From assembly GCA_900469625.1 (NCBI GenBank), contig UBXV01000002.1, positions 1-64,000 on the forward strand: a stretch of 64,000 nt of DNA, given 5' to 3'. Positions 1 through 64,000 of the stretch are shown one piece after another. Positions within the stretch are counted from its first letter, which is position 1, and the number at the start of each line of letters is the position of its first letter. Origin of the DNA: Hyphomicrobiales bacterium (GTDB lineage Bacteria; Pseudomonadota; Alphaproteobacteria; Rhizobiales; Rhizobiaceae). The translations under genes were made by a program, and so were the position numbers. Under the pieces are notes generated by a model that was not told the DNA's origin, did no database searches, and saw only the letters and a program-made list of their open reading frames with translations.

Positions 1-63
1 TCTGCAAAACGCAAGATAAACTCCGAAACATCTTCTCATCACACGCTCGGCCCTGCCGAACAC

Positions 64-88
64 GGGCCGCCTCCAAGCGGCCCTTTTG
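64..88 (+). terminator. Rho-independent terminator of an upstream gene
   Basis: A perfect 7-bp stem (64-70 with 77-83) has a 6-nt loop and is followed by TTTTG then TTTT. It probably ends a transcript that enters the window from the left. The gene it serves is outside the window. Confidence 0.75.
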
Positions 89-241
89 TTTTGCTAGGCT
101 GAAATCGAGACCAACAACGGGGTGTGCACTGAATGGTGCGCCCCCTACACGAGCAAATCGCTTCGCAATTTGCTCGGCAGAGACTGCAAATCCATTGGAT
201 TTGCATTACCGCGATAAACCGCTCAAGCGGTTTACGCTTGG

Positions 242-318
<77 letters not shown>

Positions 319-331
319 GAAATACAAAAAT

Positions 332-355
332 GCCGCCCCATAAGGGCGGCTTTTT
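332..355 (+). terminator. Terminator of tRNA-fMet
   Basis: A 7-bp G/C stem (332-338 with 344-350), a 5-nt loop and TTTTT (351-355) lie 13 nt after the tRNA CCA end. This is a textbook intrinsic terminator. Confidence 0.85.
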
Positions 356-421
356 GCGTTTGGATCGTAACCGCGCGACGATTGAACCCTTCGTCAGGCG
401 CACGCAACCAAATCAATCATA

Positions 422-456
422 AAAGCCCGCTGGACAATAACCTCCGCGGGCTTTTT
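422..456 (+). terminator. Hairpin terminator, probably bidirectional
   Basis: GCCCGC (425-430) pairs with GCGGGC (446-451) across a 15-nt loop. It is followed by TTTTT and preceded by AAAA, so it could work in either direction. No gene directly upstream on the plus strand is apparent other than the tRNA. Confidence 0.55.
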
Positions 457-850
457 GGCGTTTTAACATTCCGACTATCCCGCCAAAGCCAACCAAGGGC
501 CGCAAAGTGTCGCTGAAACAAGCACATGGCGGGCCGTGTGCCCCCCGCATCGAACGACATCGATTGCTATGACGCCACCCGGTTCGGCGCGAGCGCTGCG
601 GCGCAAGAAGGATAGAAAGACGCTGGGATTGCCACCGCTGGCTATGCCAGGTTGGAGAAATTTCATTCCGCCCTGTCAGAGTTTCGGAGGTATTCGTGTT
701 GAAATCCCGGTCAGGGATGCGCAATAGTCAGCGCATGCGCACCGCCTCTATTTTACCGGCTAGAAATCGCAACAGACATCTGCAGTAAAATGAAGAATAC
801 TGGTCTCGGTATGACAATGCGAATCGCCCATGATCTCGGGGGAGAATCTT

Positions 851-2032
851 ATGCGACTGCGTCTGTTCAATGTCCCAAATCTGCTTATCATCGCGGCAGT
901 TGCGGCTGGCGGTCCTGCGGCCGCGCAGCAGGCGGTGAAGCCGGAGCAGGCACCACCCGCCGCGAATGCGACGCCGGAGCGCTGGATCCCGAAACTGCGG
1001 GTCGGCGACGACAATGCCTACCTGGAATTCTACGGCCAGATCAACAAGGGTCTGCTGATCTATGATGACGGTGGTTCGACCGAGAATTACTTTCCGGTCG
1101 ACAATGGCAACTCATCGTCGCGCGCGGGTTTCCGCATCTACACCCTCATGGAAAAGGGTTGGTCCTTCGGTGCCAATCTTGAATGGGAGTGGAACCCCTA
1201 TTCGACCACCAATGTAAACCAGCTGAACGAGGGCGACTACGATTGGGGTACGGACCTGCTGCGAAAGGCGGAAATCTATCTGGATTCCAAGGAATACGGC
1301 AAGTTCTGGTTTGGCCAGGGCAGCATGGCGTCCGATACGACGGCGGAAGTCGATCTCTCCGGGACCGATGTGGTCGGCTATTCGCTGGTGTCGGATATGG
1401 CGGGCGGACCGTTCTTTCGTAATGAGGACGGCACGCTCTCGACGGTCCACGTCCGGGACGCGTTTACCAATTATGACGGCGTGAGCCGCAAGCTGCGCGT
1501 TCGCTACGACACCCCTTCGCTCGGAGGCTTAACTTTTTCGTCATCGGTCGGCACGCAGGTGGTGCCGGACAGAACCGATGTGACCGTGTGGGACTTGGCG
1601 GTTCGCTACAGCGAGACTTACGATGCGTTCAAGGTGAGCGCCGCCGTGGCGTTTTCGCGACCTGGTGCCGGCAATTCGATTTACGATGGATCCGTTTCGG
1701 TGCTGCACATCGATACCGGCCTCAGTCTCACCCTGGCGACGGGCTACTCCGACAAGGACGTCGTCGATGGACGCTACGGCTACGCCAAGCTCGGCTACCA
1801 GACCGAAATCTTCGACGTCGGCAAGACGGCGTTTTCGATCGACGCCTATTTCGGCAAGGACATTGCGGGCGAAGGCAGCACGAGCCAGGCCTTCGGTGCG
1901 CAGATCGTTCAGAGCGTCGATTATTTGCAGACCGAACTTTATCTCGGCGCACGGACATACTCGCTCGAACAGCGCAATGCCGACCTCCAGGACAGCCTCG
2001 CGGTTCTGGGCGGTGCGAGGATAAAGTTCTAA
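851..2032 (+). CDS. Outer-membrane porin, rhizobial type
   Basis: The 393-aa protein starts with a signal peptide (about 1-25, ending AAAQQ). The rest is rich in alternating aromatic and polar residues typical of beta-strands (for example YLEFYGQINKG and LRVRYDTPSLGG) and ends in a C-terminal phenylalanine (RIKF), the BAM recognition signal. This fits a general diffusion porin of the Gram-negative porin superfamily, a trimeric channel for small solutes. An in-frame ATG lies at 830, but GGGGGAG at about 838-844 is correctly spaced only for the ATG at 851, which also begins a normal signal peptide. A hairpin follows the gene. No neighbour suggests a specific substrate. Confidence 0.88.
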   Translation: MRLRLFNVPNLLIIAAVAAGGPAAAQQAVKPEQAPPAANATPERWIPKLRVGDDNAYLEFYGQINKGLLIYDDGGSTENYFPVDNGNSSSRAGFRIYTLMEKGWSFGANLEWEWNPYSTTNVNQLNEGDYDWGTDLLRKAEIYLDSKEYGKFWFGQGSMASDTTAEVDLSGTDVVGYSLVSDMAGGPFFRNEDGTLSTVHVRDAFTNYDGVSRKLRVRYDTPSLGGLTFSSSVGTQVVPDRTDVTVWDLAVRYSETYDAFKVSAAVAFSRPGAGNSIYDGSVSVLHIDTGLSLTLATGYSDKDVVDGRYGYAKLGYQTEIFDVGKTAFSIDAYFGKDIAGEGSTSQAFGAQIVQSVDYLQTELYLGARTYSLEQRNADLQDSLAVLGGARIKF

Positions 2033-2492
2033 GGAACGACCCGCATTTCATCCCGTCCGACGCGTACTTTGAATGTCGACGAGGGGACTGTGGTTTCGGG
2101 TGGCGAGGCCACCCGATGCATGCGTAAGTCGACCTGGCTTGCGCTGGTCTCGAGGATGAACGGGCAGCATCTGGCCGGGCGATCCTTTCAAATGCGCCTG
2201 TGATCCAGCGGGACCGCAGAAACGCTCGGCCCCTATGCCAGCTGGCATTTGATGGCGGAAAACCGCTTGGCACTGTTCCGAAGACGCAACAACGGGTCAC
2301 GCACGATCGTGACGCGGCCCAAGCCCTTCGCTTGGAACGGGGTCCGCTGGAAGCGGTTCGCATGGCGTTGCGAACCGCAGCTATATTCGCGCTTTCCGCC
2401 ACTTCGAGCACGGCGCATGCCCCTCGTCACGGCTTGCCAAGCGCGGGCAGCAGGCACAGCGCGAAACGGCGAACCCGCTGTTCCTAGCCGTC
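2033..2492. other. Intergenic region between convergent porin and dehydrogenase genes
   Basis: The only structure I can point to is the hairpin at 2096-2116. Open frames on both strands have unlikely compositions (Arg/Ser/Pro-rich, as expected from out-of-frame high-G+C DNA) and no usable ribosome binding site. Confidence 0.55.
2096..2116 (+). terminator. Hairpin downstream of the porin gene
   Basis: A perfect 9-bp stem (2096-2104 with 2108-2116) with a 3-nt loop lies 63 nt after the porin stop. No T tract follows, so it may only stabilise the 3' end. Confidence 0.45.
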
Positions 2493-5054
2493 TCAGCTGC
2501 GCGGTTTTGAATTTTCCGGGTCGTAGAGCGGCTTGTAGCCAACGCCAGCGACTTCGACCGGATACGTCTCGGCGAAGTATTCGACGTTGAGCTTGCGGCC
2601 GACCTGGCAATGCGACCAGGGCAGATAGGCAAGCGCGATGTTCTTGCCGATCGTGGGGCCAAAGGCGATCGAGGTGGTGTAGGAGCGCCGGCCGAGTTCG
2701 TCGACGAGCACAGAGCCCGTTTCCGGGTCCATGACCGGCAGGCTGCCGACCGGGTAACGCTTGACGCCGTTCTTGTCGGTATTCTCCGTCAGGATGAGCG
2801 TGCAGAGCATGGCCGGCTGGTGCTCGCGGGCCTTGTACTCCAGGTGCTTGGCCTTGCCGCGGAAGTCGACGTCCTTCACCTTCGGACGCGCCAGATCGGC
2901 CTCGATCAGGTTGTACTGGGTGAGAAGATCGGCGTTCTGCAGGCGCAGGCTCTTTTCCATGCGGCGCGAGTTCGCATAGGTTTCGACGCCGAAAGCCATG
3001 ACGCCGGTCGCGCGCAATGCGTCCCAGACGGCGAGGCCGTCCTCGTATTTCATGTGCAGTTCCCAGCCCTGTTCGCCGACATAGGAAATGCGGAAGGCGG
3101 TCACGGTCTTGCTGGCGATCTCGATCGGCTTGATCGCGGCGAAGGCGAAGTTCTCGATGTCGAGACCCGCGGGATCGGCAACCACCTTCTTCAGCGTTTC
3201 GCGGGCGTTGGGGCCCCAGATGCCGATGGTGATGAACTTTTCCGAGACGTCGGTGATGGTGACGTCGAGGCCGCGGTCCTCGGCCACCCGGCGCATGTAC
3301 TGGAAGTCGCGCGGGCCGGCATCGGCGCCATTCACGAGACGGCAGCGATCGGCCATGCGGAAGACGGTGAAGTCGGCGCGCACCATGCCTTCGTCGTCGA
3401 GGAAGTGGGTATAGATGCCCTTGCCGATGTTGGCGTCGCCGCCGATCTTGGCGGCGCACAGCCATTCGAGCAGCGCGACGTGGTCAGGGCCCGCAATGTC
3501 GACCATGTGGAAATGCGAGAGGTTGACGATGCCGCAATCCTCGCTCATCGCCAGATGCTCGGCGTTTGAAACGCGCCAGAAATGGCGGCTGTCCCACTCG
3601 TTCTCTCGGACCGGAACCCGGTCGCCGTATTTTTCGAGCAGATGCTCGTTGGCGGCGTAGCCGTGGGCGCGCTCCCAGCCGCCGAGTTCCATGAAGTAGC
3701 CGCCGAGCTCCTTCTCGCGCTCATGAAAGGGCGAGCGCTTGACGTTGCGGCCGGTCCCATAGGGCTCGCGCGTGTGCACCGCCGGATAGTAGATCTTCTG
3801 CGCCGCCTCGAAGCAGCGGCCCTCGATGAATTTCTCCTCGAGCTGGTGCGGGTAGAAGCGCGAATAGTCGATCGAGTTATGGTCGATCTCGGTGCGCCCG
3901 TCCGTCATCCAGTCTGCGATCAGCTTGCCGTAGCCGGGGCCGTCCTTCACCCAGATGGCGACGCAGTACCAGAGGCCGCGCACCTTCTGGCTCTCGCCGC
4001 AGGAGGGACCGCCGGCGGCCGAGACCTGCAAGAGACCGTTGAAGGAATGGCCTTCATTGTAGCCGAGTTCGCCGAGGATCGGCGTCAGTTCCATGGCGCG
4101 CTCGAGCGGCTCGATGATCTGTTCCATATCGAGGTCGCGCTGCGAGGGCGACAGGCGCGCCTCGTGCTTTTCAAGAATGTTGCGCGGATGGCAGAGGCGC
4201 GGGTTGGTGGTCTCGTAGTAGCCCCACTCGATCTGGCCGCCTTCGGTGGTCTTAGGATCGCCGGTGTCGCGCATATAGGCGGAGTTGCCCTGGTCGCGCA
4301 AAAGCGGAAAGCCGATTTCCTTGCCGGTGCCTTCGAATTCATTGTACGGGCCGAAGAAGGTGAGCGGATGGTCGACCGGCATGACCGGCAGGTCCTCACC
4401 GACCATTTCGGCGATCAGGCGGCCCCAGATTCCGGCGCAGACGACGACATGGTCGGCCATGATTGTGCCGCGGTGGGTGACGACGCCCTTGATGCGGCCG
4501 CCCTCGACGATGAGCGACGTTGCCGGCGTGTTGCCGAAGATCTGGAGCTTGCCGGATTTCTCGGCCGCATCGACCAGCTTGCCGGCAACCGTCTGCGAGC
4601 GCGGGATGACCAGGCCGGCATCCGGGTCGAACATGCCGCCCATCACCTGATCTTCCTCGATCAGCGGGAACATCGCCTTGATTTCCGCCGGCGAGACATA
4701 GTGGGCGCGGGTGCCGAAGGCCTTGGCCGAGGACAGCTTGCGCTTGATCTCTTCCATCCAGACGTCGTCGCCGGTGCGCGCGACTTCCAGGCCGCCGATA
4801 CGGGCGTAGTGTCCCATCTTTTCGAAGAAATCGATCGAATACTGCGTCGTCCAGACCGAGAGATAATCGTGACTGGTGGTGTAGCAGAAGTCCGACGCAT
4901 GCGCCGTCGAGCCGATATCGGTCGGGATGCCGGATTTGTCGATACCGACGATATCGTCCCAGCCGCGCTCGATCAGGTGATGCGCGATCGAGGCACCAAC
5001 GATGCCACCCAGCCCGATGATTACGACCTTCGCCTTTTGCGGAAACTCTGCCAT
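2493..5054 (-). CDS. FAD-dependent dimethylglycine/sarcosine dehydrogenase family protein
   Basis: The 853-aa protein has two halves. The N-terminal DAO domain begins with a dinucleotide fold (GLGGIVGAS, about 14-22) and contains GSTAHAS at 48-54. The His at 52 matches the residue that covalently binds FAD in DMGDH-type enzymes. An FAO-type linker follows, then GcvT domains (about 430-845) that bind tetrahydrofolate and collect the methyl group as methylene-THF. The length matches mitochondrial and rhizobial DMGDH-like proteins. It probably demethylates an N-methylated amino acid from glycine-betaine breakdown. The exact substrate (dimethylglycine, sarcosine or another N-methyl compound) cannot be read from the sequence. 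The ATG at 5054 has AGGG nearby. It is transcribed alone, with a repeat-bearing upstream region. Confidence 0.85.
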   Translation of the reverse strand: MAEFPQKAKVVIIGLGGIVGASIAHHLIERGWDDIVGIDKSGIPTDIGSTAHASDFCYTTSHDYLSVWTTQYSIDFFEKMGHYARIGGLEVARTGDDVWMEEIKRKLSSAKAFGTRAHYVSPAEIKAMFPLIEEDQVMGGMFDPDAGLVIPRSQTVAGKLVDAAEKSGKLQIFGNTPATSLIVEGGRIKGVVTHRGTIMADHVVVCAGIWGRLIAEMVGEDLPVMPVDHPLTFFGPYNEFEGTGKEIGFPLLRDQGNSAYMRDTGDPKTTEGGQIEWGYYETTNPRLCHPRNILEKHEARLSPSQRDLDMEQIIEPLERAMELTPILGELGYNEGHSFNGLLQVSAAGGPSCGESQKVRGLWYCVAIWVKDGPGYGKLIADWMTDGRTEIDHNSIDYSRFYPHQLEEKFIEGRCFEAAQKIYYPAVHTREPYGTGRNVKRSPFHEREKELGGYFMELGGWERAHGYAANEHLLEKYGDRVPVRENEWDSRHFWRVSNAEHLAMSEDCGIVNLSHFHMVDIAGPDHVALLEWLCAAKIGGDANIGKGIYTHFLDDEGMVRADFTVFRMADRCRLVNGADAGPRDFQYMRRVAEDRGLDVTITDVSEKFITIGIWGPNARETLKKVVADPAGLDIENFAFAAIKPIEIASKTVTAFRISYVGEQGWELHMKYEDGLAVWDALRATGVMAFGVETYANSRRMEKSLRLQNADLLTQYNLIEADLARPKVKDVDFRGKAKHLEYKAREHQPAMLCTLILTENTDKNGVKRYPVGSLPVMDPETGSVLVDELGRRSYTTSIAFGPTIGKNIALAYLPWSHCQVGRKLNVEYFAETYPVEVAGVGYKPLYDPENSKPRS

Positions 5055-5106
5055 TGATTGCGACCCTGATTGAAACTGAAGCCGGATTTTAGGATTTGCG
5101 GCGCTG

Positions 5107-5157
5107 CGACCAGAGCCTGTCTACGACATAATTATCGTGCTGCACGACCAGAGCCTG
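5107..5157. repeat. 13-bp direct repeat in the dehydrogenase promoter region
   Basis: CGACCAGAGCCTG occurs at 5107-5119 and again at 5145-5157, 38 bp apart. ATAATTAT, a perfect 8-bp palindrome, lies between them at 5128-5135. The position, 53-103 bp upstream of the minus-strand dehydrogenase start, suggests an activator or repressor site, but this is inference. Confidence 0.4.
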
Positions 5158-5445
5158 CACTCTGCAAACAGGATTTCTTCCTCACCGGCCGCTCGGCGAC
5201 AAGGGCCTATCGTCTGGCATGCAGGATTTTCCTCGCAAGACCATTGTCGCAGCGCGTCCTCCTGACCGGCTTGTCCCTGCCGCCGGCCGTTCGCCACGGC
5301 CACGCCGCCCGCCGTTCGGGGGCAGCAAAATCGATCGATCGTGGCGCACCCTCGCGGTTCCATGAGAAATCATCGCTCAGGCAAAGTGCTGTCACCGGCA
5401 AAATTCGAGACATTTCAGACAAATAGGAGGGTGTCGGCAAATTGA

Positions 5446-5479
5446 TGTTGACATTGCACAACAGTCTTTGGCAAATGTC
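5446..5479. promoter_or_regulatory. Putative operator/promoter, copy A, for the sugar transport operon
   Basis: The 34-bp element starts TGTTGACA and ends TGGCAAATGTC. It contains an imperfect inverted repeat (TGACAT at 5449-5454 against ATGTCA at 5475-5480, with TGC/GCA inside). A second copy with the same length and ends, 23 of 34 positions identical, lies at 12615-12648 beside the SorC-type regulator gene. The TTGACA may also be a -35 hexamer. I infer that it binds the regulator encoded at 11559-12539. Confidence 0.6.
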
Positions 5480-5619
5480 ATCGCCGACCGCATTGGGTCG
5501 GCCGTTGCGGCAGCCGGGCGCGTGAACAGCCCCGGCGCACGATCAAGGAGCATGCGCCAGACGCAGGCTGGGAGCCATGATCGCGCCGGCTCGCCAACGA
5601 GCAGGGTGGAGGGTGTGTC

Positions 5620-6606
5620 TTGGAATTTCGGGTTGATCGCCAGTTGGCATTCTTGGCCGTCGTCAACGTTGCCGTCCTGGCTGCGGGCGGTATTCTGGTC
5701 GGCGCCAGCTTCCTCGACATCTACAACCTGCAATCCATGGCCGGCCAGGTACCGGAGCTGGGGCTTCTCGCGCTCGGCGTGATGCTGGCGATGATTTCCG
5801 GCAACGGCGGTATCGACCTCTCGGGCATAGCCCTCGCAAACCTTTCGGGAGTCGTCGCTTATCTGGTGCTGCGCGATACGGTTTCGGCCGACGATGCGCC
5901 GCTGCTTTTCAGCTGGAGCTTTGCCGCGATCGCGCTCATCGTCGGCCTTGCCGGAGGTATGCTGAACGGCTTCCTGATTTCGAGCGCCGGATTGACGCCA
6001 ATCATCGCCACGCTCGGCACGCAATTGTTCTTTACCGGCATTGCCATCGCCTTCACCAATGGTTCTGCGCTCGGCCTCGGCTACATCGAGCCGCTCGATG
6101 CCTTCGGCAATACGCCGGTTCTGGGCGTGCCGCTCTGCTTTGCCCTTTTCCTGGCGATCGCGCTGATGCTGGGCGGCGTCTTGCGCTACAGCCCATTCGG
6201 CCTGCGGCTCATGCTGCTCGGCAATAATGCCAAGGCTGCGCGTTATGCCGGCATTGCGGAAAAACGAATCCTGTTTCTGACCTATACCACCTGCGGCCTG
6301 CTTGCCTCGGTCGCCGGCATCGTGATTGCAGCGCGGACCTCGAGCGTGAAATGGGACTACGGCAATTCCTACGTGCTGATCGCCATCCTTATCGCGGTCA
6401 TGGCCGGTGTTCGCCCGGAGGGTGGCTATGGCCGGGTAATCTGCGTCGTGCTGTCGGCGACGTCGCTGCAGATCCTGTCGAGCCTGTTCAACTTCATGGA
6501 CATCTCCAACTTCTTCCGCGACCTCGCCTGGGGCGTGCTGCTGCTGGTCTTTCTCGCGACATCCGGCTTCGACGCCAAGGCCTGGGTCAGGGCATTGCGC
6601 CGCTGA
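5620..6606 (+). CDS. Sugar ABC transporter permease (CUT2/RbsC-like)
   Basis: The 328-aa membrane protein has about 8-10 hydrophobic segments and the family features of ribose-type permeases: LALGVMLAMISGNGGIDLS near residues 48-66, then LLGNNAKAARYAGI in the loop that contacts the ATPase. It forms the inner-membrane channel for a monosaccharide or related compound together with the permease at 9466-10500. The start is a TTG at 5620, chosen because GGTGGAGGG (5605-5613) sits about 7 nt upstream and no ATG fits. It is the first gene of the operon behind the putative operator at 5446-5479. The C-terminal half is conventional and I see no damage. Confidence 0.87.
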   Translation: MEFRVDRQLAFLAVVNVAVLAAGGILVGASFLDIYNLQSMAGQVPELGLLALGVMLAMISGNGGIDLSGIALANLSGVVAYLVLRDTVSADDAPLLFSWSFAAIALIVGLAGGMLNGFLISSAGLTPIIATLGTQLFFTGIAIAFTNGSALGLGYIEPLDAFGNTPVLGVPLCFALFLAIALMLGGVLRYSPFGLRLMLLGNNAKAARYAGIAEKRILFLTYTTCGLLASVAGIVIAARTSSVKWDYGNSYVLIAILIAVMAGVRPEGGYGRVICVVLSATSLQILSSLFNFMDISNFFRDLAWGVLLLVFLATSGFDAKAWVRALRR

Positions 6607-6686
6607 CCCCCAAGTTCCAGGGCCGGCGAGACGCCTTCGCACGCCGGCCGATCTGTCAAAATTCGAAGGTTCTTTGGGAGGAATGC

Positions 6687-7688
6687 ATGCTTGCCATTCG
6701 TAAACTCGCTGCCTGCGCCGTCGCGCTCGGAGCCCTGACTGCGACCACGGCCGCCATCGCCGAGGAAAAGCCCAGCATCGTGACCGTGGTGAAAGTCACG
6801 GGCGAAAACTGGTTCACCCGCATGAACGAAGGCGTCGACGCCTATGGCAAGGACAATCCCGGCGTTGCCACCAGCCAGGTCGGTCCCGGCAAGGCCGACG
6901 CCGCCCAGCAGGGCCGGCTGATCGAAGACCTCGTTGCCAAGAAGGTCGCCGCCATCGCCGTCGTGCCGATGGATGCGTCCGCGCTCGAGGGCGTGCTGAA
7001 GCGCGCCAGCCAGCGCGGCATCAAGGTCATCACTCACGAAGCCGACAACATGAAGAACACGCTCGTCGACATCGAGGCCTTCGACAACAAGGTCTTCGGC
7101 GCGCGCTTCAACGAGAAGATCGCCGAATGCATGGGCAAGTCCGGCAAGTGGACGTCCTTCGTCGGCTCGCTCGGCAGCCTGACGCACGTTCAGTGGGCCG
7201 ACGGCGGTTCGGAAAATGCCAAGAAGTATCCGGAGATGGAACTGGTCTCGGAGAAGAACGAATCCTTCAACGATGCCAACCGCGCCTATGAAAAGGCGCG
7301 CGAGATCCTGCGCAAGTATCCTGACATCAAGGGCTTCCAGGGCGGTTCGGCGATCGACGTCATCGGCATCGGCCGTGCCGTCGAGGAGGCCGGCCTGCAG
7401 GACAAGACCTGCGTGTTCGGCATCGGCCTGCCGAAGGATACCGGCTCCTACCTGGAATCGGGTGCCGTCGACGGCATCAGCTTCTGGGATCCGAAGGATG
7501 CCGGCTACGTCATGAACAAGGTCGCCGACATGGCGCTGAAGGGCGAGGAGCTCAAGGACGGCATGGACCTCGGCGTTCCCGGCTACGACAAGGTCATCGT
7601 CAAGAAGGGTGCGGGCGATGGCGTGATCGTCGTCGGTCAGGCCTGGGTCGACGTCGACAAGTCGAACTACGCCAAGTACCCGTTCTGA
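6687..7688 (+). CDS. Periplasmic sugar-binding protein (LsrB/RhaS-like)
   Basis: The 333-aa protein carries a signal peptide (about 1-24, cleaved near AIAEE) and the two-lobed type 1 periplasmic-binding fold. Residues VVKVTGENWFTRMNEG and VAAIAVVPMDASALEG are typical of the RbsB/LsrB/RhaS group. The hinge segment GAVDGISFWDPKDAGY resembles LsrB and rhamnose-binding proteins more than ribose-binding RbsB. It delivers the ligand to the two permeases. The start is fixed by GGGAGGAA at 6676-6683. It lies 80 nt after the first permease and is followed by a strong hairpin. The ligand is unknown: a deoxy- or ketose sugar, or an AI-2-like furanosyl compound, is plausible. Confidence 0.87.
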   Translation: MLAIRKLAACAVALGALTATTAAIAEEKPSIVTVVKVTGENWFTRMNEGVDAYGKDNPGVATSQVGPGKADAAQQGRLIEDLVAKKVAAIAVVPMDASALEGVLKRASQRGIKVITHEADNMKNTLVDIEAFDNKVFGARFNEKIAECMGKSGKWTSFVGSLGSLTHVQWADGGSENAKKYPEMELVSEKNESFNDANRAYEKAREILRKYPDIKGFQGGSAIDVIGIGRAVEEAGLQDKTCVFGIGLPKDTGSYLESGAVDGISFWDPKDAGYVMNKVADMALKGEELKDGMDLGVPGYDKVIVKKGAGDGVIVVGQAWVDVDKSNYAKYPF

Positions 7689-7704
7689 TCGGGTAAAGCG
7701 GACA

Positions 7705-7738
7705 GCGATGCCGGACCCGTCCACGGGGCCGGCATCGC
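7705..7738 (+). promoter_or_regulatory. Intercistronic hairpin after the binding-protein gene
   Basis: A perfect 10-bp stem (7705-7714 with 7729-7738) can be extended inside the loop by CCC/GGG. It lies 17 nt after the binding-protein stop and 145 nt before the ATPase start. Such hairpins protect the upstream message and lower downstream expression, which suits the larger need for binding protein. No T tract follows, so full termination is unlikely. Confidence 0.6.
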
Positions 7739-7882
7739 ACGTGGAATGTCGCAAGTGCCCCCGTCGAGCGTAAGTCGGGGGCCAGTGGCAACGGATTAAA
7801 CCTGCTGCGCCACGTCTCCCCGGATCGATGGCGATCGAGATGCCGTGCAGCGGGACACGTTCTTTTTGGTCAGGACAGTGCC

Positions 7883-9469
7883 ATGCAGCTCAAGCACGAA
7901 ACCGGCGCGCCGCCTCAGGGCGGCGAAACCCCCAAGGCCGCTCTGCCCTATCTGGAAATTCGCGATGTCCAGAAGAGCTTCGGCGGTGTTCGCGCGCTGA
8001 AGGGCGTCAGCCTTTCGATCGAACCCGGGCAGATTTATCACCTGATGGGCGAGAACGGCTGCGGCAAGAGCACGCTCATCAAGATCATTTCCGGCGCGCA
8101 GCCGGCTGATTCAGGCGAGCTGCTGATCGATGGCAAGCCGGTCGGCCACCTGACGCCCGTCGCGGCGCTGGCGGCCGGGATCGAGACCGTCTACCAGGAT
8201 TTTTCGCTGCTGCCGAACCTGTCGGTCGCCGAAAATGTCGGATTGACGCAGCAGGTGGTCGCGGCCTCCGGCAGGCTTGCCCGACGACTTGATCTCACAC
8301 AGATGCGCGCGACGGCTGAGCGGGCGCTCGCCGCCGTCAACCTGCCGACGAGCCGCGCCTTCCTGGCGACGCGCACGGATGAATTGCCGATGGCGACGCG
8401 CCAGCTTATCGCCATCGCCCGCGCCATCGCGTCCGATGCCCGCCTCGTCATCATGGACGAGCCGACGACAGCCCTGACCAAACACGAAGTCGACAATCTG
8501 ATCGGCATCGTCGGTCGCCTGCGCGCCAAGGGCGTCGCGGTGCTGTTCGTCACCCACAAGCTTGACGAGTGCAAGGAGATCGGCGGCCGCGCTGTCATCA
8601 TGCGCGACGGGCAGAAGGTCGCCGAATGCGACATTGCCGATCACACCAAGGCCGAACTCGGCTTCTGGATGACTGGCAAGGTTCTCGACGAGGCGCGCTA
8701 TCGCGCCCAGCCGAAGTTCGGCGAGGGTCTGCTTTCGGTCGATGGCCTGTCGCTGAAGGATGCGTTCGCCAACGTCTCGTTTTCGATGCGGCGCGGCGAG
8801 ATCGTCGGCATCACCGGACTGCTGGATTCCGGCCGCAATGAACTCGCCCGTGCCATTGCCGGCGTCGTTCCGGCCGATGCGGGCCGCATCCGCCTCGACG
8901 GCAAGGATGTGACGCCCCGCAAGCCGGCCGACGCGATTGATGCCGGCATCGGCTATGTTCCGGAGGATCGACTTTCGGAAGGTCTCTTTCTCGAAAAGCC
9001 GATCGAGGAAAATATCGTCGTGCCGGTGCTGGACCGCCTGCGCGGTGCCTTCGGCATCCTCGATGGCAGGCGCAGCCGCGATCTGGCCAAGCGCTCGGTC
9101 GAAGACTTGCAGGTGGTCACGCCCGATGTCGCCAACCCGGTGCAGTCGCTGTCCGGCGGCAACCAGCAGCGCGTGCTCATAGGCCGCTGGCTGACCATCA
9201 ACCCCAAGCTTCTGGTGCTGCACGGCCCGACGGTCGGCGTCGATGTCGGATCGAAGGACACGATCTACCGGATCATCCAGCGCCTCGCCGACGAAGGCAT
9301 GGGCGTCATCATCATCAGCGACGACCTGCTGGAGCTGCTGCAGAACTGCGATCGGATCATGGTGATGCGCAAGGGCGAGGTGGTTGAACGCTTCGAGGCC
9401 GAAACGCTGAAGGAAGAGGCGCTCTATCGCGCCCTGGTGGAAGAAACGACTGCGAGGACCGCGCAATGA
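7883..9469 (+). CDS. Sugar ABC transporter, double ATPase subunit (CUT2)
   Basis: The 528-aa protein has two fused nucleotide-binding domains. The N-terminal one has Walker A GENGCGKST (about 56-64) and Walker B LVIMDEPT, with a degenerate signature (LPMATRQL). The C-terminal one has the usual degenerate P-loop (GLLDSGRNEL) and an intact LSGGNQQ signature. Its Walker B reads LLVLHGPT, so both acidic residues of DEPT are replaced. ATP hydrolysis is therefore expected only at the site built on the N-terminal Walker motifs with the C-terminal LSGGNQQ. It energises the two permeases in this operon. The stop overlaps the next start (ATGA), indicating translational coupling. Confidence 0.9.
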   Translation: MQLKHETGAPPQGGETPKAALPYLEIRDVQKSFGGVRALKGVSLSIEPGQIYHLMGENGCGKSTLIKIISGAQPADSGELLIDGKPVGHLTPVAALAAGIETVYQDFSLLPNLSVAENVGLTQQVVAASGRLARRLDLTQMRATAERALAAVNLPTSRAFLATRTDELPMATRQLIAIARAIASDARLVIMDEPTTALTKHEVDNLIGIVGRLRAKGVAVLFVTHKLDECKEIGGRAVIMRDGQKVAECDIADHTKAELGFWMTGKVLDEARYRAQPKFGEGLLSVDGLSLKDAFANVSFSMRRGEIVGITGLLDSGRNELARAIAGVVPADAGRIRLDGKDVTPRKPADAIDAGIGYVPEDRLSEGLFLEKPIEENIVVPVLDRLRGAFGILDGRRSRDLAKRSVEDLQVVTPDVANPVQSLSGGNQQRVLIGRWLTINPKLLVLHGPTVGVDVGSKDTIYRIIQRLADEGMGVIIISDDLLELLQNCDRIMVMRKGEVVERFEAETLKEEALYRALVEETTARTAQ

Positions 9470-10500
9470 CGGACACGACCTTCAACGGGGCAACACCTGA
9501 CGGCAATGATAAGGCGTCGCTTGGATCGGCGTGGCGTTGGCTGCTGCGGCATCCGCCGGTGGTGACCTTCTCGCTGATCGTGCTCGTCTGCCTGGTGGTC
9601 GGCGCGATCAACACGGATTTCTGGCAGGTGTCGAACCTGTTCGACATCCTGCGTGCCTCCGTCGTGCGAGGGCTCTTCGCGCTCGGCGTGCTGGTGGTTC
9701 TCGCCTCCGGTGGCATCGACGTTTCCTTTACCGCCATCGCCGCCTTCGTCATGTACACGGTGACGATGCTGGTGACCAATCTGCTGCCGGGACTGCCGAT
9801 GCCGGTGATCCTGCTGGTGGCGGCCGCCGGCGGCGCCTGCTTCGGCGCGCTCAACGGCCTGCTTGTCCATACGCTCCGTGCGCCGTCGCTGATCGTGACG
9901 ATCGGCACGCAATACGTCATTCGCAGCTTCCTGCTGACCTTCGTCGGCACGGCTCTCTTCATGAACATTCCGGGCTCGATGGAGGCGTTCGGCAAGCTGG
10001 CACTGTTCACACACCAAAGCGCCAACGGCTCGATCTCGGTGTTACCCGCCTTCGTGCTTGTGCTTGCAGTCGCGGCCGTTGTCACCTGGTGGATCCTCGA
10101 GCGCACGCTGATCGGGCGGGCGGTCTATGCCGTCGGCGGCAATGCCGGCATTGCCGAGCGTCTCGGCTACAATCTGCGCACCGTGCACATTTTCGTCTTT
10201 GCCTATGCGGGTCTGCTCGCGGGCATCGCCGGGATCATGCATGTCGCCAGCAACCGGCTTGCCAATCCGTTCGACCTTGCCGGCACCGAGCTCGAGATCA
10301 TCGCCGCGGTGGTACTCGGCGGCGCCCGCATCACCGGCGGCTCCGGCAGCGTGATCGGAACGCTGCTCGGCGTGGTGCTGATCACGCTGGTCAGCAACGT
10401 CCTCATCCTCGTCGGAATTCCGAGCACCTGGCAGCTCGCCATCATCGGCGTCTTCATCGTTCTCGCCGGCACCGTCTTCTCGCTTCGCGCAAGAAGCTAG
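9466..10500 (+). CDS. Second sugar ABC transporter permease (CUT2)
   Basis: The 344-aa inner-membrane protein starts with a 25-residue cytoplasmic tail and has about 8-10 membrane segments. The ALGVLVVLASGGIDVSFTAI segment and the ATPase-contact loop VGGNAGIAERLGY are diagnostic of RbsC-like permeases. With the 5620-6606 product it would form a heterodimeric channel, a layout common in rhizobial CUT2 systems. The start overlaps the ATPase stop by 4 nt. A 54-nt gap leads to the kinase gene, so the five genes are probably one transcript. Confidence 0.88.
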   Translation: MTDTTFNGATPDGNDKASLGSAWRWLLRHPPVVTFSLIVLVCLVVGAINTDFWQVSNLFDILRASVVRGLFALGVLVVLASGGIDVSFTAIAAFVMYTVTMLVTNLLPGLPMPVILLVAAAGGACFGALNGLLVHTLRAPSLIVTIGTQYVIRSFLLTFVGTALFMNIPGSMEAFGKLALFTHQSANGSISVLPAFVLVLAVAAVVTWWILERTLIGRAVYAVGGNAGIAERLGYNLRTVHIFVFAYAGLLAGIAGIMHVASNRLANPFDLAGTELEIIAAVVLGGARITGGSGSVIGTLLGVVLITLVSNVLILVGIPSTWQLAIIGVFIVLAGTVFSLRARS

Positions 10501-10554
10501 GGGCGTTCGGCAATCATCCAGCGGTTACCAATTCAGCAGGGAAGGTTCAAGTGC

Positions 10555-11502
10555 ATGGCGCACGACGTATCTGTAATCGGACTGTACATTCTTGATATTC
10601 TCGGCCGGCCGGTGGACCGGATCCCGTCCGGCGGCAATGTCGAATTCATCGACGAGATCCGCCTGACGGTCGCGGGCACCGCCGGCGGCACGGTCGTGGA
10701 CCTTGCCAAGCTCGGGCTGAACTGCCTGGCGGTCGGTGCGGTCGGAGACGATGAGAAGGCAGACTTCGTGCTCGCCACGCTCGACCGCTTCGGCGTCGAC
10801 ACCTCGCAGATGCAGCGCATTGCCGGCGTGCCGACGTCGGCCAGCATTCTCAACATTCGCCGCAATGGCGAACGGCCGGCGCTGCATGTGCGCGGCGCCT
10901 CGGGGCATTTCGAGGTCCCGGCCGACGCGCGCGAGCGAGTGCTTGCACCGCCGATCGTCCATCTCGGCGGTACGGGGCTGCTCGACCGCATGGATGGCGA
11001 ACCGAGCCGCGTTCTGCTGGAGGAGGCCAAGCGCTTCGGCCGGACGACGACCTTCGATCTCTTGGGCGCCAACGACAAGACGCTGTCGCTGATCCGGCCG
11101 CTCTTCCCCTTTATCGACTACTTCATGCCGTCGGTCGAAGAAGCGATGTTGATCTCCGGTCAGAAGAGTGCCGAGGACGCCGGCCGCTTCTTTGCCGATC
11201 TCGGCGTCAAGCACTGCATCTTCACGCTCGGCGGCGATGGTGTGTGCTTCCTCGATGCGGATGGCAAGAGCCTTAGACTGCCGGCCTTCGAGATCGACGT
11301 CGTCGACACCACCGGCTGCGGCGATGCCTTCAACGCCGGCTTCATCGCCGGGTTGCATCATCGCATGGAGACGGAGACCGCCTTGCGGTTCGCCCAGGCG
11401 TCGGCAGCACTCGTGGCGACGGGCCTGGGGTCTGATGCCGGGATCACCTCGTTCGACGCGACCTGGGATTTCATGAACAAGGCCCGTGTGAAGGCCAGCT
11501 GA
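10555..11502 (+). CDS. PfkB-family sugar kinase
   Basis: The 315-aa cytoplasmic kinase has the ribokinase fold. The N-terminal glycine pair (AGTAGGTVVDLAKLG) corresponds to PfkB signature 1, and DTTGCGDAFNAGF near residue 247 is signature 2, with the catalytic base Asp in GCGD. The start ATG has GGGAAGG 8 nt upstream. As last gene of the transporter operon it probably phosphorylates the imported sugar or its ketose isomer. That would make the substrate for the aldolase domain encoded at 12999-15047. No isomerase gene is present, so the import product may already be a ketose. Confidence 0.88.
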   Translation: MAHDVSVIGLYILDILGRPVDRIPSGGNVEFIDEIRLTVAGTAGGTVVDLAKLGLNCLAVGAVGDDEKADFVLATLDRFGVDTSQMQRIAGVPTSASILNIRRNGERPALHVRGASGHFEVPADARERVLAPPIVHLGGTGLLDRMDGEPSRVLLEEAKRFGRTTTFDLLGANDKTLSLIRPLFPFIDYFMPSVEEAMLISGQKSAEDAGRFFADLGVKHCIFTLGGDGVCFLDADGKSLRLPAFEIDVVDTTGCGDAFNAGFIAGLHHRMETETALRFAQASAALVATGLGSDAGITSFDATWDFMNKARVKAS

Positions 11503-11558
11503 CGCCGGTTGGCGCACGGACCAACTGTTGCCCGATACGCCAACGGGCAACAGATCCA

Positions 11559-12539
11559 CTATCGCAGCAGCATCTCCGCCGTGGCGATGTCGGTGACAAG
11601 GTGCGTGGCATAGCCACCCTTCAACGTTGCGTGGATCGCCGTCAGCTTGCTGGCGCCGCCGGCGACGCACAGGCGCCGCGGCACCTGGCTCAATTCGTTC
11701 AGTTCGATGCCGACCATGCGGTTGTCGAGGTCGCCGCGCACCGGCCGCCCTTCGGCGTCGATGAAGCGGCAGATCAGCACGCCCACGGCACCGCCGGCCT
11801 GATAGGCGTCGATGTCTTCCTGGCCGGTGATGTTGGCCGAGCGGATCAGCGTCTCGGGGCCGATGTCGCCGACGCCGAAGAGGATGATGTTGGAGGAGTG
11901 GATGAGCTCGAACTGCTTGACCAGCACCTGCTCGGCCAGAAGCGCCTGCTTCAGCTCCGGCGTCGACAGCAGGGCGGGGGCGAGGAGGTTGATGCAGCGC
12001 GCGTGAATGCGGCGCGACATCAGCGAGGTGCAGAATTCAGGCGCGAAATCCGGATTGGCGATAGAGCTTCCGGAGACCTGCACCACCGTCAGGCCTTCCA
12101 CAGGCTCGGGCAGCGAGATGCTGTCGGCGACGGCCAGCACCGTGCGGCCCCAGGCAACACCGATCGTGTCGCCCGGCTGCACCATGTCGGCAAGCAGGCG
12201 CGCGCCGGCCTCTCCGAGCCGCTGCACCGGGTCGCCGCTGGTAAGGGCGGGGATGACCAGCGCGCCTTCGAGGCCGAACTTGTTCTTCAGGCGGCGTGCG
12301 ATGCCGGTGCGGACGCCGACTTCGGTGTTGAGGCGAATATTGACCAGGCCACGCTCGCGCGCCTCCTGCAGGTAATTGACGATCGTCGCCCTGGAGACGC
12401 CGAGCATCTTGGCGATCTCGCTCTGGGTCAGCTGGTCGACGTAATAGAGCCACGCGGCCCAGACGACGCCGTCGTCGAATTCCGCGGGCAGGACTATGCC
12501 TTCGCCGACTGCCCGGTTTCCCCGCGCGGTATCCATCAT
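11559..12539 (-). CDS. SorC/DeoR-type sugar-binding transcriptional regulator
   Basis: The 326-aa protein has an N-terminal helix-turn-helix (about 25-65; LTQSEIAKMLGVSRATIVNY) followed by the SorC sugar-binding domain, which is related to ribose-5-phosphate isomerase and binds phosphorylated sugars as inducers (IGVAWGRTVLAVAD, GVGDIGPE). The start is the ATG at 12539, with AGGGGAG just upstream. An extended frame to 12830 has no such support. It converges on the kinase gene (56 nt) and diverges from the aldolase gene. I infer that it controls both halves of the locus through the elements at 5446-5479 and 12615-12648. Confidence 0.87.
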   Translation of the reverse strand: MMDTARGNRAVGEGIVLPAEFDDGVVWAAWLYYVDQLTQSEIAKMLGVSRATIVNYLQEARERGLVNIRLNTEVGVRTGIARRLKNKFGLEGALVIPALTSGDPVQRLGEAGARLLADMVQPGDTIGVAWGRTVLAVADSISLPEPVEGLTVVQVSGSSIANPDFAPEFCTSLMSRRIHARCINLLAPALLSTPELKQALLAEQVLVKQFELIHSSNIILFGVGDIGPETLIRSANITGQEDIDAYQAGGAVGVLICRFIDAEGRPVRGDLDNRMVGIELNELSQVPRRLCVAGGASKLTAIHATLKGGYATHLVTDIATAEMLLR

Positions 12540-12998
12540 CACCTGCTCCCCTGGATTGTCATGGTTTCTCCTGAAGCGGAAAAAGTGTCCGCCGTCAAAC
12601 AAATTTGCCATCCGTGTTGACACATGACACCACATGGTGGCAATTGTCTCGACAATGATTTTGGGAGGCGCCGAGATGCAATGGACGACTATAGGCGCGT
12701 GCAGGCGGGTTGGAAACGAACCCGTGGGCCGAGACCGGCGTGCTGACCTTCGTGCCATTGCAACGAGGCTGCGGCCCGCTCCCGACATGGATTGTAGTTT
12801 CAGGGGCGCGCAGCCCCGAACCGGTGACACAGACGCGGGTCTCGGCCTGCACTCGATCGACGGATAGTGGTGCGTCCTGACGGAGTGGGCGGCACGGTCT
12901 GAGTGTTGCGCGCAGACCGATCGGGGATGGCCGACGACAGGACTTGAATTGAACCCCCCAAGGAAACGCTGCCAAGCGCGGGAAGACAGGAGCCTTTG
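12540..12998. other. Divergent promoter region of the regulator and the aldolase fusion
   Basis: The 459 bp hold copy B of the shared element (12615-12648) and an overlapping inverted repeat ATTGTC-TC-GACAAT (12643-12656). If transcription of the aldolase starts near the element, the leader is about 350 nt. I see no supported peptide gene in it and no convincing riboswitch. Confidence 0.55.
12615..12648. promoter_or_regulatory. Putative operator/promoter, copy B, regulator/aldolase intergenic region
   Basis: The 34-bp element matches copy A (5446-5479) at 23 of 34 positions. The first eight bases (TGTTGACA) are identical, as are TGGCAA and the terminal TGTC. The divergent centre shows that it is not a recent duplication of the whole segment. 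Its right end overlaps the repeat ATTGTC-TC-GACAAT. It lies about 75 bp upstream of the regulator start, which suits autoregulation. Confidence 0.6.
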
Positions 12999-15047
12999 AT
13001 GAAATCCAGATGGTCAGAAACCGAATTCGCCCGGGTCGTCGACACCTATGTCAATGCCGGCGTCAACCGCGACCTTGCGATCCGCACCTATACGACCCGT
13101 CTTCTCGGCTGCGACCCGGAGCTGGTGCTGCATGGCGGCGGGAATACCTCGGTCAAGACCACCTTTACCGAGATGGATGGTTCCGAGGTCGCCGTGCTCT
13201 GCGTCAAGGGCAGCGGCTGGGACATGGGCACGATCGAACCGGCGGGCCTGCCCGCTGTCCGGCTCGAGCCGCTTCAGGCCATGGTCAAGTTTCCTGAGCT
13301 GAGCGACGACGACATGGTGATGCTGCAGCGTCGGTTGCTCATCGATCCCGCAGCGCCGAACCCCTCGGTCGAAGCGATCCTGCACGCCAACCTGCCGTTC
13401 CGCCACATCGACCACACCCATGCCAATGCGATCGTGTCTCTGACCAACCAGTCGCATGGCGAGGATCTGGTGCGCGAGCTGTTCCCGGATTCGATCATTG
13501 TCCCCTATGTGATGCCCGGCTTCGATCTCGCCAAGGCCTGCGACGCGGCGTTCCGCGCCGATCCGGGCGCTGATGGCATGATCCTCTTGAAGCACGGCAT
13601 CTTCACCTGGTCGGAAGATCCGCGCGAATCCTATGAAAAGATGATTGCCGCCATCGACAAGGCCGAACGTCGCATCGCACGCGGCAACCCGCGTCCGTTT
13701 GCCGTCGTCAAGCCGTCAGCGCCGCTCGCAACGGCCGCCGAAATCGCGCCGGTCCTGCGTGGCGCGATCGCCATCGACAGCGGCGTCGAAGGCTGCCCGC
13801 GCCGCTTTGTGCTTGAGCATCGCTCAGGTCCCGAGGTCCTCGACTTCTGCAATGCCGAAAATGTTGCTGACCTGGTGCATCGCGGCAATGCGACACCTGA
13901 ACACGTCATCCACATCAAGCGCTTCGGCGTGGCGCTGCCGGCCCCCGTTGCCGGCGACATGGCGGCCTGGGCCGATAAGGTGCGCGCCGCCGTCGCCGCC
14001 TACAACGACGAGTACCGCGCCTATTTCGAGCGCAACAACGCCCGCGTCGGCGGCATCAAGCGCATGCTCGATCCGATGCCGCGGGTCTTTTACGTGGCAG
14101 GTGTCGGCCTGTTTGCCGCCGGTCCGTCGAAGAAGGCCGCCCGTGTCGGCGCCGATGTTGCCGAGGCGACGATCGCCGTCATCCGCAATGCCGAGGGTAT
14201 CGAGAGCTTCGAGGCGCTGTCGGAGGAGGATCTGTTCGACATCGAATACTGGTCGCTGGAACAGGTGAAGCTGACGAAGCAGGCGGAAAAGCCGCTCAGC
14301 CGGCAGGTTGCCGTCGTCACCGGCGGCGCCGGTGGCCTGGGGCTCGCGATCGCCGAGGCGTTGCACGCCGAGGGTGCTGAAATCGCCCTGCTCGACCTTG
14401 CGGAGGATGCCCTGAAAAAGGAATCCGCTCGTCTCGGCGGCATCGGCCTCGTCTGCGATGTGACCAGGCCGGAGGCGGTCGACGCGGCGCTTGCCGATGT
14501 CGCCAGGCATTTCGGCGGCGTCGACATCGTCATCTCGAATGCGGGTGCCGCCTTCCAGGGCGCTCTGCTGGATGTATCCGAGGACGTTTTCCAGAAAGCC
14601 TTCGCACTGAATTTCTGGGGGCACCACTACATCGCCCGCAGCGCCGTCAGGATCATGAAAGCGCAGAAAACCGGCGGCGCGCTGGTCTTCAACGTCTCCA
14701 AGCAGGCGGTCAATCCCGGCCCCGACTTCGGTCCCTACGGAACGTCGAAGGCGGCACTGATGGCGCTGATGCGCCAATACGCCGTCGAACATGGCGCCGA
14801 CGGCATCACGTCGAACGCCGTCAATGCCGATCGCATCCGCACCGGGCTGATGACCGACCAGATGATCGAGGAGCGCAGCCAGGCGCGCGGCATTTCACCC
14901 GAGAGCTACATGCGGGGCAACCTGGTCAAGCGCGAAGTCACGGCCCGTGATGTCGCAGCCGCCTTCGTCCACCTCGCAAAGGCGCGCACCAGCACCGGCG
15001 CGGTGCTGACCGTCGACGGCGGCAATGTCGCCGCGATGATGCGCTGA
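12999..15047 (+). CDS. Bifunctional class II sugar-phosphate aldolase/short-chain dehydrogenase
   Basis: The 682-aa fusion has an N-terminal class II aldolase/adducin-like domain (about 1-410) with the phosphate-binding HGGGNTSVK, the zinc ligands in HTHANAI and a further His in LLKHGIF. The C-terminal Rossmann SDR domain (about 430-682) has TGGAGGLG, ISNAG, a catalytic Ser in NVSK and the YGTSK pair. The architecture is that of RhaD-type rhamnulose-1-phosphate aldolase/alcohol dehydrogenases. It should split a ketose 1-phosphate into DHAP and an aldehyde, and the SDR part would then oxidise or reduce the aldehyde. The ATG at 12999 (ACAGGAG upstream) is preferred over a TTG one codon earlier. 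No rhamnose isomerase is nearby, so the sugar is unproven. Confidence 0.85.
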   Translation: MKSRWSETEFARVVDTYVNAGVNRDLAIRTYTTRLLGCDPELVLHGGGNTSVKTTFTEMDGSEVAVLCVKGSGWDMGTIEPAGLPAVRLEPLQAMVKFPELSDDDMVMLQRRLLIDPAAPNPSVEAILHANLPFRHIDHTHANAIVSLTNQSHGEDLVRELFPDSIIVPYVMPGFDLAKACDAAFRADPGADGMILLKHGIFTWSEDPRESYEKMIAAIDKAERRIARGNPRPFAVVKPSAPLATAAEIAPVLRGAIAIDSGVEGCPRRFVLEHRSGPEVLDFCNAENVADLVHRGNATPEHVIHIKRFGVALPAPVAGDMAAWADKVRAAVAAYNDEYRAYFERNNARVGGIKRMLDPMPRVFYVAGVGLFAAGPSKKAARVGADVAEATIAVIRNAEGIESFEALSEEDLFDIEYWSLEQVKLTKQAEKPLSRQVAVVTGGAGGLGLAIAEALHAEGAEIALLDLAEDALKKESARLGGIGLVCDVTRPEAVDAALADVARHFGGVDIVISNAGAAFQGALLDVSEDVFQKAFALNFWGHHYIARSAVRIMKAQKTGGALVFNVSKQAVNPGPDFGPYGTSKAALMALMRQYAVEHGADGITSNAVNADRIRTGLMTDQMIEERSQARGISPESYMRGNLVKREVTARDVAAAFVHLAKARTSTGAVLTVDGGNVAAMMR

Positions 15048-15084
15048 GTTTCTCCCGCCGGCGCGCGCGCCCGGCACGAAAACG

Positions 15085-15122
15085 GCCCAACCCCGCGACG
15101 CCAAACGTTGGCGGGGTTGGGC
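15085..15122 (+). terminator. Hairpin terminator after the aldolase fusion
   Basis: A perfect 12-bp stem (15085-15096 with 15111-15122) encloses a 14-nt loop. An alternative inner stem, CGCCAA with TTGGCG, competes for part of the same bases. No T tract follows, so termination strength is uncertain. Confidence 0.6.
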
Positions 15123-15341
15123 AAGACCCAACTTCGACAGACGCGGCTCGCCACACCATCCCAATGTTCCGGGCGCCGGCAGTCACCAGGGGAACAAGGA
15201 TCCATGCACGGCTTGCAGGGGTGGGCTGAGGTCTTGGCGCTACTGCCGGAGCGGGTGTTGGCCTATATTCCTCTCATCGAAGCGAACGAAGCGCCAAGGA
15301 CTGGCAGCTGAGCTTCGAAAGCCCAAGGAAAGGGGATCATC

Positions 15342-15488
15342 ATGAACGTAGCACGCTCTTTCAACAACTGGCGCAAGTACCGGCAGACGGTCTCCGAACT
15401 CGGCCGCATGTCTTCGCGCGAACTGCGCGACCTCGGCATTGAGCGCGCCGACATCCCGGCGATCGCCCGGGCCGCTTTCGGTCGCTAA
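15342..15488 (+). CDS. DUF1127 small protein
   Basis: The 48-residue basic protein has the family core (NNWRKYRQTVSELGRM, then SSRELRDLGIERADI), a single DUF1127 motif of about 40 residues. It starts 10 nt after AAGGAAAGGGG and is closed by a strong terminator, so it is a complete monocistronic unit. DUF1127 proteins in Rhizobiaceae and relatives are RNA-binding or regulatory small proteins affecting phosphate, carbon or sRNA turnover. Which role this copy has cannot be told. Confidence 0.88.
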   Translation: MNVARSFNNWRKYRQTVSELGRMSSRELRDLGIERADIPAIARAAFGR

Positions 15489-15515
15489 CCGCGGCTGAGA
15501 CGACTAAGTTTCATA

Positions 15516-15546
15516 AAACGCCCGCTCGGAAACGAGCGGGCGTTTT
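15516..15546 (+). terminator. Rho-independent terminator of the DUF1127 gene
   Basis: A 13-bp stem (15516-15528 with 15533-15545) is capped by a GAAA tetraloop and continues into TTTTTG. It begins 27 nt after the stop codon. Confidence 0.9.
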
Positions 15547-15596
15547 TGTTCGTACCTTGAGCGTTCGCAACGAGTGCGCGCCGGGCGACGGCGCGG

Positions 15597-15851
15597 TTAC
15601 ATGGCGTCCATGCCCTTGACCGCGTTGCTCAGATGCGACTTGCATTTTTCCATGTCGTTGGCCGCCATGGCGTCCTTTGCCATTGCAAGCTCCTTTGTCG
15701 CCTCGATCTTCTTGGCGCCATCCGGGATTGCGCCCACATCCGTTTCGAGCTTCATCAGCGACGCCTCGTCGCAGACGACGTCGGCTTGCGAAAAGGCGGG
15801 TGTCGCCAGACCGAGCACCATGGCGGCTGCGCATAAGAACTTGCCTTGCAT
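15597..15851 (-). CDS. Small exported protein of unknown function
   Basis: The 84-aa protein has a clear signal peptide (MQGKFLCAAAMVLGLATPAF, cleaved near FSQA). The mature part of about 62 residues is mostly helical and holds two cysteines (VVCDEAS, MEKCKSH) that could form a periplasmic disulfide. I do not recognise a named family. A GGAGG 8 nt upstream of the ATG supports the start. A GGAAC-N16-CGTT promoter lies 55-79 bp upstream, placing the gene in the probable general stress regulon. Confidence 0.75.
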   Translation of the reverse strand: MQGKFLCAAAMVLGLATPAFSQADVVCDEASLMKLETDVGAIPDGAKKIEATKELAMAKDAMAANDMEKCKSHLSNAVKGMDAM

Positions 15852-15905
15852 TGGGGTATCCTCCGTGGCCGCCTGGCGGAATTGCCGGCATTGGCCTCGT
15901 CACTC

Positions 15906-15930
15906 AACGCGCGAGAAATGGCTCTGTTCC
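15906..15930 (-). promoter_or_regulatory. EcfG/RpoE2-type general stress promoter
   Basis: On the minus strand GGAAC (15930-15926) is followed after exactly 16 nt by CGTT (15909-15906). This is the known alphaproteobacterial EcfG consensus. It points to the small exported protein gene that starts at 15851. The same motif with the same spacing occurs at 20901-20925. Confidence 0.65.
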
Positions 15931-16094
15931 CGATGTAAGGCAGGATCCGATCGTCATTCATGACTTACGGTGAGGTGGCCGCGTGGCGGGGCCGCGTTCA
16001 AGAATGCCGGCGTGATGGGGGCCCGGCGTGGAGCCGTGGCGTCGGCAAGGTCCGAACCGTTGGGCAGCTTGACTGGGCCGACGGAATGCCTGCC

Positions 16095-18032
16095 TCAGGG
16101 GGCCACTTGCGGTAGCAGGCGCCGGCGCGCCTTCGTCCTGGCTGCGGTTGCAAGCGGCACGCTCGGCCGCTTCGTCAGCGCCTCGATCGCCGCAGTTGTC
16201 ATGTCCGATGCCAGGAAATCGGCGCCCGGGACCTGCTCGGCGTCCTTTGCGGGCTTGCGCGGGCCGGCTTCTCTGTCGGTCGAGGTATCCCAGATGACAA
16301 TGCCGACCCTTGCCCTTGTGTGGAGGCGCTTGAGGCGACGCACGACGAAGCGGGCATGCTTGTTCGAATCCCGGTTGAGAAAGCAGACGACGATCGTATC
16401 GACCGCATCGGTCTCGAGTTTGCGAATGCTGGCGGGCTCGATCGCCTTGAAGCTCACGGCCGTGGCCGTCGCGCCTTCGGCCCGCAGCACCTGGGCGAGC
16501 ATGGCGGCGGAGACGTCATCGATTTCGCCGCGCCCGCCGACGCAGAGGATCGTCATGCCTTCGCCGTCCGGAATCGGCTGGTTGCCGGCTTCGCCTTCCG
16601 CGTCCTCCCTCTCGTCCTCATCCTCGTCGTCCCGGCTTTCCTCGATCGCGATGTCTTCGAGGTTGGAGACCAGCGTCTGGCCGCTTGCCGCGACCCGCAG
16701 CCGCTGTTCGTCGCTCATCACGCCGCGGGCGCGATCCTGCTCGGCCAGCGCCAGCGCGGGGATGGCCACCCCGCCGTAATAGTCGAGCAGATATTCCTCC
16801 TCGAGGATCTCCTCGGCCTGATCCGTCGCTTCATCCGGGTCGCCGGCCAGAAGCCGCTGATAGAGGCGGGCATGCGGCGCGAGCACCGGGTCGCTGCCGA
16901 AAAGCACCTGCAGAAACTCGAACTGCGGCACATGCTTGCCGAGCACGACGAGGCAGACCGTGAGCGGCGTCGACAGGATCAGGCCGACGGGCCCCCATAT
17001 CCATGCCCAGAAGATCGCGGACACGATAATGGCCAACGGCGAAAGCCCAGTCTTCGAGCCATAGAGCATCGGCTCGACGACGTTGTTGATCACCAGCTCC
17101 ATCGCGATGAACAGGCCGGCGGTCCAAAGCAGCATGGACCAACCGCTGTCCACTGCCACCGACAGGAACAGCGGCAACACCATCGCGATGATAGGCCCGA
17201 TATAGGGCACGAAGCGCAGGACGATTGCCAAAAGCCCCCAGAGCACCGCGTTGGGTATGCCGATGAACCAGAGGCCGATCGCCACTGGCAGGCCATAGGC
17301 GGTGTTGACGATCAATTGCATCAGCAGATAGTGGCCGACACGCGTCCCTGCATCCTGAAGACCCTCGGTGGTTCGGTGCAGGTCGCCGAAACCGGCAAGC
17401 CGGATGAAGCGGTCGCGCAGATCCTCCCGCTCCAGCAGCATGAAGATGACGACGACCACGACGAGGCCGGCCATGGCCACGGGGCCGATCAGCGGCGCGA
17501 TGATGTTGGTCAGCACCGCAATCGGGTTGTCGCGCGAATAGATCTCGACCAGCAACGGGTCCGGCCGCTTGCTCTGCGGATCCGTTGGCGTTTCCGTCGT
17601 CGGGCGGTCAATCTCGCGGTTGATGCGTTCGAGAACGTTGCCGATACGGTCGATGATGCCGTTTTCGGATCCGGCCTCCTTCAATTCCTTCACCTTGGTG
17701 ACGATATTGGATTGATAGGCCGGCAGGTTCCTGGCGAGTTCCGCCACCTGCAATGCGACGATCAGGCTGAAAATGCCGATCAGCGTAAAGGTGATCAATG
17801 CGGTGGAGATCACCGCGAATGCCCTTGGTAGACCGACCCGACGCAGCGCTGCAACGACCGGGGCAAGCGCGAATGTCAGGAGCAATGCGACCGCAATCGG
17901 CAGGAAGACGTCGCGTGCGAGGTAGAGCACGGCGGCAGCACCGACGAGCGTCAGCGATGTCGGCATGGCCGGACGCACGCCCTGCATCGAGGGCGCACCG
18001 AGGTCCCGGATTTGATCGATTGCCTTGCCCAA
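16095..18032 (-). CDS. AI-2E family transporter with C-terminal cytoplasmic domain
   Basis: The 645-aa protein is much longer than the usual 340-400 residues of the PerM/AI-2E family. Residues about 25-375 are the family domain (paired segments at 27-65, IFSLIVALQVAELARNLPAY, then the conserved RFVPYIGPIIAM and the C-terminal membrane pairs). An amphipathic stretch and a very acidic linker (about 463-485) follow. The last domain (about 492-617; ILCVGGRGEIDDVSAAMLAQ, DTIVVCFLNRD, ARVGIVIWDT) looks like an alpha/beta flavodoxin- or B12-binding-like fold. The start is a TTG with AGGGGGAA upstream; the next in-frame ATG is 15 codons later. The transported solute is unknown; related proteins have been linked to AI-2 or Na+/H+ exchange. 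Confidence 0.8.
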   Translation of the reverse strand: MGKAIDQIRDLGAPSMQGVRPAMPTSLTLVGAAAVLYLARDVFLPIAVALLLTFALAPVVAALRRVGLPRAFAVISTALITFTLIGIFSLIVALQVAELARNLPAYQSNIVTKVKELKEAGSENGIIDRIGNVLERINREIDRPTTETPTDPQSKRPDPLLVEIYSRDNPIAVLTNIIAPLIGPVAMAGLVVVVVIFMLLEREDLRDRFIRLAGFGDLHRTTEGLQDAGTRVGHYLLMQLIVNTAYGLPVAIGLWFIGIPNAVLWGLLAIVLRFVPYIGPIIAMVLPLFLSVAVDSGWSMLLWTAGLFIAMELVINNVVEPMLYGSKTGLSPLAIIVSAIFWAWIWGPVGLILSTPLTVCLVVLGKHVPQFEFLQVLFGSDPVLAPHARLYQRLLAGDPDEATDQAEEILEEEYLLDYYGGVAIPALALAEQDRARGVMSDEQRLRVAASGQTLVSNLEDIAIEESRDDEDEDEREDAEGEAGNQPIPDGEGMTILCVGGRGEIDDVSAAMLAQVLRAEGATATAVSFKAIEPASIRKLETDAVDTIVVCFLNRDSNKHARFVVRRLKRLHTRARVGIVIWDTSTDREAGPRKPAKDAEQVPGADFLASDMTTAAIEALTKRPSVPLATAARTKARRRLLPQVAP

Positions 18033-18073
18033 GCCTGTTCCCCCTGGAACGCGTCAGAAATGCTACCATGAAA

Positions 18074-18099
18074 GCCGGCCCCGCAGTGGAGGGGCCGGC
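18074..18099 (-). terminator. Terminator of the DAO-type oxidoreductase gene
   Basis: A perfect 9-bp G/C stem (18074-18082 with 18091-18099) with an 8-nt loop begins 10 nt past the stop of the minus-strand gene ending at 18110. It is followed by TTTC in that direction. Confidence 0.6.
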
Positions 18100-18109
18100 C
18101 GCCTATTCG

Positions 18110-19333
18110 TCACGTGGTGAACGGAAACAATGCGGCATCCGGGTCTGCATGCCCCAGGATCGCCGAGGAGATGATCTCGGCGGCAATCTGGCTGAAGGTG
18201 ATGCCGTTGCCGCCGTAGCCCATGGCTGCAAAGACATTCTGCATGCCGGGCGCACGCCCGATCATCGGCAGCCCTTGCGCGGTGACGCCGAAAGCGGCGG
18301 CCCAGCGGTATTCGGGCTCGCCGATGCGGAAGCCGATGAGATCGGACAGCTTCCGTCGCAGAATGTCGGACTTTGACTTGAGTTTGGCCGGATCCTGAAA
18401 GGCGTCGTCGCTTTTCTCGTCCTCGCCGCCGACGATGATGCGGCCGTCCCGGGTCGAGCGGAAATAGATGTAGGGATCCGCGCCTTCCCAGACGAGATAA
18501 TCGTCCAGCCAGTCCGGGCGGGGGTGGCGCGGCGCCGTTGCCAGAGCCCAGGTCGAGACGATGGCGTGGTTCTTGTTCGCGACCGATTTCAGAAACTCGT
18601 AGCCGGTGCAGAAGACCACATGGGTGGCCAGAATGATCTGGCCGTCCGCGGTCGCGACCGCGTTTCGACCGCCGATTTCCCTGATATCGGTGATCTCGAC
18701 ATTCTCGACGATGGGGATGCCGCTCGCCTGGGCATGCCGGAGAAAGCCTGATGTCAACTGCGCAGGGTTGGCCGAGGCCGAGACCCGGGTCTCGATTGCG
18801 GCGGTGCGATCGATATCGAACCGCGCGCGCAGTTCCGCCTGCGTCAGTAGTGTTGCTTCAAGACTGGCCGCTTCGCGCGCCTTCACTTCCGCTTGCAGTG
18901 CGCGCGCACCGTAAGATGAGCCCGAAAGATACAGCGTGTTCCTGCGCTCAAACTGGCAGGGGATGCGCAGGGCATCGACGAGCGACGCCAGATTTTCGAC
19001 TGCTCTTGCCGAGCGTTGCCAGATGCGCCGGGCGCTGGCCGAGCCGAGGGTCCGGTTCAACTGGTGCAGCGGAACGTCGAGTTCGTGCTGGATCATGGCG
19101 GTGCTGGCCATGCTGCTGCCGCTGATCGGCTTTCGCCTGTCGACCATCAGGATGCGCAAATCATGGGCGATGAGCGCGTTGGCCATCAACGCACCACTGA
19201 TCCCTGCGCCGACGATCAGGACGTCGACATCGTGGGCGCTGAGCCGACTCTGCGTGCGCACGGTATGGCGCGGCGTGTCTGCCCAGAGAGGCTCGGCCTT
19301 TCGAAGATCCCGCTTGCGGGTCAGTGTCTGCAC
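18110..19333 (-). CDS. FAD-dependent oxidoreductase, DAO family
   Basis: The 407-aa protein begins with a short basic stretch and then an FAD-binding Rossmann fold (DVDVLIVGAGISGALMANAL, near residues 35-55). It ends with the second FAD contact (GLPMIGRAPGMQNVFAAMGY, GGNGITFS). This fits a DAO/glycine-oxidase-like single-domain flavoenzyme that oxidises an amine or hydroxy compound; the substrate is not evident. The start is the GTG at 19333, because TGGAGG lies 7-12 nt upstream. A longer frame to 19441 lacks a ribosome binding site. The neighbour upstream is ltrA (70 nt), also minus strand, so co-transcription is possible. Confidence 0.8.
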   Translation of the reverse strand: MQTLTRKRDLRKAEPLWADTPRHTVRTQSRLSAHDVDVLIVGAGISGALMANALIAHDLRILMVDRRKPISGSSMASTAMIQHELDVPLHQLNRTLGSASARRIWQRSARAVENLASLVDALRIPCQFERRNTLYLSGSSYGARALQAEVKAREAASLEATLLTQAELRARFDIDRTAAIETRVSASANPAQLTSGFLRHAQASGIPIVENVEITDIREIGGRNAVATADGQIILATHVVFCTGYEFLKSVANKNHAIVSTWALATAPRHPRPDWLDDYLVWEGADPYIYFRSTRDGRIIVGGEDEKSDDAFQDPAKLKSKSDILRRKLSDLIGFRIGEPEYRWAAAFGVTAQGLPMIGRAPGMQNVFAAMGYGGNGITFSQIAAEIISSAILGHADPDAALFPFTT

Positions 19334-19403
19334 ATGTGCCTCCAGATCTGCGCACACGTGAATGCACAGGTGACGATTAAGTTCCTCTTCGTCGCGCGTA
19401 ACC

Positions 19404-20597
19404 TCAGGCGGTCGCAGCCGACAGCCGCCGCAACGCCACATACTCCCACGTCGCGACGATCAGGAGCACGGCGGTCGCCACCGCCTGAACGACGTAGTTG
19501 AGGGAGAAAGGCACGAGTAGCGCCGAGGCGGCGAGCAGCACCAGCCCGGCGATGTGCGAGACGGGGAACTGCCGCGTGGCGACAACCTTGATCCAGATGT
19601 TGCCGGCAAGGAACAGCGCAGGCCCGCCGAGCATGGCGAGCGCATATTTGAGAGAACTTTGCTCTTCGGCGTGCGAGAGGCTGAAGTCCTCCCCGACCGC
19701 CGTCAGGATGATGCCGGCGACAACAGGCAGATGACCATAGGTGAAGAGGTTGAGTGCCACTGTCTCGGGCCGCGACGTCGCCTCTGCCTTGGAGGCTGCC
19801 TTCTGCTGGCCGTGATGGAAGTAGATCCACCACATGAAGCCGGTGCTGAGGAAGGCACTGCAGAACACCACGAAAGTCATGTCATCCGTCATGTGTTCCG
19901 TGGCGTTGCGGCCGGTGGTCAGGATGGTTTCGCCGAGACAGATGATGACGAACAGGGCGCAGCGTTCCGCCATGTGGGCACCGGATACGTCCAGCGTCTC
20001 GTCGGGCGAGCGCCCCAGAAACGGCACGTAGTAGCGCAGTGCCGGCGAAGCGTATTCGACGAGGAGCGCAAGCGTCCACAGGACCAGGCGCCCTTCGAGT
20101 TCCATCAGCCCGCCGGCAAGCCAGAAGGCGCTGGACAGGAGCATCCAGACGGTGATGCGCAAGAATGTCAGGAACGACGGCCGATCTGCATGGCGAAAGG
20201 CATAGAGCGTGAAGGCAGACCGGCAAATTTGCATGCCGCTATAGATTACCGCAAACACGAGCCCTCGCTCCGCGAATGCTTCGGGCAGCGCAATTGCCAG
20301 GAGCACGCCGGCAAACATCAGCCCGAACAGCAGCAGGCGGACGGGCTCCTTTTCAGTGTCGAGCAGGTTGGTGACCCATGTGGTGTGGATCCACACCCAC
20401 CAGACCGCCAGGATCAAAAGCACCGCTTCGATCACCGCCGTCGTGCTGAAATCCGACGCGAGCTTGTGGGCGAGCTGGATCAGCGCAAAAACGAAGACGA
20501 GGTCGAAGAACAGTTCGGGAAAACTCGCCCGCGTCTGTTCGGCATCCGCCTTCCGGATCCAGTCACTTTGCCGTTTGCTTGCCATTCCGGTGCCCAT
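19404..20597 (-). CDS. ltrA: Low temperature requirement protein A (LtrA) family membrane protein
   Basis: The protein of about 397 residues has around 12 hydrophobic segments and the LtrA hallmark near the N-terminus (SFPELFFDLVFVFALIQLAH). A central conserved segment reads MAERCALFVIICLGETIL. The family was named from a Listeria mutant unable to grow in the cold. Its biochemical role is unknown, and it is often found in stress contexts, as here beside probable EcfG targets. ATG codons at 20597 and 20585 are both possible and neither has a strong ribosome binding site. The frame open to 20822 encodes a low-complexity stretch that I do not believe is translated. Confidence 0.82.
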   Translation of the reverse strand: MGTGMASKRQSDWIRKADAEQTRASFPELFFDLVFVFALIQLAHKLASDFSTTAVIEAVLLILAVWWVWIHTTWVTNLLDTEKEPVRLLLFGLMFAGVLLAIALPEAFAERGLVFAVIYSGMQICRSAFTLYAFRHADRPSFLTFLRITVWMLLSSAFWLAGGLMELEGRLVLWTLALLVEYASPALRYYVPFLGRSPDETLDVSGAHMAERCALFVIICLGETILTTGRNATEHMTDDMTFVVFCSAFLSTGFMWWIYFHHGQQKAASKAEATSRPETVALNLFTYGHLPVVAGIILTAVGEDFSLSHAEEQSSLKYALAMLGGPALFLAGNIWIKVVATRQFPVSHIAGLVLLAASALLVPFSLNYVVQAVATAVLLIVATWEYVALRRLSAATA

Positions 20598-20963
20598 GTT
20601 GATGCGAACAGAAATTTCGATGGAAGTAGGGCGCTGGCGGCATTCAACAACGGCGGCCGCCGACGGCAAGGGCAGTACGCACTGACAGCCGTTCAACCGC
20701 CGGGTTTTGGCCCCGGTTTTGCCGTGCACCCTTCCTGCGAAGGAATGCCGGCGACTTTCTGAACCTTCCCGCTCGGCATGCGTTTGGCTTGGCGCTGTCA
20801 CCGGACCGGCGGGCGTCATCACGTCTGCCGGAATGTGCGTGGTTCGGTCGTAACATATTCAGTTGATTGGATAATTTAGAAAAACTTCGACACGCTGACA
20901 GGAACCATCATCAAGCACTCGCGTTGTCCCAGCATCGATGAATGACCGACCAAGGAGACAACG
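20598..20963. other. Divergent intergenic region ltrA / stress gene
   Basis: No supported gene. The region changes from high G+C to a locally A+T-rich stretch near 20850-20890, then carries the EcfG-type promoter at 20901-20925 for the plus-strand gene. Confidence 0.6.
20901..20925 (+). promoter_or_regulatory. EcfG/RpoE2-type general stress promoter
   Basis: GGAAC (20901-20905) and CGTT (20922-20925) are 16 nt apart, the published consensus and spacing for EcfG in rhizobia. It sits 39 nt before the start codon of the small exported protein gene. Downstream genes for a YflT-like and a GS26-like protein fit the same regulon. Confidence 0.72.
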
Positions 20964-21278
20964 ATGAAAAGAATGATCGCCGCAACGGCCTTTCTGGCGG
21001 CAAGCACCTTTGCCGTTTACGCCCAGAGTCCGACGCCCTCGCCTGAGGCGGAAACGCCGGCTGTCGCAACCCCCGACACCACCAACCCGACCGCTCCTGT
21101 CGCCGGTGCCAACAGCTTCACCGAAGAGCAGGCCCGTGCCCGGTTGCAGGAGGGCGGCTACACCGCGGTCAGTGGATTGAAGCTCGATGACAAGGGCATC
21201 TGGCAGGCCACTGCCACCAAGGACGGAAAGCCCGTCAATGTCGCTCTCGATTACCAGGGCAACATCGTCGCCAACTGA
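20964..21278 (+). CDS. Small exported protein, probable stress-induced
   Basis: The 104-aa protein has a signal peptide (about 1-20, cleaved at VYAQS), a Pro/Thr/Ala-rich linker (about 21-46) and a C-terminal domain of about 55 residues (SFTEEQARARLQEGGYTAVS, then GIWQATATKDGKPVNVALDY). That pattern is PepSY-like and widespread in Rhizobiales periplasmic proteins. AAGGAG stands 7 nt before the ATG. It is preceded by an EcfG-type promoter and followed 44 nt later by the next stress gene, so both are probably co-expressed. The function is unknown; a periplasmic binding or inhibitory role is only a guess. Confidence 0.8.
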   Translation: MKRMIAATAFLAASTFAVYAQSPTPSPEAETPAVATPDTTNPTAPVAGANSFTEEQARARLQEGGYTAVSGLKLDDKGIWQATATKDGKPVNVALDYQGNIVAN

Positions 21279-21322
21279 TGTTGGCCAACCGATCTGAACA
21301 CATGCATTCAAGGAAGACCGAT

Positions 21323-21925
21323 ATGAAAACTGTTTCTGGACTGTTCGACACCTATGAACAAGCTTCACAGGCCGTGCGCGATCTGAAAGCCGCAGGCATC
21401 CCCGACGGTGATGTCAGCATGGTCGCGAGCAATGCCGAGGGGCGATACAAGGTCGATGACACCGAAGGCGCTGCAGCCGGTGCCGGCACCGGCGCCGGTC
21501 TCGGCGCTGCCGTCGGCGGCGCTGGCGGCTTGCTGACCGGCCTCGGGCTGATGGCGATCCCGGGCGTGGGGCCGGTCGTGGCGGCCGGCTGGCTGGCAGC
21601 GACCGCCGCAGGTGCGGCCGCGGGCGCGGTGGCCGGCGGCGCGGTCGGTGGCATTATCGGCGCGCTGACCGATTCCGGCGTGTCGGAAGAAGACGCGCAT
21701 GTTTACGCCGAGGGCGTTCGCCGCGGCGGAACGCTGGTGACGGCGCGGGTCGCCGACAGCGACGTCGCGCAGGCCGAGGCCATCCTGCAGCGTTCCAACT
21801 GGGTCGATCTCGAAGATCGTCGCTCCGCCTACCACAAGGAAGGCTGGAGCAGGTTCGACGAGACACTCGATCCCTACAGCCCGACCCAGATCGAGGAGCA
21901 GCGGTCGCGCTACGTCAACCGCTAG
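21323..21925 (+). CDS. General stress protein, YflT-like domain with glycine-rich membrane region
   Basis: The 200-aa protein begins with a GS17M/YflT-like domain (about 1-50; VSGLFDTYEQASQAVRDLKA, SMVASNAEGRY). A long Gly/Ala-rich hydrophobic region (about 55-115) resembles the glycine-zipper segments of membrane-associated stress proteins. After it comes a return to the alpha/beta domain (VSEEDAHVYAEGVRRGGTLV) and a charged tail. The ATG at 21323 follows AAGGAAG; a frame open from 21278 lacks a site. It is second in a probable operon behind the EcfG-type promoter. It is probably peripheral to the inner membrane, and its role in stress tolerance is inferred from the family. Confidence 0.8.
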   Translation: MKTVSGLFDTYEQASQAVRDLKAAGIPDGDVSMVASNAEGRYKVDDTEGAAAGAGTGAGLGAAVGGAGGLLTGLGLMAIPGVGPVVAAGWLAATAAGAAAGAVAGGAVGGIIGALTDSGVSEEDAHVYAEGVRRGGTLVTARVADSDVAQAEAILQRSNWVDLEDRRSAYHKEGWSRFDETLDPYSPTQIEEQRSRYVNR

Positions 21926-22069
21926 CCGCACGTCGATCAGGACATGCCAGGTGGCCGACCGTGATGTCGGCCCCTGGTCTCTGATTTCACCGGCCCGCGC
22001 GTCCGACCGCTTACGTCGCAGTTGGATGTGAGCCACGTCGGCGCGCGCGATCGTCAAGGAGATAGGACA

Positions 22070-22552
22070 TTGGCAAGCCCCGAAGAGCTCAAGAGCAAAT
22101 TCTGGAAGACATTGAAATCCGACATGACCGTGATGCTCGGCCTGGCGGACGCAGAGCATGGCCACACGCGCCCGATGACGGCACAGGTGGAGGACGAGCA
22201 CGGCCCGATCTGGTTCTTCACGGTGCGGACGGCCGTCGTCGCGCAGAAAGCGAGCGCAGACACGCCGGCCATGTTCGCCTTCGCATCGAAGGATCACGAA
22301 TTGTTCGCAACGGTCCACGGCACAATTCGCCTCGACAACGATCGCGCAGTGATCGAGCGGTTGTGGAACCAGTACATCGCGGCCTGGTACGAGGGTGGAA
22401 AGGACGATCCACAACTCGCTCTTCTGCGTTTCGAGCCGAGCGAGGCGGAAATCTGGTTGAACGAGACCAGCCTGTTTGCTGGCATCAAGCTGCTTCTCGG
22501 CAGCGACCCGAAGGAAGCCTACAAGGAAAAGACCGCCAAGGTGGCGCTCTAG
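22070..22552 (+). CDS. Pyridoxamine 5'-phosphate oxidase-fold protein, general stress protein 26 type
   Basis: The 160-aa protein matches the split-barrel flavin-binding family around GS26. After an N-terminal helix (PEELKSKFWKTLKSD) come the barrel strands (MTVMLGLAD, RPMTAQVEDEHGPIWFFTVR) and the C-terminal FEPSEAEIWL motif. It may bind FMN, FAD or F420-like cofactors; GS26 proteins are stress-induced and of uncertain activity. The start is the TTG at 22070, fixed by AAGGAGATAGG just upstream. The alternative TTG at 22022 has no ribosome binding site. It lies 145 nt after the YflT-like gene and may be read from the same stress promoter. Confidence 0.83.
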   Translation: MASPEELKSKFWKTLKSDMTVMLGLADAEHGHTRPMTAQVEDEHGPIWFFTVRTAVVAQKASADTPAMFAFASKDHELFATVHGTIRLDNDRAVIERLWNQYIAAWYEGGKDDPQLALLRFEPSEAEIWLNETSLFAGIKLLLGSDPKEAYKEKTAKVAL

Positions 22553-22661
22553 GCCTGCTTTCGTCAAAGCCACACCCGCAACGGCAGGTCGCCGTTACAG
22601 GTGTTGCTTGGCCAGGTGACCGCGCGGCGATGTCCGCCGCTCGGTCGCGGCTTGGCGACGG

Positions 22662-23024
22662 CTATTTCGCTTCGGTGAGTGTCTCGGTGCCGCTGCCATC
22701 CTTGCCGGTGATCGTCCAGGTGCCCTCCAGCGAACCGTCGCCGTTGACCTTGTAGACGATGAGGCCAAGAGCATCGCCGAGCACGTAGGCTGCGGCAAAG
22801 GCATCGCCGTTGAGCATGCACACACCGGTCGACTTCACGCCGGCGGTATCCCATTCGATGACGCAGGTCGTTTCGCTGGCCAGCGTGATTTCCGCCGTGC
22901 CGGAATAGCTGGATCCGTCGAGGTTCGTGCCTTCGACGGTGTATTTTCCGGCATTGACGGTCTGGGCATGTCCGACTGCGGCTGCGCCGAGAAACAGCGC
23001 AGCGATGAGCAACAATCTCTTCAT
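22662..23024 (-). CDS. Small exported protein of unknown function
   Basis: The 120-aa protein has a signal peptide (about 1-20, cleaved at GHAQT). The beta-rich mature part (KYTVEGTNLDGSSYSGTAEI, then GDGSLEGTWTITGKDGSGTE) contains two cysteines (TTCVIEW, TGVCMLN) that may pair. The pattern resembles lipocalin-like small periplasmic proteins common in rhizobia; I know no named function. It converges on the GS26-like gene. A frame also opens on the opposite strand, but only this one shows a secretion signal and sensible composition. Confidence 0.75.
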   Translation of the reverse strand: MKRLLLIAALFLGAAAVGHAQTVNAGKYTVEGTNLDGSSYSGTAEITLASETTCVIEWDTAGVKSTGVCMLNGDAFAAAYVLGDALGLIVYKVNGDGSLEGTWTITGKDGSGTETLTEAK

Positions 23025-23190
23025 AATTCCCCCAAGAAAGCCGCGCGCCCCTCGCGCGGTGTTCCAGTGTTACGCACAAACCGCACGGTTTGGAACGTTG
23101 TCCTACGCCGCGCCGACAATCATTTTTGGTGACCCGGTTCGCCGGCTGCCGCATGGCCGCAAACGGGCGGCCTCCGCCACGCGAGGTCGA

Positions 23191-24210
23191 TCAGCCGGAG
23201 CGCCCGGAGACGCTTGCGCCGACGGACAATCGCGCCTGCTGATCCCAGGCGGACAGCAGCGACATGATTTCGAGCGAATCGGCGAGCCGCGGCGCCGGGC
23301 GCGGCGCTTCCTTCCAGCCGGCCTTCAGGCACGTCTCCAGCAGCCGCACCTGATGGCCGAAGGCGTCGTGATCGGAAAGAACGACGATCTCCTCGGGCGC
23401 CTCGCCATAAGTGGAGATCTCCAGCCGGTTTTCGCCCGCGATCGGCAGCCACGGGTTGCTCACGAACCGCAGCGATCCGCGTTCCCCGTGGACGGAAAAG
23501 GCATGCGCCATGCCGAAGCTGTCGGTCGATTGCAGCGTGGCGAGCACGCCGTTGTCGAAGCGAACCGAAAGGCTTGCATCGCAGATATTGCCGTCATGCG
23601 TCGAGGGGTTTCCAAACGCACTGACGGTGCGTTTGGCAAAGGCGTCCGGGCCGCAGCCGGTCTGGATCACGAAATGCAGCAGCGAGGCGGGGTAACAGCC
23701 GAGATTGAAGATGGTACCGCCGCCGTGCGGATTGACGAACTTCCAGATATCGGCGGCGTAGAGGCCCGAGACCGAACGGATCGCGCCGAGCCGGCCGGAG
23801 CGCAGGATGTCACCGACCCTGGCCATCAGCGGATGGCAGAGATACATCAGGCCCTCGAGAAAGAAGATGTCGTTGTCGCGCACTGCCTGGGCCAGGGCGT
23901 CTGCATCGGCCATCGTCGTCGTCAGCGATTTCTCCGACAGAATCGCCTTGCCCTTTTCCGCTGCCCGGATGACCGCCTGATGGTGCATGTTGTTGGGCAG
24001 GCCGACATAGACGACATCGATCTCAGGGTCGTCGAGCAGCGCGTCGAAACCGGAGTAGTGCTTGGCAACCCCGTATCTCGCCGCGAAGCCCGACAGGCGC
24101 TGCGGATCGCGCCCGGCGACTGCTTCGATGCGCGAACCATCGCTTCCGACAATGGCTTCGGCCATGGTGTCGGAGATGAAGCTCGTCCCAAGAATTCCCC
24201 AGCGTAGCAT
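23191..24210 (-). CDS. Gfo/Idh/MocA family NAD(P)-dependent oxidoreductase
   Basis: The 339-aa protein has an N-terminal Rossmann domain (LRWGILGTSFISDTMAEAI, 2-20) and the family's EKP-like motif, here EKSL (near 93-96), whose Lys is the usual catalytic or binding residue. The C-terminal alpha/beta domain contains GGGTIFNLGCYPASLLHF. It resembles the dihydrodiol dehydrogenase/glucose-fructose oxidoreductase branch. It would oxidise or reduce a sugar, inositol or related polyol; nothing nearby indicates which. It is a single gene with its start at the ATG of MLRWG. The Pro-to-Ser change in the EKP motif is found in some family members and does not imply inactivation. Confidence 0.83.
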   Translation of the reverse strand: MLRWGILGTSFISDTMAEAIVGSDGSRIEAVAGRDPQRLSGFAARYGVAKHYSGFDALLDDPEIDVVYVGLPNNMHHQAVIRAAEKGKAILSEKSLTTTMADADALAQAVRDNDIFFLEGLMYLCHPLMARVGDILRSGRLGAIRSVSGLYAADIWKFVNPHGGGTIFNLGCYPASLLHFVIQTGCGPDAFAKRTVSAFGNPSTHDGNICDASLSVRFDNGVLATLQSTDSFGMAHAFSVHGERGSLRFVSNPWLPIAGENRLEISTYGEAPEEIVVLSDHDAFGHQVRLLETCLKAGWKEAPRPAPRLADSLEIMSLLSAWDQQARLSVGASVSGRSG

Positions 24211-24550
24211 GTGTCGGTTCCCTCCGCAGTGCAGTTCGCGTTCGTCAGCGCCACCGTCGATGTCGCCGCGCGCGCCTGCCCATCGGGATCTACGGATTCG
24301 ACCGGATTGCCAAGTGCCCCCGACCCATGGTTCGCTGTCCTTGCCGGCGAACGTGAATATTGGTTCGATCAGGCACGTTTTCTGGTGTCGCCTGGGTCGA
24401 CTGTTGCCGGCGGGGCGGTTAACTTAGAAATATTGAATATTTGGAAGGGTTTTTGCGACAGCATCGCCTCGAGTGAATTGGATGCCGTTTCTCCCTCAGT
24501 CCCGCGTCGGCGAGACGGAAGGACGACGAAAATGCCTGGATGCCATCGTC
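24211..24550. other. Divergent intergenic region oxidoreductase / diguanylate cyclase
   Basis: I see no gene that can be supported. An A+T-rich patch (24418-24455) may mark the promoter of the cyclase gene. An ATG at 24532 with a fair ribosome binding site opens only 11 codons and overlaps the cyclase start in another frame. Confidence 0.5.
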
Positions 24551-25501
24551 ATGAGCGTATCGCCTAGTCCTATCTGCGCAGATCTACCATCGATGAACGA
24601 GGCGCGCTTCTCACGCGCTCAGCTTAGTCTCATCCTCGCAGCGCTGCCCGACCCAGCTTTCATTTTGACGCGCAGCGGACGCTATGCGGCGCTGTTCGGT
24701 GGGGCCGATCACCGCTACTACCACGACGGCAGCAATCTGGTCGGCCAGAACGTCTTTGACGTGCTTGCGCAGGACAAGGCGCAATGGTTCGTCCGCGAGA
24801 TCGGGAAGGCGCTCTCGTCGGGCGCGCTTCACATTGTCGAGTACAGCCTCGCCGGCAGCGATGTCAAAGGCCTGGAAAAGACGGGCCCCGACCACCCGAT
24901 CTGGTTCGAAGGGCGGGTGCAGGCGCTCGACTTTCCGGTCGACGACGAAGACGCCGTCGTCTGGGTCGCCAGCAATATCACCGAAAAGAATGCCATCGAA
25001 CATCAACTGCGCCTTCAAAGCGAGACCGACCCGCTAACCGGGATCTACAACCGGCGAAAGCTGCTCGACGTGCTTGCGGTCGAGTTCGGCCTTTCGGCTG
25101 GCAGCCGCGTTCCAACGTCCCTGCTGATGTTCGACGTCGACAACTTCAAGGCAGCCAATGACGAATTCGGACACTCCGTCGGTGATGAACTGCTGGCGAC
25201 GATTGCCACCGTGTGCCGGCGCGCACTGCGCTCTGGCGACGTTCTGGCGCGTCTCGGCGGCGACGAATTCGTCGTGCTGATGCCCGGAACGACCCGTTTG
25301 GAAGGCGAAGGCATCGCAAACCGGCTCCGCCAGAAGATCACAGCGGAGCTGCGGAGAACCTTGGCGTTTGCCGCGACGATCAGCGGCGGTCTGACTGAAA
25401 TCCTGCATTCGGATACGTCGATTGGTGACGTGCTGCGCCGTGCGGATGATGGCCTTTATCAATCCAAGCGCACGGGCCGCGACCGGATCACCCTGGTGTG
25501 A
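24551..25501 (+). CDS. Diguanylate cyclase with N-terminal PAS-like sensor domain
   Basis: The protein of about 316 residues has a PAS-like domain (about 20-140; LSLILAALPDPAFILTRSGR, then DAVVWVASNITEKNAIEHQL, a typical PAS-to-helix exit). The GGDEF domain (about 145-316) has the catalytic loop RLGGDEF intact at 224-230 and the inhibitory I-site RxxD (RSGD, 217-220) exactly five residues before GGDEF. It should make c-di-GMP from two GTP with product inhibition, and it has no membrane segment. Start codons at 24473 (GTG), 24551 and 24593 are possible. I use 24551; the choice does not affect the domains. c-di-GMP activates the CrdS/BgsA class of glucan synthase found at 51371-53332. Confidence 0.86.
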   Translation: MSVSPSPICADLPSMNEARFSRAQLSLILAALPDPAFILTRSGRYAALFGGADHRYYHDGSNLVGQNVFDVLAQDKAQWFVREIGKALSSGALHIVEYSLAGSDVKGLEKTGPDHPIWFEGRVQALDFPVDDEDAVVWVASNITEKNAIEHQLRLQSETDPLTGIYNRRKLLDVLAVEFGLSAGSRVPTSLLMFDVDNFKAANDEFGHSVGDELLATIATVCRRALRSGDVLARLGGDEFVVLMPGTTRLEGEGIANRLRQKITAELRRTLAFAATISGGLTEILHSDTSIGDVLRRADDGLYQSKRTGRDRITLV

Positions 25502-25678
25502 CGCGACGACCCTTACGGCGGCACCGCGCAATGAGCAGTGTCGCCCGCTCCAGGGATCAGTAAGGCGAACCGGCTCCCGAGCGACCGATGTTTCGCGGTG
25601 CGGGCGTCGGCTCTGCCTGATGGGCTGTTGTGGGGCGGGAGCCGATCCTGCCATGTGCGAGCGTGTGGGGGGGCGTAT

Positions 25679-25990
25679 ATGTGCGAAGCGTGGCAGCGAT
25701 CGTTGATCGAAGAAGACGAGCGCGTGAAAATGGCGGCGACGACAGTTCCAAAGCTGCTCGGGCATCCGGCCATGACTCTCGATCAGGCGTCGCGACTGCA
25801 CGTCAACATCGCCGCTTGCGTCGAACGGCTGGACGCGCTGATCGCCGCACTTGAGTTGAATGGCGTCGATCGGGCCTGGGTGCAGATGGCGACGACGATC
25901 AGAAACCATTGGGCGGCGCTGGCGGAAGACGCAGCCAGGAAAGTCCTCCTCGTCAGCGGCGATACCCTCAAGACGGCGCTGCGGAGCTGA
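25679..25990 (+). CDS. Hypothetical protein
   Basis: The frame of about 103 codons begins with ATG after a run of seven G that can serve as a ribosome binding site. The predicted protein is soluble and mostly helical (LDQASRLHVNIAACVERLDA, then NHWAALAEDAARKVLLVSGD). I recognise no family. Its balanced composition, unlike the Arg/Ser/Pro-rich shadow frames around it, is the main argument that it is real. The region around it has no competing gene. Confidence 0.45.
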   Translation: MCEAWQRSLIEEDERVKMAATTVPKLLGHPAMTLDQASRLHVNIAACVERLDALIAALELNGVDRAWVQMATTIRNHWAALAEDAARKVLLVSGDTLKTALRS

Positions 25991-26189
25991 TCGTTCGCCG
26001 TTCGAACGGATAACATCGGCATTTCCGGCTCTTAATTACTGGCGGCGCGCGGGACACACTCGCGGCTTCAATGGGAAAAGTTGGCATCGGGCTGAATTTT
26101 AAACTTGACTATTATAGGCATGTTTTCAATTTTACGGCCGTCCGCGCAAAGCAATGCGCGTGGACGAACCCGCTCCCGGCCAGGATCCC

Positions 26190-26711
26190 ATGACGACCGA
26201 GACCCAATCCGAAACGCGCGTCGATATCTTTATTGCCCACCGTCCGGCGCTTGTTGCCTATGCGGTGCGCCTGCTCGGGTCCCGTGACGCTGCCGAAGAC
26301 ATCGTCCAGGATGCTTTCGTCCGTTTTCTGCCCTCAAGCACCCGATCGATCACCAAGGGGCAACTCCTTGCCTACCTCTATCGGACCGTGAGGAACCTGT
26401 CGCTCGACGTCTTGCGGCGGCGGAAGATCACTGCGGTCGGTCACCAGGACGATGTCCCATTCTGGTCGGTGCCGGCCGACATCCCGACCCCTGAACAGCA
26501 GACGTTGCTGTGCGATGACGTTCGCCGGATCTCGCAGATCCTCTCCGAACTGCCGGTCGAGGCGCGTATCGCGGTCGAAATGCACCGCTTCGGTGGGTAC
26601 ACGCTCGAGGAAGTGGCATCGCATCTGAACATCTCGACGGCCAGCGCACATCGCTACGTTGCGGCGGCGATGACGAAGATTGCTACGGCGCTTCTGGTCA
26701 ATCCGACCTAA
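26190..26711 (+). CDS. ECF sigma factor, FecI type
   Basis: The 173-aa protein has sigma region 2 (ARLLGSRDAAEDIVQDAFVR pattern at about 25-45, then LLAYLYRTVRNLSLDVLRRR) and region 4 (LPVEARIAVEMHRFGGYTLE, then the HTH VASHLNISTASAHRYVAAAM). The length fits iron-starvation sigma factors of about 170 residues. An earlier in-frame ATG at 26154 is possible; neither start has a strong ribosome binding site. It is followed by fecR and a TonB receptor with an STN domain, the complete cell-surface signalling set. It probably transcribes fecR and the receptor from the twin elements at 26723-26754 and 27827-27858. Confidence 0.87.
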   Translation: MTTETQSETRVDIFIAHRPALVAYAVRLLGSRDAAEDIVQDAFVRFLPSSTRSITKGQLLAYLYRTVRNLSLDVLRRRKITAVGHQDDVPFWSVPADIPTPEQQTLLCDDVRRISQILSELPVEARIAVEMHRFGGYTLEEVASHLNISTASAHRYVAAAMTKIATALLVNPT

Positions 26712-26722
26712 GTCGTTGCGCG

Positions 26723-26754
26723 CTGAAAAAAAACGGCGCGCTAATCGTCTTTGT
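26723..26754 (+). promoter_or_regulatory. Putative FecI-type promoter upstream of fecR
   Basis: The 32-bp segment has CTGA followed by an A tract at the left and TCGTCTTTGT at the right. It shares 23 of 32 positions and identical spacing with 27827-27858 in front of the receptor gene. The G/A-rich -35 and CGTCT-containing -10 resemble iron-starvation sigma promoters. The assignment to this sigma factor is inferred. Confidence 0.6.
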
Positions 26755-26779
26755 CAAAAGAGGGATTGTTCGGGTAGAA

Positions 26780-27799
26780 GTGCCTCGCAAGAGGCCAGAC
26801 CGGCGTAGGAAGTCATTGACCCAAGATCAGGAAATCGCAACCGCTACCCTGGAAGATGCCATGGCCTGGTTTCTGCGGCTGAAGGCTGAACCCAGCTGTC
26901 CCGAGCTTGCCGCTGACTTCGAGCGCTGGTTGCGTCAGTCCGACGACCACCGGCGGGCCTGGCAATACGCGCTGCGCACCTGGCAGCTCATGGGCGAAAC
27001 GGTGCCCGCCTATGAGCATCTGTGGGCCGACGCGCCGCGTGGCAATGTCGTTGCCATCCGCAGGCGGAGCTGGCGTCGCCCGGCCATGGCCGTCGCCGCC
27101 GCGATGGCCGCAACCCTGCTTCTCGTTCTGGCCGGTCCCTCGCTCCTGATCCGCCTTCAGGCGGATCACATCACCGCAGCGGGCCAGAATGCGCGGGTAG
27201 CGCTGGACGATGGAACGGTTATCGAACTGGGTGGCGACAGCGCGATCAAGACCGAGATGACGGCGTCGGGGCGGCACGTCACCCTGCTCTCCGGTGAAGC
27301 GTTCTTCGATGTCGCACACGATGCTGCGCGCCCGTTCACCGTCGAGGCGGGCGGTGTCAGAGTGGTTGTCGTCGGCACGGCCTTCGATATCAGGCTTGCG
27401 CATGAGGAAACCACCGTCGAGCTGGAAAGAGGCGTTGTCCAGGTATCGGTCGGCGAGGCAAGGCGCACGCCGGATTTCAGGCTGCTGCCCGGCGAGATGG
27501 CGGTGGTGAATACGAACGATGGTGGCGTGATCCGCAACACCATCCAGCCGGATCAGGTCGCGGCCTGGCGCAGTGGGCGGATCTTCGTCAAGGACGCCTC
27601 GATCGGCACGGTCGCCGAACAACTCCAGCGCTATCATTCGGCATGGATCGCAGTTCCGGATCGCAAGCTCGCCGGCCTGAAGGTCACCGGCCTCTACGAT
27701 CTCACCGATCCAGACAATGCATTGAAAGCCCTGGTCGAGCCCTACGGTGGTCGCGTCAGGGAGTTTTCAACCTACGGGCGTATTCTTTCGCAATACTGA
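26780..27799 (+). CDS. FecR family anti-sigma factor
   Basis: The 339-aa protein has the FecR N-terminal domain (about 20-75; AMAWFLRLKA, FERWLRQSDDHRRAWQYALR) facing the cytoplasm, a single membrane segment (about 98-118; MAVAAAMAATLLLVLAGPSL) and the periplasmic FecR domain (GQNARVALDDGTVIELGGDS, FTVEAGGVRVVVVGTAFDIR, RGVVQVSV). A C-terminal STN-interacting part follows. It relays the receptor state to the sigma factor. The start is a GTG at 26780 with a weak ribosome binding site. It sits between the sigma gene and the receptor gene and has its own promoter-like element upstream. Confidence 0.88.
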   Translation: MPRKRPDRRRKSLTQDQEIATATLEDAMAWFLRLKAEPSCPELAADFERWLRQSDDHRRAWQYALRTWQLMGETVPAYEHLWADAPRGNVVAIRRRSWRRPAMAVAAAMAATLLLVLAGPSLLIRLQADHITAAGQNARVALDDGTVIELGGDSAIKTEMTASGRHVTLLSGEAFFDVAHDAARPFTVEAGGVRVVVVGTAFDIRLAHEETTVELERGVVQVSVGEARRTPDFRLLPGEMAVVNTNDGGVIRNTIQPDQVAAWRSGRIFVKDASIGTVAEQLQRYHSAWIAVPDRKLAGLKVTGLYDLTDPDNALKALVEPYGGRVREFSTYGRILSQY

Positions 27800-27826
27800 A
27801 AAGCCCGGGAATTATATTCAATATTT

Positions 27827-27858
27827 CTGAGAAAAAATATCGAGACCCTCGTCTTTGT
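27827..27858 (+). promoter_or_regulatory. Putative FecI-type promoter upstream of the TonB receptor
   Basis: This is the second copy of the 32-bp element (CTGA, A tract, 11 nt, TCGTCTTTGT). It lies 48 nt before the receptor start codon, the right place for a promoter. Conservation is confined to the two ends, as expected for -35 and -10 boxes. Confidence 0.62.
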
Positions 27859-27905
27859 TGAAAAGCGCTCGGCAACGGAGTGCTGTTCAAGGAGACGAGA
27901 ATACA

Positions 27906-30220
27906 ATGTGCATATCGCAAGGCCGCAAGGAATTTCGTCGTTTGAAATGGGACAGCGACGGCGGGCGTCCGGCAAGGCGGCTGATGGCAACGACGGCAAT
28001 GACGATCTGCCTCGCATCGACGCTGCCTTGGCCGAGCCCGGCACTGGCGCAGGCCACGGCTTCCAAGGCGAGCGCCGCGCGCAGCTTCAACGTGCCGGCT
28101 CAACCGCTGGCCGACGCGCTCAATCTCTTCGGGCGTCAATCGGGCCTGCAGGTGACGCTGGCCGCGTCCGCCTCGCGCGGGGTCATGTCCAGGGCCGTCG
28201 TCGGCACCTACGCGCCGGAAGAGGCGCTGGCGCGGATGCTTGCGGGGACGGGCATCGACTACCGTATCACCGCCGGCCGCACGGCGGTGATCGGGGCTGC
28301 GGGCGGCGGCGCGGCCGTCACGCCGGCGGACGGCTCCACGTCGCTCGATCCGATATCGGTCTTCGGCGATGCGCTGGGTGTCGGGGAAATCGTCATTGGC
28401 GAGAAGGAGCTCCAACAGCGAAACCCCGCCAACATCGCCGACGTCTTTCGCGGCGAGCCGGGCATCGCGGTCGGCAGCTCGCTGCCGATGTCGCAGAAGG
28501 TCTATGTCCACGGCATCGAAGAGAACAATCTCGCCGTGACCATGGATGGCGGCCGGCAGAACAACAAGGTCTTCCATCACAACGCCACCAACCTGATCGA
28601 TCCGAGCCTGCTCAAGGCCGTGCGCGTCGATGCGGGCATTGCGCCTGCCGATGCGGGGCCTGGCGCGCTCGGCGGCGCCATTGCCTACCAGACCAAGGAT
28701 GCCCGCGACCTGCTCGACGGCGATGGTTATGGCGGCTTCGTCAGCTCCAACTACAATTTCAACAGCAAGACGTTCCAGACCGGCCTTTCCGCCTATGGCA
28801 TGCAAGAAGGGTTCGAATTTCTCGGCTACTTCAACTTCGCCAAGGGTGACGAGTTCAAGTCGGGAACCGGCAGCATCGTCGAAGGCACGCGAACCGACCT
28901 CTTGAGCGGGCTCGGCAAGGTGGCATACGAGTTCGAGAGCGGCGACCGTTTCGAGCTCAGCCATGAGCGTGTCTACGACGACGCTCCCCGGCCGTTCCGC
29001 GCCAATACCGGCTTCATCAGCGGCCGTCCGCCGTGGGAGCCGCGCGTGCGCGACTACACGCTCGACCGGCAGAACACGGTGTTTTCCTACACCGACAGCA
29101 CGCCCGAGGGCTGGTGGGATCCGACCGTGGTTCTGGCTTACAGCTCGACGCGGCTCGAAATCCCGATCTTCCCGCGGCCTGTGGCGCCGAGCACGGTATC
29201 GGTTCCCTATCCCGGTGCCGGCGAGACCGGCAGCTTCAACGGCAAGGTCGAGAACAAGTTCAACTTCGACATCGGCAGCATCACCGCCGGTTTCGACTTC
29301 TACAACGACAAGGCCGAGCTTGAAGATCCATACGATGCCTCGACGGAGCGGGCGCGCAACGTCGGCATCTATGCGCAGCGCGGCTCGAGCCATGGGAGCG
29401 CACGCGTCTATCCTTCGGCGTGCGCGGCGACCAGCAATGGTTTACCGGGACCAGAAACGAGAAGTGGGACAATTCCGGCTTCAGCGGCAACGTCTCGGGC
29501 GAATATGACCTGATCGAGGACCTTTTGATCGCCAAAGCCGGCTATTCCCGTGTCTGGGCCGGTGTGCCGCTGGCCGAAAACTTCATCATGAACCCGAACT
29601 GGAACTACGGAACGGGTCCGGAGCCGGTCACGGCGGACAATTACGCCTTCGGGCTTGTCGCCAAACACGATGGCTTCACGCTCGAAGGCAGTCTCTTCCG
29701 CACCGATATCGACGATGCGCGAACCGCCAAATACGCGGCCGCGAGGGCGACCGAGAACCATGACGTCCGCTCGAAAGGCTTCGAAGTCGGTGCCGGATAT
29801 GAATGGGGCGATGGCTACTTCAAGGTCAAATATGCCAATGTCGACGTGTCGATCGACGGGCAGCCGGCGGACTCCGATACCGGCATCTATCTTGCGGCCC
29901 CTGCCGGCCAGTTCATCACGCTGCTGGCCGCCCACACATTTATGGATTGGGGTGTGACTGTCGGCGGCGACGTGGAGATTGCGCTCGACAATGATGATGT
30001 CGCGGCCGGGACGCCGACGCTCGAAGGCTACAAGGTGTTCAACACCTTCGTCGAGTACCAGCCGCCGAGCCACAGCAATCTGACGCTGCGCGCGGAGATC
30101 AAGAACATCTTCGACGAGACCTATTCGGCGCGCGCCACCTATGGTCAGGAATTTGGCACCGTCACGCCGCTCTATGAGCCCGGCCGTGCCTTCATCCTGA
30201 GTGCAAAGGCGACCTTCTGA
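27906..30220 (+). pseudogene. TonB-dependent outer-membrane receptor with STN domain, frameshifted
   Basis: The intact gene would encode about 771 residues: a signal peptide (ending ALAQA), the STN signalling domain (SFNVPAQPLADALNLFGRQS), a TonB plug (VYVHGIEENNLAVTMDGGRQ, GALGGAIAYQ) and a 22-strand barrel ending FILSAKATF. The reading frame breaks at 29378-29380. Adding one base (G) after the CAG codon at 29376-29378 restores QARLEPWERTRLSFGVRG and joins both parts. So this is one gene with a 1-nt deletion, either natural decay or a sequencing error. Features such as RPFRANTGF suggest the heme/hemoglobin receptor branch, but the ligand is unproven. AAGGAGACGAG precedes the ATG. It depends on the FecI/FecR pair upstream. 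Confidence 0.85.
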
Positions 30221-30250
30221 CAGAACGACAAGACAAGACTGACAAAATAA

Positions 30251-30285
30251 CAGAGGAAGAGGCATCGCCGATGCCTCTTCCTCTG
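30251..30285 (+). terminator. Strong hairpin after the receptor gene
   Basis: A perfect 16-bp stem (30251-30266 with 30270-30285) with a 3-nt loop begins 30 nt after the receptor stop. It is not followed by T residues in the plus direction; on the other strand only TTATTTTG follows. It probably ends the fec-type operon. Confidence 0.7.
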
Positions 30286-30340
30286 GGGCGGGCTGATCGC
30301 CCGGCCGGATGCTCAAAGTGTTCGTACTGAAAAATTCAGA

Positions 30341-30625
30341 TTACAATTTACTGAAATCAATTCTCATTTCTGCCCAGGCATGCTCGAACTTCGATGTCGC
30401 GATCAGCCAGGGCGGCATGGTCCTGGAAGCCGTCAGCCTTGCCAGCAGACGGCCATCGGCGTTTTCCACCGCGACGATAACGCCGCGATAGTCGTCGTCT
30501 TCGGCGATTTCGTCGGCAACCAGACGGCCATGTTCGACCGCCTGGTTATCGCTGGCCAGCAGCGTGCCGATCTTGTCGCGGCTTGTGCTGCCTGCCAGTT
30601 GGATGTGAAAAAGATATCGTTGCAT
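30341..30625 (-). CDS. DUF6894 family small protein
   Basis: The 94-aa protein opens with MQRYLFHIQLAG and continues with an alpha/beta pattern (NQAVEHGRLVADEIAEDDDY, GVIVAVENADGRLLARL) that matches the small DUF6894 family abundant in Rhizobiales and Methylobacteria. No function is known. The start is the ATG of MQRYLF; the frame remains open upstream but loses family similarity. The C-terminal extension (PPWLIATSKFEHAWAEMRID) is somewhat longer than usual. It is single and flanked by intergenic DNA. Confidence 0.8.
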   Translation of the reverse strand: MQRYLFHIQLAGSTSRDKIGTLLASDNQAVEHGRLVADEIAEDDDYRGVIVAVENADGRLLARLTASRTMPPWLIATSKFEHAWAEMRIDFSKL

Positions 30626-30793
30626 GATCTTACTCAAACCCTGCGGCGATTGACGAAAAACCCTCGGGCCGCTGCGAGTGGAGTGTACGTAACATACCTG
30701 TGCTCGCTTTGCGCGTGACGGAGGCGTGACATGCCCGGGCGCGCGATTGAGTTCACCGGGCACGACCCGGCGAAAGGCAGGCTCGATCCGTGC

Positions 30794-31102
30794 TCAGGAT
30801 GAAATCTGGTCGAGGAACACCAGTTGCAACGGACGGGCGAGCAGATCATCCACGGTCGCGGCAAAAGCCTGGAAATGCGGCGTCTGAAAGTGCGCGTCGA
30901 GGGCGGCCCGGCTGGTGAAGGCCTCGCGCATGTAGAAGGTTCCAGGCTCGTCCTTCATCTCGAACAGGACGTAGTCCAGGCAACCGGGCTCGTTGCGGGT
31001 CGGCTCGATCAGGGCCATCAGCCCGTCACGCAGGGCATCGCGTTTACCCGGCCGGGCGGCAAGGATCGCCAGTGAGATCAGCTTTTCGGATGGATGTGTC
31101 AT
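30794..31102 (-). CDS. Antibiotic biosynthesis monooxygenase (ABM/YgiN-like) domain protein
   Basis: The 102-aa single-domain protein has the dimeric ferredoxin-like ABM fold: ISLAILAARPGKRDALRDGL, then EPGCLDYVLFEMKDEPGTFY and REAFTSRAALDAHFQTPHFQ. The His residues in the last segment are typical. Relatives oxidise quinols or cleave heme or aromatic compounds without a cofactor. Beside a quinone-reductase-like gene and an HxlR regulator, a quinol-related role is the likeliest guess. The start is the ATG at 31102; a GTG lies one codon upstream. Confidence 0.83.
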   Translation of the reverse strand: MTHPSEKLISLAILAARPGKRDALRDGLMALIEPTRNEPGCLDYVLFEMKDEPGTFYMREAFTSRAALDAHFQTPHFQAFAATVDDLLARPLQLVFLDQISS

Positions 31103-31308
31103 CACGGTATCTTTCGGTCGACGTGAAATGGGGGAGACGTGAGTGGCATGCCGGCATCGGCCAGAGCCGTGGTCGTTACGACCGCGTCCGTGCCTCGGTT
31201 TTCATTGGAATGCCTCGCAGATGCCGGCCGCTGCCGACCCGGTGGAACGGTGCGGCGGCAGGCTTGGTGGGTGCAGGAGGGGAGGGGGCGGAAGCGCCCC
31301 CTGCCCGT

Positions 31309-32322
31309 CTAGAAGCCTGAAAGGACGATCTTGCCCTTGGCCCTGCCCGATTCGATTAGCGCGTGCGCGCGCTTGAGGTTTTCCGCATTGATCGTCCCGA
31401 AGTCGTCGTTGAGGGTGGACCTGATCTTGCCGGCATCGACCAGCTCCGACACGCTGTTGAGCAAGGCGTGCTGTTTCTCGATGTCTGCCGTCGCAAACAG
31501 CGAGCGGGTGAACATCAGCTCCCAATGGAGCGAGAGGCTCTTGCGCTTGAGCGGCAGAGCATCGAGCTGCTTGGGGTCGTCGATCAGGCCGAAACGGCCC
31601 TGGGGCGCCAACAGCTCGACGATCTCGCCGATATGATCGTCGGTGTTGGTGGTGGAAAAGACGAAGCCGGGCTGGCCAATTGCAAGCGCCTCGATCTGTT
31701 CGGCGAGCGGCTGGCGGTGGTCGATGACATGGTGGGCGCCGAGCGACTTCACCCATTCGACGGTTTCAGGACGTGAGGCGGTCGCGATCACGGTGAGGTC
31801 CGTCAGCGCACGCGCGATCTGGATGGCGATCGAGCCGACGCCGCCGGCGCCACCGATGATGACGATGGCGTTGGCGGCGCCCGGAACCGGCCTGTTGACG
31901 TCAAGCCGATCGAACAGCATTTCCCACGCGGTGATCGATGTCAGCGGCAGGGCCGCCGCGGCGGAAAAATCCAGCGACTTTGGCTTGCTGCCGACGATCC
32001 GCTCGTCGACCAGATGAAATTCGGCGTTGGTGCCCTGGCGGTTGATCGCGCCGGCATAAAAGACCGCGTCGCCCGGTTTGAAGATCGTGGCCTCGGGTCC
32101 AACGGCGCTGACAATGCCGGCGGCATCCCAGCCGAGAACCTTCCACTGTCCGGCTTCGGGCTTTGCGCCACGGCGGATCTTGGTGTCGACCGGGTTGACC
32201 GAGATCGCCTTGACCTCGACGAGAATGTCCCGGCCGGTCGGCTCTGGGCGCGGCAAGTCGACATCGACCAGAGACATCTCGGCTTCGATCGGTTGGGGGA
32301 CCTGGTAGGCTACGGCTCGCAT
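31309..32322 (-). CDS. Zinc-type alcohol dehydrogenase-like protein / quinone reductase (MDR superfamily)
   Basis: The 337-aa protein has the GroES-like N-terminal domain (ILVEVKAISVNPVDTKIRRG, PGDAVFYAGAINRQGTNAEF) and a Rossmann cofactor domain with IGGAGGVGSIAIQIAR (about 155-170). The structural and catalytic zinc ligands of true alcohol dehydrogenases are absent. It therefore belongs to the zinc-independent quinone oxidoreductase/ZDR branch, which reduces quinones or enones with NADPH. GGAG 6 nt before the ATG at 32322 sets the start over ATG 32334. It is transcribed divergently from an HxlR-type regulator with about 100 bp between them. Confidence 0.86.
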   Translation of the reverse strand: MRAVAYQVPQPIEAEMSLVDVDLPRPEPTGRDILVEVKAISVNPVDTKIRRGAKPEAGQWKVLGWDAAGIVSAVGPEATIFKPGDAVFYAGAINRQGTNAEFHLVDERIVGSKPKSLDFSAAAALPLTSITAWEMLFDRLDVNRPVPGAANAIVIIGGAGGVGSIAIQIARALTDLTVIATASRPETVEWVKSLGAHHVIDHRQPLAEQIEALAIGQPGFVFSTTNTDDHIGEIVELLAPQGRFGLIDDPKQLDALPLKRKSLSLHWELMFTRSLFATADIEKQHALLNSVSELVDAGKIRSTLNDDFGTINAENLKRAHALIESGRAKGKIVLSGF

Positions 32323-32357
32323 TGAATTCTCCATCGGTTGAACACAACCAAGATGCG

Positions 32358-32403
32358 CACTATGATAGGATATCGCAAGAACGCACATTTAATGCCCATA
32401 GTG
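32358..32403. promoter_or_regulatory. Inverted repeat in the oxidoreductase/HxlR divergent promoter
   Basis: CACTATG (32358-32364) and CATAGTG (32397-32403) form a perfect 7-bp inverted pair 32 nt apart. Each lies near one of the two divergent start codons. This could be a pair of half-sites for the HxlR regulator, but no known consensus was matched. Confidence 0.4.
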
Positions 32404-32422
32404 TCGAAAAGGATACCATTGG

Positions 32423-32776
32423 ATGGGACGCACGCGCCACGACCGTTTCGATTGCAGCCCGGGATGCGCCGTGGAGGCGACCCTCAGCCTGATCGACGGC
32501 AAGTGGAAGGGCGTGGTGCTCTACCACCTGATGTCCGGCACCCTGCGCTTCAACGAAATCCGCCGGAAACTTCCGAACGTGACGCAGCGCATGCTGACGA
32601 ACCAGTTGCGCGAGCTCGAGGCCGACGGCCTGATCACGCGCACGGTTTTTGCCCAGGTCCCGCCGAGGGTCGACTACGATCTCTCGGAGCGAGGCCGTAC
32701 GCTCGAGCCGGTCATCCTTGCGCTGAAGAACTGGGGCGACGTCAACATGCCCTCTGCCGGCAGTTTTGCCGCCTGA
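32423..32776 (+). CDS. HxlR family transcriptional regulator
   Basis: The 117-aa protein is a winged helix of normal family length. CAVEATLSLIDGKWKGVVLY begins the domain, followed by RFNEIRRKLPNVTQRMLTNQ as the recognition region and RVDYDLSERGRTLEPVI as the wing and dimer helix. Two cysteines stand at positions 11 and 15; position 15 matches the redox cysteine of YodB/HypR-type sensors that respond to quinones or disulfide stress. It is divergent from a quinone-reductase-like gene, which is its probable target. An AAGG sequence precedes the ATG. Confidence 0.87.
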   Translation: MGRTRHDRFDCSPGCAVEATLSLIDGKWKGVVLYHLMSGTLRFNEIRRKLPNVTQRMLTNQLRELEADGLITRTVFAQVPPRVDYDLSERGRTLEPVILALKNWGDVNMPSAGSFAA

Positions 32777-32787
32777 TCATTGCAATC

Positions 32788-34194
32788 CTACGCGCCGATC
32801 AGCCTCCACGCCATTCCAGCCAGCGCCGAGGCGAGCAGCGTCGCGATCACCGAGGTCTTGAAGCGGAAGATCGCCATTGCAGCCGCAAGTGTGAGCAGCA
32901 GTGACGGCCAGACCAGCGAGCCGGGAACGGGCATATCGAGCGTCATGCCGCCGACATCCCACGCAACGACCTGCGAGAACAGGGTGTGAAGGCCGAACCA
33001 GACCGCAAGGTTGAGGATGACCCCGACGACGGCGGCTGTGATGGCCGACATGGCGCCGGTCAGTGCGACATTGCCCCGGAGCCTTTCGATGAAGGGCGCT
33101 CCGAGAAAGATCCAGAGAAAGCAGGGCACGAAGGTCACCCAGGTCGTCAGCAACGCTGCAAGCGTCGCCGCCGTCATGGGCGAGAGCAGACCCGGATCGC
33201 GATAGGCGCCCATGAACCCGACGAACTGCACGACCATGATCAAGGGGCCAGGCGTCGTTTCCGCCATGCCGAGGCCGTCGAGCATTTCGCCGGGCCTGAG
33301 CCAGCCGTAATGCTGCACGGCTTCCTGAGCGACATAGGCGAGCACCGCATAGGCGCCACCGAAGGTGACGACGGCCATTTTGCTGAAGAACCAGCCGATC
33401 TCGGTAAACACATTCCCCGATCCGAGCAGCGTAAACAGCAGTGCGAGTGGCGCGAGCCAGAGAGCGAGAAATGCCGCAGAAACCTTGAGCGACCAGGCGA
33501 GGTTGGGACGGGCATGCGCCGGTGTTTCCTCCCCGAGCGCCGACTCCGCGTCGTCGAGCACGGCTCCGCTGGCCTTGCCATGTCCGCCGCCGATGCGAAA
33601 GAGCGGCGAGCCCAGGCGTCCGCCGATATAGCCGACAATGCCAGCCGCAAGGATGATCAGCGGGAAGGGAACGCGCAAGAAGAAGATCGCGACGAAGGCT
33701 GCGGCCGCAATGCCGATCATCAGCCTGTTCTTGAGCGCCCGGCTGCCGATCCGGAAAACCGCCTGGATCACGACGGCAAGCACGGCCGCCTTCAGCCCGA
33801 AGAACAGCCCCTCGATCAGGGCGACATCGCCGAAGGCGACATAGACGTAGCTCAAGCCCAGGATGGCGACAAAACCTGGCAGCACGAACAGGATGCCGGC
33901 AACCAGCCCGCCCGCGGTGCGATGCAACAGCCAGCCGATATAGATCGCCAACTGCTGCGCCTCGGGGCCTGGCAACAGCATGCAATAGTTGAGCGCATGC
34001 AGAAACCGGTGCTCGCCGATCCAGCGCTTTTCGTCGACGAGGACGCGGTGCATCACCGCGATCTGGCCCGCCGGGCCGCCGAAGCTCAAGGCGGCGATCC
34101 GCATCCACACCAGCAGTGCTTCCGCAAAAGGAATGCCGTGATCGTGGGGTGCCGACGCCCTGCCGGCGTCGGGCGTGTGGACAACGTCAGTCAT
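32788..34194 (-). CDS. chrA: Chromate transporter ChrA, two-domain form
   Basis: The 468-aa inner-membrane protein contains two CHR domains in tandem. Each starts with the SFGGPAGQIAVMHR or TFGGAYAVLAYVAQEA type motif and has a proline-glycine segment (LLPGPEAQQLA; AETTPGPLIMV). The long-chain form exports chromate by membrane potential. The start is the ATG at 34194, one base after the chrB stop, so chrB and chrA are translationally linked and read in that order. A frame open upstream runs through chrB and is not used. Confidence 0.92.
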   Translation of the reverse strand: MTDVVHTPDAGRASAPHDHGIPFAEALLVWMRIAALSFGGPAGQIAVMHRVLVDEKRWIGEHRFLHALNYCMLLPGPEAQQLAIYIGWLLHRTAGGLVAGILFVLPGFVAILGLSYVYVAFGDVALIEGLFFGLKAAVLAVVIQAVFRIGSRALKNRLMIGIAAAAFVAIFFLRVPFPLIILAAGIVGYIGGRLGSPLFRIGGGHGKASGAVLDDAESALGEETPAHARPNLAWSLKVSAAFLALWLAPLALLFTLLGSGNVFTEIGWFFSKMAVVTFGGAYAVLAYVAQEAVQHYGWLRPGEMLDGLGMAETTPGPLIMVVQFVGFMGAYRDPGLLSPMTAATLAALLTTWVTFVPCFLWIFLGAPFIERLRGNVALTGAMSAITAAVVGVILNLAVWFGLHTLFSQVVAWDVGGMTLDMPVPGSLVWPSLLLTLAAAMAIFRFKTSVIATLLASALAGMAWRLIGA

Positions 34195-34195
34195 G

Positions 34196-35017
34196 TCATG
34201 CCCCCTTTTTTGCCGAGGGCCAGTTGTGCGTTTCGCCGGTGGCATCGCGGCACCAGCGATAGAAGGCGTCATAGAGCAGCATGCCCGCCTGCAACTGCTC
34301 GTGGTCGTCGGCATACATGCGCGATAGCCCGAGCGAAGCCGCGAGCAGTCCAGCGACTTCGGGGGCAAGGTCGGGGCGCGAAGTATCTGCGCCGCGCACG
34401 ATGGTCGCAAGCTGCAGCATCGGCTCGGTCTGAAGCCCGAAGTCCTCGACCATCACGTCGAAGGTGCAGCGCTCGCCGCGATGGCTCCAGCGGATCGGGG
34501 CGTCGATGTCGAAAGGCGTCGCGTCGAAGCGGTCGGCCACCGCTTCGACTTCGGACGGGGCCACGAACAGGAAGACCGCATCGGGATCGACGAAGCGCCT
34601 GATGAGCCAGGGGCAGGCGATGCGGTCGATTTTCGGGCGCGCACGCGTGACCCAGAGCGTGTGTCCATTCGGCTGGCGCTTCGGCAGGGCGGAGGCGGGA
34701 ACCGCTGAAAGCCCGGCTTCCGCCCAGGCCTCGAAGCCGCCCTCGAGCACATCGGCGGGAATGCGCGCGTGGCGCAGCCAGGCAGCGACCCCGTGGCTCA
34801 GCTTCCGGCCGCGCTGGCAAATGACGACGGCGGACCGCCCGGCAAATTCGCCGGCCCAGTCCTCGACAAGCCTGTAATCGCGTCTGAGCGATCCGGGGAT
34901 AAACCGCGGATCCGCATCGAAATCCCCGTCGGTCCTGACGTCGATCAGCGAAGGGCATTTCGGCGTACCGATGAGGCGCACTAGCTTTTCAGGGGAAATT
35001 TCGAGAGGTGACGGCAT
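34196..35017 (-). CDS. chrB: Chromate resistance protein ChrB with N-terminal rhodanese domain
   Basis: The 273-aa protein has a rhodanese domain (about 1-105) with the active-site loop VICQRGRKLSHG, whose Cys is the sulfur acceptor. A ChrB C-terminal domain follows (about 125-273; RPKIDRIACPWLIRRFVDPD, FDVMVEDFGLQ). Canonical ChrB is a chromate-sensing regulator with a different N-terminus, so this is the sulfurtransferase-fused form. GGAGG 7 nt before the ATG at 35017 fixes the start. It lies directly upstream of chrA and probably regulates or assists chromate resistance. Confidence 0.86.
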   Translation of the reverse strand: MPSPLEISPEKLVRLIGTPKCPSLIDVRTDGDFDADPRFIPGSLRRDYRLVEDWAGEFAGRSAVVICQRGRKLSHGVAAWLRHARIPADVLEGGFEAWAEAGLSAVPASALPKRQPNGHTLWVTRARPKIDRIACPWLIRRFVDPDAVFLFVAPSEVEAVADRFDATPFDIDAPIRWSHRGERCTFDVMVEDFGLQTEPMLQLATIVRGADTSRPDLAPEVAGLLAASLGLSRMYADDHEQLQAGMLLYDAFYRWCRDATGETHNWPSAKKGA

Positions 35018-35140
35018 CACGCGTCCTCCGTCTGAGCGGTTGATTGGACGCGATACTTCGGCTGTCGCCTCGTGGGGTGATCGCGACCCCATGCCGGAAC
35101 TTTGCCGCCGTTTCGCACTGGCTGTCAAGTTGCGGTCTGG

Positions 35141-35160
35141 CGCCTGCGGAACTGCAGGCG
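35141..35160 (-). terminator. Hairpin downstream of the RND pump gene
   Basis: CGCCTGC and GCAGGCG form a 7-bp stem with a 6-nt loop, 65 nt past the RND stop and upstream of chrB. No T tract follows on the minus strand, so it may be only a partial terminator. Confidence 0.4.
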
Positions 35161-35225
35161 CCGTGCCACAGATGGGCAAACCGCATAGCGGCCTTTCTTG
35201 AAGCGCGTGTGACAGCGGGCCCGCG

Positions 35226-38200
35226 TCAGGGACCGCTTGGTTCGACGGCGGCGCGCCGGGCCTCCTCTTGGCTATCGGCGGCAACATGCGCTTCGGCGCC
35301 GGCCATTGCGGCCGATGGATGGACGCCGCCCGTGGTCGAAAGTCCGGCGAGCTTGTGGCCGCGCTCGCGCAGCCACTGGAAGACGACATAGAGCGCCGGG
35401 ATGATGAAAATGCCGATGAGCGAAGCGGCAAGCATGCCGCCCGCCACTCCGGTGCCGACGGCACGACGGCTCAGCATGCCGGCCCCTTGCGCCGTCACCA
35501 GCGGAACGAGGCCAACGATGAAGGCGAAGCTCGTCATCATCACGGCACGGAAGCGGGCGCGGGCGCCTTCCATCGCCGCCTCGACGATGCCTGCACCCTT
35601 CTCCCGGTGGAACTTGGCGAATTCGACGATCAGGATCGCGTTCTTGGAGGCGAGCGCGATCAGCACGACGAGGCCGATCTGGGCGTAGATGTCGAAGGAG
35701 AGGCCCGCGATCAGAACCGAGACGAGGGCGCCTGCGACGCCGACCGCCACCGACAACAGCACGGGAACCGGGATCGTCCAGCTTTCATAGAGTGCGACGA
35801 GGAACAGGTAGGCAAACAGCACCGCGAGCGCGAGGATCACCGTTGTCTGCCCGGCAGCCTCAAGCTCCTGCAAAGCGGTGCCCGTCCATTCGTAGCTGTA
35901 GCCGGGCGGTAGCGTGGTGGCCGACAGCGCTTCCATCGCGGCCAGCGCCTCGCCGGACGACACGCCGGCTGCGGGCTGACCGTTGAGCGTGATCGAGCGA
36001 TAATTGTTGTAGCGGACGATCGATTGCGGCCCGATGACATATTCGACGCGGGCGACGGAGGCGACCGGCACCATGCCGCCAGAGGCGTTGCGCACGTGCA
36101 GCCGGGAAATGTCGTCGACCGAGGCCCGGTCGGCCTGTGCCGCCTGCATGTTGACCTTCCAGCTGCGTCCGAACAGGTTGAAGTCGTTGACGTAGAACGA
36201 CCCGAGCGTGCCCTGGAGCGTGGTGAAGAGGTCGCTTACCGAGACGCCGAGTGCCTGCAGACGGTCCCGGTCGAGATCGAGATAGAGCTGCGGCGCGCTC
36301 GCGGAATAGGTGGTGAAGGTCGGCCCGAGCAGCGGGTTCTGGTTGGCAGCGACGATCAGGCCGCCGGCCGTTGCCGCAAGGTCCGCCGGCGATCGGCCCT
36401 GAAGATCAAGCAGCTGGTATTCGAAGCCGGAACCGGTGCCGAGACCCATGATCGGCGGCAGGTTGAAGGCGAAGATCTGTGCGCCGCGCACGGTGGCGCC
36501 CTTGGCCATGGTCGTTGCAACCGCGGCATCGACGGAACTCGCCTTGCCGGGCCGCTCGGCGAAGGGCTTCATGGTGACGATGGCAAAGGCGCTGTTCGAT
36601 TTGGAAAGGCCATCGAGGAAGCTGTAGCCGGTGACGGTAATGACGTCGGCTACGCCATCGATGCCTGCGAGCATCTTTTCGACGTCGCGCACGACCGCGT
36701 CGGTGCGGTTGTAGGACGCTCCCTCCGGCAATCTGATTTCGGTGAAGTAGGCGCCCTGGTCTTCGCTCGGCAGAAAGCCCGTTGGCACGATGCGGAAGAG
36801 CCAGCCGCTCGCCGCGATCGCAACGGCCAGAAGCACGAGCCCGAGAACCGCACGGCGGGCGATATGCCCGGCCACATGGACATAACCGTCGCGGCCGTTG
36901 TCGATCCGCCGCGAGATCCAGCCGAGGATGCCGCGTTTGGGTCCGTGATGCGGCTTCAGCAGGATCGAGCAGAGCGCCGGGCTCAGGGTGAGCGCGTTGA
37001 TCGCCGAGATCACCATCGACACGGACACCGCGACGGCGAACTGCTGGAACAACTGCCCGCTCAATCCGGGAATGAATGCGACGGGCACGAACACCGACAG
37101 AAGCACCAGCGTGATGGCGACGATCGCCCCGGTGATCTCGCCCATGGCAAGCCGGGCTGCCTCGGGAGCCAGCATGCCGGGGTTTTCCTCCATCACCCGC
37201 TCGATGTTTTCGACGACGACGATCGCGTCGTCGACGACGATGCCGATCGCCAGGACCATCGCCAGCAACGAGATGGTGTTCAGCGAGAAGCCCATGGCCA
37301 GGATGACCGCGAAGGTGCCGATCAGCGCGACCGGCACGGCGATCAGGGGGATCAACGTCGCCCTGACATTGCCGAGGAACAGGAAGACGACGATGATGAC
37401 CAGAACGAAGGCTTCGAGCAACGTATGCACGACGTTGTCGACGCTCGCCTCGACGAACTGGGTGGTGTCATAGGAGATGGAGTAGGTAAGCCCGTCGGGA
37501 AACGAACGGGACAATCGCTCCAGAGCCTGATTGACGCCCTCGGCGGCGGCAAGCGCGTTGGCGCCCGGTGCCTGGTAGGTGCCGATCATTGCCACCGGTT
37601 TGCCATTGAAGCGGGCGTTGCTGTCGGAACTCGCAGCACCCAGTTCGACCCGGGCGATATCGCGGATGCGCACGAACGAGCCGTCCGGCTCGGCCCTCAA
37701 CACCACGTCTTCGAATTGTGCGGGATCGGTGAGGCGGCCCTGGGTCTGCAGGTTGAGCTGAAACAGCGGGTCGTCGGTCATCGGCTGCGCGCCGATCCGG
37801 CCGATCGCCGCCTGAACGTTCTGCGCTTTCAGTGCGTTGATCACATCGGTCGGCGTCAGGCCCAGATTGGTCAGCCTGTCGATGTCGAGCACGATGCGCA
37901 TGGCGTAGTCCTGCGCGCCGAACAGCGAGGCATCGCCGACACCCGGCGTCCGCTTGACCGTGTCGAGCAGGTTGATCGTCGCGTAGTTCGACAGGAACAA
38001 CGAATCGAAGTCGCTGCCTTCCTTGCCGTAGATGGTGATCACCTGCATCAGCGCCGACGATTTCTTGCGCACGCTGACGCCGGTCTGCTTGACCTCCGCC
38101 GGCAGCCCCGCCTCGGCCAGCGACACGCGGTTCTGCACGTTGACGGTGGCGATGTCGGGGTCGGTGCCGACCGCGAAAGTCACGGTCAATGTGTAGGAGC

Positions 38201-38459
38201 CGTCGGCGCCGCTCGTCGATTTCATGTAGAGCATGTCGTCGACGCCGACGATCTTGCTCTCGATCGGCTGGGCGACGGTGGTTTCGACCACCTCGGCGCC
38301 AGCGCCGGGATAGCTCGCGGTGACGCTTACCTGCGGCGGAACGATGTCGGGAAACTGGGCGATCGGCAATCGGGTCAGCGCGATCAGGCCGGCGAGCGTC
38401 AGAACGATCGAGATGACGGCGGCGAAGCGCGGGCGATCGATGAAGATTTCAGAGATCAT
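35226..38459 (-). CDS. RND efflux pump inner-membrane transporter (HAE1/AcrB-like)
   Basis: The 1077-aa protein has 12 predicted membrane segments and two large periplasmic loops. It opens with the family N-terminus ([20 protein letters not shown]). The proton relay segment [20 protein letters not shown] holds the two adjacent aspartates near 405-408. Trimers of such proteins expel drugs, detergents or plant phenolics. It is read after the adaptor gene with a 2-nt gap. The C-terminus is extended by about 35 hydrophilic residues beyond the last membrane segment. No outer-membrane factor gene is beside it. Confidence 0.92.
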
Positions 38460-38461
38460 GT

Positions 38462-39568
38462 TCAGCCACCCGCAGCCGGTGCCGCGTCAACCGTGATGCC
38501 CGGCCTCACCTTGCCGACACCTTCGGTGATGACGTTTTCGCCCTCCTTCAGCCCTTTGCTGACGACTGACAGGCCGCGAGCAGAACGGTCGACGTCGATA
38601 CGACGCAGTTCGACCTTGGACGCGGCATCGACAACCATGACGAAGGCGCCCTGCTGGTCGCGCTGCACCGCCTGCTGCGGAACGGCCAACACGTCCTGCT
38701 TGTCGGATTGTTCAAGCATGACCCGCACCAGCGTTCCGTCGAGCAGGAGCGCGTTCGGGTTGTCGAACACGGCGCGCACGGTGACCGTGTCCGTCCCTTG
38801 CGCGACCGTACTGGAGATGAAATCGATCGTGCCTTTCAGCGCATATTCCGTTCCGTTCGGCAAGGTCAGGCCGACATTGGCGCCCCCATGCGTCACGCCC
38901 TTCTGAACGCGCTCGCGGTAGGTCAGGAGCAGTGCCGTCGAGACGGGAAACTCCACATAGATCGGGTCGAGTTTCGTCAAGGTGACGAGCGGGCCGGCAT
39001 CCGGACCGACCAGGGCGCCGACGTCGGCAGAGGTCAGGCCCAGCACCCCTTCGAAGGGTGCGATGATCTTGGTGTAGGAGAGGTTGAGGTCGGCACTCTC
39101 CTTGCTACCCTTCAACCTGACGAGCTCGGCCTCAGCCTTCTTGACTTCGGCATTGGCGGTATCGACCTTGGCCTGCGAGATCGTATTGGTCGCGATCAGC
39201 TGCTTGGCACGCTCCTGCTCGAGCACTGCCAGATCCCGCTGCGCCTCGGCGGCTTCGATCGAACCGACGATCTCCTGCACGGCCGCGCGGTAGGCGCCGT
39301 CCTCGACCTGATAGAGCTGGGTGCCTGCCGTTACCTTCTGCCCTTCCTTGAAGTTGACCGCCTCGAGGAAGCCGGCAACACGGGCGCGGATGTCGACTTT
39401 CTGGGTGGCCGCCACCCGGCCGGTCAGGTCGACGCTTTCGCGCAGATCGACGATCTTTGCTGGCGCCACGACCACGGCCGGCGCCTGTTGCGCGCCGGCA
39501 TTCGAGACGCTGAGCGCGACCGCCACAAGAAACGAAAAGGCAGAGAAAGCGGCTTTCGGCACGGTCAT
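38462..39568 (-). CDS. RND periplasmic adaptor (membrane fusion protein)
   Basis: The 368-aa protein has a signal peptide (cleaved near SNAGAQQ), lacks a lipobox Cys, and shows the adaptor order: lipoyl half ([20 protein letters not shown]), alpha-hairpin (about 100-160), second lipoyl half ([20 protein letters not shown]), beta-barrel and membrane-proximal domain. It links the RND trimer to an outer-membrane channel. The start is the ATG at 39568, preceded by AAAGGG; the frame open to 39607 is not needed. It is the first gene of the pump operon, whose promoter region carries two palindromes. Confidence 0.9.
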
Positions 39569-39638
39569 GCGACACCCTTTCAGCAACAAGGCCAGGTTCA
39601 GTCCCACGGAGTCTGCTTAAGGGCACAGTAGTCACGAA

Positions 39639-39682
39639 TACTCTGTCTTAGAAGAGTAAATCTCCTTTTCGTAACTGTTACG
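39639..39682. promoter_or_regulatory. Two palindromes upstream of the RND operon
   Basis: TACTCT (39639-39644) is inverted as AGAGTA (39653-39658), and CGTAAC-T-GTTACG (39670-39682) is a perfect 13-bp palindrome. Both lie 71-114 bp upstream of the adaptor start. TetR/MarR regulators of RND pumps bind sites of this kind, but no such gene is adjacent. Confidence 0.5.
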
Positions 39683-39704
39683 TCCGGCGCGTGGCGATCG
39701 ATGC

Positions 39705-41588
39705 TCAGGCGCGGGGCATGCCCGCTGGCTCGAGCAACTTGCGAAGGGCCGCGATCCGGAAGATGGCGTTGGCCGCGCCATAACCGCGATAGCCGCGGCG
39801 CTCGACGATCTCGAAGAAGAAGCCGCCGGAAAAGGTCGGACTGTAGAGCTGGAAATATTCGCCGTGATCGTCCCGGTCGTAGAGGATGTTCTTCGCCTTC
39901 AAACGCTCGGTGAAATCTGGATCGAGGCCGAAGCGGGCCTCCAGATCATCGTAATAGTTCGGCGAGATCGCTAGCGAGACAAAGCCACCGGCGGAAAGCT
40001 GGTCGGCCGTCTTGAAGATGTCGTCGGTGTTGAAGGCGAGATGCTGGATGCCGGAGCCGAAGGTTTCGGCGATGAAGCGCCCGGCGAGCGTGTTGCGGTT
40101 CTCGGCCCCGTTCATGGTGATGCGCAGCGATCCGGATGCGTTTTCCACCACCTGGCTGCGAACGATGCCCGACGGATCGATGATATCGACGAGTGGCGTC
40201 TTATGCGCCTTGAGCAGCGAGGTGTAGAACAGGAGCCACGTCAACAGTTCGTCATAGTGCATTGTCTGGGCGATGTGGTCGATCGCCGAGAGGCCCGCCT
40301 GGGTCACCGGGGCGTGCACCGGCTCGAATTCGACGTCCCATATACTGCCGAGATCGCTGTCGCGATCGAGGAAGTAGACGATGCCGCCGCCGACGCCGTG
40401 CACCGCTGGCATTTCGATCTCTCCCTCGTCGAGCGGCTGAGAAAATCCCTCGGCGCCGAGCGCCAGCGCGCGGCGGTGTGTCGCCCGGGCATCGTCGACC
40501 AGAAGCCCCATCGCATAGGCAGAAGCGCCGTGCACGAGGTAGGAGGAATTGGCAAAGCCGCGGCTTTCGGTGTTGATCACCAGGCGAATGTCGCCTTGCT
40601 GGAAGACCGTGACGCTCTTGCTCCTGTGGCGTGCGGCGCGGCGAAAGCCGAGTGTGCCGAGGAGCGCTTCGAGTGGCGCCGCCTCCTCTGCGTCGATGGT
40701 GAACTCGATGAAGGCGATGCCGTCGACGTCGGAGCGGTCGGGCATGTCAGGCATGCGCAGCGCGGTATCGGTCTCGGCACGCTGCACCCGGTCGGCGAGA
40801 TAGACCAGCGAGCGCTGGCCGTCGACGGAGATCGCCGTCGCCGAGCCGCCGCGAAACTGGTCGTTGAAGATTTCCAGCGACAGATAATCGTCGTAGCCGG
40901 TTGCGGCCACTGCCCGCATGAAGTCGAGTACCGGCAAGTCGCCTTCACCGGGCATGTTGCGGAAATGCCGGCTCCAGTAGAGCAGGTCCATATCGATCAA
41001 CGGCGCGTCGGCCAGCTGGATGATGAAGATCTTCTCCTTCGGTATCGAGCGGATGGAATTGACGTCGATCTTGCGCGCCAGCGTGTGAAAGCTGTCGAGG
41101 ATCAGGCCGACATTCTCGTGGTCGGCGCGGCGCACCACTTCCCAGGCATCGCGGTGGTCGTTGATATGGCGTCCCCAGGCGAGCGCCTCGTATCCGACCC
41201 TGAGGCCGCGCCTGGCGGCGCGCTCGCCCAACTCGCGGAAATCGGCCGCCGCCCGGTCGAGCCCGCCGAGCGCGGCGGGCGACACGTTGGAACAGACGAG
41301 CACCAGGTCGGTGCCCATTTCCTGCATCACGTCGAACTTGCGCTCCGCCCGGTCGAATGTCCGGGCCCTCAGCGGTTCCGGCATGCCCTCGAAATCGCGA
41401 AATGGCTGGAAGAGCGAGATCGCGAGGCCATGGTCGCGCACGATCCGGCCGACCTCACGCGGGCTCTCGTCGAACACGAGAAAGTCGTTCTCGAAGATCT
41501 CGACACCGTCGAAGCCGGCCTTTGCGATCGCCTCCAGCTTGCTGCGCAGGTCGCCGCTCAAGGAGACGGTGGCAATCGAGGTTTTCAT
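39705..41588 (-). CDS. quiC: 3-Dehydroshikimate dehydratase fused to an HPPD-like domain
   Basis: The 627-aa protein has an N-terminal xylose-isomerase-like TIM barrel (about 1-275) with metal ligands at Glu134, Asp165, Gln191 and Glu239 by motif (GYEALAWG, GLILDSFH, FIIQLADA, LSLEIF). The two-lobed vicinal-oxygen-chelate domain (about 288-605) keeps the iron triad His438, His516, Glu593 of 4-hydroxyphenylpyruvate dioxygenase. The architecture is that of bacterial QuiC1 enzymes, in which the barrel dehydrates 3-dehydroshikimate to protocatechuate and the HPPD-like half has no settled role. It is the last gene of the TRAP-aroE operon, consistent with shikimate or quinate use. Confidence 0.88.
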   Translation of the reverse strand: MKTSIATVSLSGDLRSKLEAIAKAGFDGVEIFENDFLVFDESPREVGRIVRDHGLAISLFQPFRDFEGMPEPLRARTFDRAERKFDVMQEMGTDLVLVCSNVSPAALGGLDRAAADFRELGERAARRGLRVGYEALAWGRHINDHRDAWEVVRRADHENVGLILDSFHTLARKIDVNSIRSIPKEKIFIIQLADAPLIDMDLLYWSRHFRNMPGEGDLPVLDFMRAVAATGYDDYLSLEIFNDQFRGGSATAISVDGQRSLVYLADRVQRAETDTALRMPDMPDRSDVDGIAFIEFTIDAEEAAPLEALLGTLGFRRAARHRSKSVTVFQQGDIRLVINTESRGFANSSYLVHGASAYAMGLLVDDARATHRRALALGAEGFSQPLDEGEIEMPAVHGVGGGIVYFLDRDSDLGSIWDVEFEPVHAPVTQAGLSAIDHIAQTMHYDELLTWLLFYTSLLKAHKTPLVDIIDPSGIVRSQVVENASGSLRITMNGAENRNTLAGRFIAETFGSGIQHLAFNTDDIFKTADQLSAGGFVSLAISPNYYDDLEARFGLDPDFTERLKAKNILYDRDDHGEYFQLYSPTFSGGFFFEIVERRGYRGYGAANAIFRIAALRKLLEPAGMPRA

Positions 41589-41613
41589 GTGTGTCTCCTT
41601 CGTTGCGCAATCG

Positions 41614-42474
41614 TCAGGCGGTCAGTGCCTTGAAATGGGCAAGCATCCGGGCGGCATCCGGCTCGCGGCCGGTGAAAAGACGAAAGGCGCCGACGGCCTG
41701 AAACACCGCCATGCCGCCACCGTCGAGCGTTCTGCAACCACGCCGCCGGGCCTCTGTCAGAAGCGCGGTCTGCAACGGGAAATAGACGACTTCGGCCACC
41801 CAGTGGCGCGCCTCGAGCAGATCGGCCGGCAGCGGCAGTCCCGGATATTTCGCCATGCCGGTCGGTGTCGCGTGGATGAGCCCGTCGGCCACGTGCATCG
41901 CCCGGGCAAGGTCGGTGCCGGCGACGATGGTTGCCTGCGGAAACAGTGCCGACATGCCGGCCGCCAGCGTTTCGGCACGCTCTGCTTCGCGGTCGAAGAC
42001 CGTCAGCGCGGTCAACCCCATCGAAAGCAGCGCATAGGCGGTGGCAACGCCCGCGCCTCCGGCGCCAAGCTGTACCGCGTGCGACAGACCGGCATCGGGC
42101 AGCCCGCGCCGAAAGCTCTCGGCAAATCCCCACCAGTCGGTGTTGTGGCCGATGCGCCGGCCCGCTTTAAGCACCACCGTGTTGACGGCGCCGAGCCCCC
42201 GCGCCTCGTCCGACAGTTCGTCGAGGAACGGCATGACCAGCTGCTTGCACGGATGGGTGATGTTCAACCCGCAAAGGCCCCGCCGTTCGGCTTCGCCCAG
42301 CAAGTGCGGCAGGCCTTCGGGGCCGATGCCGCGCTGGTTGAGGTCGATCAGCTCGTATTCATAGGCAAGCCCCTGTGCCGCACCTTCGCGCATATGCATG
42401 GCCGGCGTGAGCGAAGCCTGGATGCCGGCGCCGATCAATCCGGCTTTCAACGGTTTGAGAAGGGTCTCGGTCAT
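41614..42474 (-). CDS. aroE: Shikimate/quinate dehydrogenase (AroE family)
   Basis: The 286-aa protein has the substrate domain (SLTPAMHM at 21-28, NITHPCKQ with catalytic Lys77, GAVNTV, GHNTDWWGF with Asp113) and a Rossmann cofactor domain (LGAGGAGVATAYALLSMG). Canonical AroE has S-x-S at the first site. The S-x-T here is typical of quinate/shikimate dehydrogenases with a catabolic role. It would oxidise shikimate to 3-dehydroshikimate, or quinate to 3-dehydroquinate, and pass the product to the next enzyme. It lies 25 nt from the dehydratase gene and 62 nt from the TRAP binding protein gene, in one operon. Confidence 0.88.
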   Translation of the reverse strand: MTETLLKPLKAGLIGAGIQASLTPAMHMREGAAQGLAYEYELIDLNQRGIGPEGLPHLLGEAERRGLCGLNITHPCKQLVMPFLDELSDEARGLGAVNTVVLKAGRRIGHNTDWWGFAESFRRGLPDAGLSHAVQLGAGGAGVATAYALLSMGLTALTVFDREAERAETLAAGMSALFPQATIVAGTDLARAMHVADGLIHATPTGMAKYPGLPLPADLLEARHWVAEVVYFPLQTALLTEARRRGCRTLDGGGMAVFQAVGAFRLFTGREPDAARMLAHFKALTA

Positions 42475-42536
42475 CTCGACGGCTTTCCTGATGGGAAGGG
42501 GTGCCGGCCCACGCCGATCGCGGGCCGGCGGCAGGC

Positions 42537-43553
42537 TTACTGGCCGCGAAGGGCCTGGAGCTCCTTGAACAGCGCCCCGACCGTGTCGGGACCGATCTCG
42601 GCGCTGAACTTTTCGATCATCGGCTTGACGGCGTCGCGCAGCTTCTGGGTTTCTTCCGGCGACAGTTCGCTGACCTCCATGCCGGTCGCCTTGATGTCGG
42701 CGATCGCCTTGGCGTCGAACTCGCGCGAGACCTGGCGCTGGTAATCACGGGCTTCGGTCGCAGATGTCTGGAGCACCGCCTTTTCCTCGTCGTTGAGACC
42801 GTCCCAGAACTTCTTGCTGATGAGCACGATCTGCGGGTTGTACTGGTGACGGGTCACCGTCATGTATTTCTGCACTTCATAGAACTTGGCGTTGAGAATG
42901 TTTGCGGCCGGGTTTTCCTGCCCGTCGACCGTGCCGGTTTCGAGCGCGGTGTAGAGCTCGGTATAGGGCAGCGGTACGGCATTGGCGCCGAGATTGTTGA
43001 ACAGCTCGATCGGGATCGGCGACTGGATGGTGCGGATCTTCAGCCCCTTGATGTCCTCGAGCTTGGTGACCGGATGGCGGTTGTTGGTGAGATTGCGGAA
43101 GCCCAGCTCCCAATAGCCAAGCCCGACGAGCCCGGTCGCGGGCAGCAGTTCGGCTAGGCTGGTGCCGAAGGGGCCGTCCATGACCTTGTCGGCCTCTTCG
43201 CCGTTGTTGAACAGGAAGGGCAGGTCGACGGCGCCGAACTGCTTGACGTTGCCGGCGAGGATGCCGGCGTTCAACACGGTCATTTCGATGACGCCGCCCT
43301 GCAGCGCCGAGACGGTCTGGACGTCGCCGCCGAGCACGCCGCCCGGAAACAGCTTAACCTCGATCTTGCCGCCGCTCTTCTCCTTTACCAACTCGGCGAA
43401 TTTCTCCATGCCCATCACTTGGGGATGGCCCTTGTTGTTGGCGGCGGCGAATTTGAGTTGCTGCTCGCGGATCTCTGCGAGCGCCGGGCTCGCCGCCATC
43501 AGCGCCACCGGCAACGCAACGCCGAGTGCCATTTTCATCAGTCTGTCGAACAT
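42537..43553 (-). CDS. TRAP transporter substrate-binding protein (DctP family)
   Basis: The 338-aa protein has a signal peptide (about 1-26, ending SPALAE) and the DctP fold: QQLKFAAANNKGHPQVMGME, then GKIEVKLFPGGVLGGDVQTV, the carboxylate-binding Arg region (GLKIRTIQSPI) and TGTVDGQENPAANI. Such proteins bind organic acids through that Arg. Given the enzymes downstream, shikimate, quinate or dehydroshikimate is the probable ligand. It is the third gene of the operon, after the small and large permeases. Confidence 0.9.
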   Translation of the reverse strand: MFDRLMKMALGVALPVALMAASPALAEIREQQLKFAAANNKGHPQVMGMEKFAELVKEKSGGKIEVKLFPGGVLGGDVQTVSALQGGVIEMTVLNAGILAGNVKQFGAVDLPFLFNNGEEADKVMDGPFGTSLAELLPATGLVGLGYWELGFRNLTNNRHPVTKLEDIKGLKIRTIQSPIPIELFNNLGANAVPLPYTELYTALETGTVDGQENPAANILNAKFYEVQKYMTVTRHQYNPQIVLISKKFWDGLNDEEKAVLQTSATEARDYQRQVSREFDAKAIADIKATGMEVSELSPEETQKLRDAVKPMIEKFSAEIGPDTVGALFKELQALRGQ

Positions 43554-43620
43554 AATTCCCTCCCAGGTTTGGCCGGTTTCTCCCTCCAGCCGGTTGAATG
43601 TTGCACGCGTCTTTCAGCGC

Positions 43621-44901
43621 CTATCGCGCAAACCAGGTGACCGGCACGGTCACCAGTTGCGGAAACAGCACGAGCAGGAAAAGCACGATCAGCTCGGCGA
43701 TCAGGAAGGGCATGACGCCCTTCATCAGCTCTTCCATCTTGAGCTTGGAAACGCCGCAGATGACGTTGAGCACCGTGCCGACAGGCGGGGTGATCAGGCC
43801 GATCGAGTTGTTGATGATGAACAGCACGCCGAAATAGACCGGATCGATACCCGCCTGCTTGATGATCGGCATCAGCACCGGCGTCATGATCAGGATGGTC
43901 GGCGTCATGTCCATGGCGGTGCCGACGACGACGACGAGCGCCATGATTGCCAGCAGCAGCAGCGTCTGGTTGTCCATCAGCGGTTCGAGAAGGGCGACGA
44001 GATCGCCGGGCACGTCGGCGACGGTGATCAGCCAGGCCGAAACGGCGGCACAGGCGACGAGGAACATCACGATCGACGTGATCTTCGCCGCCGCGACGAA
44101 GACGTGGAACAGCTTGGCCGGCGGCAGCTCACGGTAGATCACCATCGACACGAACAGCGAATAGACGGCGGCAACCACGCCGGCTTCCGTCGGCGTGAAC
44201 ACGCCGAACTTGAGGCCGACGATGATGATGACAGGCAGGAACAACGCCCAGAGGCTGTCGATGAAGGCCTTCATCCTGACGGTGCCGCTTTGGCGCGGCG
44301 GCAGCTGGTGCTGCTCCTTGCGCGACACGATCATCCAGGTCACGCAGAGGGCGGCGGCAATCATCAGGCCGGGGAAGATGCCGGCGAGGAACAGCTTGGT
44401 GATCGAGACGCCACCGACGACGCCATAAAGGATGAAGCCGATCGAAGGCGGAATGATCGGGCCGATGATCGAGGCGGAGGCAAGAAGGCCGCCGGCGCGG
44501 GCCGGGTCGTGGCCGGATTTCAGCATCATCGGCAGCAAAAGCGCGCCGAGCGCCGCCGCGTCGGCGACGGCCGAGCCGGAGAGGCTCGCCATGATGCAGG
44601 CGGCGAAGATGGCGACGAAGCCGAGCCCGCCGCGGATATGGCCGACCATCGCCATGGCGAGGTTGACGATGCGCCGCGACAGGCCGCCGGTGTTCATCAC
44701 CTCGCCGGCAAGCATGAAGAAGGGCACGGCCATCAGCGGAAAGCTGTCGGCGCCGTTCAGTACGTTCTGGGCGACGATCTGGGCATCGTAGAGGCCGAGA
44801 TACATCATCAGCGCGACGCCGGTGATGATGAGCGCGAAGGCGATCGGCACGCCAAGCGCCATCGGACCAAGCAGGGCGCCGAGGAAAATCGTGACGGTCA
44901 T
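43621..44901 (-). CDS. TRAP transporter large permease (DctM family)
   Basis: The 426-aa integral membrane protein has about 12 segments and family motifs (FFMLAGEVMNTGGLSRRIVN, SASIIGPIIPPSIGFILYG, ITPPVGTVLNVICG). It is the Na+-coupled transport unit. The ATG at 44901 has GAGGAGAG 7 nt upstream; the frame open to 44985 extends into the small-permease end without such support. It starts 10 nt after the small permease gene ends. Confidence 0.92.
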   Translation of the reverse strand: MTVTIFLGALLGPMALGVPIAFALIITGVALMMYLGLYDAQIVAQNVLNGADSFPLMAVPFFMLAGEVMNTGGLSRRIVNLAMAMVGHIRGGLGFVAIFAACIMASLSGSAVADAAALGALLLPMMLKSGHDPARAGGLLASASIIGPIIPPSIGFILYGVVGGVSITKLFLAGIFPGLMIAAALCVTWMIVSRKEQHQLPPRQSGTVRMKAFIDSLWALFLPVIIIVGLKFGVFTPTEAGVVAAVYSLFVSMVIYRELPPAKLFHVFVAAAKITSIVMFLVACAAVSAWLITVADVPGDLVALLEPLMDNQTLLLLAIMALVVVVGTAMDMTPTILIMTPVLMPIIKQAGIDPVYFGVLFIINNSIGLITPPVGTVLNVICGVSKLKMEELMKGVMPFLIAELIVLFLLVLFPQLVTVPVTWFAR

Positions 44902-44911
44902 CTGTCTCTCC

Positions 44912-45475
44912 TCAGGGCTTGGCGACGGGGTGGGCGAGCGATGGCGTCGGATGGTCGTCAAGAACGGCCTGGTCTTCGCTGTCACGCACCAATTCCGCGG
45001 TCGTCACATCGATGCGGCCGGTGACAATGGCGAACATGTCCCAGAGGATGATCAGGAAGGCGGGAATGCCGAAGGCGAGGCCCGCGCCGTAGAAGAACCC
45101 CATGGAAATGCCGGTCGCGGGTGCGGCCACATGCAGGTTGATCATTGTCTGTGACCAGCTGCCGCTGATCATCAGCCAGGTCGCGCCCAGCATCAGCGCC
45201 TGGCCCGCGAGGATCGCCACCTTCGCGGCGTTCGGCGGCAGTCGGCGCAGAAGCGAATCAACGCCGAGATGGGCATGTTCGCGCATTGCGACGACGGCGC
45301 CGAGGAAGGTCAGCCAGATGAAGAAGATGCGCGACAGCTCTTCGGAATAGGTGATGCCGGTGTTGAATGCGTAGCGCAGCACCACATTGCCGAAGACCAG
45401 CACCACCATGCCTGCAAGCAGAAGTGCTATGGCGACCTTCAGCAGCAGGAAGCAGAATTCGATTATCCTCAACAT
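44912..45475 (-). CDS. TRAP transporter small permease (DctQ family)
   Basis: The 187-aa protein has four membrane segments and the family pattern NVVLRYAFNTGITYSEELSR then FIWLTFLGAVVAMREHAHLG. It pairs with the large permease. The C-terminal tail of about 35 residues is hydrophilic. It is the first gene of the operon, about 280 bp from the divergent TetR-type regulator. Confidence 0.92.
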   Translation of the reverse strand: MLRIIEFCFLLLKVAIALLLAGMVVLVFGNVVLRYAFNTGITYSEELSRIFFIWLTFLGAVVAMREHAHLGVDSLLRRLPPNAAKVAILAGQALMLGATWLMISGSWSQTMINLHVAAPATGISMGFFYGAGLAFGIPAFLIILWDMFAIVTGRIDVTTAELVRDSEDQAVLDDHPTPSLAHPVAKP

Positions 45476-45603
45476 TTCGCTCCTCCCAGGCGATCAACCG
45501 CGCCTTGCGGTTCCAGACGTCCGTCATCGGTCAGGACATCCAAGTTCGCAAGGCTGGCATGCCGATCTCTCCTCCAAGCGACCGAATGCCACTTCAAAAT
45601 GTA

Positions 45604-45615
45604 CTAACTAGTTCG
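45604..45615. promoter_or_regulatory. Probable TetR operator upstream of the shikimate/TRAP operon
   Basis: The site is C-x-AACTAGTT-x-G: the core AACTAGTT (45606-45613) is a perfect palindrome and the outer C/G pair also matches. It lies in the divergent region, 129 bp before the small permease start and 141 bp before the regulator start. TetR proteins usually bind 14-16 bp palindromes of this type. Confidence 0.5.
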
Positions 45616-45755
45616 AATGTCAAGCGGCATGTCTTGAAAGAACCGGGCAAGCCCAATAAGACTTGGGGGAGGGGTCGCGGAGTGGAGCCGCGGCCAAGGC
45701 GCGGCGGCTACGGGCATTTCGCGTTGATAATCAAGGGCGGAGGAAGCGACGGGGC

Positions 45756-46394
45756 ATGGCGGCGCGAGCAGAGAACGGACGCAAGAACGATCCACAGCGC
45801 ACGAGGGAGGACATCCTCATCGTCGCGACGGACGAGTTCGCGACCCATGGTCTCGCCGGCGCCCGGGTCGATGCGATCGCCGAGAAGACCCGAACGTCCA
45901 AGCGGATGATCTACTACTACTTCGAGAGCAAGGAGGGGCTCTATCTCTCGGTGCTCGAGCGGTCCTATCGCAAGATCCGCACATTGGAGGCCGATTTGCA
46001 GCTGTCGAGCCTTGCCCCAGAGGCGGCGCTGCGAACTCTCATTTCGACCACGTTCGATCACGACGAGGCCAATCCGGAATTCGTGCGCCTGGTCAGCATC
46101 GAGAACATCCACCATGCCGCACACATGATGCGCTCGGAGGCGATCCGCGATCTCAACGTCTCAGTCATCGAGACCATCGCCGGCATTCTGGAGCGCGGCA
46201 CCGCCGAGGGCGTCTTCCGGCGCAAGGCGGATGCGATCGACGTGCACATGCTGATCAGCGCCTTCTGCTTCTTCCGCGTCTCCAACCGCTATACCTTCGG
46301 CACGATCTTTCGGCGCGACTTGTCGGAGCCCGACACGATGCAACGGCACAAGGGCATGATCGCGGACGCCGTGGTGAGCTATCTGAAGGGCTAG
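45756..46394 (+). CDS. TetR/AcrR family transcriptional regulator
   Basis: The 212-aa protein has the TetR DNA-binding domain (about 16-62; TREDILIVATDEFATHGLAG, RTSKRMIYYYFESKEGLYL) and an alpha-helical ligand domain with NPEFVRLVSIENIHHAAHMM. It is divergent from the TRAP/shikimate operon and is probably its repressor with an operon-related inducer. GGAGGAAG precedes the ATG at 45756. It converges on the Lrp gene with 22 bp between stops. Confidence 0.88.
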   Translation: MAARAENGRKNDPQRTREDILIVATDEFATHGLAGARVDAIAEKTRTSKRMIYYYFESKEGLYLSVLERSYRKIRTLEADLQLSSLAPEAALRTLISTTFDHDEANPEFVRLVSIENIHHAAHMMRSEAIRDLNVSVIETIAGILERGTAEGVFRRKADAIDVHMLISAFCFFRVSNRYTFGTIFRRDLSEPDTMQRHKGMIADAVVSYLKG

Positions 46395-46416
46395 AAAGCA
46401 GCCTGCAACACCATGT

Positions 46417-46908
46417 TCAGCCGTTGCGCAGATGCTCGGTCGGCAGCGCGGTCGTATATTTGATCTGGCTGAGCGCGAAGCTCGAGCGGATGCTGGAGAC
46501 GCCCGGGATCGTCGTCAGGAAGTCCACGACCAGCGCCTGGTACTTCATCAGGTCCTCGACGACGACGCGCAGCATGTAGTCCGATTCTCCCGTCATCAGG
46601 TAGCATTCGACGATCTCGGGCTTGGTCCTGATCGCGGCGCTGAAGACATCGAGCGAGGCCCGGTCCTGCTGCTTCAGCGACACGTGCACGAAGACGTTGA
46701 CGGCAAGGCCAAGGGCGAAGGCGTCGACGAGCGCGACCGAGCCCTTGATGACGCCCGTCTCCTTCAACTCGTTGACGCGCCGCCAGCAGGGAGAGGCCGA
46801 TAGCCCCGTCGCCTCGGCAAGGTCTGCCGTGCTGATCTCGGCATTCTGCTGCAGGAGGTCGAGAATGCGGATGGTCGCGGCATCAAAGCTCGGCTGCTTC
46901 TTCGGCAT
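46417..46908 (-). CDS. Lrp/AsnC family transcriptional regulator
   Basis: The 163-aa protein has the Lrp helix-turn-helix (about 8-55; AATIRILDLLQQNAEISTAD, ATGLSASPCWRRVNELKETG) and a RAM effector domain (about 70-150; KPEIVECYLMTGESDYMLRV, ALVVDFLTTIPGVSSIRSSF). It is divergent from a homodimeric 2-oxoacid dehydrogenase E1 gene and probably regulates it in response to an amino acid, as MdeR does for mdeBA in Pseudomonas. Two direct repeats with 14 of 16 bases identical lie immediately upstream. Confidence 0.9.
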   Translation of the reverse strand: MPKKQPSFDAATIRILDLLQQNAEISTADLAEATGLSASPCWRRVNELKETGVIKGSVALVDAFALGLAVNVFVHVSLKQQDRASLDVFSAAIRTKPEIVECYLMTGESDYMLRVVVEDLMKYQALVVDFLTTIPGVSSIRSSFALSQIKYTTALPTEHLRNG

Positions 46909-46911
46909 GAT

Positions 46912-46957
46912 ATTTCCTGAAATGGCATCTCGGCGGTCAGTATTGCCGGAAATGGCA
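46912..46957. promoter_or_regulatory. Tandem repeats, probable Lrp binding sites
   Basis: The 16-bp units at 46912-46927 and 46942-46957 differ at only two positions and both end in GAAATGGCA. Their start-to-start distance is 30 bp, near three helical turns, so bound dimers would lie on one face. The first unit begins 4 bp upstream of the Lrp gene start codon, suggesting autoregulation. Confidence 0.62.
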
Positions 46958-47031
46958 AAATTGCCAACGAAGATAGACCGGATATTTCGCGGCGTCGGGT
47001 GTAGCGTTTCCCTGTTCTGGGAGGAGCCGAC

Positions 47032-49431
47032 ATGGACGAGCCGTTACTTTCGACCGCCGCGCTGAAATGCCTGAAGGATCTGGAGCGCCAGGTGCTGTGG
47101 CACGCGTGCTGGATGATCCACAACGCCAACCACATCCGGGAAAAAGGCGAGGTGAAGGTCGGCGGGCACCAGGCGTCGTCCGCCTCGATCACGTCGATCA
47201 TGACGGCGCTCTATTTTCATATCCTGCGGCCGCAGGATCGGGTCGCGGTCAAGCCGCATGCAGCGCCGGTGTTCCATGCGATCCAGTATCTGATGGGCAA
47301 CCAGACGCGCGAGAAGCTGCAGAATTTTCGCGGCTTCGGCGGCGCGCAATCCTATCCGAGCCGAACCAAGGATATCGACGACGTGGATTTTTCGACGGGT
47401 TCGGTCGGCCTCGGCGTCGGCATCACCGCCTTCGCCTCGATCATCCAGGATTACATCGCGTCGAAACCCTGGGCGCAGAAGAAGAGCGACGGCCGCATGA
47501 TCGCGCTCGTCGGCGACGCCGAGCTCGACGAAGGCAATATCTACGAGTGCCTGCAGGAGGGCTGGAAACACGATCTGCGCAACACCTGGTGGGTGATCGA
47601 CTACAACCGCCAGAGCCTTGACGGCGTCGTGCGCGAGGGTCTTTGGCAGCGGATCGAGGCGATCTTCACCGCTTTCGGGTGGGACGTTAAGGTCGTCAAA
47701 TATGGAGCCTTGCAGGAGGCGGCGTTCAAGGAGCGCGGCGGCGCTGCCCTGCGCGCCTGGATCGACCGCTGCCCGAACCAGCTCTATTCGGCGCTGACCT
47801 TCCAGGGTGGCGCTGCCTGGCGCAAACGGCTTCAGGACGAGATCGGCGATCAGGGCGATGTCAGCAGGCTGTTGGCATCGCGCGACGACGACGAACTATC
47901 GGAGCTTATGAGCAATCTCGGCGGCCATTGCATAAAGACGCTGGCCGACACCTTTGCCAGTATCGACCATGATCGCCCGACGGTCTTTCTCGCCTATACG
48001 ATCAAGGGCTGGGGAACGCCGCTTGCCGGCCACAAGGACAACCATGCCGGCCTGATGACCAAGGCGCAGATGCAGGATTTCCAGCAGAAGACCGGCGTTC
48101 GCGCCGGGGAGGAATGGGAGGAGTTCGCGGCGGTCGCCGACGCTCAGGCGGCAAAGGAATTCCTGAAGGGCGTGCCGTTCTTTGCCGAGGGAACAAGGCG
48201 CTTCCAATCGCAGCCCGTAAAATCGGCCGGCTCGGTCCTGCTCGACGATCGCGAGCTTTCCACCCAGGCGGGCTTCGGCAAGATCCTCGATGCGCTGGCG
48301 CAGCGCGACGATGCACTCGCCGCCCGTATCGTGACCATGGCGCCCGACGTCACCGTCTCGACCAATCTCGGCCCCTGGGTCAACCGGCGTGGGCTCTTTG
48401 CCCGCGAGATGCAGGCCGACACGTTCCGAGACGAGAAGGTGCCTTCGGCGCAAAAATGGGCCTTCGGCCCCGGCGGGCAGCATATCGAGCTGGGGATCGC
48501 CGAGATGAACCTGTTCCTGCTCCTGGGCGCTGCCGGGCTTTCGCACTCCGTTTTCGGCGAACGGCTGCTGCCGATCGGCACGGTTTATGATCCCTTCGTG
48601 GCGCGCGGCCTCGATGCGCTGAATTACGCCTGCTACCAGGACGCCCGCTTCATGATCGTCGGCACACCCTCGGGCGTGACGCTGGCGCCGGAGGGCGGGG
48701 CGCATCAGTCGATCGGCTCGCAGCTGATCGGCATGAGCCAGGACGGCCTTGCCAGTTTCGAGCCCGCCTATCTCGATGAACTCTCCGCCATCATGGACTG
48801 GGCGTTCGACTACATGCAGCGCGACGGCGATGCGGTGCACGACGAACGCACATGGCTGCGCGATGCGACCGGCGGCTCCGTCTATCTGCGGCTGACGACC
48901 CGTCCGCTCGAGCAGATGCAGCGCCGCGAGGATGCGGCTTTCCGCCAGGGGGTGATCGACGGCGCCTACTGGCTGCGCGAGCCACGCCCCAACACGCAGC
49001 TCGTGCTGGCCTATCAGGGCTGTGTGGCGCCCGAAGTGCTGATGGCGGCCGGGCGGCTGGCCGAGCGTCACCGCGATGTCGCGGTGCTGGCGGTCACCTC
49101 TGCCGATCGGCTGAATGCCGGCTGGACGGCAGCCCAGCGGGCGCGCAGGCACGGCCATCATACGGCGGAAAGCCACGTCGAAGCGTTGCTGGCGCCGCTC
49201 TCCGATGCCTGCGACATCATCACCGTGACCGATGGCCATCCGGCCACGCTCGGCTGGTTCGGCTCCGTCCATGGCCACCGCACCGTTTCGCTCGGCGTCG
49301 AGCATTTCGGCCAGACCGGCACGATCGCCGACCTCTACGCCCATTTCGGTATCGATACGGAATCGATCATCGAAGCGGCAGAAGCGATTGCCCTTGGTCG
49401 CAACCGCCGCCGGTTCCGCCAGGCGGGCTAG
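47032..49431 (+). CDS. Homodimeric 2-oxoacid (pyruvate) dehydrogenase E1-type protein
   Basis: The 799-aa thiamin-diphosphate enzyme is of AceE/MdeB type. The N-terminal region has the substrate-site pattern GHQASSASITSIMTALYFHI. The TPP motif is GDAELDEGN at 151-159 ending in VIDYN near 178-182. The middle and C-terminal transketolase-like domains follow (HIELGIAEMNLFLLLGAAGL, then the C-terminal PHYTVTSADRLN-like region). It is somewhat shorter than AceE (about 885). GGGAGGAG stands before the ATG. No E2 or E3 gene is adjacent. The closest layout known to me is the Pseudomonas mdeR-mdeB pair, where it decarboxylates 2-oxobutyrate, but no methionine lyase gene is present. Confidence 0.85.
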   Translation: MDEPLLSTAALKCLKDLERQVLWHACWMIHNANHIREKGEVKVGGHQASSASITSIMTALYFHILRPQDRVAVKPHAAPVFHAIQYLMGNQTREKLQNFRGFGGAQSYPSRTKDIDDVDFSTGSVGLGVGITAFASIIQDYIASKPWAQKKSDGRMIALVGDAELDEGNIYECLQEGWKHDLRNTWWVIDYNRQSLDGVVREGLWQRIEAIFTAFGWDVKVVKYGALQEAAFKERGGAALRAWIDRCPNQLYSALTFQGGAAWRKRLQDEIGDQGDVSRLLASRDDDELSELMSNLGGHCIKTLADTFASIDHDRPTVFLAYTIKGWGTPLAGHKDNHAGLMTKAQMQDFQQKTGVRAGEEWEEFAAVADAQAAKEFLKGVPFFAEGTRRFQSQPVKSAGSVLLDDRELSTQAGFGKILDALAQRDDALAARIVTMAPDVTVSTNLGPWVNRRGLFAREMQADTFRDEKVPSAQKWAFGPGGQHIELGIAEMNLFLLLGAAGLSHSVFGERLLPIGTVYDPFVARGLDALNYACYQDARFMIVGTPSGVTLAPEGGAHQSIGSQLIGMSQDGLASFEPAYLDELSAIMDWAFDYMQRDGDAVHDERTWLRDATGGSVYLRLTTRPLEQMQRREDAAFRQGVIDGAYWLREPRPNTQLVLAYQGCVAPEVLMAAGRLAERHRDVAVLAVTSADRLNAGWTAAQRARRHGHHTAESHVEALLAPLSDACDIITVTDGHPATLGWFGSVHGHRTVSLGVEHFGQTGTIADLYAHFGIDTESIIEAAEAIALGRNRRRFRQAG

Positions 49432-49581
49432 GGCCGCCCTGTCAGCTGAGGCATGACCCGTCCTTTTGGGTATGTTGTCGCGTTGTATGACTCGACCTAA
49501 TATTCTTATCCGGGTAGGGCGAGGTCCGAATAGGCAGCCATGCCAAACCGTCTTAGTCCTGAAGCCTCGGAGGACAGGGTC

Positions 49582-51354
49582 ATGCGATGGCGGGCAATGG
49601 TGCGCTTCATGCTTCCGGCAATGCTGGCCGCCATGCTTGCAACCATGCCGGCGCTTGCCGAAGAGAGCGGAAAGCGGCTGGCGCTGATCGTCGGCATGAG
49701 CGACTACATCGTCGCCGGCGCCTTGCCGAACGCGGCGCGCGACGCCATCGCGTTCAATGGTTTCCTGAAGAAGCAGGGTTTCGAGGCCGATCTCGTGCTG
49801 AACGCGGATCGGCGCGGTCTTGCCGAGGCGCTTGCGAAGTTCTCGCGCAAGGTCGGTGCCGACGACGTGGCGCTGTTTTATTATGCCGGCCACGGCATGC
49901 AGCTTCATGGTGAAAACTATCTGGTCGGCACCGATGCGAGGCTCGCAAGCGAATTCGATATCCCGGCCGAGACGGTGCCCTTGTCGGAGATCGTCAACGC
50001 CCTTGAGAAGCGGGCGCGCATATCGCTGATCTTTCTCGACGCCTGCCGCGACAACCCGCTCGCCAATCGGCTGAACGTCGAGGTCGAGGGCGCGAGCCGC
50101 GGCGGCGCGACACGCGGGCTGGCGCCGATCGAAACCCATGGCGCCGGCACCATGGTCGCCTTCGCCGCGGCGCCGGGGCAGGTGGCGGCCGACGGCACCG
50201 ACGGCCATTCGCCCTTCACCCGCGCGCTGATCGACAACCTGTCGGGTGCGGGCCTTGAGGTCGGCACCGCCTTCAAGCGCGTCGTGCGCGACGTGCGCAA
50301 GGAGACCGGCGGCAGGCAATCGCCGCAACTGCTGTCGTCGCTGGCGCTCGAGTTCTATTTCGGAAGTGAGGGCGCCCGCCCGGTCGAGGAGAAGGCGGAT
50401 CCAGCGGATGCTCGCACCGCCTTGGACCTCGTCGCGCTCGATTTCGGCAAGGCGATGCGGCTCGATACGCCGAGAGGCTGGAAGTGGTTTCTCGGCAAAC
50501 ACGGCGACAGCACCTATGCGGAGGCCGCGCGGCAGTCGATCGGCCGTCTCGTCGCCCGTGAGGAGCTGCGCTCGCCCTTGGCCGCCATGGCGCAGGAGCA
50601 GCGCGACTTCGCCGACCGGCAGCGCCGGGCCGCGGCCCAGGCGTCATTGATCGGCGCCGGCTTCGACACCGGCACGGTCGACGGCAATTTCGGCAGCCAG
50701 ACCCGCGTGGCGATCACATCCTTCCAGCGCGCCCGCGGCCTGGCGCAGACCGGCTTCGTCAATCAGGAGACGGCGGCAGCGCTTGGCATGACGACCACGG
50801 CGCCAAACCGGGAAATCCTTTCGCTTGCGACGGCGCGCCGATATGATGCCGACGATCTTGATGGTCTGGAAGACGCGCGCGTGGTGGACATGGTGCGCTG
50901 CCTTTCGGCTTTCCCCCTGACCTATGGCCGCTTCGACGGCCACCTTTATGCCGCGGCCGCCGGGGTCGTCGCCTGGCAGGAGGCTTCCGCCGTGGCCGCG
51001 CGCTGCGGTGGCCATCTGGTGACGATCGGCTCGGCCGAAGAAAACGCCTTCGTCGCATCGCTCGTCAACGGCGACGGGCACTTCTTCGACAGCGCGTTCG
51101 AGCGTGGCGAGCACCGGCGCGTCGGTCCGTGGCTGGGGCTGGTCGCGGATGGCGCTTCGGGCGCCTGGCGATGGGGGAGCGGTGCGCCGCTTAGCTACAC
51201 CAGATGGTTTCGACAGGTCCCGAAGGCCGGTGGCGCCGGAATTCTCTATGTCGCCTATCGCGCAAACCAGGTGCCGCAGGCGGAAACGATCGAGACATGG
51301 GGCGCGCGCGATCCGACACTGACGACGCCAGGCTTCATCGTCGAGTTCGACTAG
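49582..51354 (+). CDS. Exported caspase-fold protein with peptidoglycan-binding and C-type-lectin-like domains
   Basis: The 590-aa protein has a signal peptide (RFMLPAMLAAMLATMPALAE). The C14 caspase-like domain (about 28-255) carries the catalytic pair His104 (YYAGHGM) and Cys155 (LDACRDNP). A coiled, Glu/Arg-rich spacer leads to a PG_binding_1 domain (about 352-402; AGFDTGTVDGNFGSQTRVAI), and the C-terminal region (about 453-590) has C-type-lectin-like features (GGHLVTIGSAEENAFVASLV, WLGLVADGASGAWRWGSG). It should act in the periplasm as an orthocaspase-like Arg/Lys protease or scaffold anchored to the wall. The ATG at 49582 is preferred over 49540 because GGAGG is 8 nt upstream. It converges on the glucan synthase operon with 16 bp between stops. 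Confidence 0.85.
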   Translation: MRWRAMVRFMLPAMLAAMLATMPALAEESGKRLALIVGMSDYIVAGALPNAARDAIAFNGFLKKQGFEADLVLNADRRGLAEALAKFSRKVGADDVALFYYAGHGMQLHGENYLVGTDARLASEFDIPAETVPLSEIVNALEKRARISLIFLDACRDNPLANRLNVEVEGASRGGATRGLAPIETHGAGTMVAFAAAPGQVAADGTDGHSPFTRALIDNLSGAGLEVGTAFKRVVRDVRKETGGRQSPQLLSSLALEFYFGSEGARPVEEKADPADARTALDLVALDFGKAMRLDTPRGWKWFLGKHGDSTYAEAARQSIGRLVAREELRSPLAAMAQEQRDFADRQRRAAAQASLIGAGFDTGTVDGNFGSQTRVAITSFQRARGLAQTGFVNQETAAALGMTTTAPNREILSLATARRYDADDLDGLEDARVVDMVRCLSAFPLTYGRFDGHLYAAAAGVVAWQEASAVAARCGGHLVTIGSAEENAFVASLVNGDGHFFDSAFERGEHRRVGPWLGLVADGASGAWRWGSGAPLSYTRWFRQVPKAGGAGILYVAYRANQVPQAETIETWGARDPTLTTPGFIVEFD

Positions 51355-51370
51355 GGCTATCCGGGCAACC

Positions 51371-53332
51371 TCAGCCGACGAAGGCACGCCGCAGCAGACC
51401 GGTCATTGACGAGCGCAAGCGGCCGCGATCGGCGATCTGGGTGGGCGCGACGCCAAAAAGCAGCCGCAAAATGCCATTGCGCTGTTCCATGCTCGGCAGG
51501 ATCGCTATGCCTTTGCCGGTTGCATCGGAGCCGGCAATGCGGACCCAGCCGACCTCGGGCAGACAGACCGCCTGGTCTTCCGTGCTCGCCGGTTCCAGGC
51601 CGGGGATACGGACACAATCCGCCGAGAGCCCACGGATGACCACATCGGTCGTCTGCCCGGCCCGCCGGTACTGGCCTTGGAGCGTCACGTCGATCACCTC
51701 TTCCTGTCCGTATCGCGGCAGTTCGATGCACACGAGCAGGCTGACGAAGGCAATCGCCATGGAGACGAGCGACCAGACGAGATTGAGGATCTCCCGTTCG
51801 GAGAAATCCGTGGGCGCGCTCCAGGCAAGCACGGTCTGCAGGACCGAAAGTGCCGAGAGCATGGTCACCAGGCCGAAGAACAGCGCGGTCGGCAGGTGGA
51901 CGCGCATGCGGGAGCGGTCGCCGCCTTTTTCCGTCACCTTGAACGGCCGGCCGAAGGGGCTGCGGATCGCTTGCAACAGCGTCAACGTCACCGGCAGCGC
52001 CGTCAGCGCGTGGGTCACCTCCGTAAACAGCGGCAAGGTCCGCTTGCCCGAGATCCAGGATCCGTAGATCCAGAACACCAGCAGCGACGAGATGCCGTAT
52101 TTCATGAACAGAAGCTCGTCGGCCTGAAGCGCGGAGACATCGAAGAGCCAGTAGATCGACGGCGCAAAGAGCAGGCAGAGAATGAAGGGCTTCGACAGCC
52201 AGCACAGGAGACCGTGCAGGTAATGGAAGCGTTGCCGCAGGCTGAACCGGCCGCGCCACAAGGGGCCATCCTTCAACAGGCCGATCTGGATCGTGCCGAG
52301 GCACCAGCGCGTTCGCTGGGTGATGTATTCGGGAATGCCCTCGGCCGACAGGCCGACGCTGAGCTTCTCGTTCAGCCATCGGGTTATGTATCCGCATTCC
52401 ATCAGCCGGTAGCTGAGCAGCATGTCCTCCGACAGGGCCTCATGCGGGAAGCCGCCGATTTCGTTGACCATGGACCGGCGCACCACGAAGCTCGTGCCGA
52501 CGCAAAACGCGCACTCGACCGCGTCCTTGGCCGGTTGGAACGTGTCGAAAAACACCCGCTGATCGTCGACGAAGCTTGAAGCGATATGCAGGTTGTGCTG
52601 GATCGGATCGGCGTTGAAGTAGAATTGCGGCGTCTGGACGACGCCGATGCGCGGGTTTCGAAAAAGGCCGACGACGCGTTTGAGGAAGTTGGCCTGCGGC
52701 GCGAAATCAGCGTCGAGCACCATGATCAGATCGGATGGCCGCTCGCTGTTCGTCACCTGCAGTGCGTTGTTGAGGTTGCCGGCCTTGGCGTGCCGGTTGT
52801 CCGGACGGGTGATGTAGTTGACGCCGATCGTTTCGCAATATGCGCGCACGTCCGGGCGGCGCGTGTCGTCGCAGACGTAGACCTGGAAATCCGGATAATC
52901 CATCGCCCTGGCACAGACGGCCGATTTTTCAAGGATGTGGATCGGCTCGTTGTAGGTGCAGATGAAGACGGCGACCGAAGGGTAGCAACCGCTTTCTTCA
53001 AGCTCGCTTTCCGCCGCGTCCGCCTCGGTGGTCCAGTCCGTGGTGCGACAGAGAATGAGTATCGAGGCGATCGCATAGACGATCGAGATCGCCTCGAAGC
53101 AGAAGTAGACATAGGGCCAAAGGCTCTCGGCCGTCGGTTCCAGATCAGGCAAGGTGTCGAGCACCCGCCAGCCGAGATAGAGCGCAAGCGAGGCTGCCGC
53201 CACGATGCTGAAGGCGATCCGTTCCAGCGGGTTGCGCGGGTCGGTGAGGGCCGCCAACGCCAGGAAGGCAAGCCCGACGCCGAGGTCGAACAGAAGCACG
53301 CTCGTGAGGTCTGTATCGAGGCGGAAGAACAT
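51371..53332 (-). CDS. Beta-glucan synthase, GT2 family (CrdS/BgsA-like)
   Basis: The 653-aa inner-membrane enzyme has two N-terminal membrane segments, a cytoplasmic GT2 domain and five or more C-terminal segments. Catalytic motifs are VCDD (134-136), DAD (187-189), SED (281-283) and QRTRW (319-323), the processive D,D,D,QxxRW set. The C-terminal soluble part (about 560-653) resembles the c-di-GMP-binding tail of such synthases but has no clear PilZ RxxxR motif. The length matches curdlan synthase CrdS (about 654) and the S. meliloti mixed-linkage synthase BgsA, so the product is probably a beta-1,3 or mixed beta-1,3/1,4 glucan from UDP-glucose. It is the last gene of the operon, 8 nt after its predecessor. 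Confidence 0.86.
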   Translation of the reverse strand: MFFRLDTDLTSVLLFDLGVGLAFLALAALTDPRNPLERIAFSIVAAASLALYLGWRVLDTLPDLEPTAESLWPYVYFCFEAISIVYAIASILILCRTTDWTTEADAAESELEESGCYPSVAVFICTYNEPIHILEKSAVCARAMDYPDFQVYVCDDTRRPDVRAYCETIGVNYITRPDNRHAKAGNLNNALQVTNSERPSDLIMVLDADFAPQANFLKRVVGLFRNPRIGVVQTPQFYFNADPIQHNLHIASSFVDDQRVFFDTFQPAKDAVECAFCVGTSFVVRRSMVNEIGGFPHEALSEDMLLSYRLMECGYITRWLNEKLSVGLSAEGIPEYITQRTRWCLGTIQIGLLKDGPLWRGRFSLRQRFHYLHGLLCWLSKPFILCLLFAPSIYWLFDVSALQADELLFMKYGISSLLVFWIYGSWISGKRTLPLFTEVTHALTALPVTLTLLQAIRSPFGRPFKVTEKGGDRSRMRVHLPTALFFGLVTMLSALSVLQTVLAWSAPTDFSEREILNLVWSLVSMAIAFVSLLVCIELPRYGQEEVIDVTLQGQYRRAGQTTDVVIRGLSADCVRIPGLEPASTEDQAVCLPEVGWVRIAGSDATGKGIAILPSMEQRNGILRLLFGVAPTQIADRGRLRSSMTGLLRRAFVG

Positions 53333-53340
53333 GGATGCTC

Positions 53341-54585
53341 TCAATTGGGTTGGAAGGGATTGAAGCCGGTTGCGGCAAGAACGGCCCAGGCAGTGGCGCC
53401 CAGATGCGGCCGTCGGTAGTAGCGGAATTCTCCGCCCGCCCCGGCGGCGTCGATCGTGAGGCCGGTCGATATTTCCTTTTCGCGTGTGGCAAACAGCCAG
53501 CCGGACGCCGCGTCGCGATTTTCGAGCACGCTTCCCATCAGGCTTCCGGCGCGCTTGCCGTCGCCTTCCAGGCGAAACATCAAGGCGGCCTGAGCGGTGC
53601 CTTCGACCCACAGTCCATCGCGATCGCCGTTGAAATCGTAGCCGCCGGGTACAGCCAGGGTGGCGTCGATGCGCGCTGCCGCCCCGTTCCACGCCGCAGG
53701 CCGTTCGCCCGCAGGCACGACCATCAGCGGCCAGATCTGGGCGTCGAGAACCATGACGCCGTTGCGCACCGGCCTGCCCAAGGGGTCGGTGCCGATCAGG
53801 AAACCCTGTTTTTCGTCGAGCATGGTTCCAAGGAACAGCATCGTCGAGCGGGCGAGGCGATCCCACTGCCCGTCCTCGGTCTCGGATTTGAGCCAGCGCG
53901 CGACGGCCAGCGCATCGATATTGTGCTCGGTGGATTTCCAGGGAATGGGTTTTGCAACCGGATCGAAACCGTAATATCCGCCGGTCAGGCCCGGGCTGTC
54001 GTTTCGCAGGCCGCTCCCAAGCCACAGGCCGAGATCGACGGCGCCCTGGAGATAGGCAGGCTCGTGCGTGCGGGCGTGAAGCTGGAGCAGGGCGAGGGCT
54101 GCCCAGGCGACGTTGCCTGCGGCGGTTGAGACCTGGTACTCATCTTCAGCCCAGAAGCCGCCATCGCCATCCCACCATCCAGGAAGGGCTGCCGGCTCGA
54201 CAACTCCGCCGGTTCGGTACGCATTGCGCATCCGCCCGTCGCGAAAGCTCCGATCCGATTTCGACGCGGCGAGCAGGGCGTCGCCGATCGACCGGGCCGC
54301 TGAAACCCTGCCGCAAGCAAGGAACGCCATGGCGGCAAGCGCATTGTCGTAGGTGAACGCAGCCGTTGCCAGCGGCGGCGGCAGGGATGTTTCATCCGGT
54401 CCGGGACGATAGCTTGGCATGAACCCGGCGGTGGGGGGCGGCCCGACTGCGGCGCGCTGGACGGTCTCCAGCGCATCGCAAAGGGCCTGCGCTTCGTCCT
54501 TGGCGGCGAGCGCCGGCGAGGTCGCGAGCGCAAGGCAGGTCAGCACGATCGCCTGCCAAGCCAGCGCAAGAGGGGAGCGGAACAC
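53341..54585 (-). CDS. Exported six-hairpin glycosidase-like protein of the glucan operon (CrdC-like)
   Basis: The 414-aa protein has a signal peptide (about 1-27, ending SPALAA). The alpha/alpha-toroid pattern includes repeated helix pairs and acidic WDGDGGFWAEDEYQVSTAAG, WKSTEHNIDALAVARWLKSE and GVMVLDAQIWPLM. The fold is that of six-hairpin glycosidases; whether it still cleaves is uncertain. By size (CrdC about 420) and operon it is the periplasmic partner of the synthase and may bind, trim or guide the nascent glucan. It lies 8 nt before the synthase gene and 21 nt after the membrane fusion protein gene. Confidence 0.75.
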   Translation of the reverse strand: MFRSPLALAWQAIVLTCLALATSPALAAKDEAQALCDALETVQRAAVGPPPTAGFMPSYRPGPDETSLPPPLATAAFTYDNALAAMAFLACGRVSAARSIGDALLAASKSDRSFRDGRMRNAYRTGGVVEPAALPGWWDGDGGFWAEDEYQVSTAAGNVAWAALALLQLHARTHEPAYLQGAVDLGLWLGSGLRNDSPGLTGGYYGFDPVAKPIPWKSTEHNIDALAVARWLKSETEDGQWDRLARSTMLFLGTMLDEKQGFLIGTDPLGRPVRNGVMVLDAQIWPLMVVPAGERPAAWNGAAARIDATLAVPGGYDFNGDRDGLWVEGTAQAALMFRLEGDGKRAGSLMGSVLENRDAASGWLFATREKEISTGLTIDAAGAGGEFRYYRRPHLGATAWAVLAATGFNPFQPN

Positions 54586-54606
54586 GGGCTGGATCCTCGC
54601 GAGGGT

Positions 54607-56040
54607 TCAGAGCGCGTTGTCGCTGATCTTGATGATGTCGGGTGTCGCTGCCGCAGCGAGCGTCGTCCCGGCGGGCAGGCGGCCACTGCGTGGAGAGGTC
54701 CGCGCGACGGCGGGTGGCGTGGTCGACACGGCAACGGGTGCGCCAGCCAGTCCCTCCAGTTGCTGTTGAAGGTGACCGGCATAGGTCGCAAGCGCGCTCG
54801 AGGTGGTGTCGAGCTGCCGGCGCGTCCAGATCACCCAGGTCTTCGGCATGCTGACGGTCACCCAGGTGCCGACGCTGCAGAACTTGTCCGTGGTCGCCTG
54901 GTCCGGATGCACTGTATCCGGCGCGATGAAAGCGTAAAGCTCGCGCCGCTCGGTCGGCGGGAATGGCACGGCGTAGTCGAGATCGACCCGGTCCGTCGTT
55001 CTCGGCACCAGCCGTTCGATGCGGCCGGCAACCGGGCCGTCCCAGCCATCTGCCTCGACGGCCACCGGCGATCCTATCGACAGGCTTTGCGCCTGCCGCT
55101 CCGAGAAGATGGCGACGACGAAGGCATCGGCGCAGCTGACGGATTCGGCCAACGTGTCGCCGCCGCTGACCTGTTTTCCCACCTGGGCCACGGTCTTGAA
55201 GAGCTTGGCCTGGCCGGAAATCGCCACATCGGCGCGGACCAGCTTGGCGACGCGCTCTTCCTCCATGTCCATCAGGGCCTTCAACTGGTCGATACGAACC
55301 TTTATCGTCGCAGCCTGGATGGCGACCTGAGAGCGGTCCGCCTTCACGTTGCGGATTTCGCGTTGCAGGTCCTGCAGCGATTGCTGATCGCCGCCCACGA
55401 ACACGCCGGACCGGGCGTTGCCGAGATCGGCGCTGAGCATCTCGACCCGCAATCGGGCCGCGACGATCTTGGTGTCCTCGAGCTTCAGCGTATTGGCAAG
55501 GTCATCCCTGTTGCCGGCCAGGACGCCCTTTTCGACCAGGCCGAGTTTCCGCGCGGCGGCGTTCTTCTCGTTGGCCGATGACAGGCTGACGATTTCGAGA
55601 TGGGTCTCGGCATTGCGCAGGTCGTTGTCGGATTTGATCACGATCGCGGCCTGCTGGCGGTTCAGGTCCTGTTCGAGATCGGCGATCCGGCGAATGTAGT
55701 CTTCGAGAATGGATTGCTTGAGTGACAGATCGTTCTGGAGCGTGGTCAGTTCGATCGTCAGGCCGATCAGTGTCGAGCGGTCGACACGGTCGTTTTCGAT
55801 AGTCGCCAACTGGAGGCCGCCATCGGCATTGCCGTTGACCGTGACCACCCGTCCGCCGATTGGCGACGTGATCGGGATGACCGGGGCATTGGTGACCGCG
55901 CGTGTCGTCGATGAGGAAAAGACGGGTGGTGCGATCGTCGTCATGAATGTCGAGCCGACAATACCGAGAACACCCAGAGATAGAATTCTGACTGACGTAG
56001 TATGATCTTTAGAAATTGCTTTGGTTGTATTGGAAGTCAT
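54607..56040 (-). CDS. Membrane fusion/HlyD-like protein of the glucan operon
   Basis: The 477-aa protein has one N-terminal membrane segment (about 19-38). A short lipoyl-like half (ITSPIGGRVVTVNGNADGGL) follows, then a long coiled-coil hairpin (about 90-300; LTTLQNDLSLKQSILEDYIR, LQDLQREIRNVKADRSQVAI) and a return beta-barrel (SIGSPVAVEADGWDGPVAGR). It is a periplasmic adaptor similar in place and size to BgsB and CrdA in beta-glucan operons, and it probably conducts polymer across the periplasm. The ATG at 56040 follows GGAG; a TTG at 56055 is less likely. It is the first gene of the operon, behind an A+T-rich promoter region. Confidence 0.82.
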   Translation of the reverse strand: MTSNTTKAISKDHTTSVRILSLGVLGIVGSTFMTTIAPPVFSSSTTRAVTNAPVIPITSPIGGRVVTVNGNADGGLQLATIENDRVDRSTLIGLTIELTTLQNDLSLKQSILEDYIRRIADLEQDLNRQQAAIVIKSDNDLRNAETHLEIVSLSSANEKNAAARKLGLVEKGVLAGNRDDLANTLKLEDTKIVAARLRVEMLSADLGNARSGVFVGGDQQSLQDLQREIRNVKADRSQVAIQAATIKVRIDQLKALMDMEEERVAKLVRADVAISGQAKLFKTVAQVGKQVSGGDTLAESVSCADAFVVAIFSERQAQSLSIGSPVAVEADGWDGPVAGRIERLVPRTTDRVDLDYAVPFPPTERRELYAFIAPDTVHPDQATTDKFCSVGTWVTVSMPKTWVIWTRRQLDTTSSALATYAGHLQQQLEGLAGAPVAVSTTPPAVARTSPRSGRLPAGTTLAAAATPDIIKISDNAL

Positions 56041-56127
56041 AGCGTTAATCTCCAAAGGTGATTTTTATGCTACGCGTCCTCCCATGTTTTTAAGGGTTAC
56101 ATGCGACCTGCATCGCGTCAATATCAA

Positions 56128-56152
56128 ATATTAATGATTTATTGATTAATAT
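56128..56152. promoter_or_regulatory. A+T-rich inverted repeat upstream of the glucan operon
   Basis: ATATTAAT (56128-56135) and ATTAATAT (56145-56152) form a perfect 8-bp inverted repeat with 9 bp between, 88 bp upstream of the operon start. The surrounding 56110-56170 is the most A+T-rich stretch of the window, typical of a regulated promoter. Confidence 0.5.
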
Positions 56153-56324
56153 ATACTCATACAATGCATGATTAGGCGGCATCTGTCCTGGCGTTGATCA
56201 GCTGCCCAAGAATTAGGCCACAGCCGAACTGGCCAGCCGCGCCGCAATTTTCGGCTGGTGCGGCCACCGGCAAGGCGACCGGAGGCCTACAGGCGGTTGC
56301 CGTGAGCGATCGCGACGCCGCCTA

Positions 56325-57455
56325 TCACCGACCGTAGCGACGCATGAGATCGAGAAGCGGGCCATGCCTGATGGCTTCGATCTTGAACCGGTCATGCTCC
56401 GTGCCGCCTGCATCTTCCGCCGCAAGCATGGCGTTGACGACCGCCTCCTCGACGCTGTCCACCGTTGCCAGATAGACCGGATCGAGCATCTCGTCGTTGA
56501 CGATTTCGAGCGTCAGGCGCGGCGGTGCGCGGTGCGCCATCGGCTGCGGGTTCGCGGTCGAAAACGCCAGGAAGATGTCGCCGGAATTGTTGCCGCCGGG
56601 CGTGCCGTTGCGGCCTATGCCGATTGCTGCGCGCCGGGCAAGACGCTGCAACTGGTGTGGGGCCATCGGCAGGTCGGTGGCGATGACGACGATGATCGAG
56701 CCGCGCTCCTGCATCTGGCTCTGTGGCGTGCCGTCGCGCATGTGCTGGCCGACCGGTACGCCGCAGATCGTCAGCCAGTCACGCTGGCCGTGGTTGGCCT
56801 GCACCAGCGTGCCGATCGTGTAGTCGCGCCCGCCGAATTCGACGACCCGCGATGAGGTGCCGGTGCCGCCCTTGAAGCCATAGGCGATCATGCCCGTGCC
56901 GCCGCCGCAATTGCCTTCCTCGACCGCGCCGCCTTTCGCCGCGTCGAGCGCCGCCTCGACCTCGGCCTCGCCGATCGGCTGGCCGTTGATGTCGTTGAGC
57001 ACACCGTCATAGGTTTCGGCGACCACCGGCATGATCCAGAGGAAATCGTCGCTGTCATAGGTGGAGGCATAACGCTCCAGCATCCACTTGATCGTGGCGT
57101 GGTGGGTCATGCCCACGGCATGGGTGTTGGTGATCATGACCGGGCCGAGGAAATAACCGCCATCCTCGATCCAGTGCGTTCCGGTCATTTCGCCATTGCC
57201 GTTGAAACGGTGCACGCCGGCATAGACCGGCACCGGCACGGCCGAGCCCGCATGCGGCAGGATGGCGGTAACCCCGGTTCTGACGGGGCGCTTGCGGCCC
57301 GGGCGCGGCACGTCCTCGGAGATGGTGTGGAAGCCGACGGCGATGCCTTCGACATCGGTGATGGCATTGAAGGGACCGGTGCGGCCGGTAAATGGCAGGC
57401 CGAGGTCGCGGGCGCGGGCTTTGGTGGCGGGCGTATTCTTGTTGTCCATGATCAT
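56325..57455 (-). CDS. P1 (DmpA/S58) family aminopeptidase
   Basis: The 376-aa N-terminal-nucleophile hydrolase precursor shows autoproteolysis motif RGSIIVVIATDLP (the nucleophile Ser near 253 after Gly), with NCGGGTGM upstream (about 182-189) and GGNNSGD (about 287-293), the second serine element of DmpA/BapA. It should self-cleave into alpha and beta chains and remove N-terminal residues from peptides with beta-Ala, D-Ala or Gly. The start codon ATG at 57455 overlaps the preceding permease stop (ATGA), so it is translated with the transporter, and its substrate is probably what the transporter brings in. It is the last gene of that operon. Confidence 0.86.
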   Translation of the reverse strand: MIMDNKNTPATKARARDLGLPFTGRTGPFNAITDVEGIAVGFHTISEDVPRPGRKRPVRTGVTAILPHAGSAVPVPVYAGVHRFNGNGEMTGTHWIEDGGYFLGPVMITNTHAVGMTHHATIKWMLERYASTYDSDDFLWIMPVVAETYDGVLNDINGQPIGEAEVEAALDAAKGGAVEEGNCGGGTGMIAYGFKGGTGTSSRVVEFGGRDYTIGTLVQANHGQRDWLTICGVPVGQHMRDGTPQSQMQERGSIIVVIATDLPMAPHQLQRLARRAAIGIGRNGTPGGNNSGDIFLAFSTANPQPMAHRAPPRLTLEIVNDEMLDPVYLATVDSVEEAVVNAMLAAEDAGGTEHDRFKIEAIRHGPLLDLMRRYGR

Positions 57456-58282
57456 TTCTGCCGGGAGCGGAGGTAGAGGCCAAGCGAGGCGACGACGAAG
57501 GAGAAGGTCAGCATCATCACCGCGATCGCATTGATCTCCGGCTTGATGCCGCGCCGAAGCATGGCGAAGATGAACATCGGCAGCGTCGTCACGTCGACGC
57601 CGGCGATGAAGTAGGTGATGACGAGATCGTCCATCGAGATGATGAAGGCGAGCAGGGCGCCGCCGACGATGCCGGGCAGGAGCTGCGGCAGCACCACGCG
57701 ACGAAAGGTCGTCCATTCGTCGGCGCCAAGGTCGGCGGAGGCGTTTTCGAGCGTGCGGTCCATGCCGGCGAGCCGCGCCGAAACGACGATGAACACATAG
57801 GAAATCAGGAAGGTGCACTGGCCGATGATGATCGTCGTCAGGCCGAGGTGGATGCCCGAATTGACGAAGAAGATCAAAAGCGCAATGCCGAGCACGATAT
57901 CGGGCATCAGCATCGGCATGAACATGATCACCCGATAGAAACGCTGGCCGAGAAAGTCGAAGCGGTATAGCCCGATCGCGATCGCCGTGCCGAAGACGGT
58001 GGCGATCAGCGTCGTCGAGGTGGCGATGATAAGGCTGTTCCACACGGCCTGGAGAAGCTGTCCGGTCGATTCGATATAGAGCGCGTTCTCGGACACCGTG
58101 GTCTTGAAGCCCAGCACCTGGGCGTACCATTCGGTGGTGAAGCCGGTCCAGGTCATCATGTTGACCGGGTTGGAATTGAATGAATAGACGGCGATCACCA
58201 CGAGCGGAATGTAGATGAAGGCGAAGAAGAGGCTGGTATAGGCGACAAGGCCGCCGCGAAAGAGGGTTTGAGCGATTTTCAT
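57452..58282 (-). CDS. ABC transporter permease (PotC-like)
   Basis: The 276-aa protein has six membrane segments and the binding-protein-dependent permease (EAA) loop, here ENASADLGADEWTTFRRVVL. It is of the spermidine/putrescine PotC type (FAFIYIPLVVIAVYSFNSNP). It pairs with the PotB-like permease, with a 9-nt gap between the genes. Together with PotA-, PotB- and PotD-like genes it makes a complete importer. Confidence 0.88.
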   Translation of the reverse strand: MKIAQTLFRGGLVAYTSLFFAFIYIPLVVIAVYSFNSNPVNMMTWTGFTTEWYAQVLGFKTTVSENALYIESTGQLLQAVWNSLIIATSTTLIATVFGTAIAIGLYRFDFLGQRFYRVIMFMPMLMPDIVLGIALLIFFVNSGIHLGLTTIIIGQCTFLISYVFIVVSARLAGMDRTLENASADLGADEWTTFRRVVLPQLLPGIVGGALLAFIISMDDLVITYFIAGVDVTTLPMFIFAMLRRGIKPEINAIAVMMLTFSFVVASLGLYLRSRQK

Positions 58283-58291
58283 CGGGCGACC

Positions 58292-59191
58292 TCAGCGATT
58301 GAGCGCGGCATCGGCGCCGCGGCGGCTCGACGCAAACACGTAGACGAGCAGCAGCACCAGCATCACGCTCATGACCATCATCGCCAGCGCCGAGCCGAAC
58401 GGCCAGTTGCGGGCGGCGAGGAACTGCTGCTCGATCAGATTGCCGAGCATCATCACCTTGGCGCCGCCGAGAATGGCCGGAACGACGAAGTTGCCGAGCG
58501 CCGGGATGAAGACGATGATCGCGCCACCGACAATACCGGGGGCGGTCAGCGGCAGGATGATGCGCCAGAAGGTGCGGATCGGCCCGGCGCCGAGATCGAG
58601 CGAGGCGCGCACCAGCGTCCAGTCCAGCTTCTCGACGCTGGCATAGACCGGCATGAACATAAACGGGATGAAGACATAGACCATGCCGAGAATGATCGCG
58701 CCGTCCGTATAGATCAGGTCCAGCGGCCGGGCGATCATGCCCGTCGACAGCAGCATCTCGTTGACGAGGCCGGTCTGGCGCAGGATCAGCACCCAGACGA
58801 ACAGGCGCACGATCAGGCTGGTGAAGAAGGGCAGCGTGATGAGGAACAGGCAGAAGTTCTTCCACCGCTCCGACAGCCGGGCGATGCAGAACGCTGCGGG
58901 ATAGCAGACGATGAGGGCGGCGAGCACGGTCAGCGCCGCGATCTTCACCGAGCGGAGGAATATCGCGATGTAGACGGGATCGAAATCCTCGAACATCGGA
59001 TCGGCAAAGCCGAGGATGCGGCCGAAGTTGTGCGGGTAGAAGGTCCACTCGACGCCGCCGTAAAGCCCCGGCGCCAGGAAGCTCGTGACCATCATGATCG
59101 CGAGCGGGCCGAGGAAGAAAACGGCAAGGAACAGGGAAACGGGACCGAGCAGGACGGCAAGCTGGACGCGGCGGCGAATGGCGATCGACAT
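58292..59191 (-). CDS. ABC transporter permease (PotB-like)
   Basis: The 299-aa protein has six membrane segments, the typical N-terminus (LLGPVSLFLAVFFLGPLAIM) and a permease loop RASLDLGAGPIRTFWRIILP. It forms the channel with the PotC-like protein. It follows the ATPase gene with a single-base gap. Confidence 0.88.
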   Translation of the reverse strand: MSIAIRRRVQLAVLLGPVSLFLAVFFLGPLAIMMVTSFLAPGLYGGVEWTFYPHNFGRILGFADPMFEDFDPVYIAIFLRSVKIAALTVLAALIVCYPAAFCIARLSERWKNFCLFLITLPFFTSLIVRLFVWVLILRQTGLVNEMLLSTGMIARPLDLIYTDGAIILGMVYVFIPFMFMPVYASVEKLDWTLVRASLDLGAGPIRTFWRIILPLTAPGIVGGAIIVFIPALGNFVVPAILGGAKVMMLGNLIEQQFLAARNWPFGSALAMMVMSVMLVLLLVYVFASSRRGADAALNR

Positions 59192-59192
59192 G

Positions 59193-60284
59193 TCACGCCT
59201 CCGCGCAAGCGTGAATGAGGTGAACGGCTACCGGATCATAAGCAAGCTTCGCGCGGCGCGTCCGCTCGATATCGCCGATCAGGCTGCGGCGGCCGGCGGG
59301 GATCTCGGCGATGACCTTCTTGCCGGTTGAGGTGCGGCCGAACAGTTCGAATGTCGAGCCGACGAAGACGATCGCCTCGAGGTCGACATCGAGGGTCGGG
59401 AAAGGTTCCCGTTCACCAGCGAGAAAGAATTGCTCGGGCCGGATCAACGCCGTCGCCGCGCCCGCTGCCGTATTAGCCGTGCGCCGATGGTGGATCTCCG
59501 TACCATCGCCGGTCATCAACCTGTCACCATCGATCCGGCCGTCGAAGAGATTGCTGGCGCCGATGAAGGTCGCGACGAAGCTGTTGACCGGATGATCGTA
59601 GATCGCCCGTGGCGTATCGAGTTGCTGGATGCGGCCGCCGGAGAGAACGGCGACGCGATCGGACATCGTCAGCGCCTCCTGCTGGTCGTGGGTTACGAAG
59701 ATGAAGGAGATGCCGAGCTCATGCTGCAGCGTCTTCAGCTCGATCTGCATCGCCTGGCGCAGGTTCTTGTCGAGGGCCGACAGCGGTTCGTCGAGCAAGA
59801 GCAGTTTCGGGCGGGCAATGATGGCGCGGGCCAACGCCACGCGCTGCTGCTGGCCGCCTGAGAGCTGGCGCGGACGGCGGCCCTCCATGCCAGCAAGGCC
59901 GACCATTTTCAGCGCCGCTGCCACCTGCTCGCGCCGCTTGGCCTTGGCGACACCGGCAACCTCAAGCGCATAGGCGGTGTTCTCGCCCACGGTCATATGC
60001 GGAAAGAGCGCATAGTTCTGGAAGACGGTGTTGACGGGACGGCGATAGGGTGGCCGGTCGGTCATGTCCTCGCCGTCGATCAGGATCCGCCCGCCGTCAA
60101 GCTCAACGAAGCCGCTGATCGCCTGCAACAGCGTGGTCTTGCCGCAGCCGGATGGCCCGAGCAGCGTCAGGAACTCGTTGCGCCGCACCTGAAGATCAAT
60201 GGCGTCGAGCGCGGTCACGCTCCCGCCTTCCGGAGTGGCGAAGGCTTTGCTCGCCTCCTCCAGCCGGACAATGGAATCCTGCAT
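59193..60284 (-). CDS. ABC transporter ATPase (PotA-like)
   Basis: The 363-aa protein has Walker A GPSGCGKTT (43-51), signature LSGGQQQRVALARA and Walker B LLLLDEP, with the H-loop VTHDQ, followed by a TOBE regulatory domain (about 280-355). All catalytic motifs are intact. It is the first gene of the operon that continues with the two permeases and the aminopeptidase. GGGGAAT precedes the start, and the divergent binding-protein gene lies 165 bp away. Confidence 0.9.
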   Translation of the reverse strand: MQDSIVRLEEASKAFATPEGGSVTALDAIDLQVRRNEFLTLLGPSGCGKTTLLQAISGFVELDGGRILIDGEDMTDRPPYRRPVNTVFQNYALFPHMTVGENTAYALEVAGVAKAKRREQVAAALKMVGLAGMEGRRPRQLSGGQQQRVALARAIIARPKLLLLDEPLSALDKNLRQAMQIELKTLQHELGISFIFVTHDQQEALTMSDRVAVLSGGRIQQLDTPRAIYDHPVNSFVATFIGASNLFDGRIDGDRLMTGDGTEIHHRRTANTAAGAATALIRPEQFFLAGEREPFPTLDVDLEAIVFVGSTFELFGRTSTGKKVIAEIPAGRRSLIGDIERTRRAKLAYDPVAVHLIHACAEA

Positions 60285-60301
60285 CTGTCATTCCCCAAAA
60301 T

Positions 60302-60315
60302 GTTATTTAAATAAC
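60302..60315. promoter_or_regulatory. Perfect 14-bp palindrome, probable RpiR operator
   Basis: GTTATTTAAATAAC is exactly self-complementary. It lies 18 bp upstream of the ATPase start and 135 bp before the binding-protein start, in the shared divergent region. RpiR proteins such as HexR bind A+T-rich palindromes of this size, and an RpiR gene is located just downstream (61626-62480). The pairing is inferred. Confidence 0.62.
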
Positions 60316-60449
60316 GCTTGTGCGTTTTCGATATATGGATACCATTTGTTCATCGGTGTCAACGGCCGCAGAAGCCGGAACCGGCAAGGACCAGGGAACG
60401 GTCCGATCCTGGGGTGCCAAGCCCCATGAACCATCAGAGGAGACTATCT

Positions 60450-61529
60450 ATGACAAAAGCAAGCCGCGTCGTCCGGGCGACCAGGACCAAACTCCTGGGC
60501 TCCGCACGGGCCGTCGCCTTCTCGCTGTCCGCACTGATCGCCACTACGGCCCTCGGCCAGGCGGCCGAACTCAACATCTACAACTGGGGCGAATACATCA
60601 ATCCGGCGGTGCTGAAGAAGTTCGAGGAAGAGACCAAGATCAAGGTCAACCTTTCCACCTATTCCTCCAACGAGGAGATGCTGGCGAAGATCCAGGGCGG
60701 CGCGACCGGTTATGACGTCGTTTTCCCGTCGGTGCACATGCACGACATCATGTCGAAGCTCGATCTTCTCGAGAAGACCGACATCAATGCCTATGAAGGT
60801 TTCAAGAATATCGACCCGGCGTTCCTCAGGGCAAAGAGCGACCCGAAGGGCGAGTATTGCCTGCCCTACGCCTTCGGCACCGTCGGCATCGTCTATAACC
60901 GCAAGGTGCTCGGCAAGGACGTGGTCGGCTGGAAGGACCTGATCGCGACGGTCAAGGAAAAGGGGCTGAAGTTCACCCTGCTCGATGACATGCGCGAAGT
61001 GCTGGCCGTCGGCTTGATCCTCAACGGCCACAAGGTCAACTCGACCGATCCGGCCGAACTGCAACAGGCGGCCGATACGATCATCGCCATGAAGCCGGAC
61101 GTTGCCGCCTTCACCTACGATACCCGGCCCATGGTGCAGTCCGGCGACGTCGCCGCCGGGCACTTCTTCGTCGGCGCGATGGTCGACGTCTTCGCCAACC
61201 AGAAGGATCTCGGCTACGTGATCCCGGTGGAAGGCGCGACCATGTACCAGGAGGATATGTGTGTGTTGAAGACCGCGCCCAACAAGGACAGCGCCATGAA
61301 ATTCATGGAGTTCTACACCCGTCCGGAGGTTGCAGCCCTCAACGTTTCCCAGCAGACCAATGGCACCGCCAACGTGCCGGCGCGGCAATTGACCCCCGAC
61401 CAGATCAAGAATAGCAAGGAGATCAATCCGACGCCCGAAACGATGCAACGGCTCCAGATCTTCGAGGACCTGGGCTCCGGCGTGCGCCAACTCGATCGCG
61501 TCTGGACCAAGGTGAAGACGGCACAGTAA
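60450..61529 (+). CDS. ABC transporter substrate-binding protein (PotD-like)
   Basis: The 359-aa protein has an extended signal peptide (about 1-38, ending LGQAAE) and the polyamine-binding family fold: ELNIYNWGEYINPAVLKKFE, then YDVVFPSVHMHDIMSKLDLL and YCLPYAFGTVGIVYN. Its ligand may be a polyamine or another small amine. AGAGGAGA precedes the ATG at 60450. It is divergent from the ATPase gene and 96 nt upstream of the RpiR regulator. Confidence 0.88.
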   Translation: MTKASRVVRATRTKLLGSARAVAFSLSALIATTALGQAAELNIYNWGEYINPAVLKKFEEETKIKVNLSTYSSNEEMLAKIQGGATGYDVVFPSVHMHDIMSKLDLLEKTDINAYEGFKNIDPAFLRAKSDPKGEYCLPYAFGTVGIVYNRKVLGKDVVGWKDLIATVKEKGLKFTLLDDMREVLAVGLILNGHKVNSTDPAELQQAADTIIAMKPDVAAFTYDTRPMVQSGDVAAGHFFVGAMVDVFANQKDLGYVIPVEGATMYQEDMCVLKTAPNKDSAMKFMEFYTRPEVAALNVSQQTNGTANVPARQLTPDQIKNSKEINPTPETMQRLQIFEDLGSGVRQLDRVWTKVKTAQ

Positions 61530-61625
61530 CGGCGGCGAAGAACGGCAGTTTCGCCTGCGCACAGCGTGTTTGCGCGTCAAATCCGCGCTGCTGTACGCGG
61601 GCGAAAGGATCTCCGGGGAGGGGAC

Positions 61626-62480
61626 GTGGCACAACGAATCCTGAAGCTCGTGCAGAGCGAGGAACTCAGGCGGTCGAAATCCGACAGGCTGATTGCGCAT
61701 TACATCGAGCGCAATCTGGCCGAGATCCCGTTCGAGACGGCAAAGTCGATCGCAAGCCGTCTCGAGCTGTCGCCAATGACCGTCGGGCGCTACCTCCGGC
61801 GCATGGGTTTCGATGGGCTCGACCAGCTGAAGCACGAACTGCGGCGCGGCAGCTCCAACCCGGCCTGGCAGGTGAAGGGGCCGGTCGACAGGCTGCGCGA
61901 AGACGTTCGCGAGGGCAAACTGCTTGCCGGCCTGATCCAGGAGCAGATCAACAATCTCGGTCTTGTCTACGAACTGACCACCTCGCCGGAATGGCAGCAG
62001 GCGATCGAGGCGCTGATCGGCGCCAGTGAGGTCTATGTCGCCGCCTATCAGAACGTGCGCGGCATCGCCCAGTATTTTGCAAGCCAGCTCTCTTATACCC
62101 GATCGCGGGTGCAGTTTGTCGATGGACTGAACGGCACCTATTCGGAACTGCTCGACGGGTCGGTGGAGGGGCGTGTGCTCTTCCTGCACGATGTCAGGCG
62201 CTTCGCGGCCAAGGCCAAGCCGCTGGCGATGGAGGCGCGCCGGGCCGGCGTGAAGGTCATCCTCTACACCGACGAATATTGCCCGTGGGCGGCAGACGTG
62301 TCGGATATCTGCCTTGTCGTGCCGGGTTCGCATGGCCCCCTTTGGGACGGCGCGGCGACGACGATTGCCGTCATGGACCTGATGCTCAGCAACATCATCG
62401 TCGTTTTGGGCGATGAGGTCAGCGAGCGGGTCGGGATGCTGACGCGACTGCAGGACGTGTTCGGCGATTTCGAGGCCTGA
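61626..62480 (+). CDS. RpiR family transcriptional regulator
   Basis: The 284-aa protein has the N-terminal HTH_6 domain (about 10-75; IPFETAKSIASRLELSPMTV, RYLRRMGFDG) and a C-terminal SIS-like domain (about 120-270) that binds phosphorylated or related ligands. The start is the GTG at 61626, fixed by GGGGAGGGG immediately upstream; an earlier start at 61566 would lengthen the protein without support. It is co-directional with the binding-protein gene and probably controls the divergent transporter promoter. RpiR regulators usually sense sugar phosphates, so the ligand class here is open. Confidence 0.86.
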   Translation: MAQRILKLVQSEELRRSKSDRLIAHYIERNLAEIPFETAKSIASRLELSPMTVGRYLRRMGFDGLDQLKHELRRGSSNPAWQVKGPVDRLREDVREGKLLAGLIQEQINNLGLVYELTTSPEWQQAIEALIGASEVYVAAYQNVRGIAQYFASQLSYTRSRVQFVDGLNGTYSELLDGSVEGRVLFLHDVRRFAAKAKPLAMEARRAGVKVILYTDEYCPWAADVSDICLVVPGSHGPLWDGAATTIAVMDLMLSNIIVVLGDEVSERVGMLTRLQDVFGDFEA

Positions 62481-62562
62481 GCGGGGCGCAAAGGGCGCTT
62501 TGCTTGCACCGCCTTCCGTCGTCGTCGCGGGAGGCCCATTTCTCTCTTTCAGGAAGCTCTTC

Positions 62563-62589
62563 CGCTGGCCGCCGTTGAGGCGGCCAGCG
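62563..62589. terminator. Hairpin between convergent RpiR and TctA genes
   Basis: A perfect 11-bp stem (62563-62573 with 62579-62589) with a 5-nt loop. Neither side has a clear T tract. It sits 14 nt past the TctA gene end on the minus strand and 82 nt past the RpiR stop. Confidence 0.5.
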
Positions 62590-62603
62590 TGTGACATATT
62601 TGG

Positions 62604-64000
62604 CTAAACCGACGTCTCCGGGCTCACAGCCGTTGCAGGAGCTTTCGCCTTCGACCGACGTCCCGCAACCAGCGGCAGCACCGCCATGGCGATCGCGAGG
62701 ACCCAGAGGATGATGGCGATCTTGCTCTGGAACAGGATGGCGATGTCGCCGCCGCTGATGGCGAGCGCATTGCGCAAGTTCACTTCCATGACATTCCCGA
62801 GCACGAAGCCGAGGATGATTGGCGCCATGTCGAAACCGGCCTTGCGCAGAAGCCACCCGACCATGCCGACTGCCAGCATCAGGAAGATCGAGAACACCGA
62901 GGCGTGGGTGGAATAGACGCCGACGATCGACAGCACCAGAATGCCGGGAACGAGCAGCCAGTTCGGCACCGTCAGCACCCGGGCGAAGATGTTGACGAGC
63001 GGCAGGTTCAAGAGCAGCAAGAGGATGTTGCCGATGAACAGCGAGGCGACGAGACCGCCGACCACCTCCGGCCGCTCGGTGATCAGCATCGGCCCCGGCT
63101 GGATGTTGTAGAGCATCAGCGCGCCGAGCATGACGGCGGTGGTGCCGGAGCCGGGCACGCCAAGTGTGAGCATCGGCACGAAGGCGCCGCAGGCAGTGGC
63201 GTTGTTGGCAGCTTCCGGCGCCGTGAGCCCACGCACGTCGCCCTTGCCGAAGGTACCCTCGGTATCGGAGATGCGCTTTTCCGTTGTGTAGGAGACGGCA
63301 CTCGATACCGATGCGCCGGTGCCGGGCAGAACACCGACGACGAAGCCGATCGCCGAGCCGCGCAGCGTCGCGCCGATGGACTTTCTGATATCGTCGAGCC
63401 GAGCCGTCATGCGGCCGAGCTTGCGGATGACGGTGACACCGACGGCCTGGTGCTCCAGCATCAACAACGCTTCGGACACCGAGAACAGCCCGATGACCAG
63501 CACCACGAAGTCGATCCCGTCGCCGAGTTCGGGCTCGTTGAAGGTGAAGCGATAGGCGCCGGAGGTGGCGTCGAGACCGACGGTCGCCAGCATCAGACCG
63601 AGCGTGCAGCCGATCAGCGTCTTGACCGGCTGGCTGCCGACCATCGAGCCGAGCGTGGCGAAGGCAAACACCATCAACACGAAATATTCCGCCGGGCCAA
63701 AGCCGATCGCCAGTCCCGATAGCAGCGGGGCAAACAGCGCAAGCCCAAGCGCGCCCAGCATGCCGCCGACGAAGGACGAAAGGCCTGACAGCATCAAGGC
63801 TTCGCCGGCGCGGCCCTGCTTGGCCATGGGATAGCCGTCGAGCGCCGTCATGACGGCGCCGGCATCGCCCGGCACGTTGAGGAGGATGGACGAAATGCGC
63901 CCGCCATATTCGGCGCCGCAATAGACGGCGGCGAGCAGGATCATCGTGCTTTCCGCCGGCAGGCCCATGGTGTAGGCGATCGGCATCAGAAGCGCGATGC
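62604..64000 (-). CDS. tctA: Tripartite tricarboxylate transporter permease TctA (partial)
   Basis: The C-terminal 465 residues or so of a protein usually about 500 long are present; the N-terminus lies beyond the window end. The membrane protein has about 11 segments and family motifs (GRISSILLNVPGDAGAVMTA, EAANNATACGAFVPMLTLGV, GPGPMLITERPEV-like GPMLITERPEVVGGL). It is the large permease of a TTT system for tricarboxylates or similar acids. The TctB and TctC genes would lie outside. It is transcribed away from the window end and converges on RpiR. Confidence 0.9.
   Translation of the reverse strand, partial: IALLMPIAYTMGLPAESTMILLAAVYCGAEYGGRISSILLNVPGDAGAVMTALDGYPMAKQGRAGEALMLSGLSSFVGGMLGALGLALFAPLLSGLAIGFGPAEYFVLMVFAFATLGSMVGSQPVKTLIGCTLGLMLATVGLDATSGAYRFTFNEPELGDGIDFVVLVIGLFSVSEALLMLEHQAVGVTVIRKLGRMTARLDDIRKSIGATLRGSAIGFVVGVLPGTGASVSSAVSYTTEKRISDTEGTFGKGDVRGLTAPEAANNATACGAFVPMLTLGVPGSGTTAVMLGALMLYNIQPGPMLITERPEVVGGLVASLFIGNILLLLLNLPLVNIFARVLTVPNWLLVPGILVLSIVGVYSTHASVFSIFLMLAVGMVGWLLRKAGFDMAPIILGFVLGNVMEVNLRNALAISGGDIAILFQSKIAIILWVLAIAMAVLPLVAGRRSKAKAPATAVSPETSV

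Follow-up and report, generated by a model that had tools for sequence, protein, structure and literature searches.

A paired dyad element as predicted operator of a SorC/DeoR-subfamily regulator at a rhizobial sugar locus

Studied members of the SorC/DeoR subfamily use operators made of two halves that are bound by tetramers, and SorC proteins often act primarily as repressors, as described in PMC11229326. In that account, the Bacillus subtilis DeoR operator of dra-nupC-pdp comprises two halves (the left being ATTGAACAAAATTTCAAT), is bound by a tetramer and overlaps the promoter between −60 and −21, while CggR, acting at B. subtilis gapA, is tetramer-bound at two palindromic half-operators positioned at +32 to +77. 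A third point of comparison is MtnR (YjhU) of the Escherichia coli dihydroxyacetone phosphate shunt, which represses a sugar pathway at a locus with kinase, isomerase and aldolase genes. PMC12632272 describes it as a DeoR-family protein with an unknown recognition sequence, and it is compared here by locus content, through the L090 relative of the site described below.

The locus and its regulator

The window analysed here (the whole stretch of 64,000 nt, positions 1-64,000 of the forward strand of contig UBXV01000002.1, GCA_900469625.1) carries a sugar locus whose gene content differs from that controlled by DeoR. On the plus strand are ABC sugar permease 1 (BPD_transp_2; 5620..6606), a sugar-binding protein (Peripla_BP_4; 6687..7688), a sugar ABC ATPase (7883..9469), ABC sugar permease 2 (9466..10500) and a PfkB-family sugar kinase (10555..11502). 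These are followed by the regulator gene on the minus strand (11559..12539) and, again on the plus strand, by a bifunctional class II aldolase/short-chain dehydrogenase of the RhaD-type fusion (12996..15047, with ATG at 12999). The identity of the sugar could not be read from the proteins, as both permeases, the binding protein and the kinase score below NCBIfam cut-offs among the matches listed, and so does the ATPase in the best 25 of 187 matches.

The C-terminal sugar-binding domain PF04198 is found at residues 80-326 of the regulator, scoring 199.4 bits (curated cut-off 27), which places the protein in the SorC family. DeoR (8r7y) residues 15-314 match query residues 26-324, nearly the full length, and the isolated DeoR DNA-binding domain (7bhy) matches residues 26-70, whereas the CggR match is confined to the sugar-binding domain at residues 78-326. 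As judged from these alignments, the regulator is a SorC/DeoR-subfamily protein with a short homeodomain-like helix-turn-helix and not the winged helix-turn-helix of CggR. Its score against the B. subtilis DeoR equivalog NF053881 is 205.8 bits versus a cut-off of 420, and by this measure it is a relative of DeoR, not DeoR itself. The DNA-contacting R34 of DeoR appears in the alignment to correspond to R50 here, although R39 of DeoR appears, in our reading, to be replaced by N55. No characterised rhizobial member of this regulator group is named in the titles and abstract openings of the literature matches listed.

The paired element

A first-pass annotation had described a 34-bp element in two copies, one upstream of the transporter/kinase genes and one between the SorC gene and the aldolase/dehydrogenase fusion, and this description holds for both coordinates and gene context. 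The predicted operator copy A (5446..5479, plus strand) ends ~140 bp short of the permease 1 frame at 5620, and copy B (12615..12648, plus strand) ends ~350 bp before the fusion; 23 of 34 positions are identical. The element had also been characterized as having conserved ends and a free centre. The ends are indeed conserved, but the free centre spans only ~8 bp, since conservation also covers the inner TGnCA subsites. The unit is better drawn as a 30-bp dyad preceded on one side by TT, with both copies taking the form TTGACA-N2-TGnCA-N8-TGnCA-N2-TGTC. Its two half-sites, TTGACA-N2-TGnCA and TGnCA-N2-TGTC, are conserved, intergenic and bear a palindromic signature. The dyad core reads GACATTGCACAAC-AGTC-TTTGGCAAATGTC in copy A (5450-5479, plus strand) and GACACATGACACC-ACAT-GGTGGCAATTGTC in copy B (12619-12648, plus strand), with two mismatches to the symmetric consensus in the former and none in the latter. 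An operator of two halves is known for DeoR and predicted for this locus, although the DeoR operator is 39 bp long and not symmetric whereas the dyad here is nearly so.

On the plus strand of the window, the best other match of each copy is its partner (23/34), with runners-up of 20 for copy A and 19 for copy B; on the minus strand, copy B matches itself at 23 positions through its own dyad. However, shuffling both intergenic regions yields a best pair of at least 23 in 27 of 300 trials (mean 21.3, maximum 24), and among the 63,971 30-mers of the window, 610 equal or exceed the symmetry of copy A (9 of 15 pairs) and 36 that of copy B (11 of 15). We therefore rejected pair similarity and dyad symmetry as evidence in themselves. 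The pair in the window is weak when taken alone and does not exceed chance, and its strength comes from comparison with relatives.

Conservation in relatives and scarcity in the genome

Both copies are conserved islands in a diverged background in two Ensifer clades, whose regulators are 95-97% and 77-78% identical to that of the window. A pattern scan of related genomes, which the first-pass annotation had proposed, located the element at orthologous loci of related species; its absence there, which that annotation had named as grounds for dropping the idea, was thus not observed. Among 61 genomes, including the genome of origin, with site and regulator coordinates compared by hand and at most one mismatch allowed, all 15 genomes whose regulator is at least 61% identical have a site immediately upstream of its gene. 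Two of the 46 others also have a site, one of these adjoining a 39% identical SorC homologue, and the reversed control pattern gave no match. A single-mismatch match in genome G044 falls within a long coding frame, and we count it as a chance hit.

A scan of 297 family genomes, partly overlapping the first set, was conducted at the same threshold. Sites are present in the 300 bp upstream of 23 of 23 listed regulators that are at least 58% identical and of none of 37 paralogues of SorC-DhaK-fusion size. Of 37 distinct sites, 31 lie no more than 300 bp upstream of one of the listed SorC genes; five further sites lie 3.5-6.9 kb from one, and the G315 match is on a contig that lacks a SorC gene at E 1e-60 or better. 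The reversed control matched twice. At 48-57% identity, none of three regulators has a site at this threshold (one, L106, has a 15/17 match), and at 37-47% identity 8 of 40 do. The recognition-helix string SRAT[IV]VN accompanies the site but is not sufficient for it, since L023, L026 and L028 carry the string and score only 10-11/17. The paired arrangement recurs, with gene order preserved, in four of eight further loci compared (L100, L101, L102 and L104), and a counterpart of copy A occupies the same place before permease 1 in other genera.

The hope that the pattern would reveal further sites for this regulator was disappointed in its own genome (6.54 Mb), where copies A and B are the only sites with at most two mismatches, so the predicted regulon is the sugar locus itself. 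At up to three mismatches there are 18 distinct sites (A, B and 16 with exactly three) versus 15 for the reversed control, and the 16 were rejected as a group as background; an AT-rich one at C50:169023 is inside a 610-codon frame. Scaling this background by hand gives about one expected two-mismatch match per genome, and hence it is position and conservation that give copy A its weight. As owners of the sites, the other SorC paralogues in this genome were rejected, their best upstream match being 10-11/17 (L001, L002, L003, L005 and L006).

Proposed switch, alternatives and shared operator code

What the analysis shows is the sequence of the copies, their dyad and its conservation, their linkage to the regulator and their scarcity across the genome. 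Copies A and B are very probably operators of the 11559-12539 product, with binding, tetramer, repression, effector and −35 role as inferences. The earlier reading as a two-half-site operator gains support both from the orthologous loci and from the operators usual in the subfamily (PMC11229326). By analogy with studied relatives, a regulator tetramer (dimer of dimers) would probably occupy each copy, with one dimer on TTGACA-N2-TGnCA and the other on TGnCA-N2-TGTC. When sugar is absent, regulator bound at copy A would repress the transporter/kinase operon and at copy B the aldolase/dehydrogenase gene, and a phosphorylated pathway intermediate would release it. The outer TTGACA (5448..5453 in copy A and 12617..12622 in copy B, plus strand) most likely also serves as the −35 box at each catabolic promoter, in which case bound regulator would exclude RNA polymerase. 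With the element found beside regulators of the same type in many related bacteria, the switch proposed for this soil bacterium, an Ensifer strain, is well supported yet of an ordinary kind.

The −35 role, already suggested by the first-pass annotation, is only partly borne out. In 22 of 26 loci a TT outside the core reads towards the catabolic gene, and the mirrored AA occurs in one of 26, which favours a shared −35 box but leaves it unproven. Orientation is less clear at L090, where the better-scoring one points to the regulator and not the aldolase gene, and at L097, where both score 15/17. No clear −10 box was found after TTGACA and none is good at 17 bp, where the hexamers, read by eye, resemble GCAAAT, GCAATT or TCATTT. 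This lack and the distances from site to gene make a start point further downstream possible, and they also suit an activator site, with RNA polymerase drawn in by the regulator itself or by some other factor. We regard activation as unlikely, given the often repressive primary role of SorC proteins and an outer TT whose asymmetry is that expected of a −35 box.

That same asymmetry would fit an element that is mainly a sigma-70 promoter with TTGACA, a spacer and an incidental dyad. TTGACA does not vary among the aligned sites, although these were themselves picked on TTGACA, and the −10 region of S. meliloti sigma-70 promoters is poorly conserved according to PMC3616915. However, conservation extends over the inner and right-hand subsites, where a spacer would be free to vary, and site presence tracks regulator type among related genomes, making this explanation quite improbable. 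Chance or shared ancestry without function could account for the likeness of the copies as far as the shuffles go, but conservation in a diverged background, 23/23 linkage to regulators and a count of just two such sites across 6.54 Mb, neither of them outside the sugar locus, render it extremely improbable.

The predicted operator provides a specific and well-supported candidate motif for binding by the regulator group, one that makes operators recognisable beside such regulators across Rhizobiaceae and some genera beyond, and that predicts the 11559-12539 regulator to be local. The same operator code accompanies different pathways: the aldolase-fusion/PfkB-kinase locus of the window; a glycerol-1-phosphate dehydrogenase/HAD/GlpD/FGGY-kinase locus in Rhizobium, S. 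meliloti, Agrobacterium and Acidiphilium; and, at L090, a site among mtnK- and mtnA-like genes (named by eye from translations) and an aldolase fusion. Enzyme families of all three locus types could feed dihydroxyacetone phosphate. Since CggR responds to this compound (PMC11229326), the clade may sense it or a ketose-1-phosphate, and not one particular sugar, keeping one operator code while exchanging the pathway, a possibility that we raise only tentatively and consider rather doubtful. Loci with the same operator and different pathways form a natural set for asking which metabolite the clade senses.

A second block that adjoins copy B and is conserved in both Ensifer clades (12591..12605, minus strand; GCCGTCAAACAAATT on the plus strand) is possibly the regulator's own promoter.

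The element pair and its sugar locus

The window comprises the first 64,000 bases of a contig of 341,733 bases. The genome is 6.54 Mb in size, and its nearest named relatives are Ensifer. Its sugar locus includes plus-strand genes for a permease, a periplasmic sugar-binding protein, an ABC ATPase, a second permease and a PfkB kinase (5620-11502), a minus-strand gene for a SorC-type regulator (11559-12539), and a plus-strand gene for a class II aldolase/short-chain dehydrogenase fusion (12996-15047). The fusion scores above two NCBIfam cut-offs for bifunctional aldolase/dehydrogenases. The sugar is left unnamed because the transport proteins and kinase pass no NCBIfam cut-off among the matches listed.

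Two 34-bp copies, site A (5446-5479) before the transporter/kinase genes and site B (12615-12648) between the regulator and fusion genes, had been reported in the first-pass annotation as identical at 23 of 34 bases, and both position and identity were borne out. The best other plus-strand match of each copy within the window is its partner. By itself this similarity proves little, since pairs of 23 bases or more arose in 27 of 300 dinucleotide shuffles of the two intergenic regions alone (mean 21.3, maximum 24). Both copies are dyads of 13-4-13 bp, with 9 of 15 complementary pairs in A (core 5450-5479) and 11 of 15 in B (core 12619-12648); among the 63,971 30-mers of the window, 610 are at least as symmetric as A and 36 at least as symmetric as B.

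The common form, TTGACA-N2-TGnCA-N8-TGnCA-N2-TGTC, has four subsites, two per half, and each half is roughly palindromic in its own right. Base counts from 32 distinct aligned sites, which had been picked on TTGACA, are T 22, G 25, C 32 and A 32 for the left inner subsite, T 32, G 31, C 32 and A 29 for the right inner subsite, and T 30, G 30, T 29 and C 19 for the right outer subsite. The centre had been thought diverged and free; however, the inner subsites are conserved too, and the free portion therefore shrinks to about 8 bp.

Conservation and linkage to the regulator

Alignment of both intergenic regions in loci from named genomes and plasmids reveals the element as a conserved island amid diverged sequence in two Ensifer clades, one near the window (regulators 95-97% identical) and one more distant (77-78%). 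The element is thus present at orthologous loci of related species, where its absence had been named beforehand as one of the observations that would count against the operator reading. Site A is kept in seven Ensifer orthologues, while an eighth, L040, lacks site A but carries site B, which is present in all nine orthologues of the alignment. Next to B, a further block, GCCGTCAAACAAATT (12591-12605), lies outside the dyad and is identical in all ten alignment rows from both clades; it may hold the regulator's own promoter (TTGACG on the minus strand).

In L040 (Ensifer sp. LC163, 10978-11797), the transporter/kinase operon is largely absent from the contig and a stub of permease 1 is left; site A is gone, and site B and the aldolase gene are retained. 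This gap is either a deletion or an assembly gap. In the near clade, a large FAD oxidoreductase/GcvT-type protein (window 2493-5054) is encoded divergently from the transporter operon; it has no match in the second-clade loci fetched.

The site also follows the regulator type. Among 61 genomes, our own included, the pattern with at most one mismatch lies directly upstream of the regulator gene in 15 of 15 genomes with a regulator of at least 61% identity (coordinates compared by hand), and occurs in 2 of the remaining 46, adjoining a 39% SorC homologue in one (G027) and inside a coding frame in the other (G044). The reversed control pattern has no match in this set. Across 297 genomes of the family, partly the same, the 300 bp upstream of the gene contain a site for 23/23 listed regulators of at least 58% identity, 0/3 at 48-57% and 8/40 at 37-47%, with two control matches; because the genomes are related, these linkage counts are not independent events. 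Listed SorC genes with frames above 650 codons, as long as the annotated SorC-DhaK fusion of Roseibium, have the site in 0 of 37 cases. The distinct sites number 37: 31 are next to a listed SorC gene, five lie 3.5-6.9 kb from one (in G113 one of the five is 2.3 kb from a fusion-sized paralogue as well), and one is unlinked. A good match at G315:C46:35390-35420 has no listed SorC gene on its contig.

Four of eight further loci fetched (L100, L101, L102 and L104; regulators 57-83% identical by local alignment) carry the paired sites in matching positions and gene order. L103 shows no more than the regulator/aldolase pair, with site B; the window's transporter genes are absent from L105 and L106; and in L107 (42%) one site lies between the regulator/aldolase pair and a second 3.5 kb off.

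The annotation had offered the element as a search pattern for further sites of this regulator. Our own genome yields only A (two mismatches) and B (none) to the symmetric consensus at up to two mismatches; exactly three mismatches add 16 sites, compared with 15 control matches at up to three. About one chance match per genome is expected at up to two mismatches (calculated by hand, scaled by mismatch combinations), so B holds by its match alone and A depends on where it lies and on conservation. The predicted regulon is this locus.

Predicted operator function and the TTGACA hexamer

The regulator matches nearly the whole length of B. subtilis DeoR, of LsrR and of SorC (2w48), the regulator of the sorbitol operon, whereas its CggR match is confined to the sugar-binding domain, which places our regulator in the SorC/DeoR subfamily. 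DeoR and CggR are described as tetramers on two-half operators (PMC11229326), with ATTGAACAAAATTTCAAT as the left half-operator of DeoR and R34 and R39 making base contacts. Read from the alignment and assuming a chain offset of five, R34 appears to correspond to R50 of our regulator and R39 to N55. The motif SRAT[IV]VN is retained in site-bearing homologues of at least 54% identity, and the fusion-sized paralogues examined carry SRATVNS or SRASVNT and no site, although three homologues have SRAT[IV]VN yet lack the site. The element is real and, judged from sequence, in all probability functional as the predicted operator, in an arrangement of known kind.

Whether TTGACA is also a -35 box, as had been proposed, was assessed at sites chosen by their symmetric core alone in 26 loci, leaving out L054, L090, L097 and L107. 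The two bases flanking the core at the end distal to the catabolic gene read TT in 22/26 loci, and the mirrored AA occurs in 1/26. Such asymmetry is unneeded for a dyad and would be expected of a -35 box, although the cause could also be an asymmetric operator such as that of DeoR. Against this -35 role, the aligned sites have no -10-like hexamer 17 bp after TTGACA, although poor conservation is described for the -10 of S. meliloti (PMC3616915). In L090 the better-scoring orientation faces the regulator gene, and in L097 both score alike. A double role for TTGACA as operator end and -35 is likely.

Without inducer, a regulator tetramer would most likely occupy both sites and cover the -35 region of both catabolic promoters; a phosphorylated intermediate would then bind the sugar-binding domain and release the regulator from DNA. 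A kinase followed by a RhaD-type aldolase suggests, from the biochemistry of these families, a ketose-1-phosphate or dihydroxyacetone phosphate as the effector. CggR responds to dihydroxyacetone phosphate (PMC11229326).

The motif in other genera and pathways

The novelty appears to lie in the motif of this regulator clade and in its having persisted while pathways were exchanged; titles and abstract openings among the matches listed, from coverage mostly outside subscription journals, name no characterised rhizobial member. The same dyad lies upstream of 57-68% identical regulators on Rhizobium, S. meliloti, Agrobacterium and Acidiphilium plasmids, and is weaker in R. leguminosarum L047 (14/17). 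The gene tables of the plasmids are incomplete; in the six annotated loci, the divergent gene carries the annotation glycerol-1-phosphate dehydrogenase or iron-containing alcohol dehydrogenase (6/6), accompanied by an HAD hydrolase in at least five, an FGGY kinase in at least five and glpD in at least three. Five of these loci and their unannotated relatives L048-L052 have two copies 32 bp apart and one reversed copy facing the regulator gene (for example L048 8897-8979, L050 8863-8945 and L052 8914-8996). Copies in these Rhizobium-type arrays share subsites, and the 32-bp-spaced pair faces the catabolic genes.

In Roseibium (54%) the transporter genes are the same set as in the window, and the sites are weaker. 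In L090 (136-5720), the gene for a 39%-identical SorC protein has as neighbours mtnK- and mtnA-like genes, identified by eye, an aldolase fusion and an ABC transporter, with a 16/17 site in the regulator/aldolase gap and a weaker 14/17 site in the transporter gap; this locus is a candidate regulated DHAP shunt.
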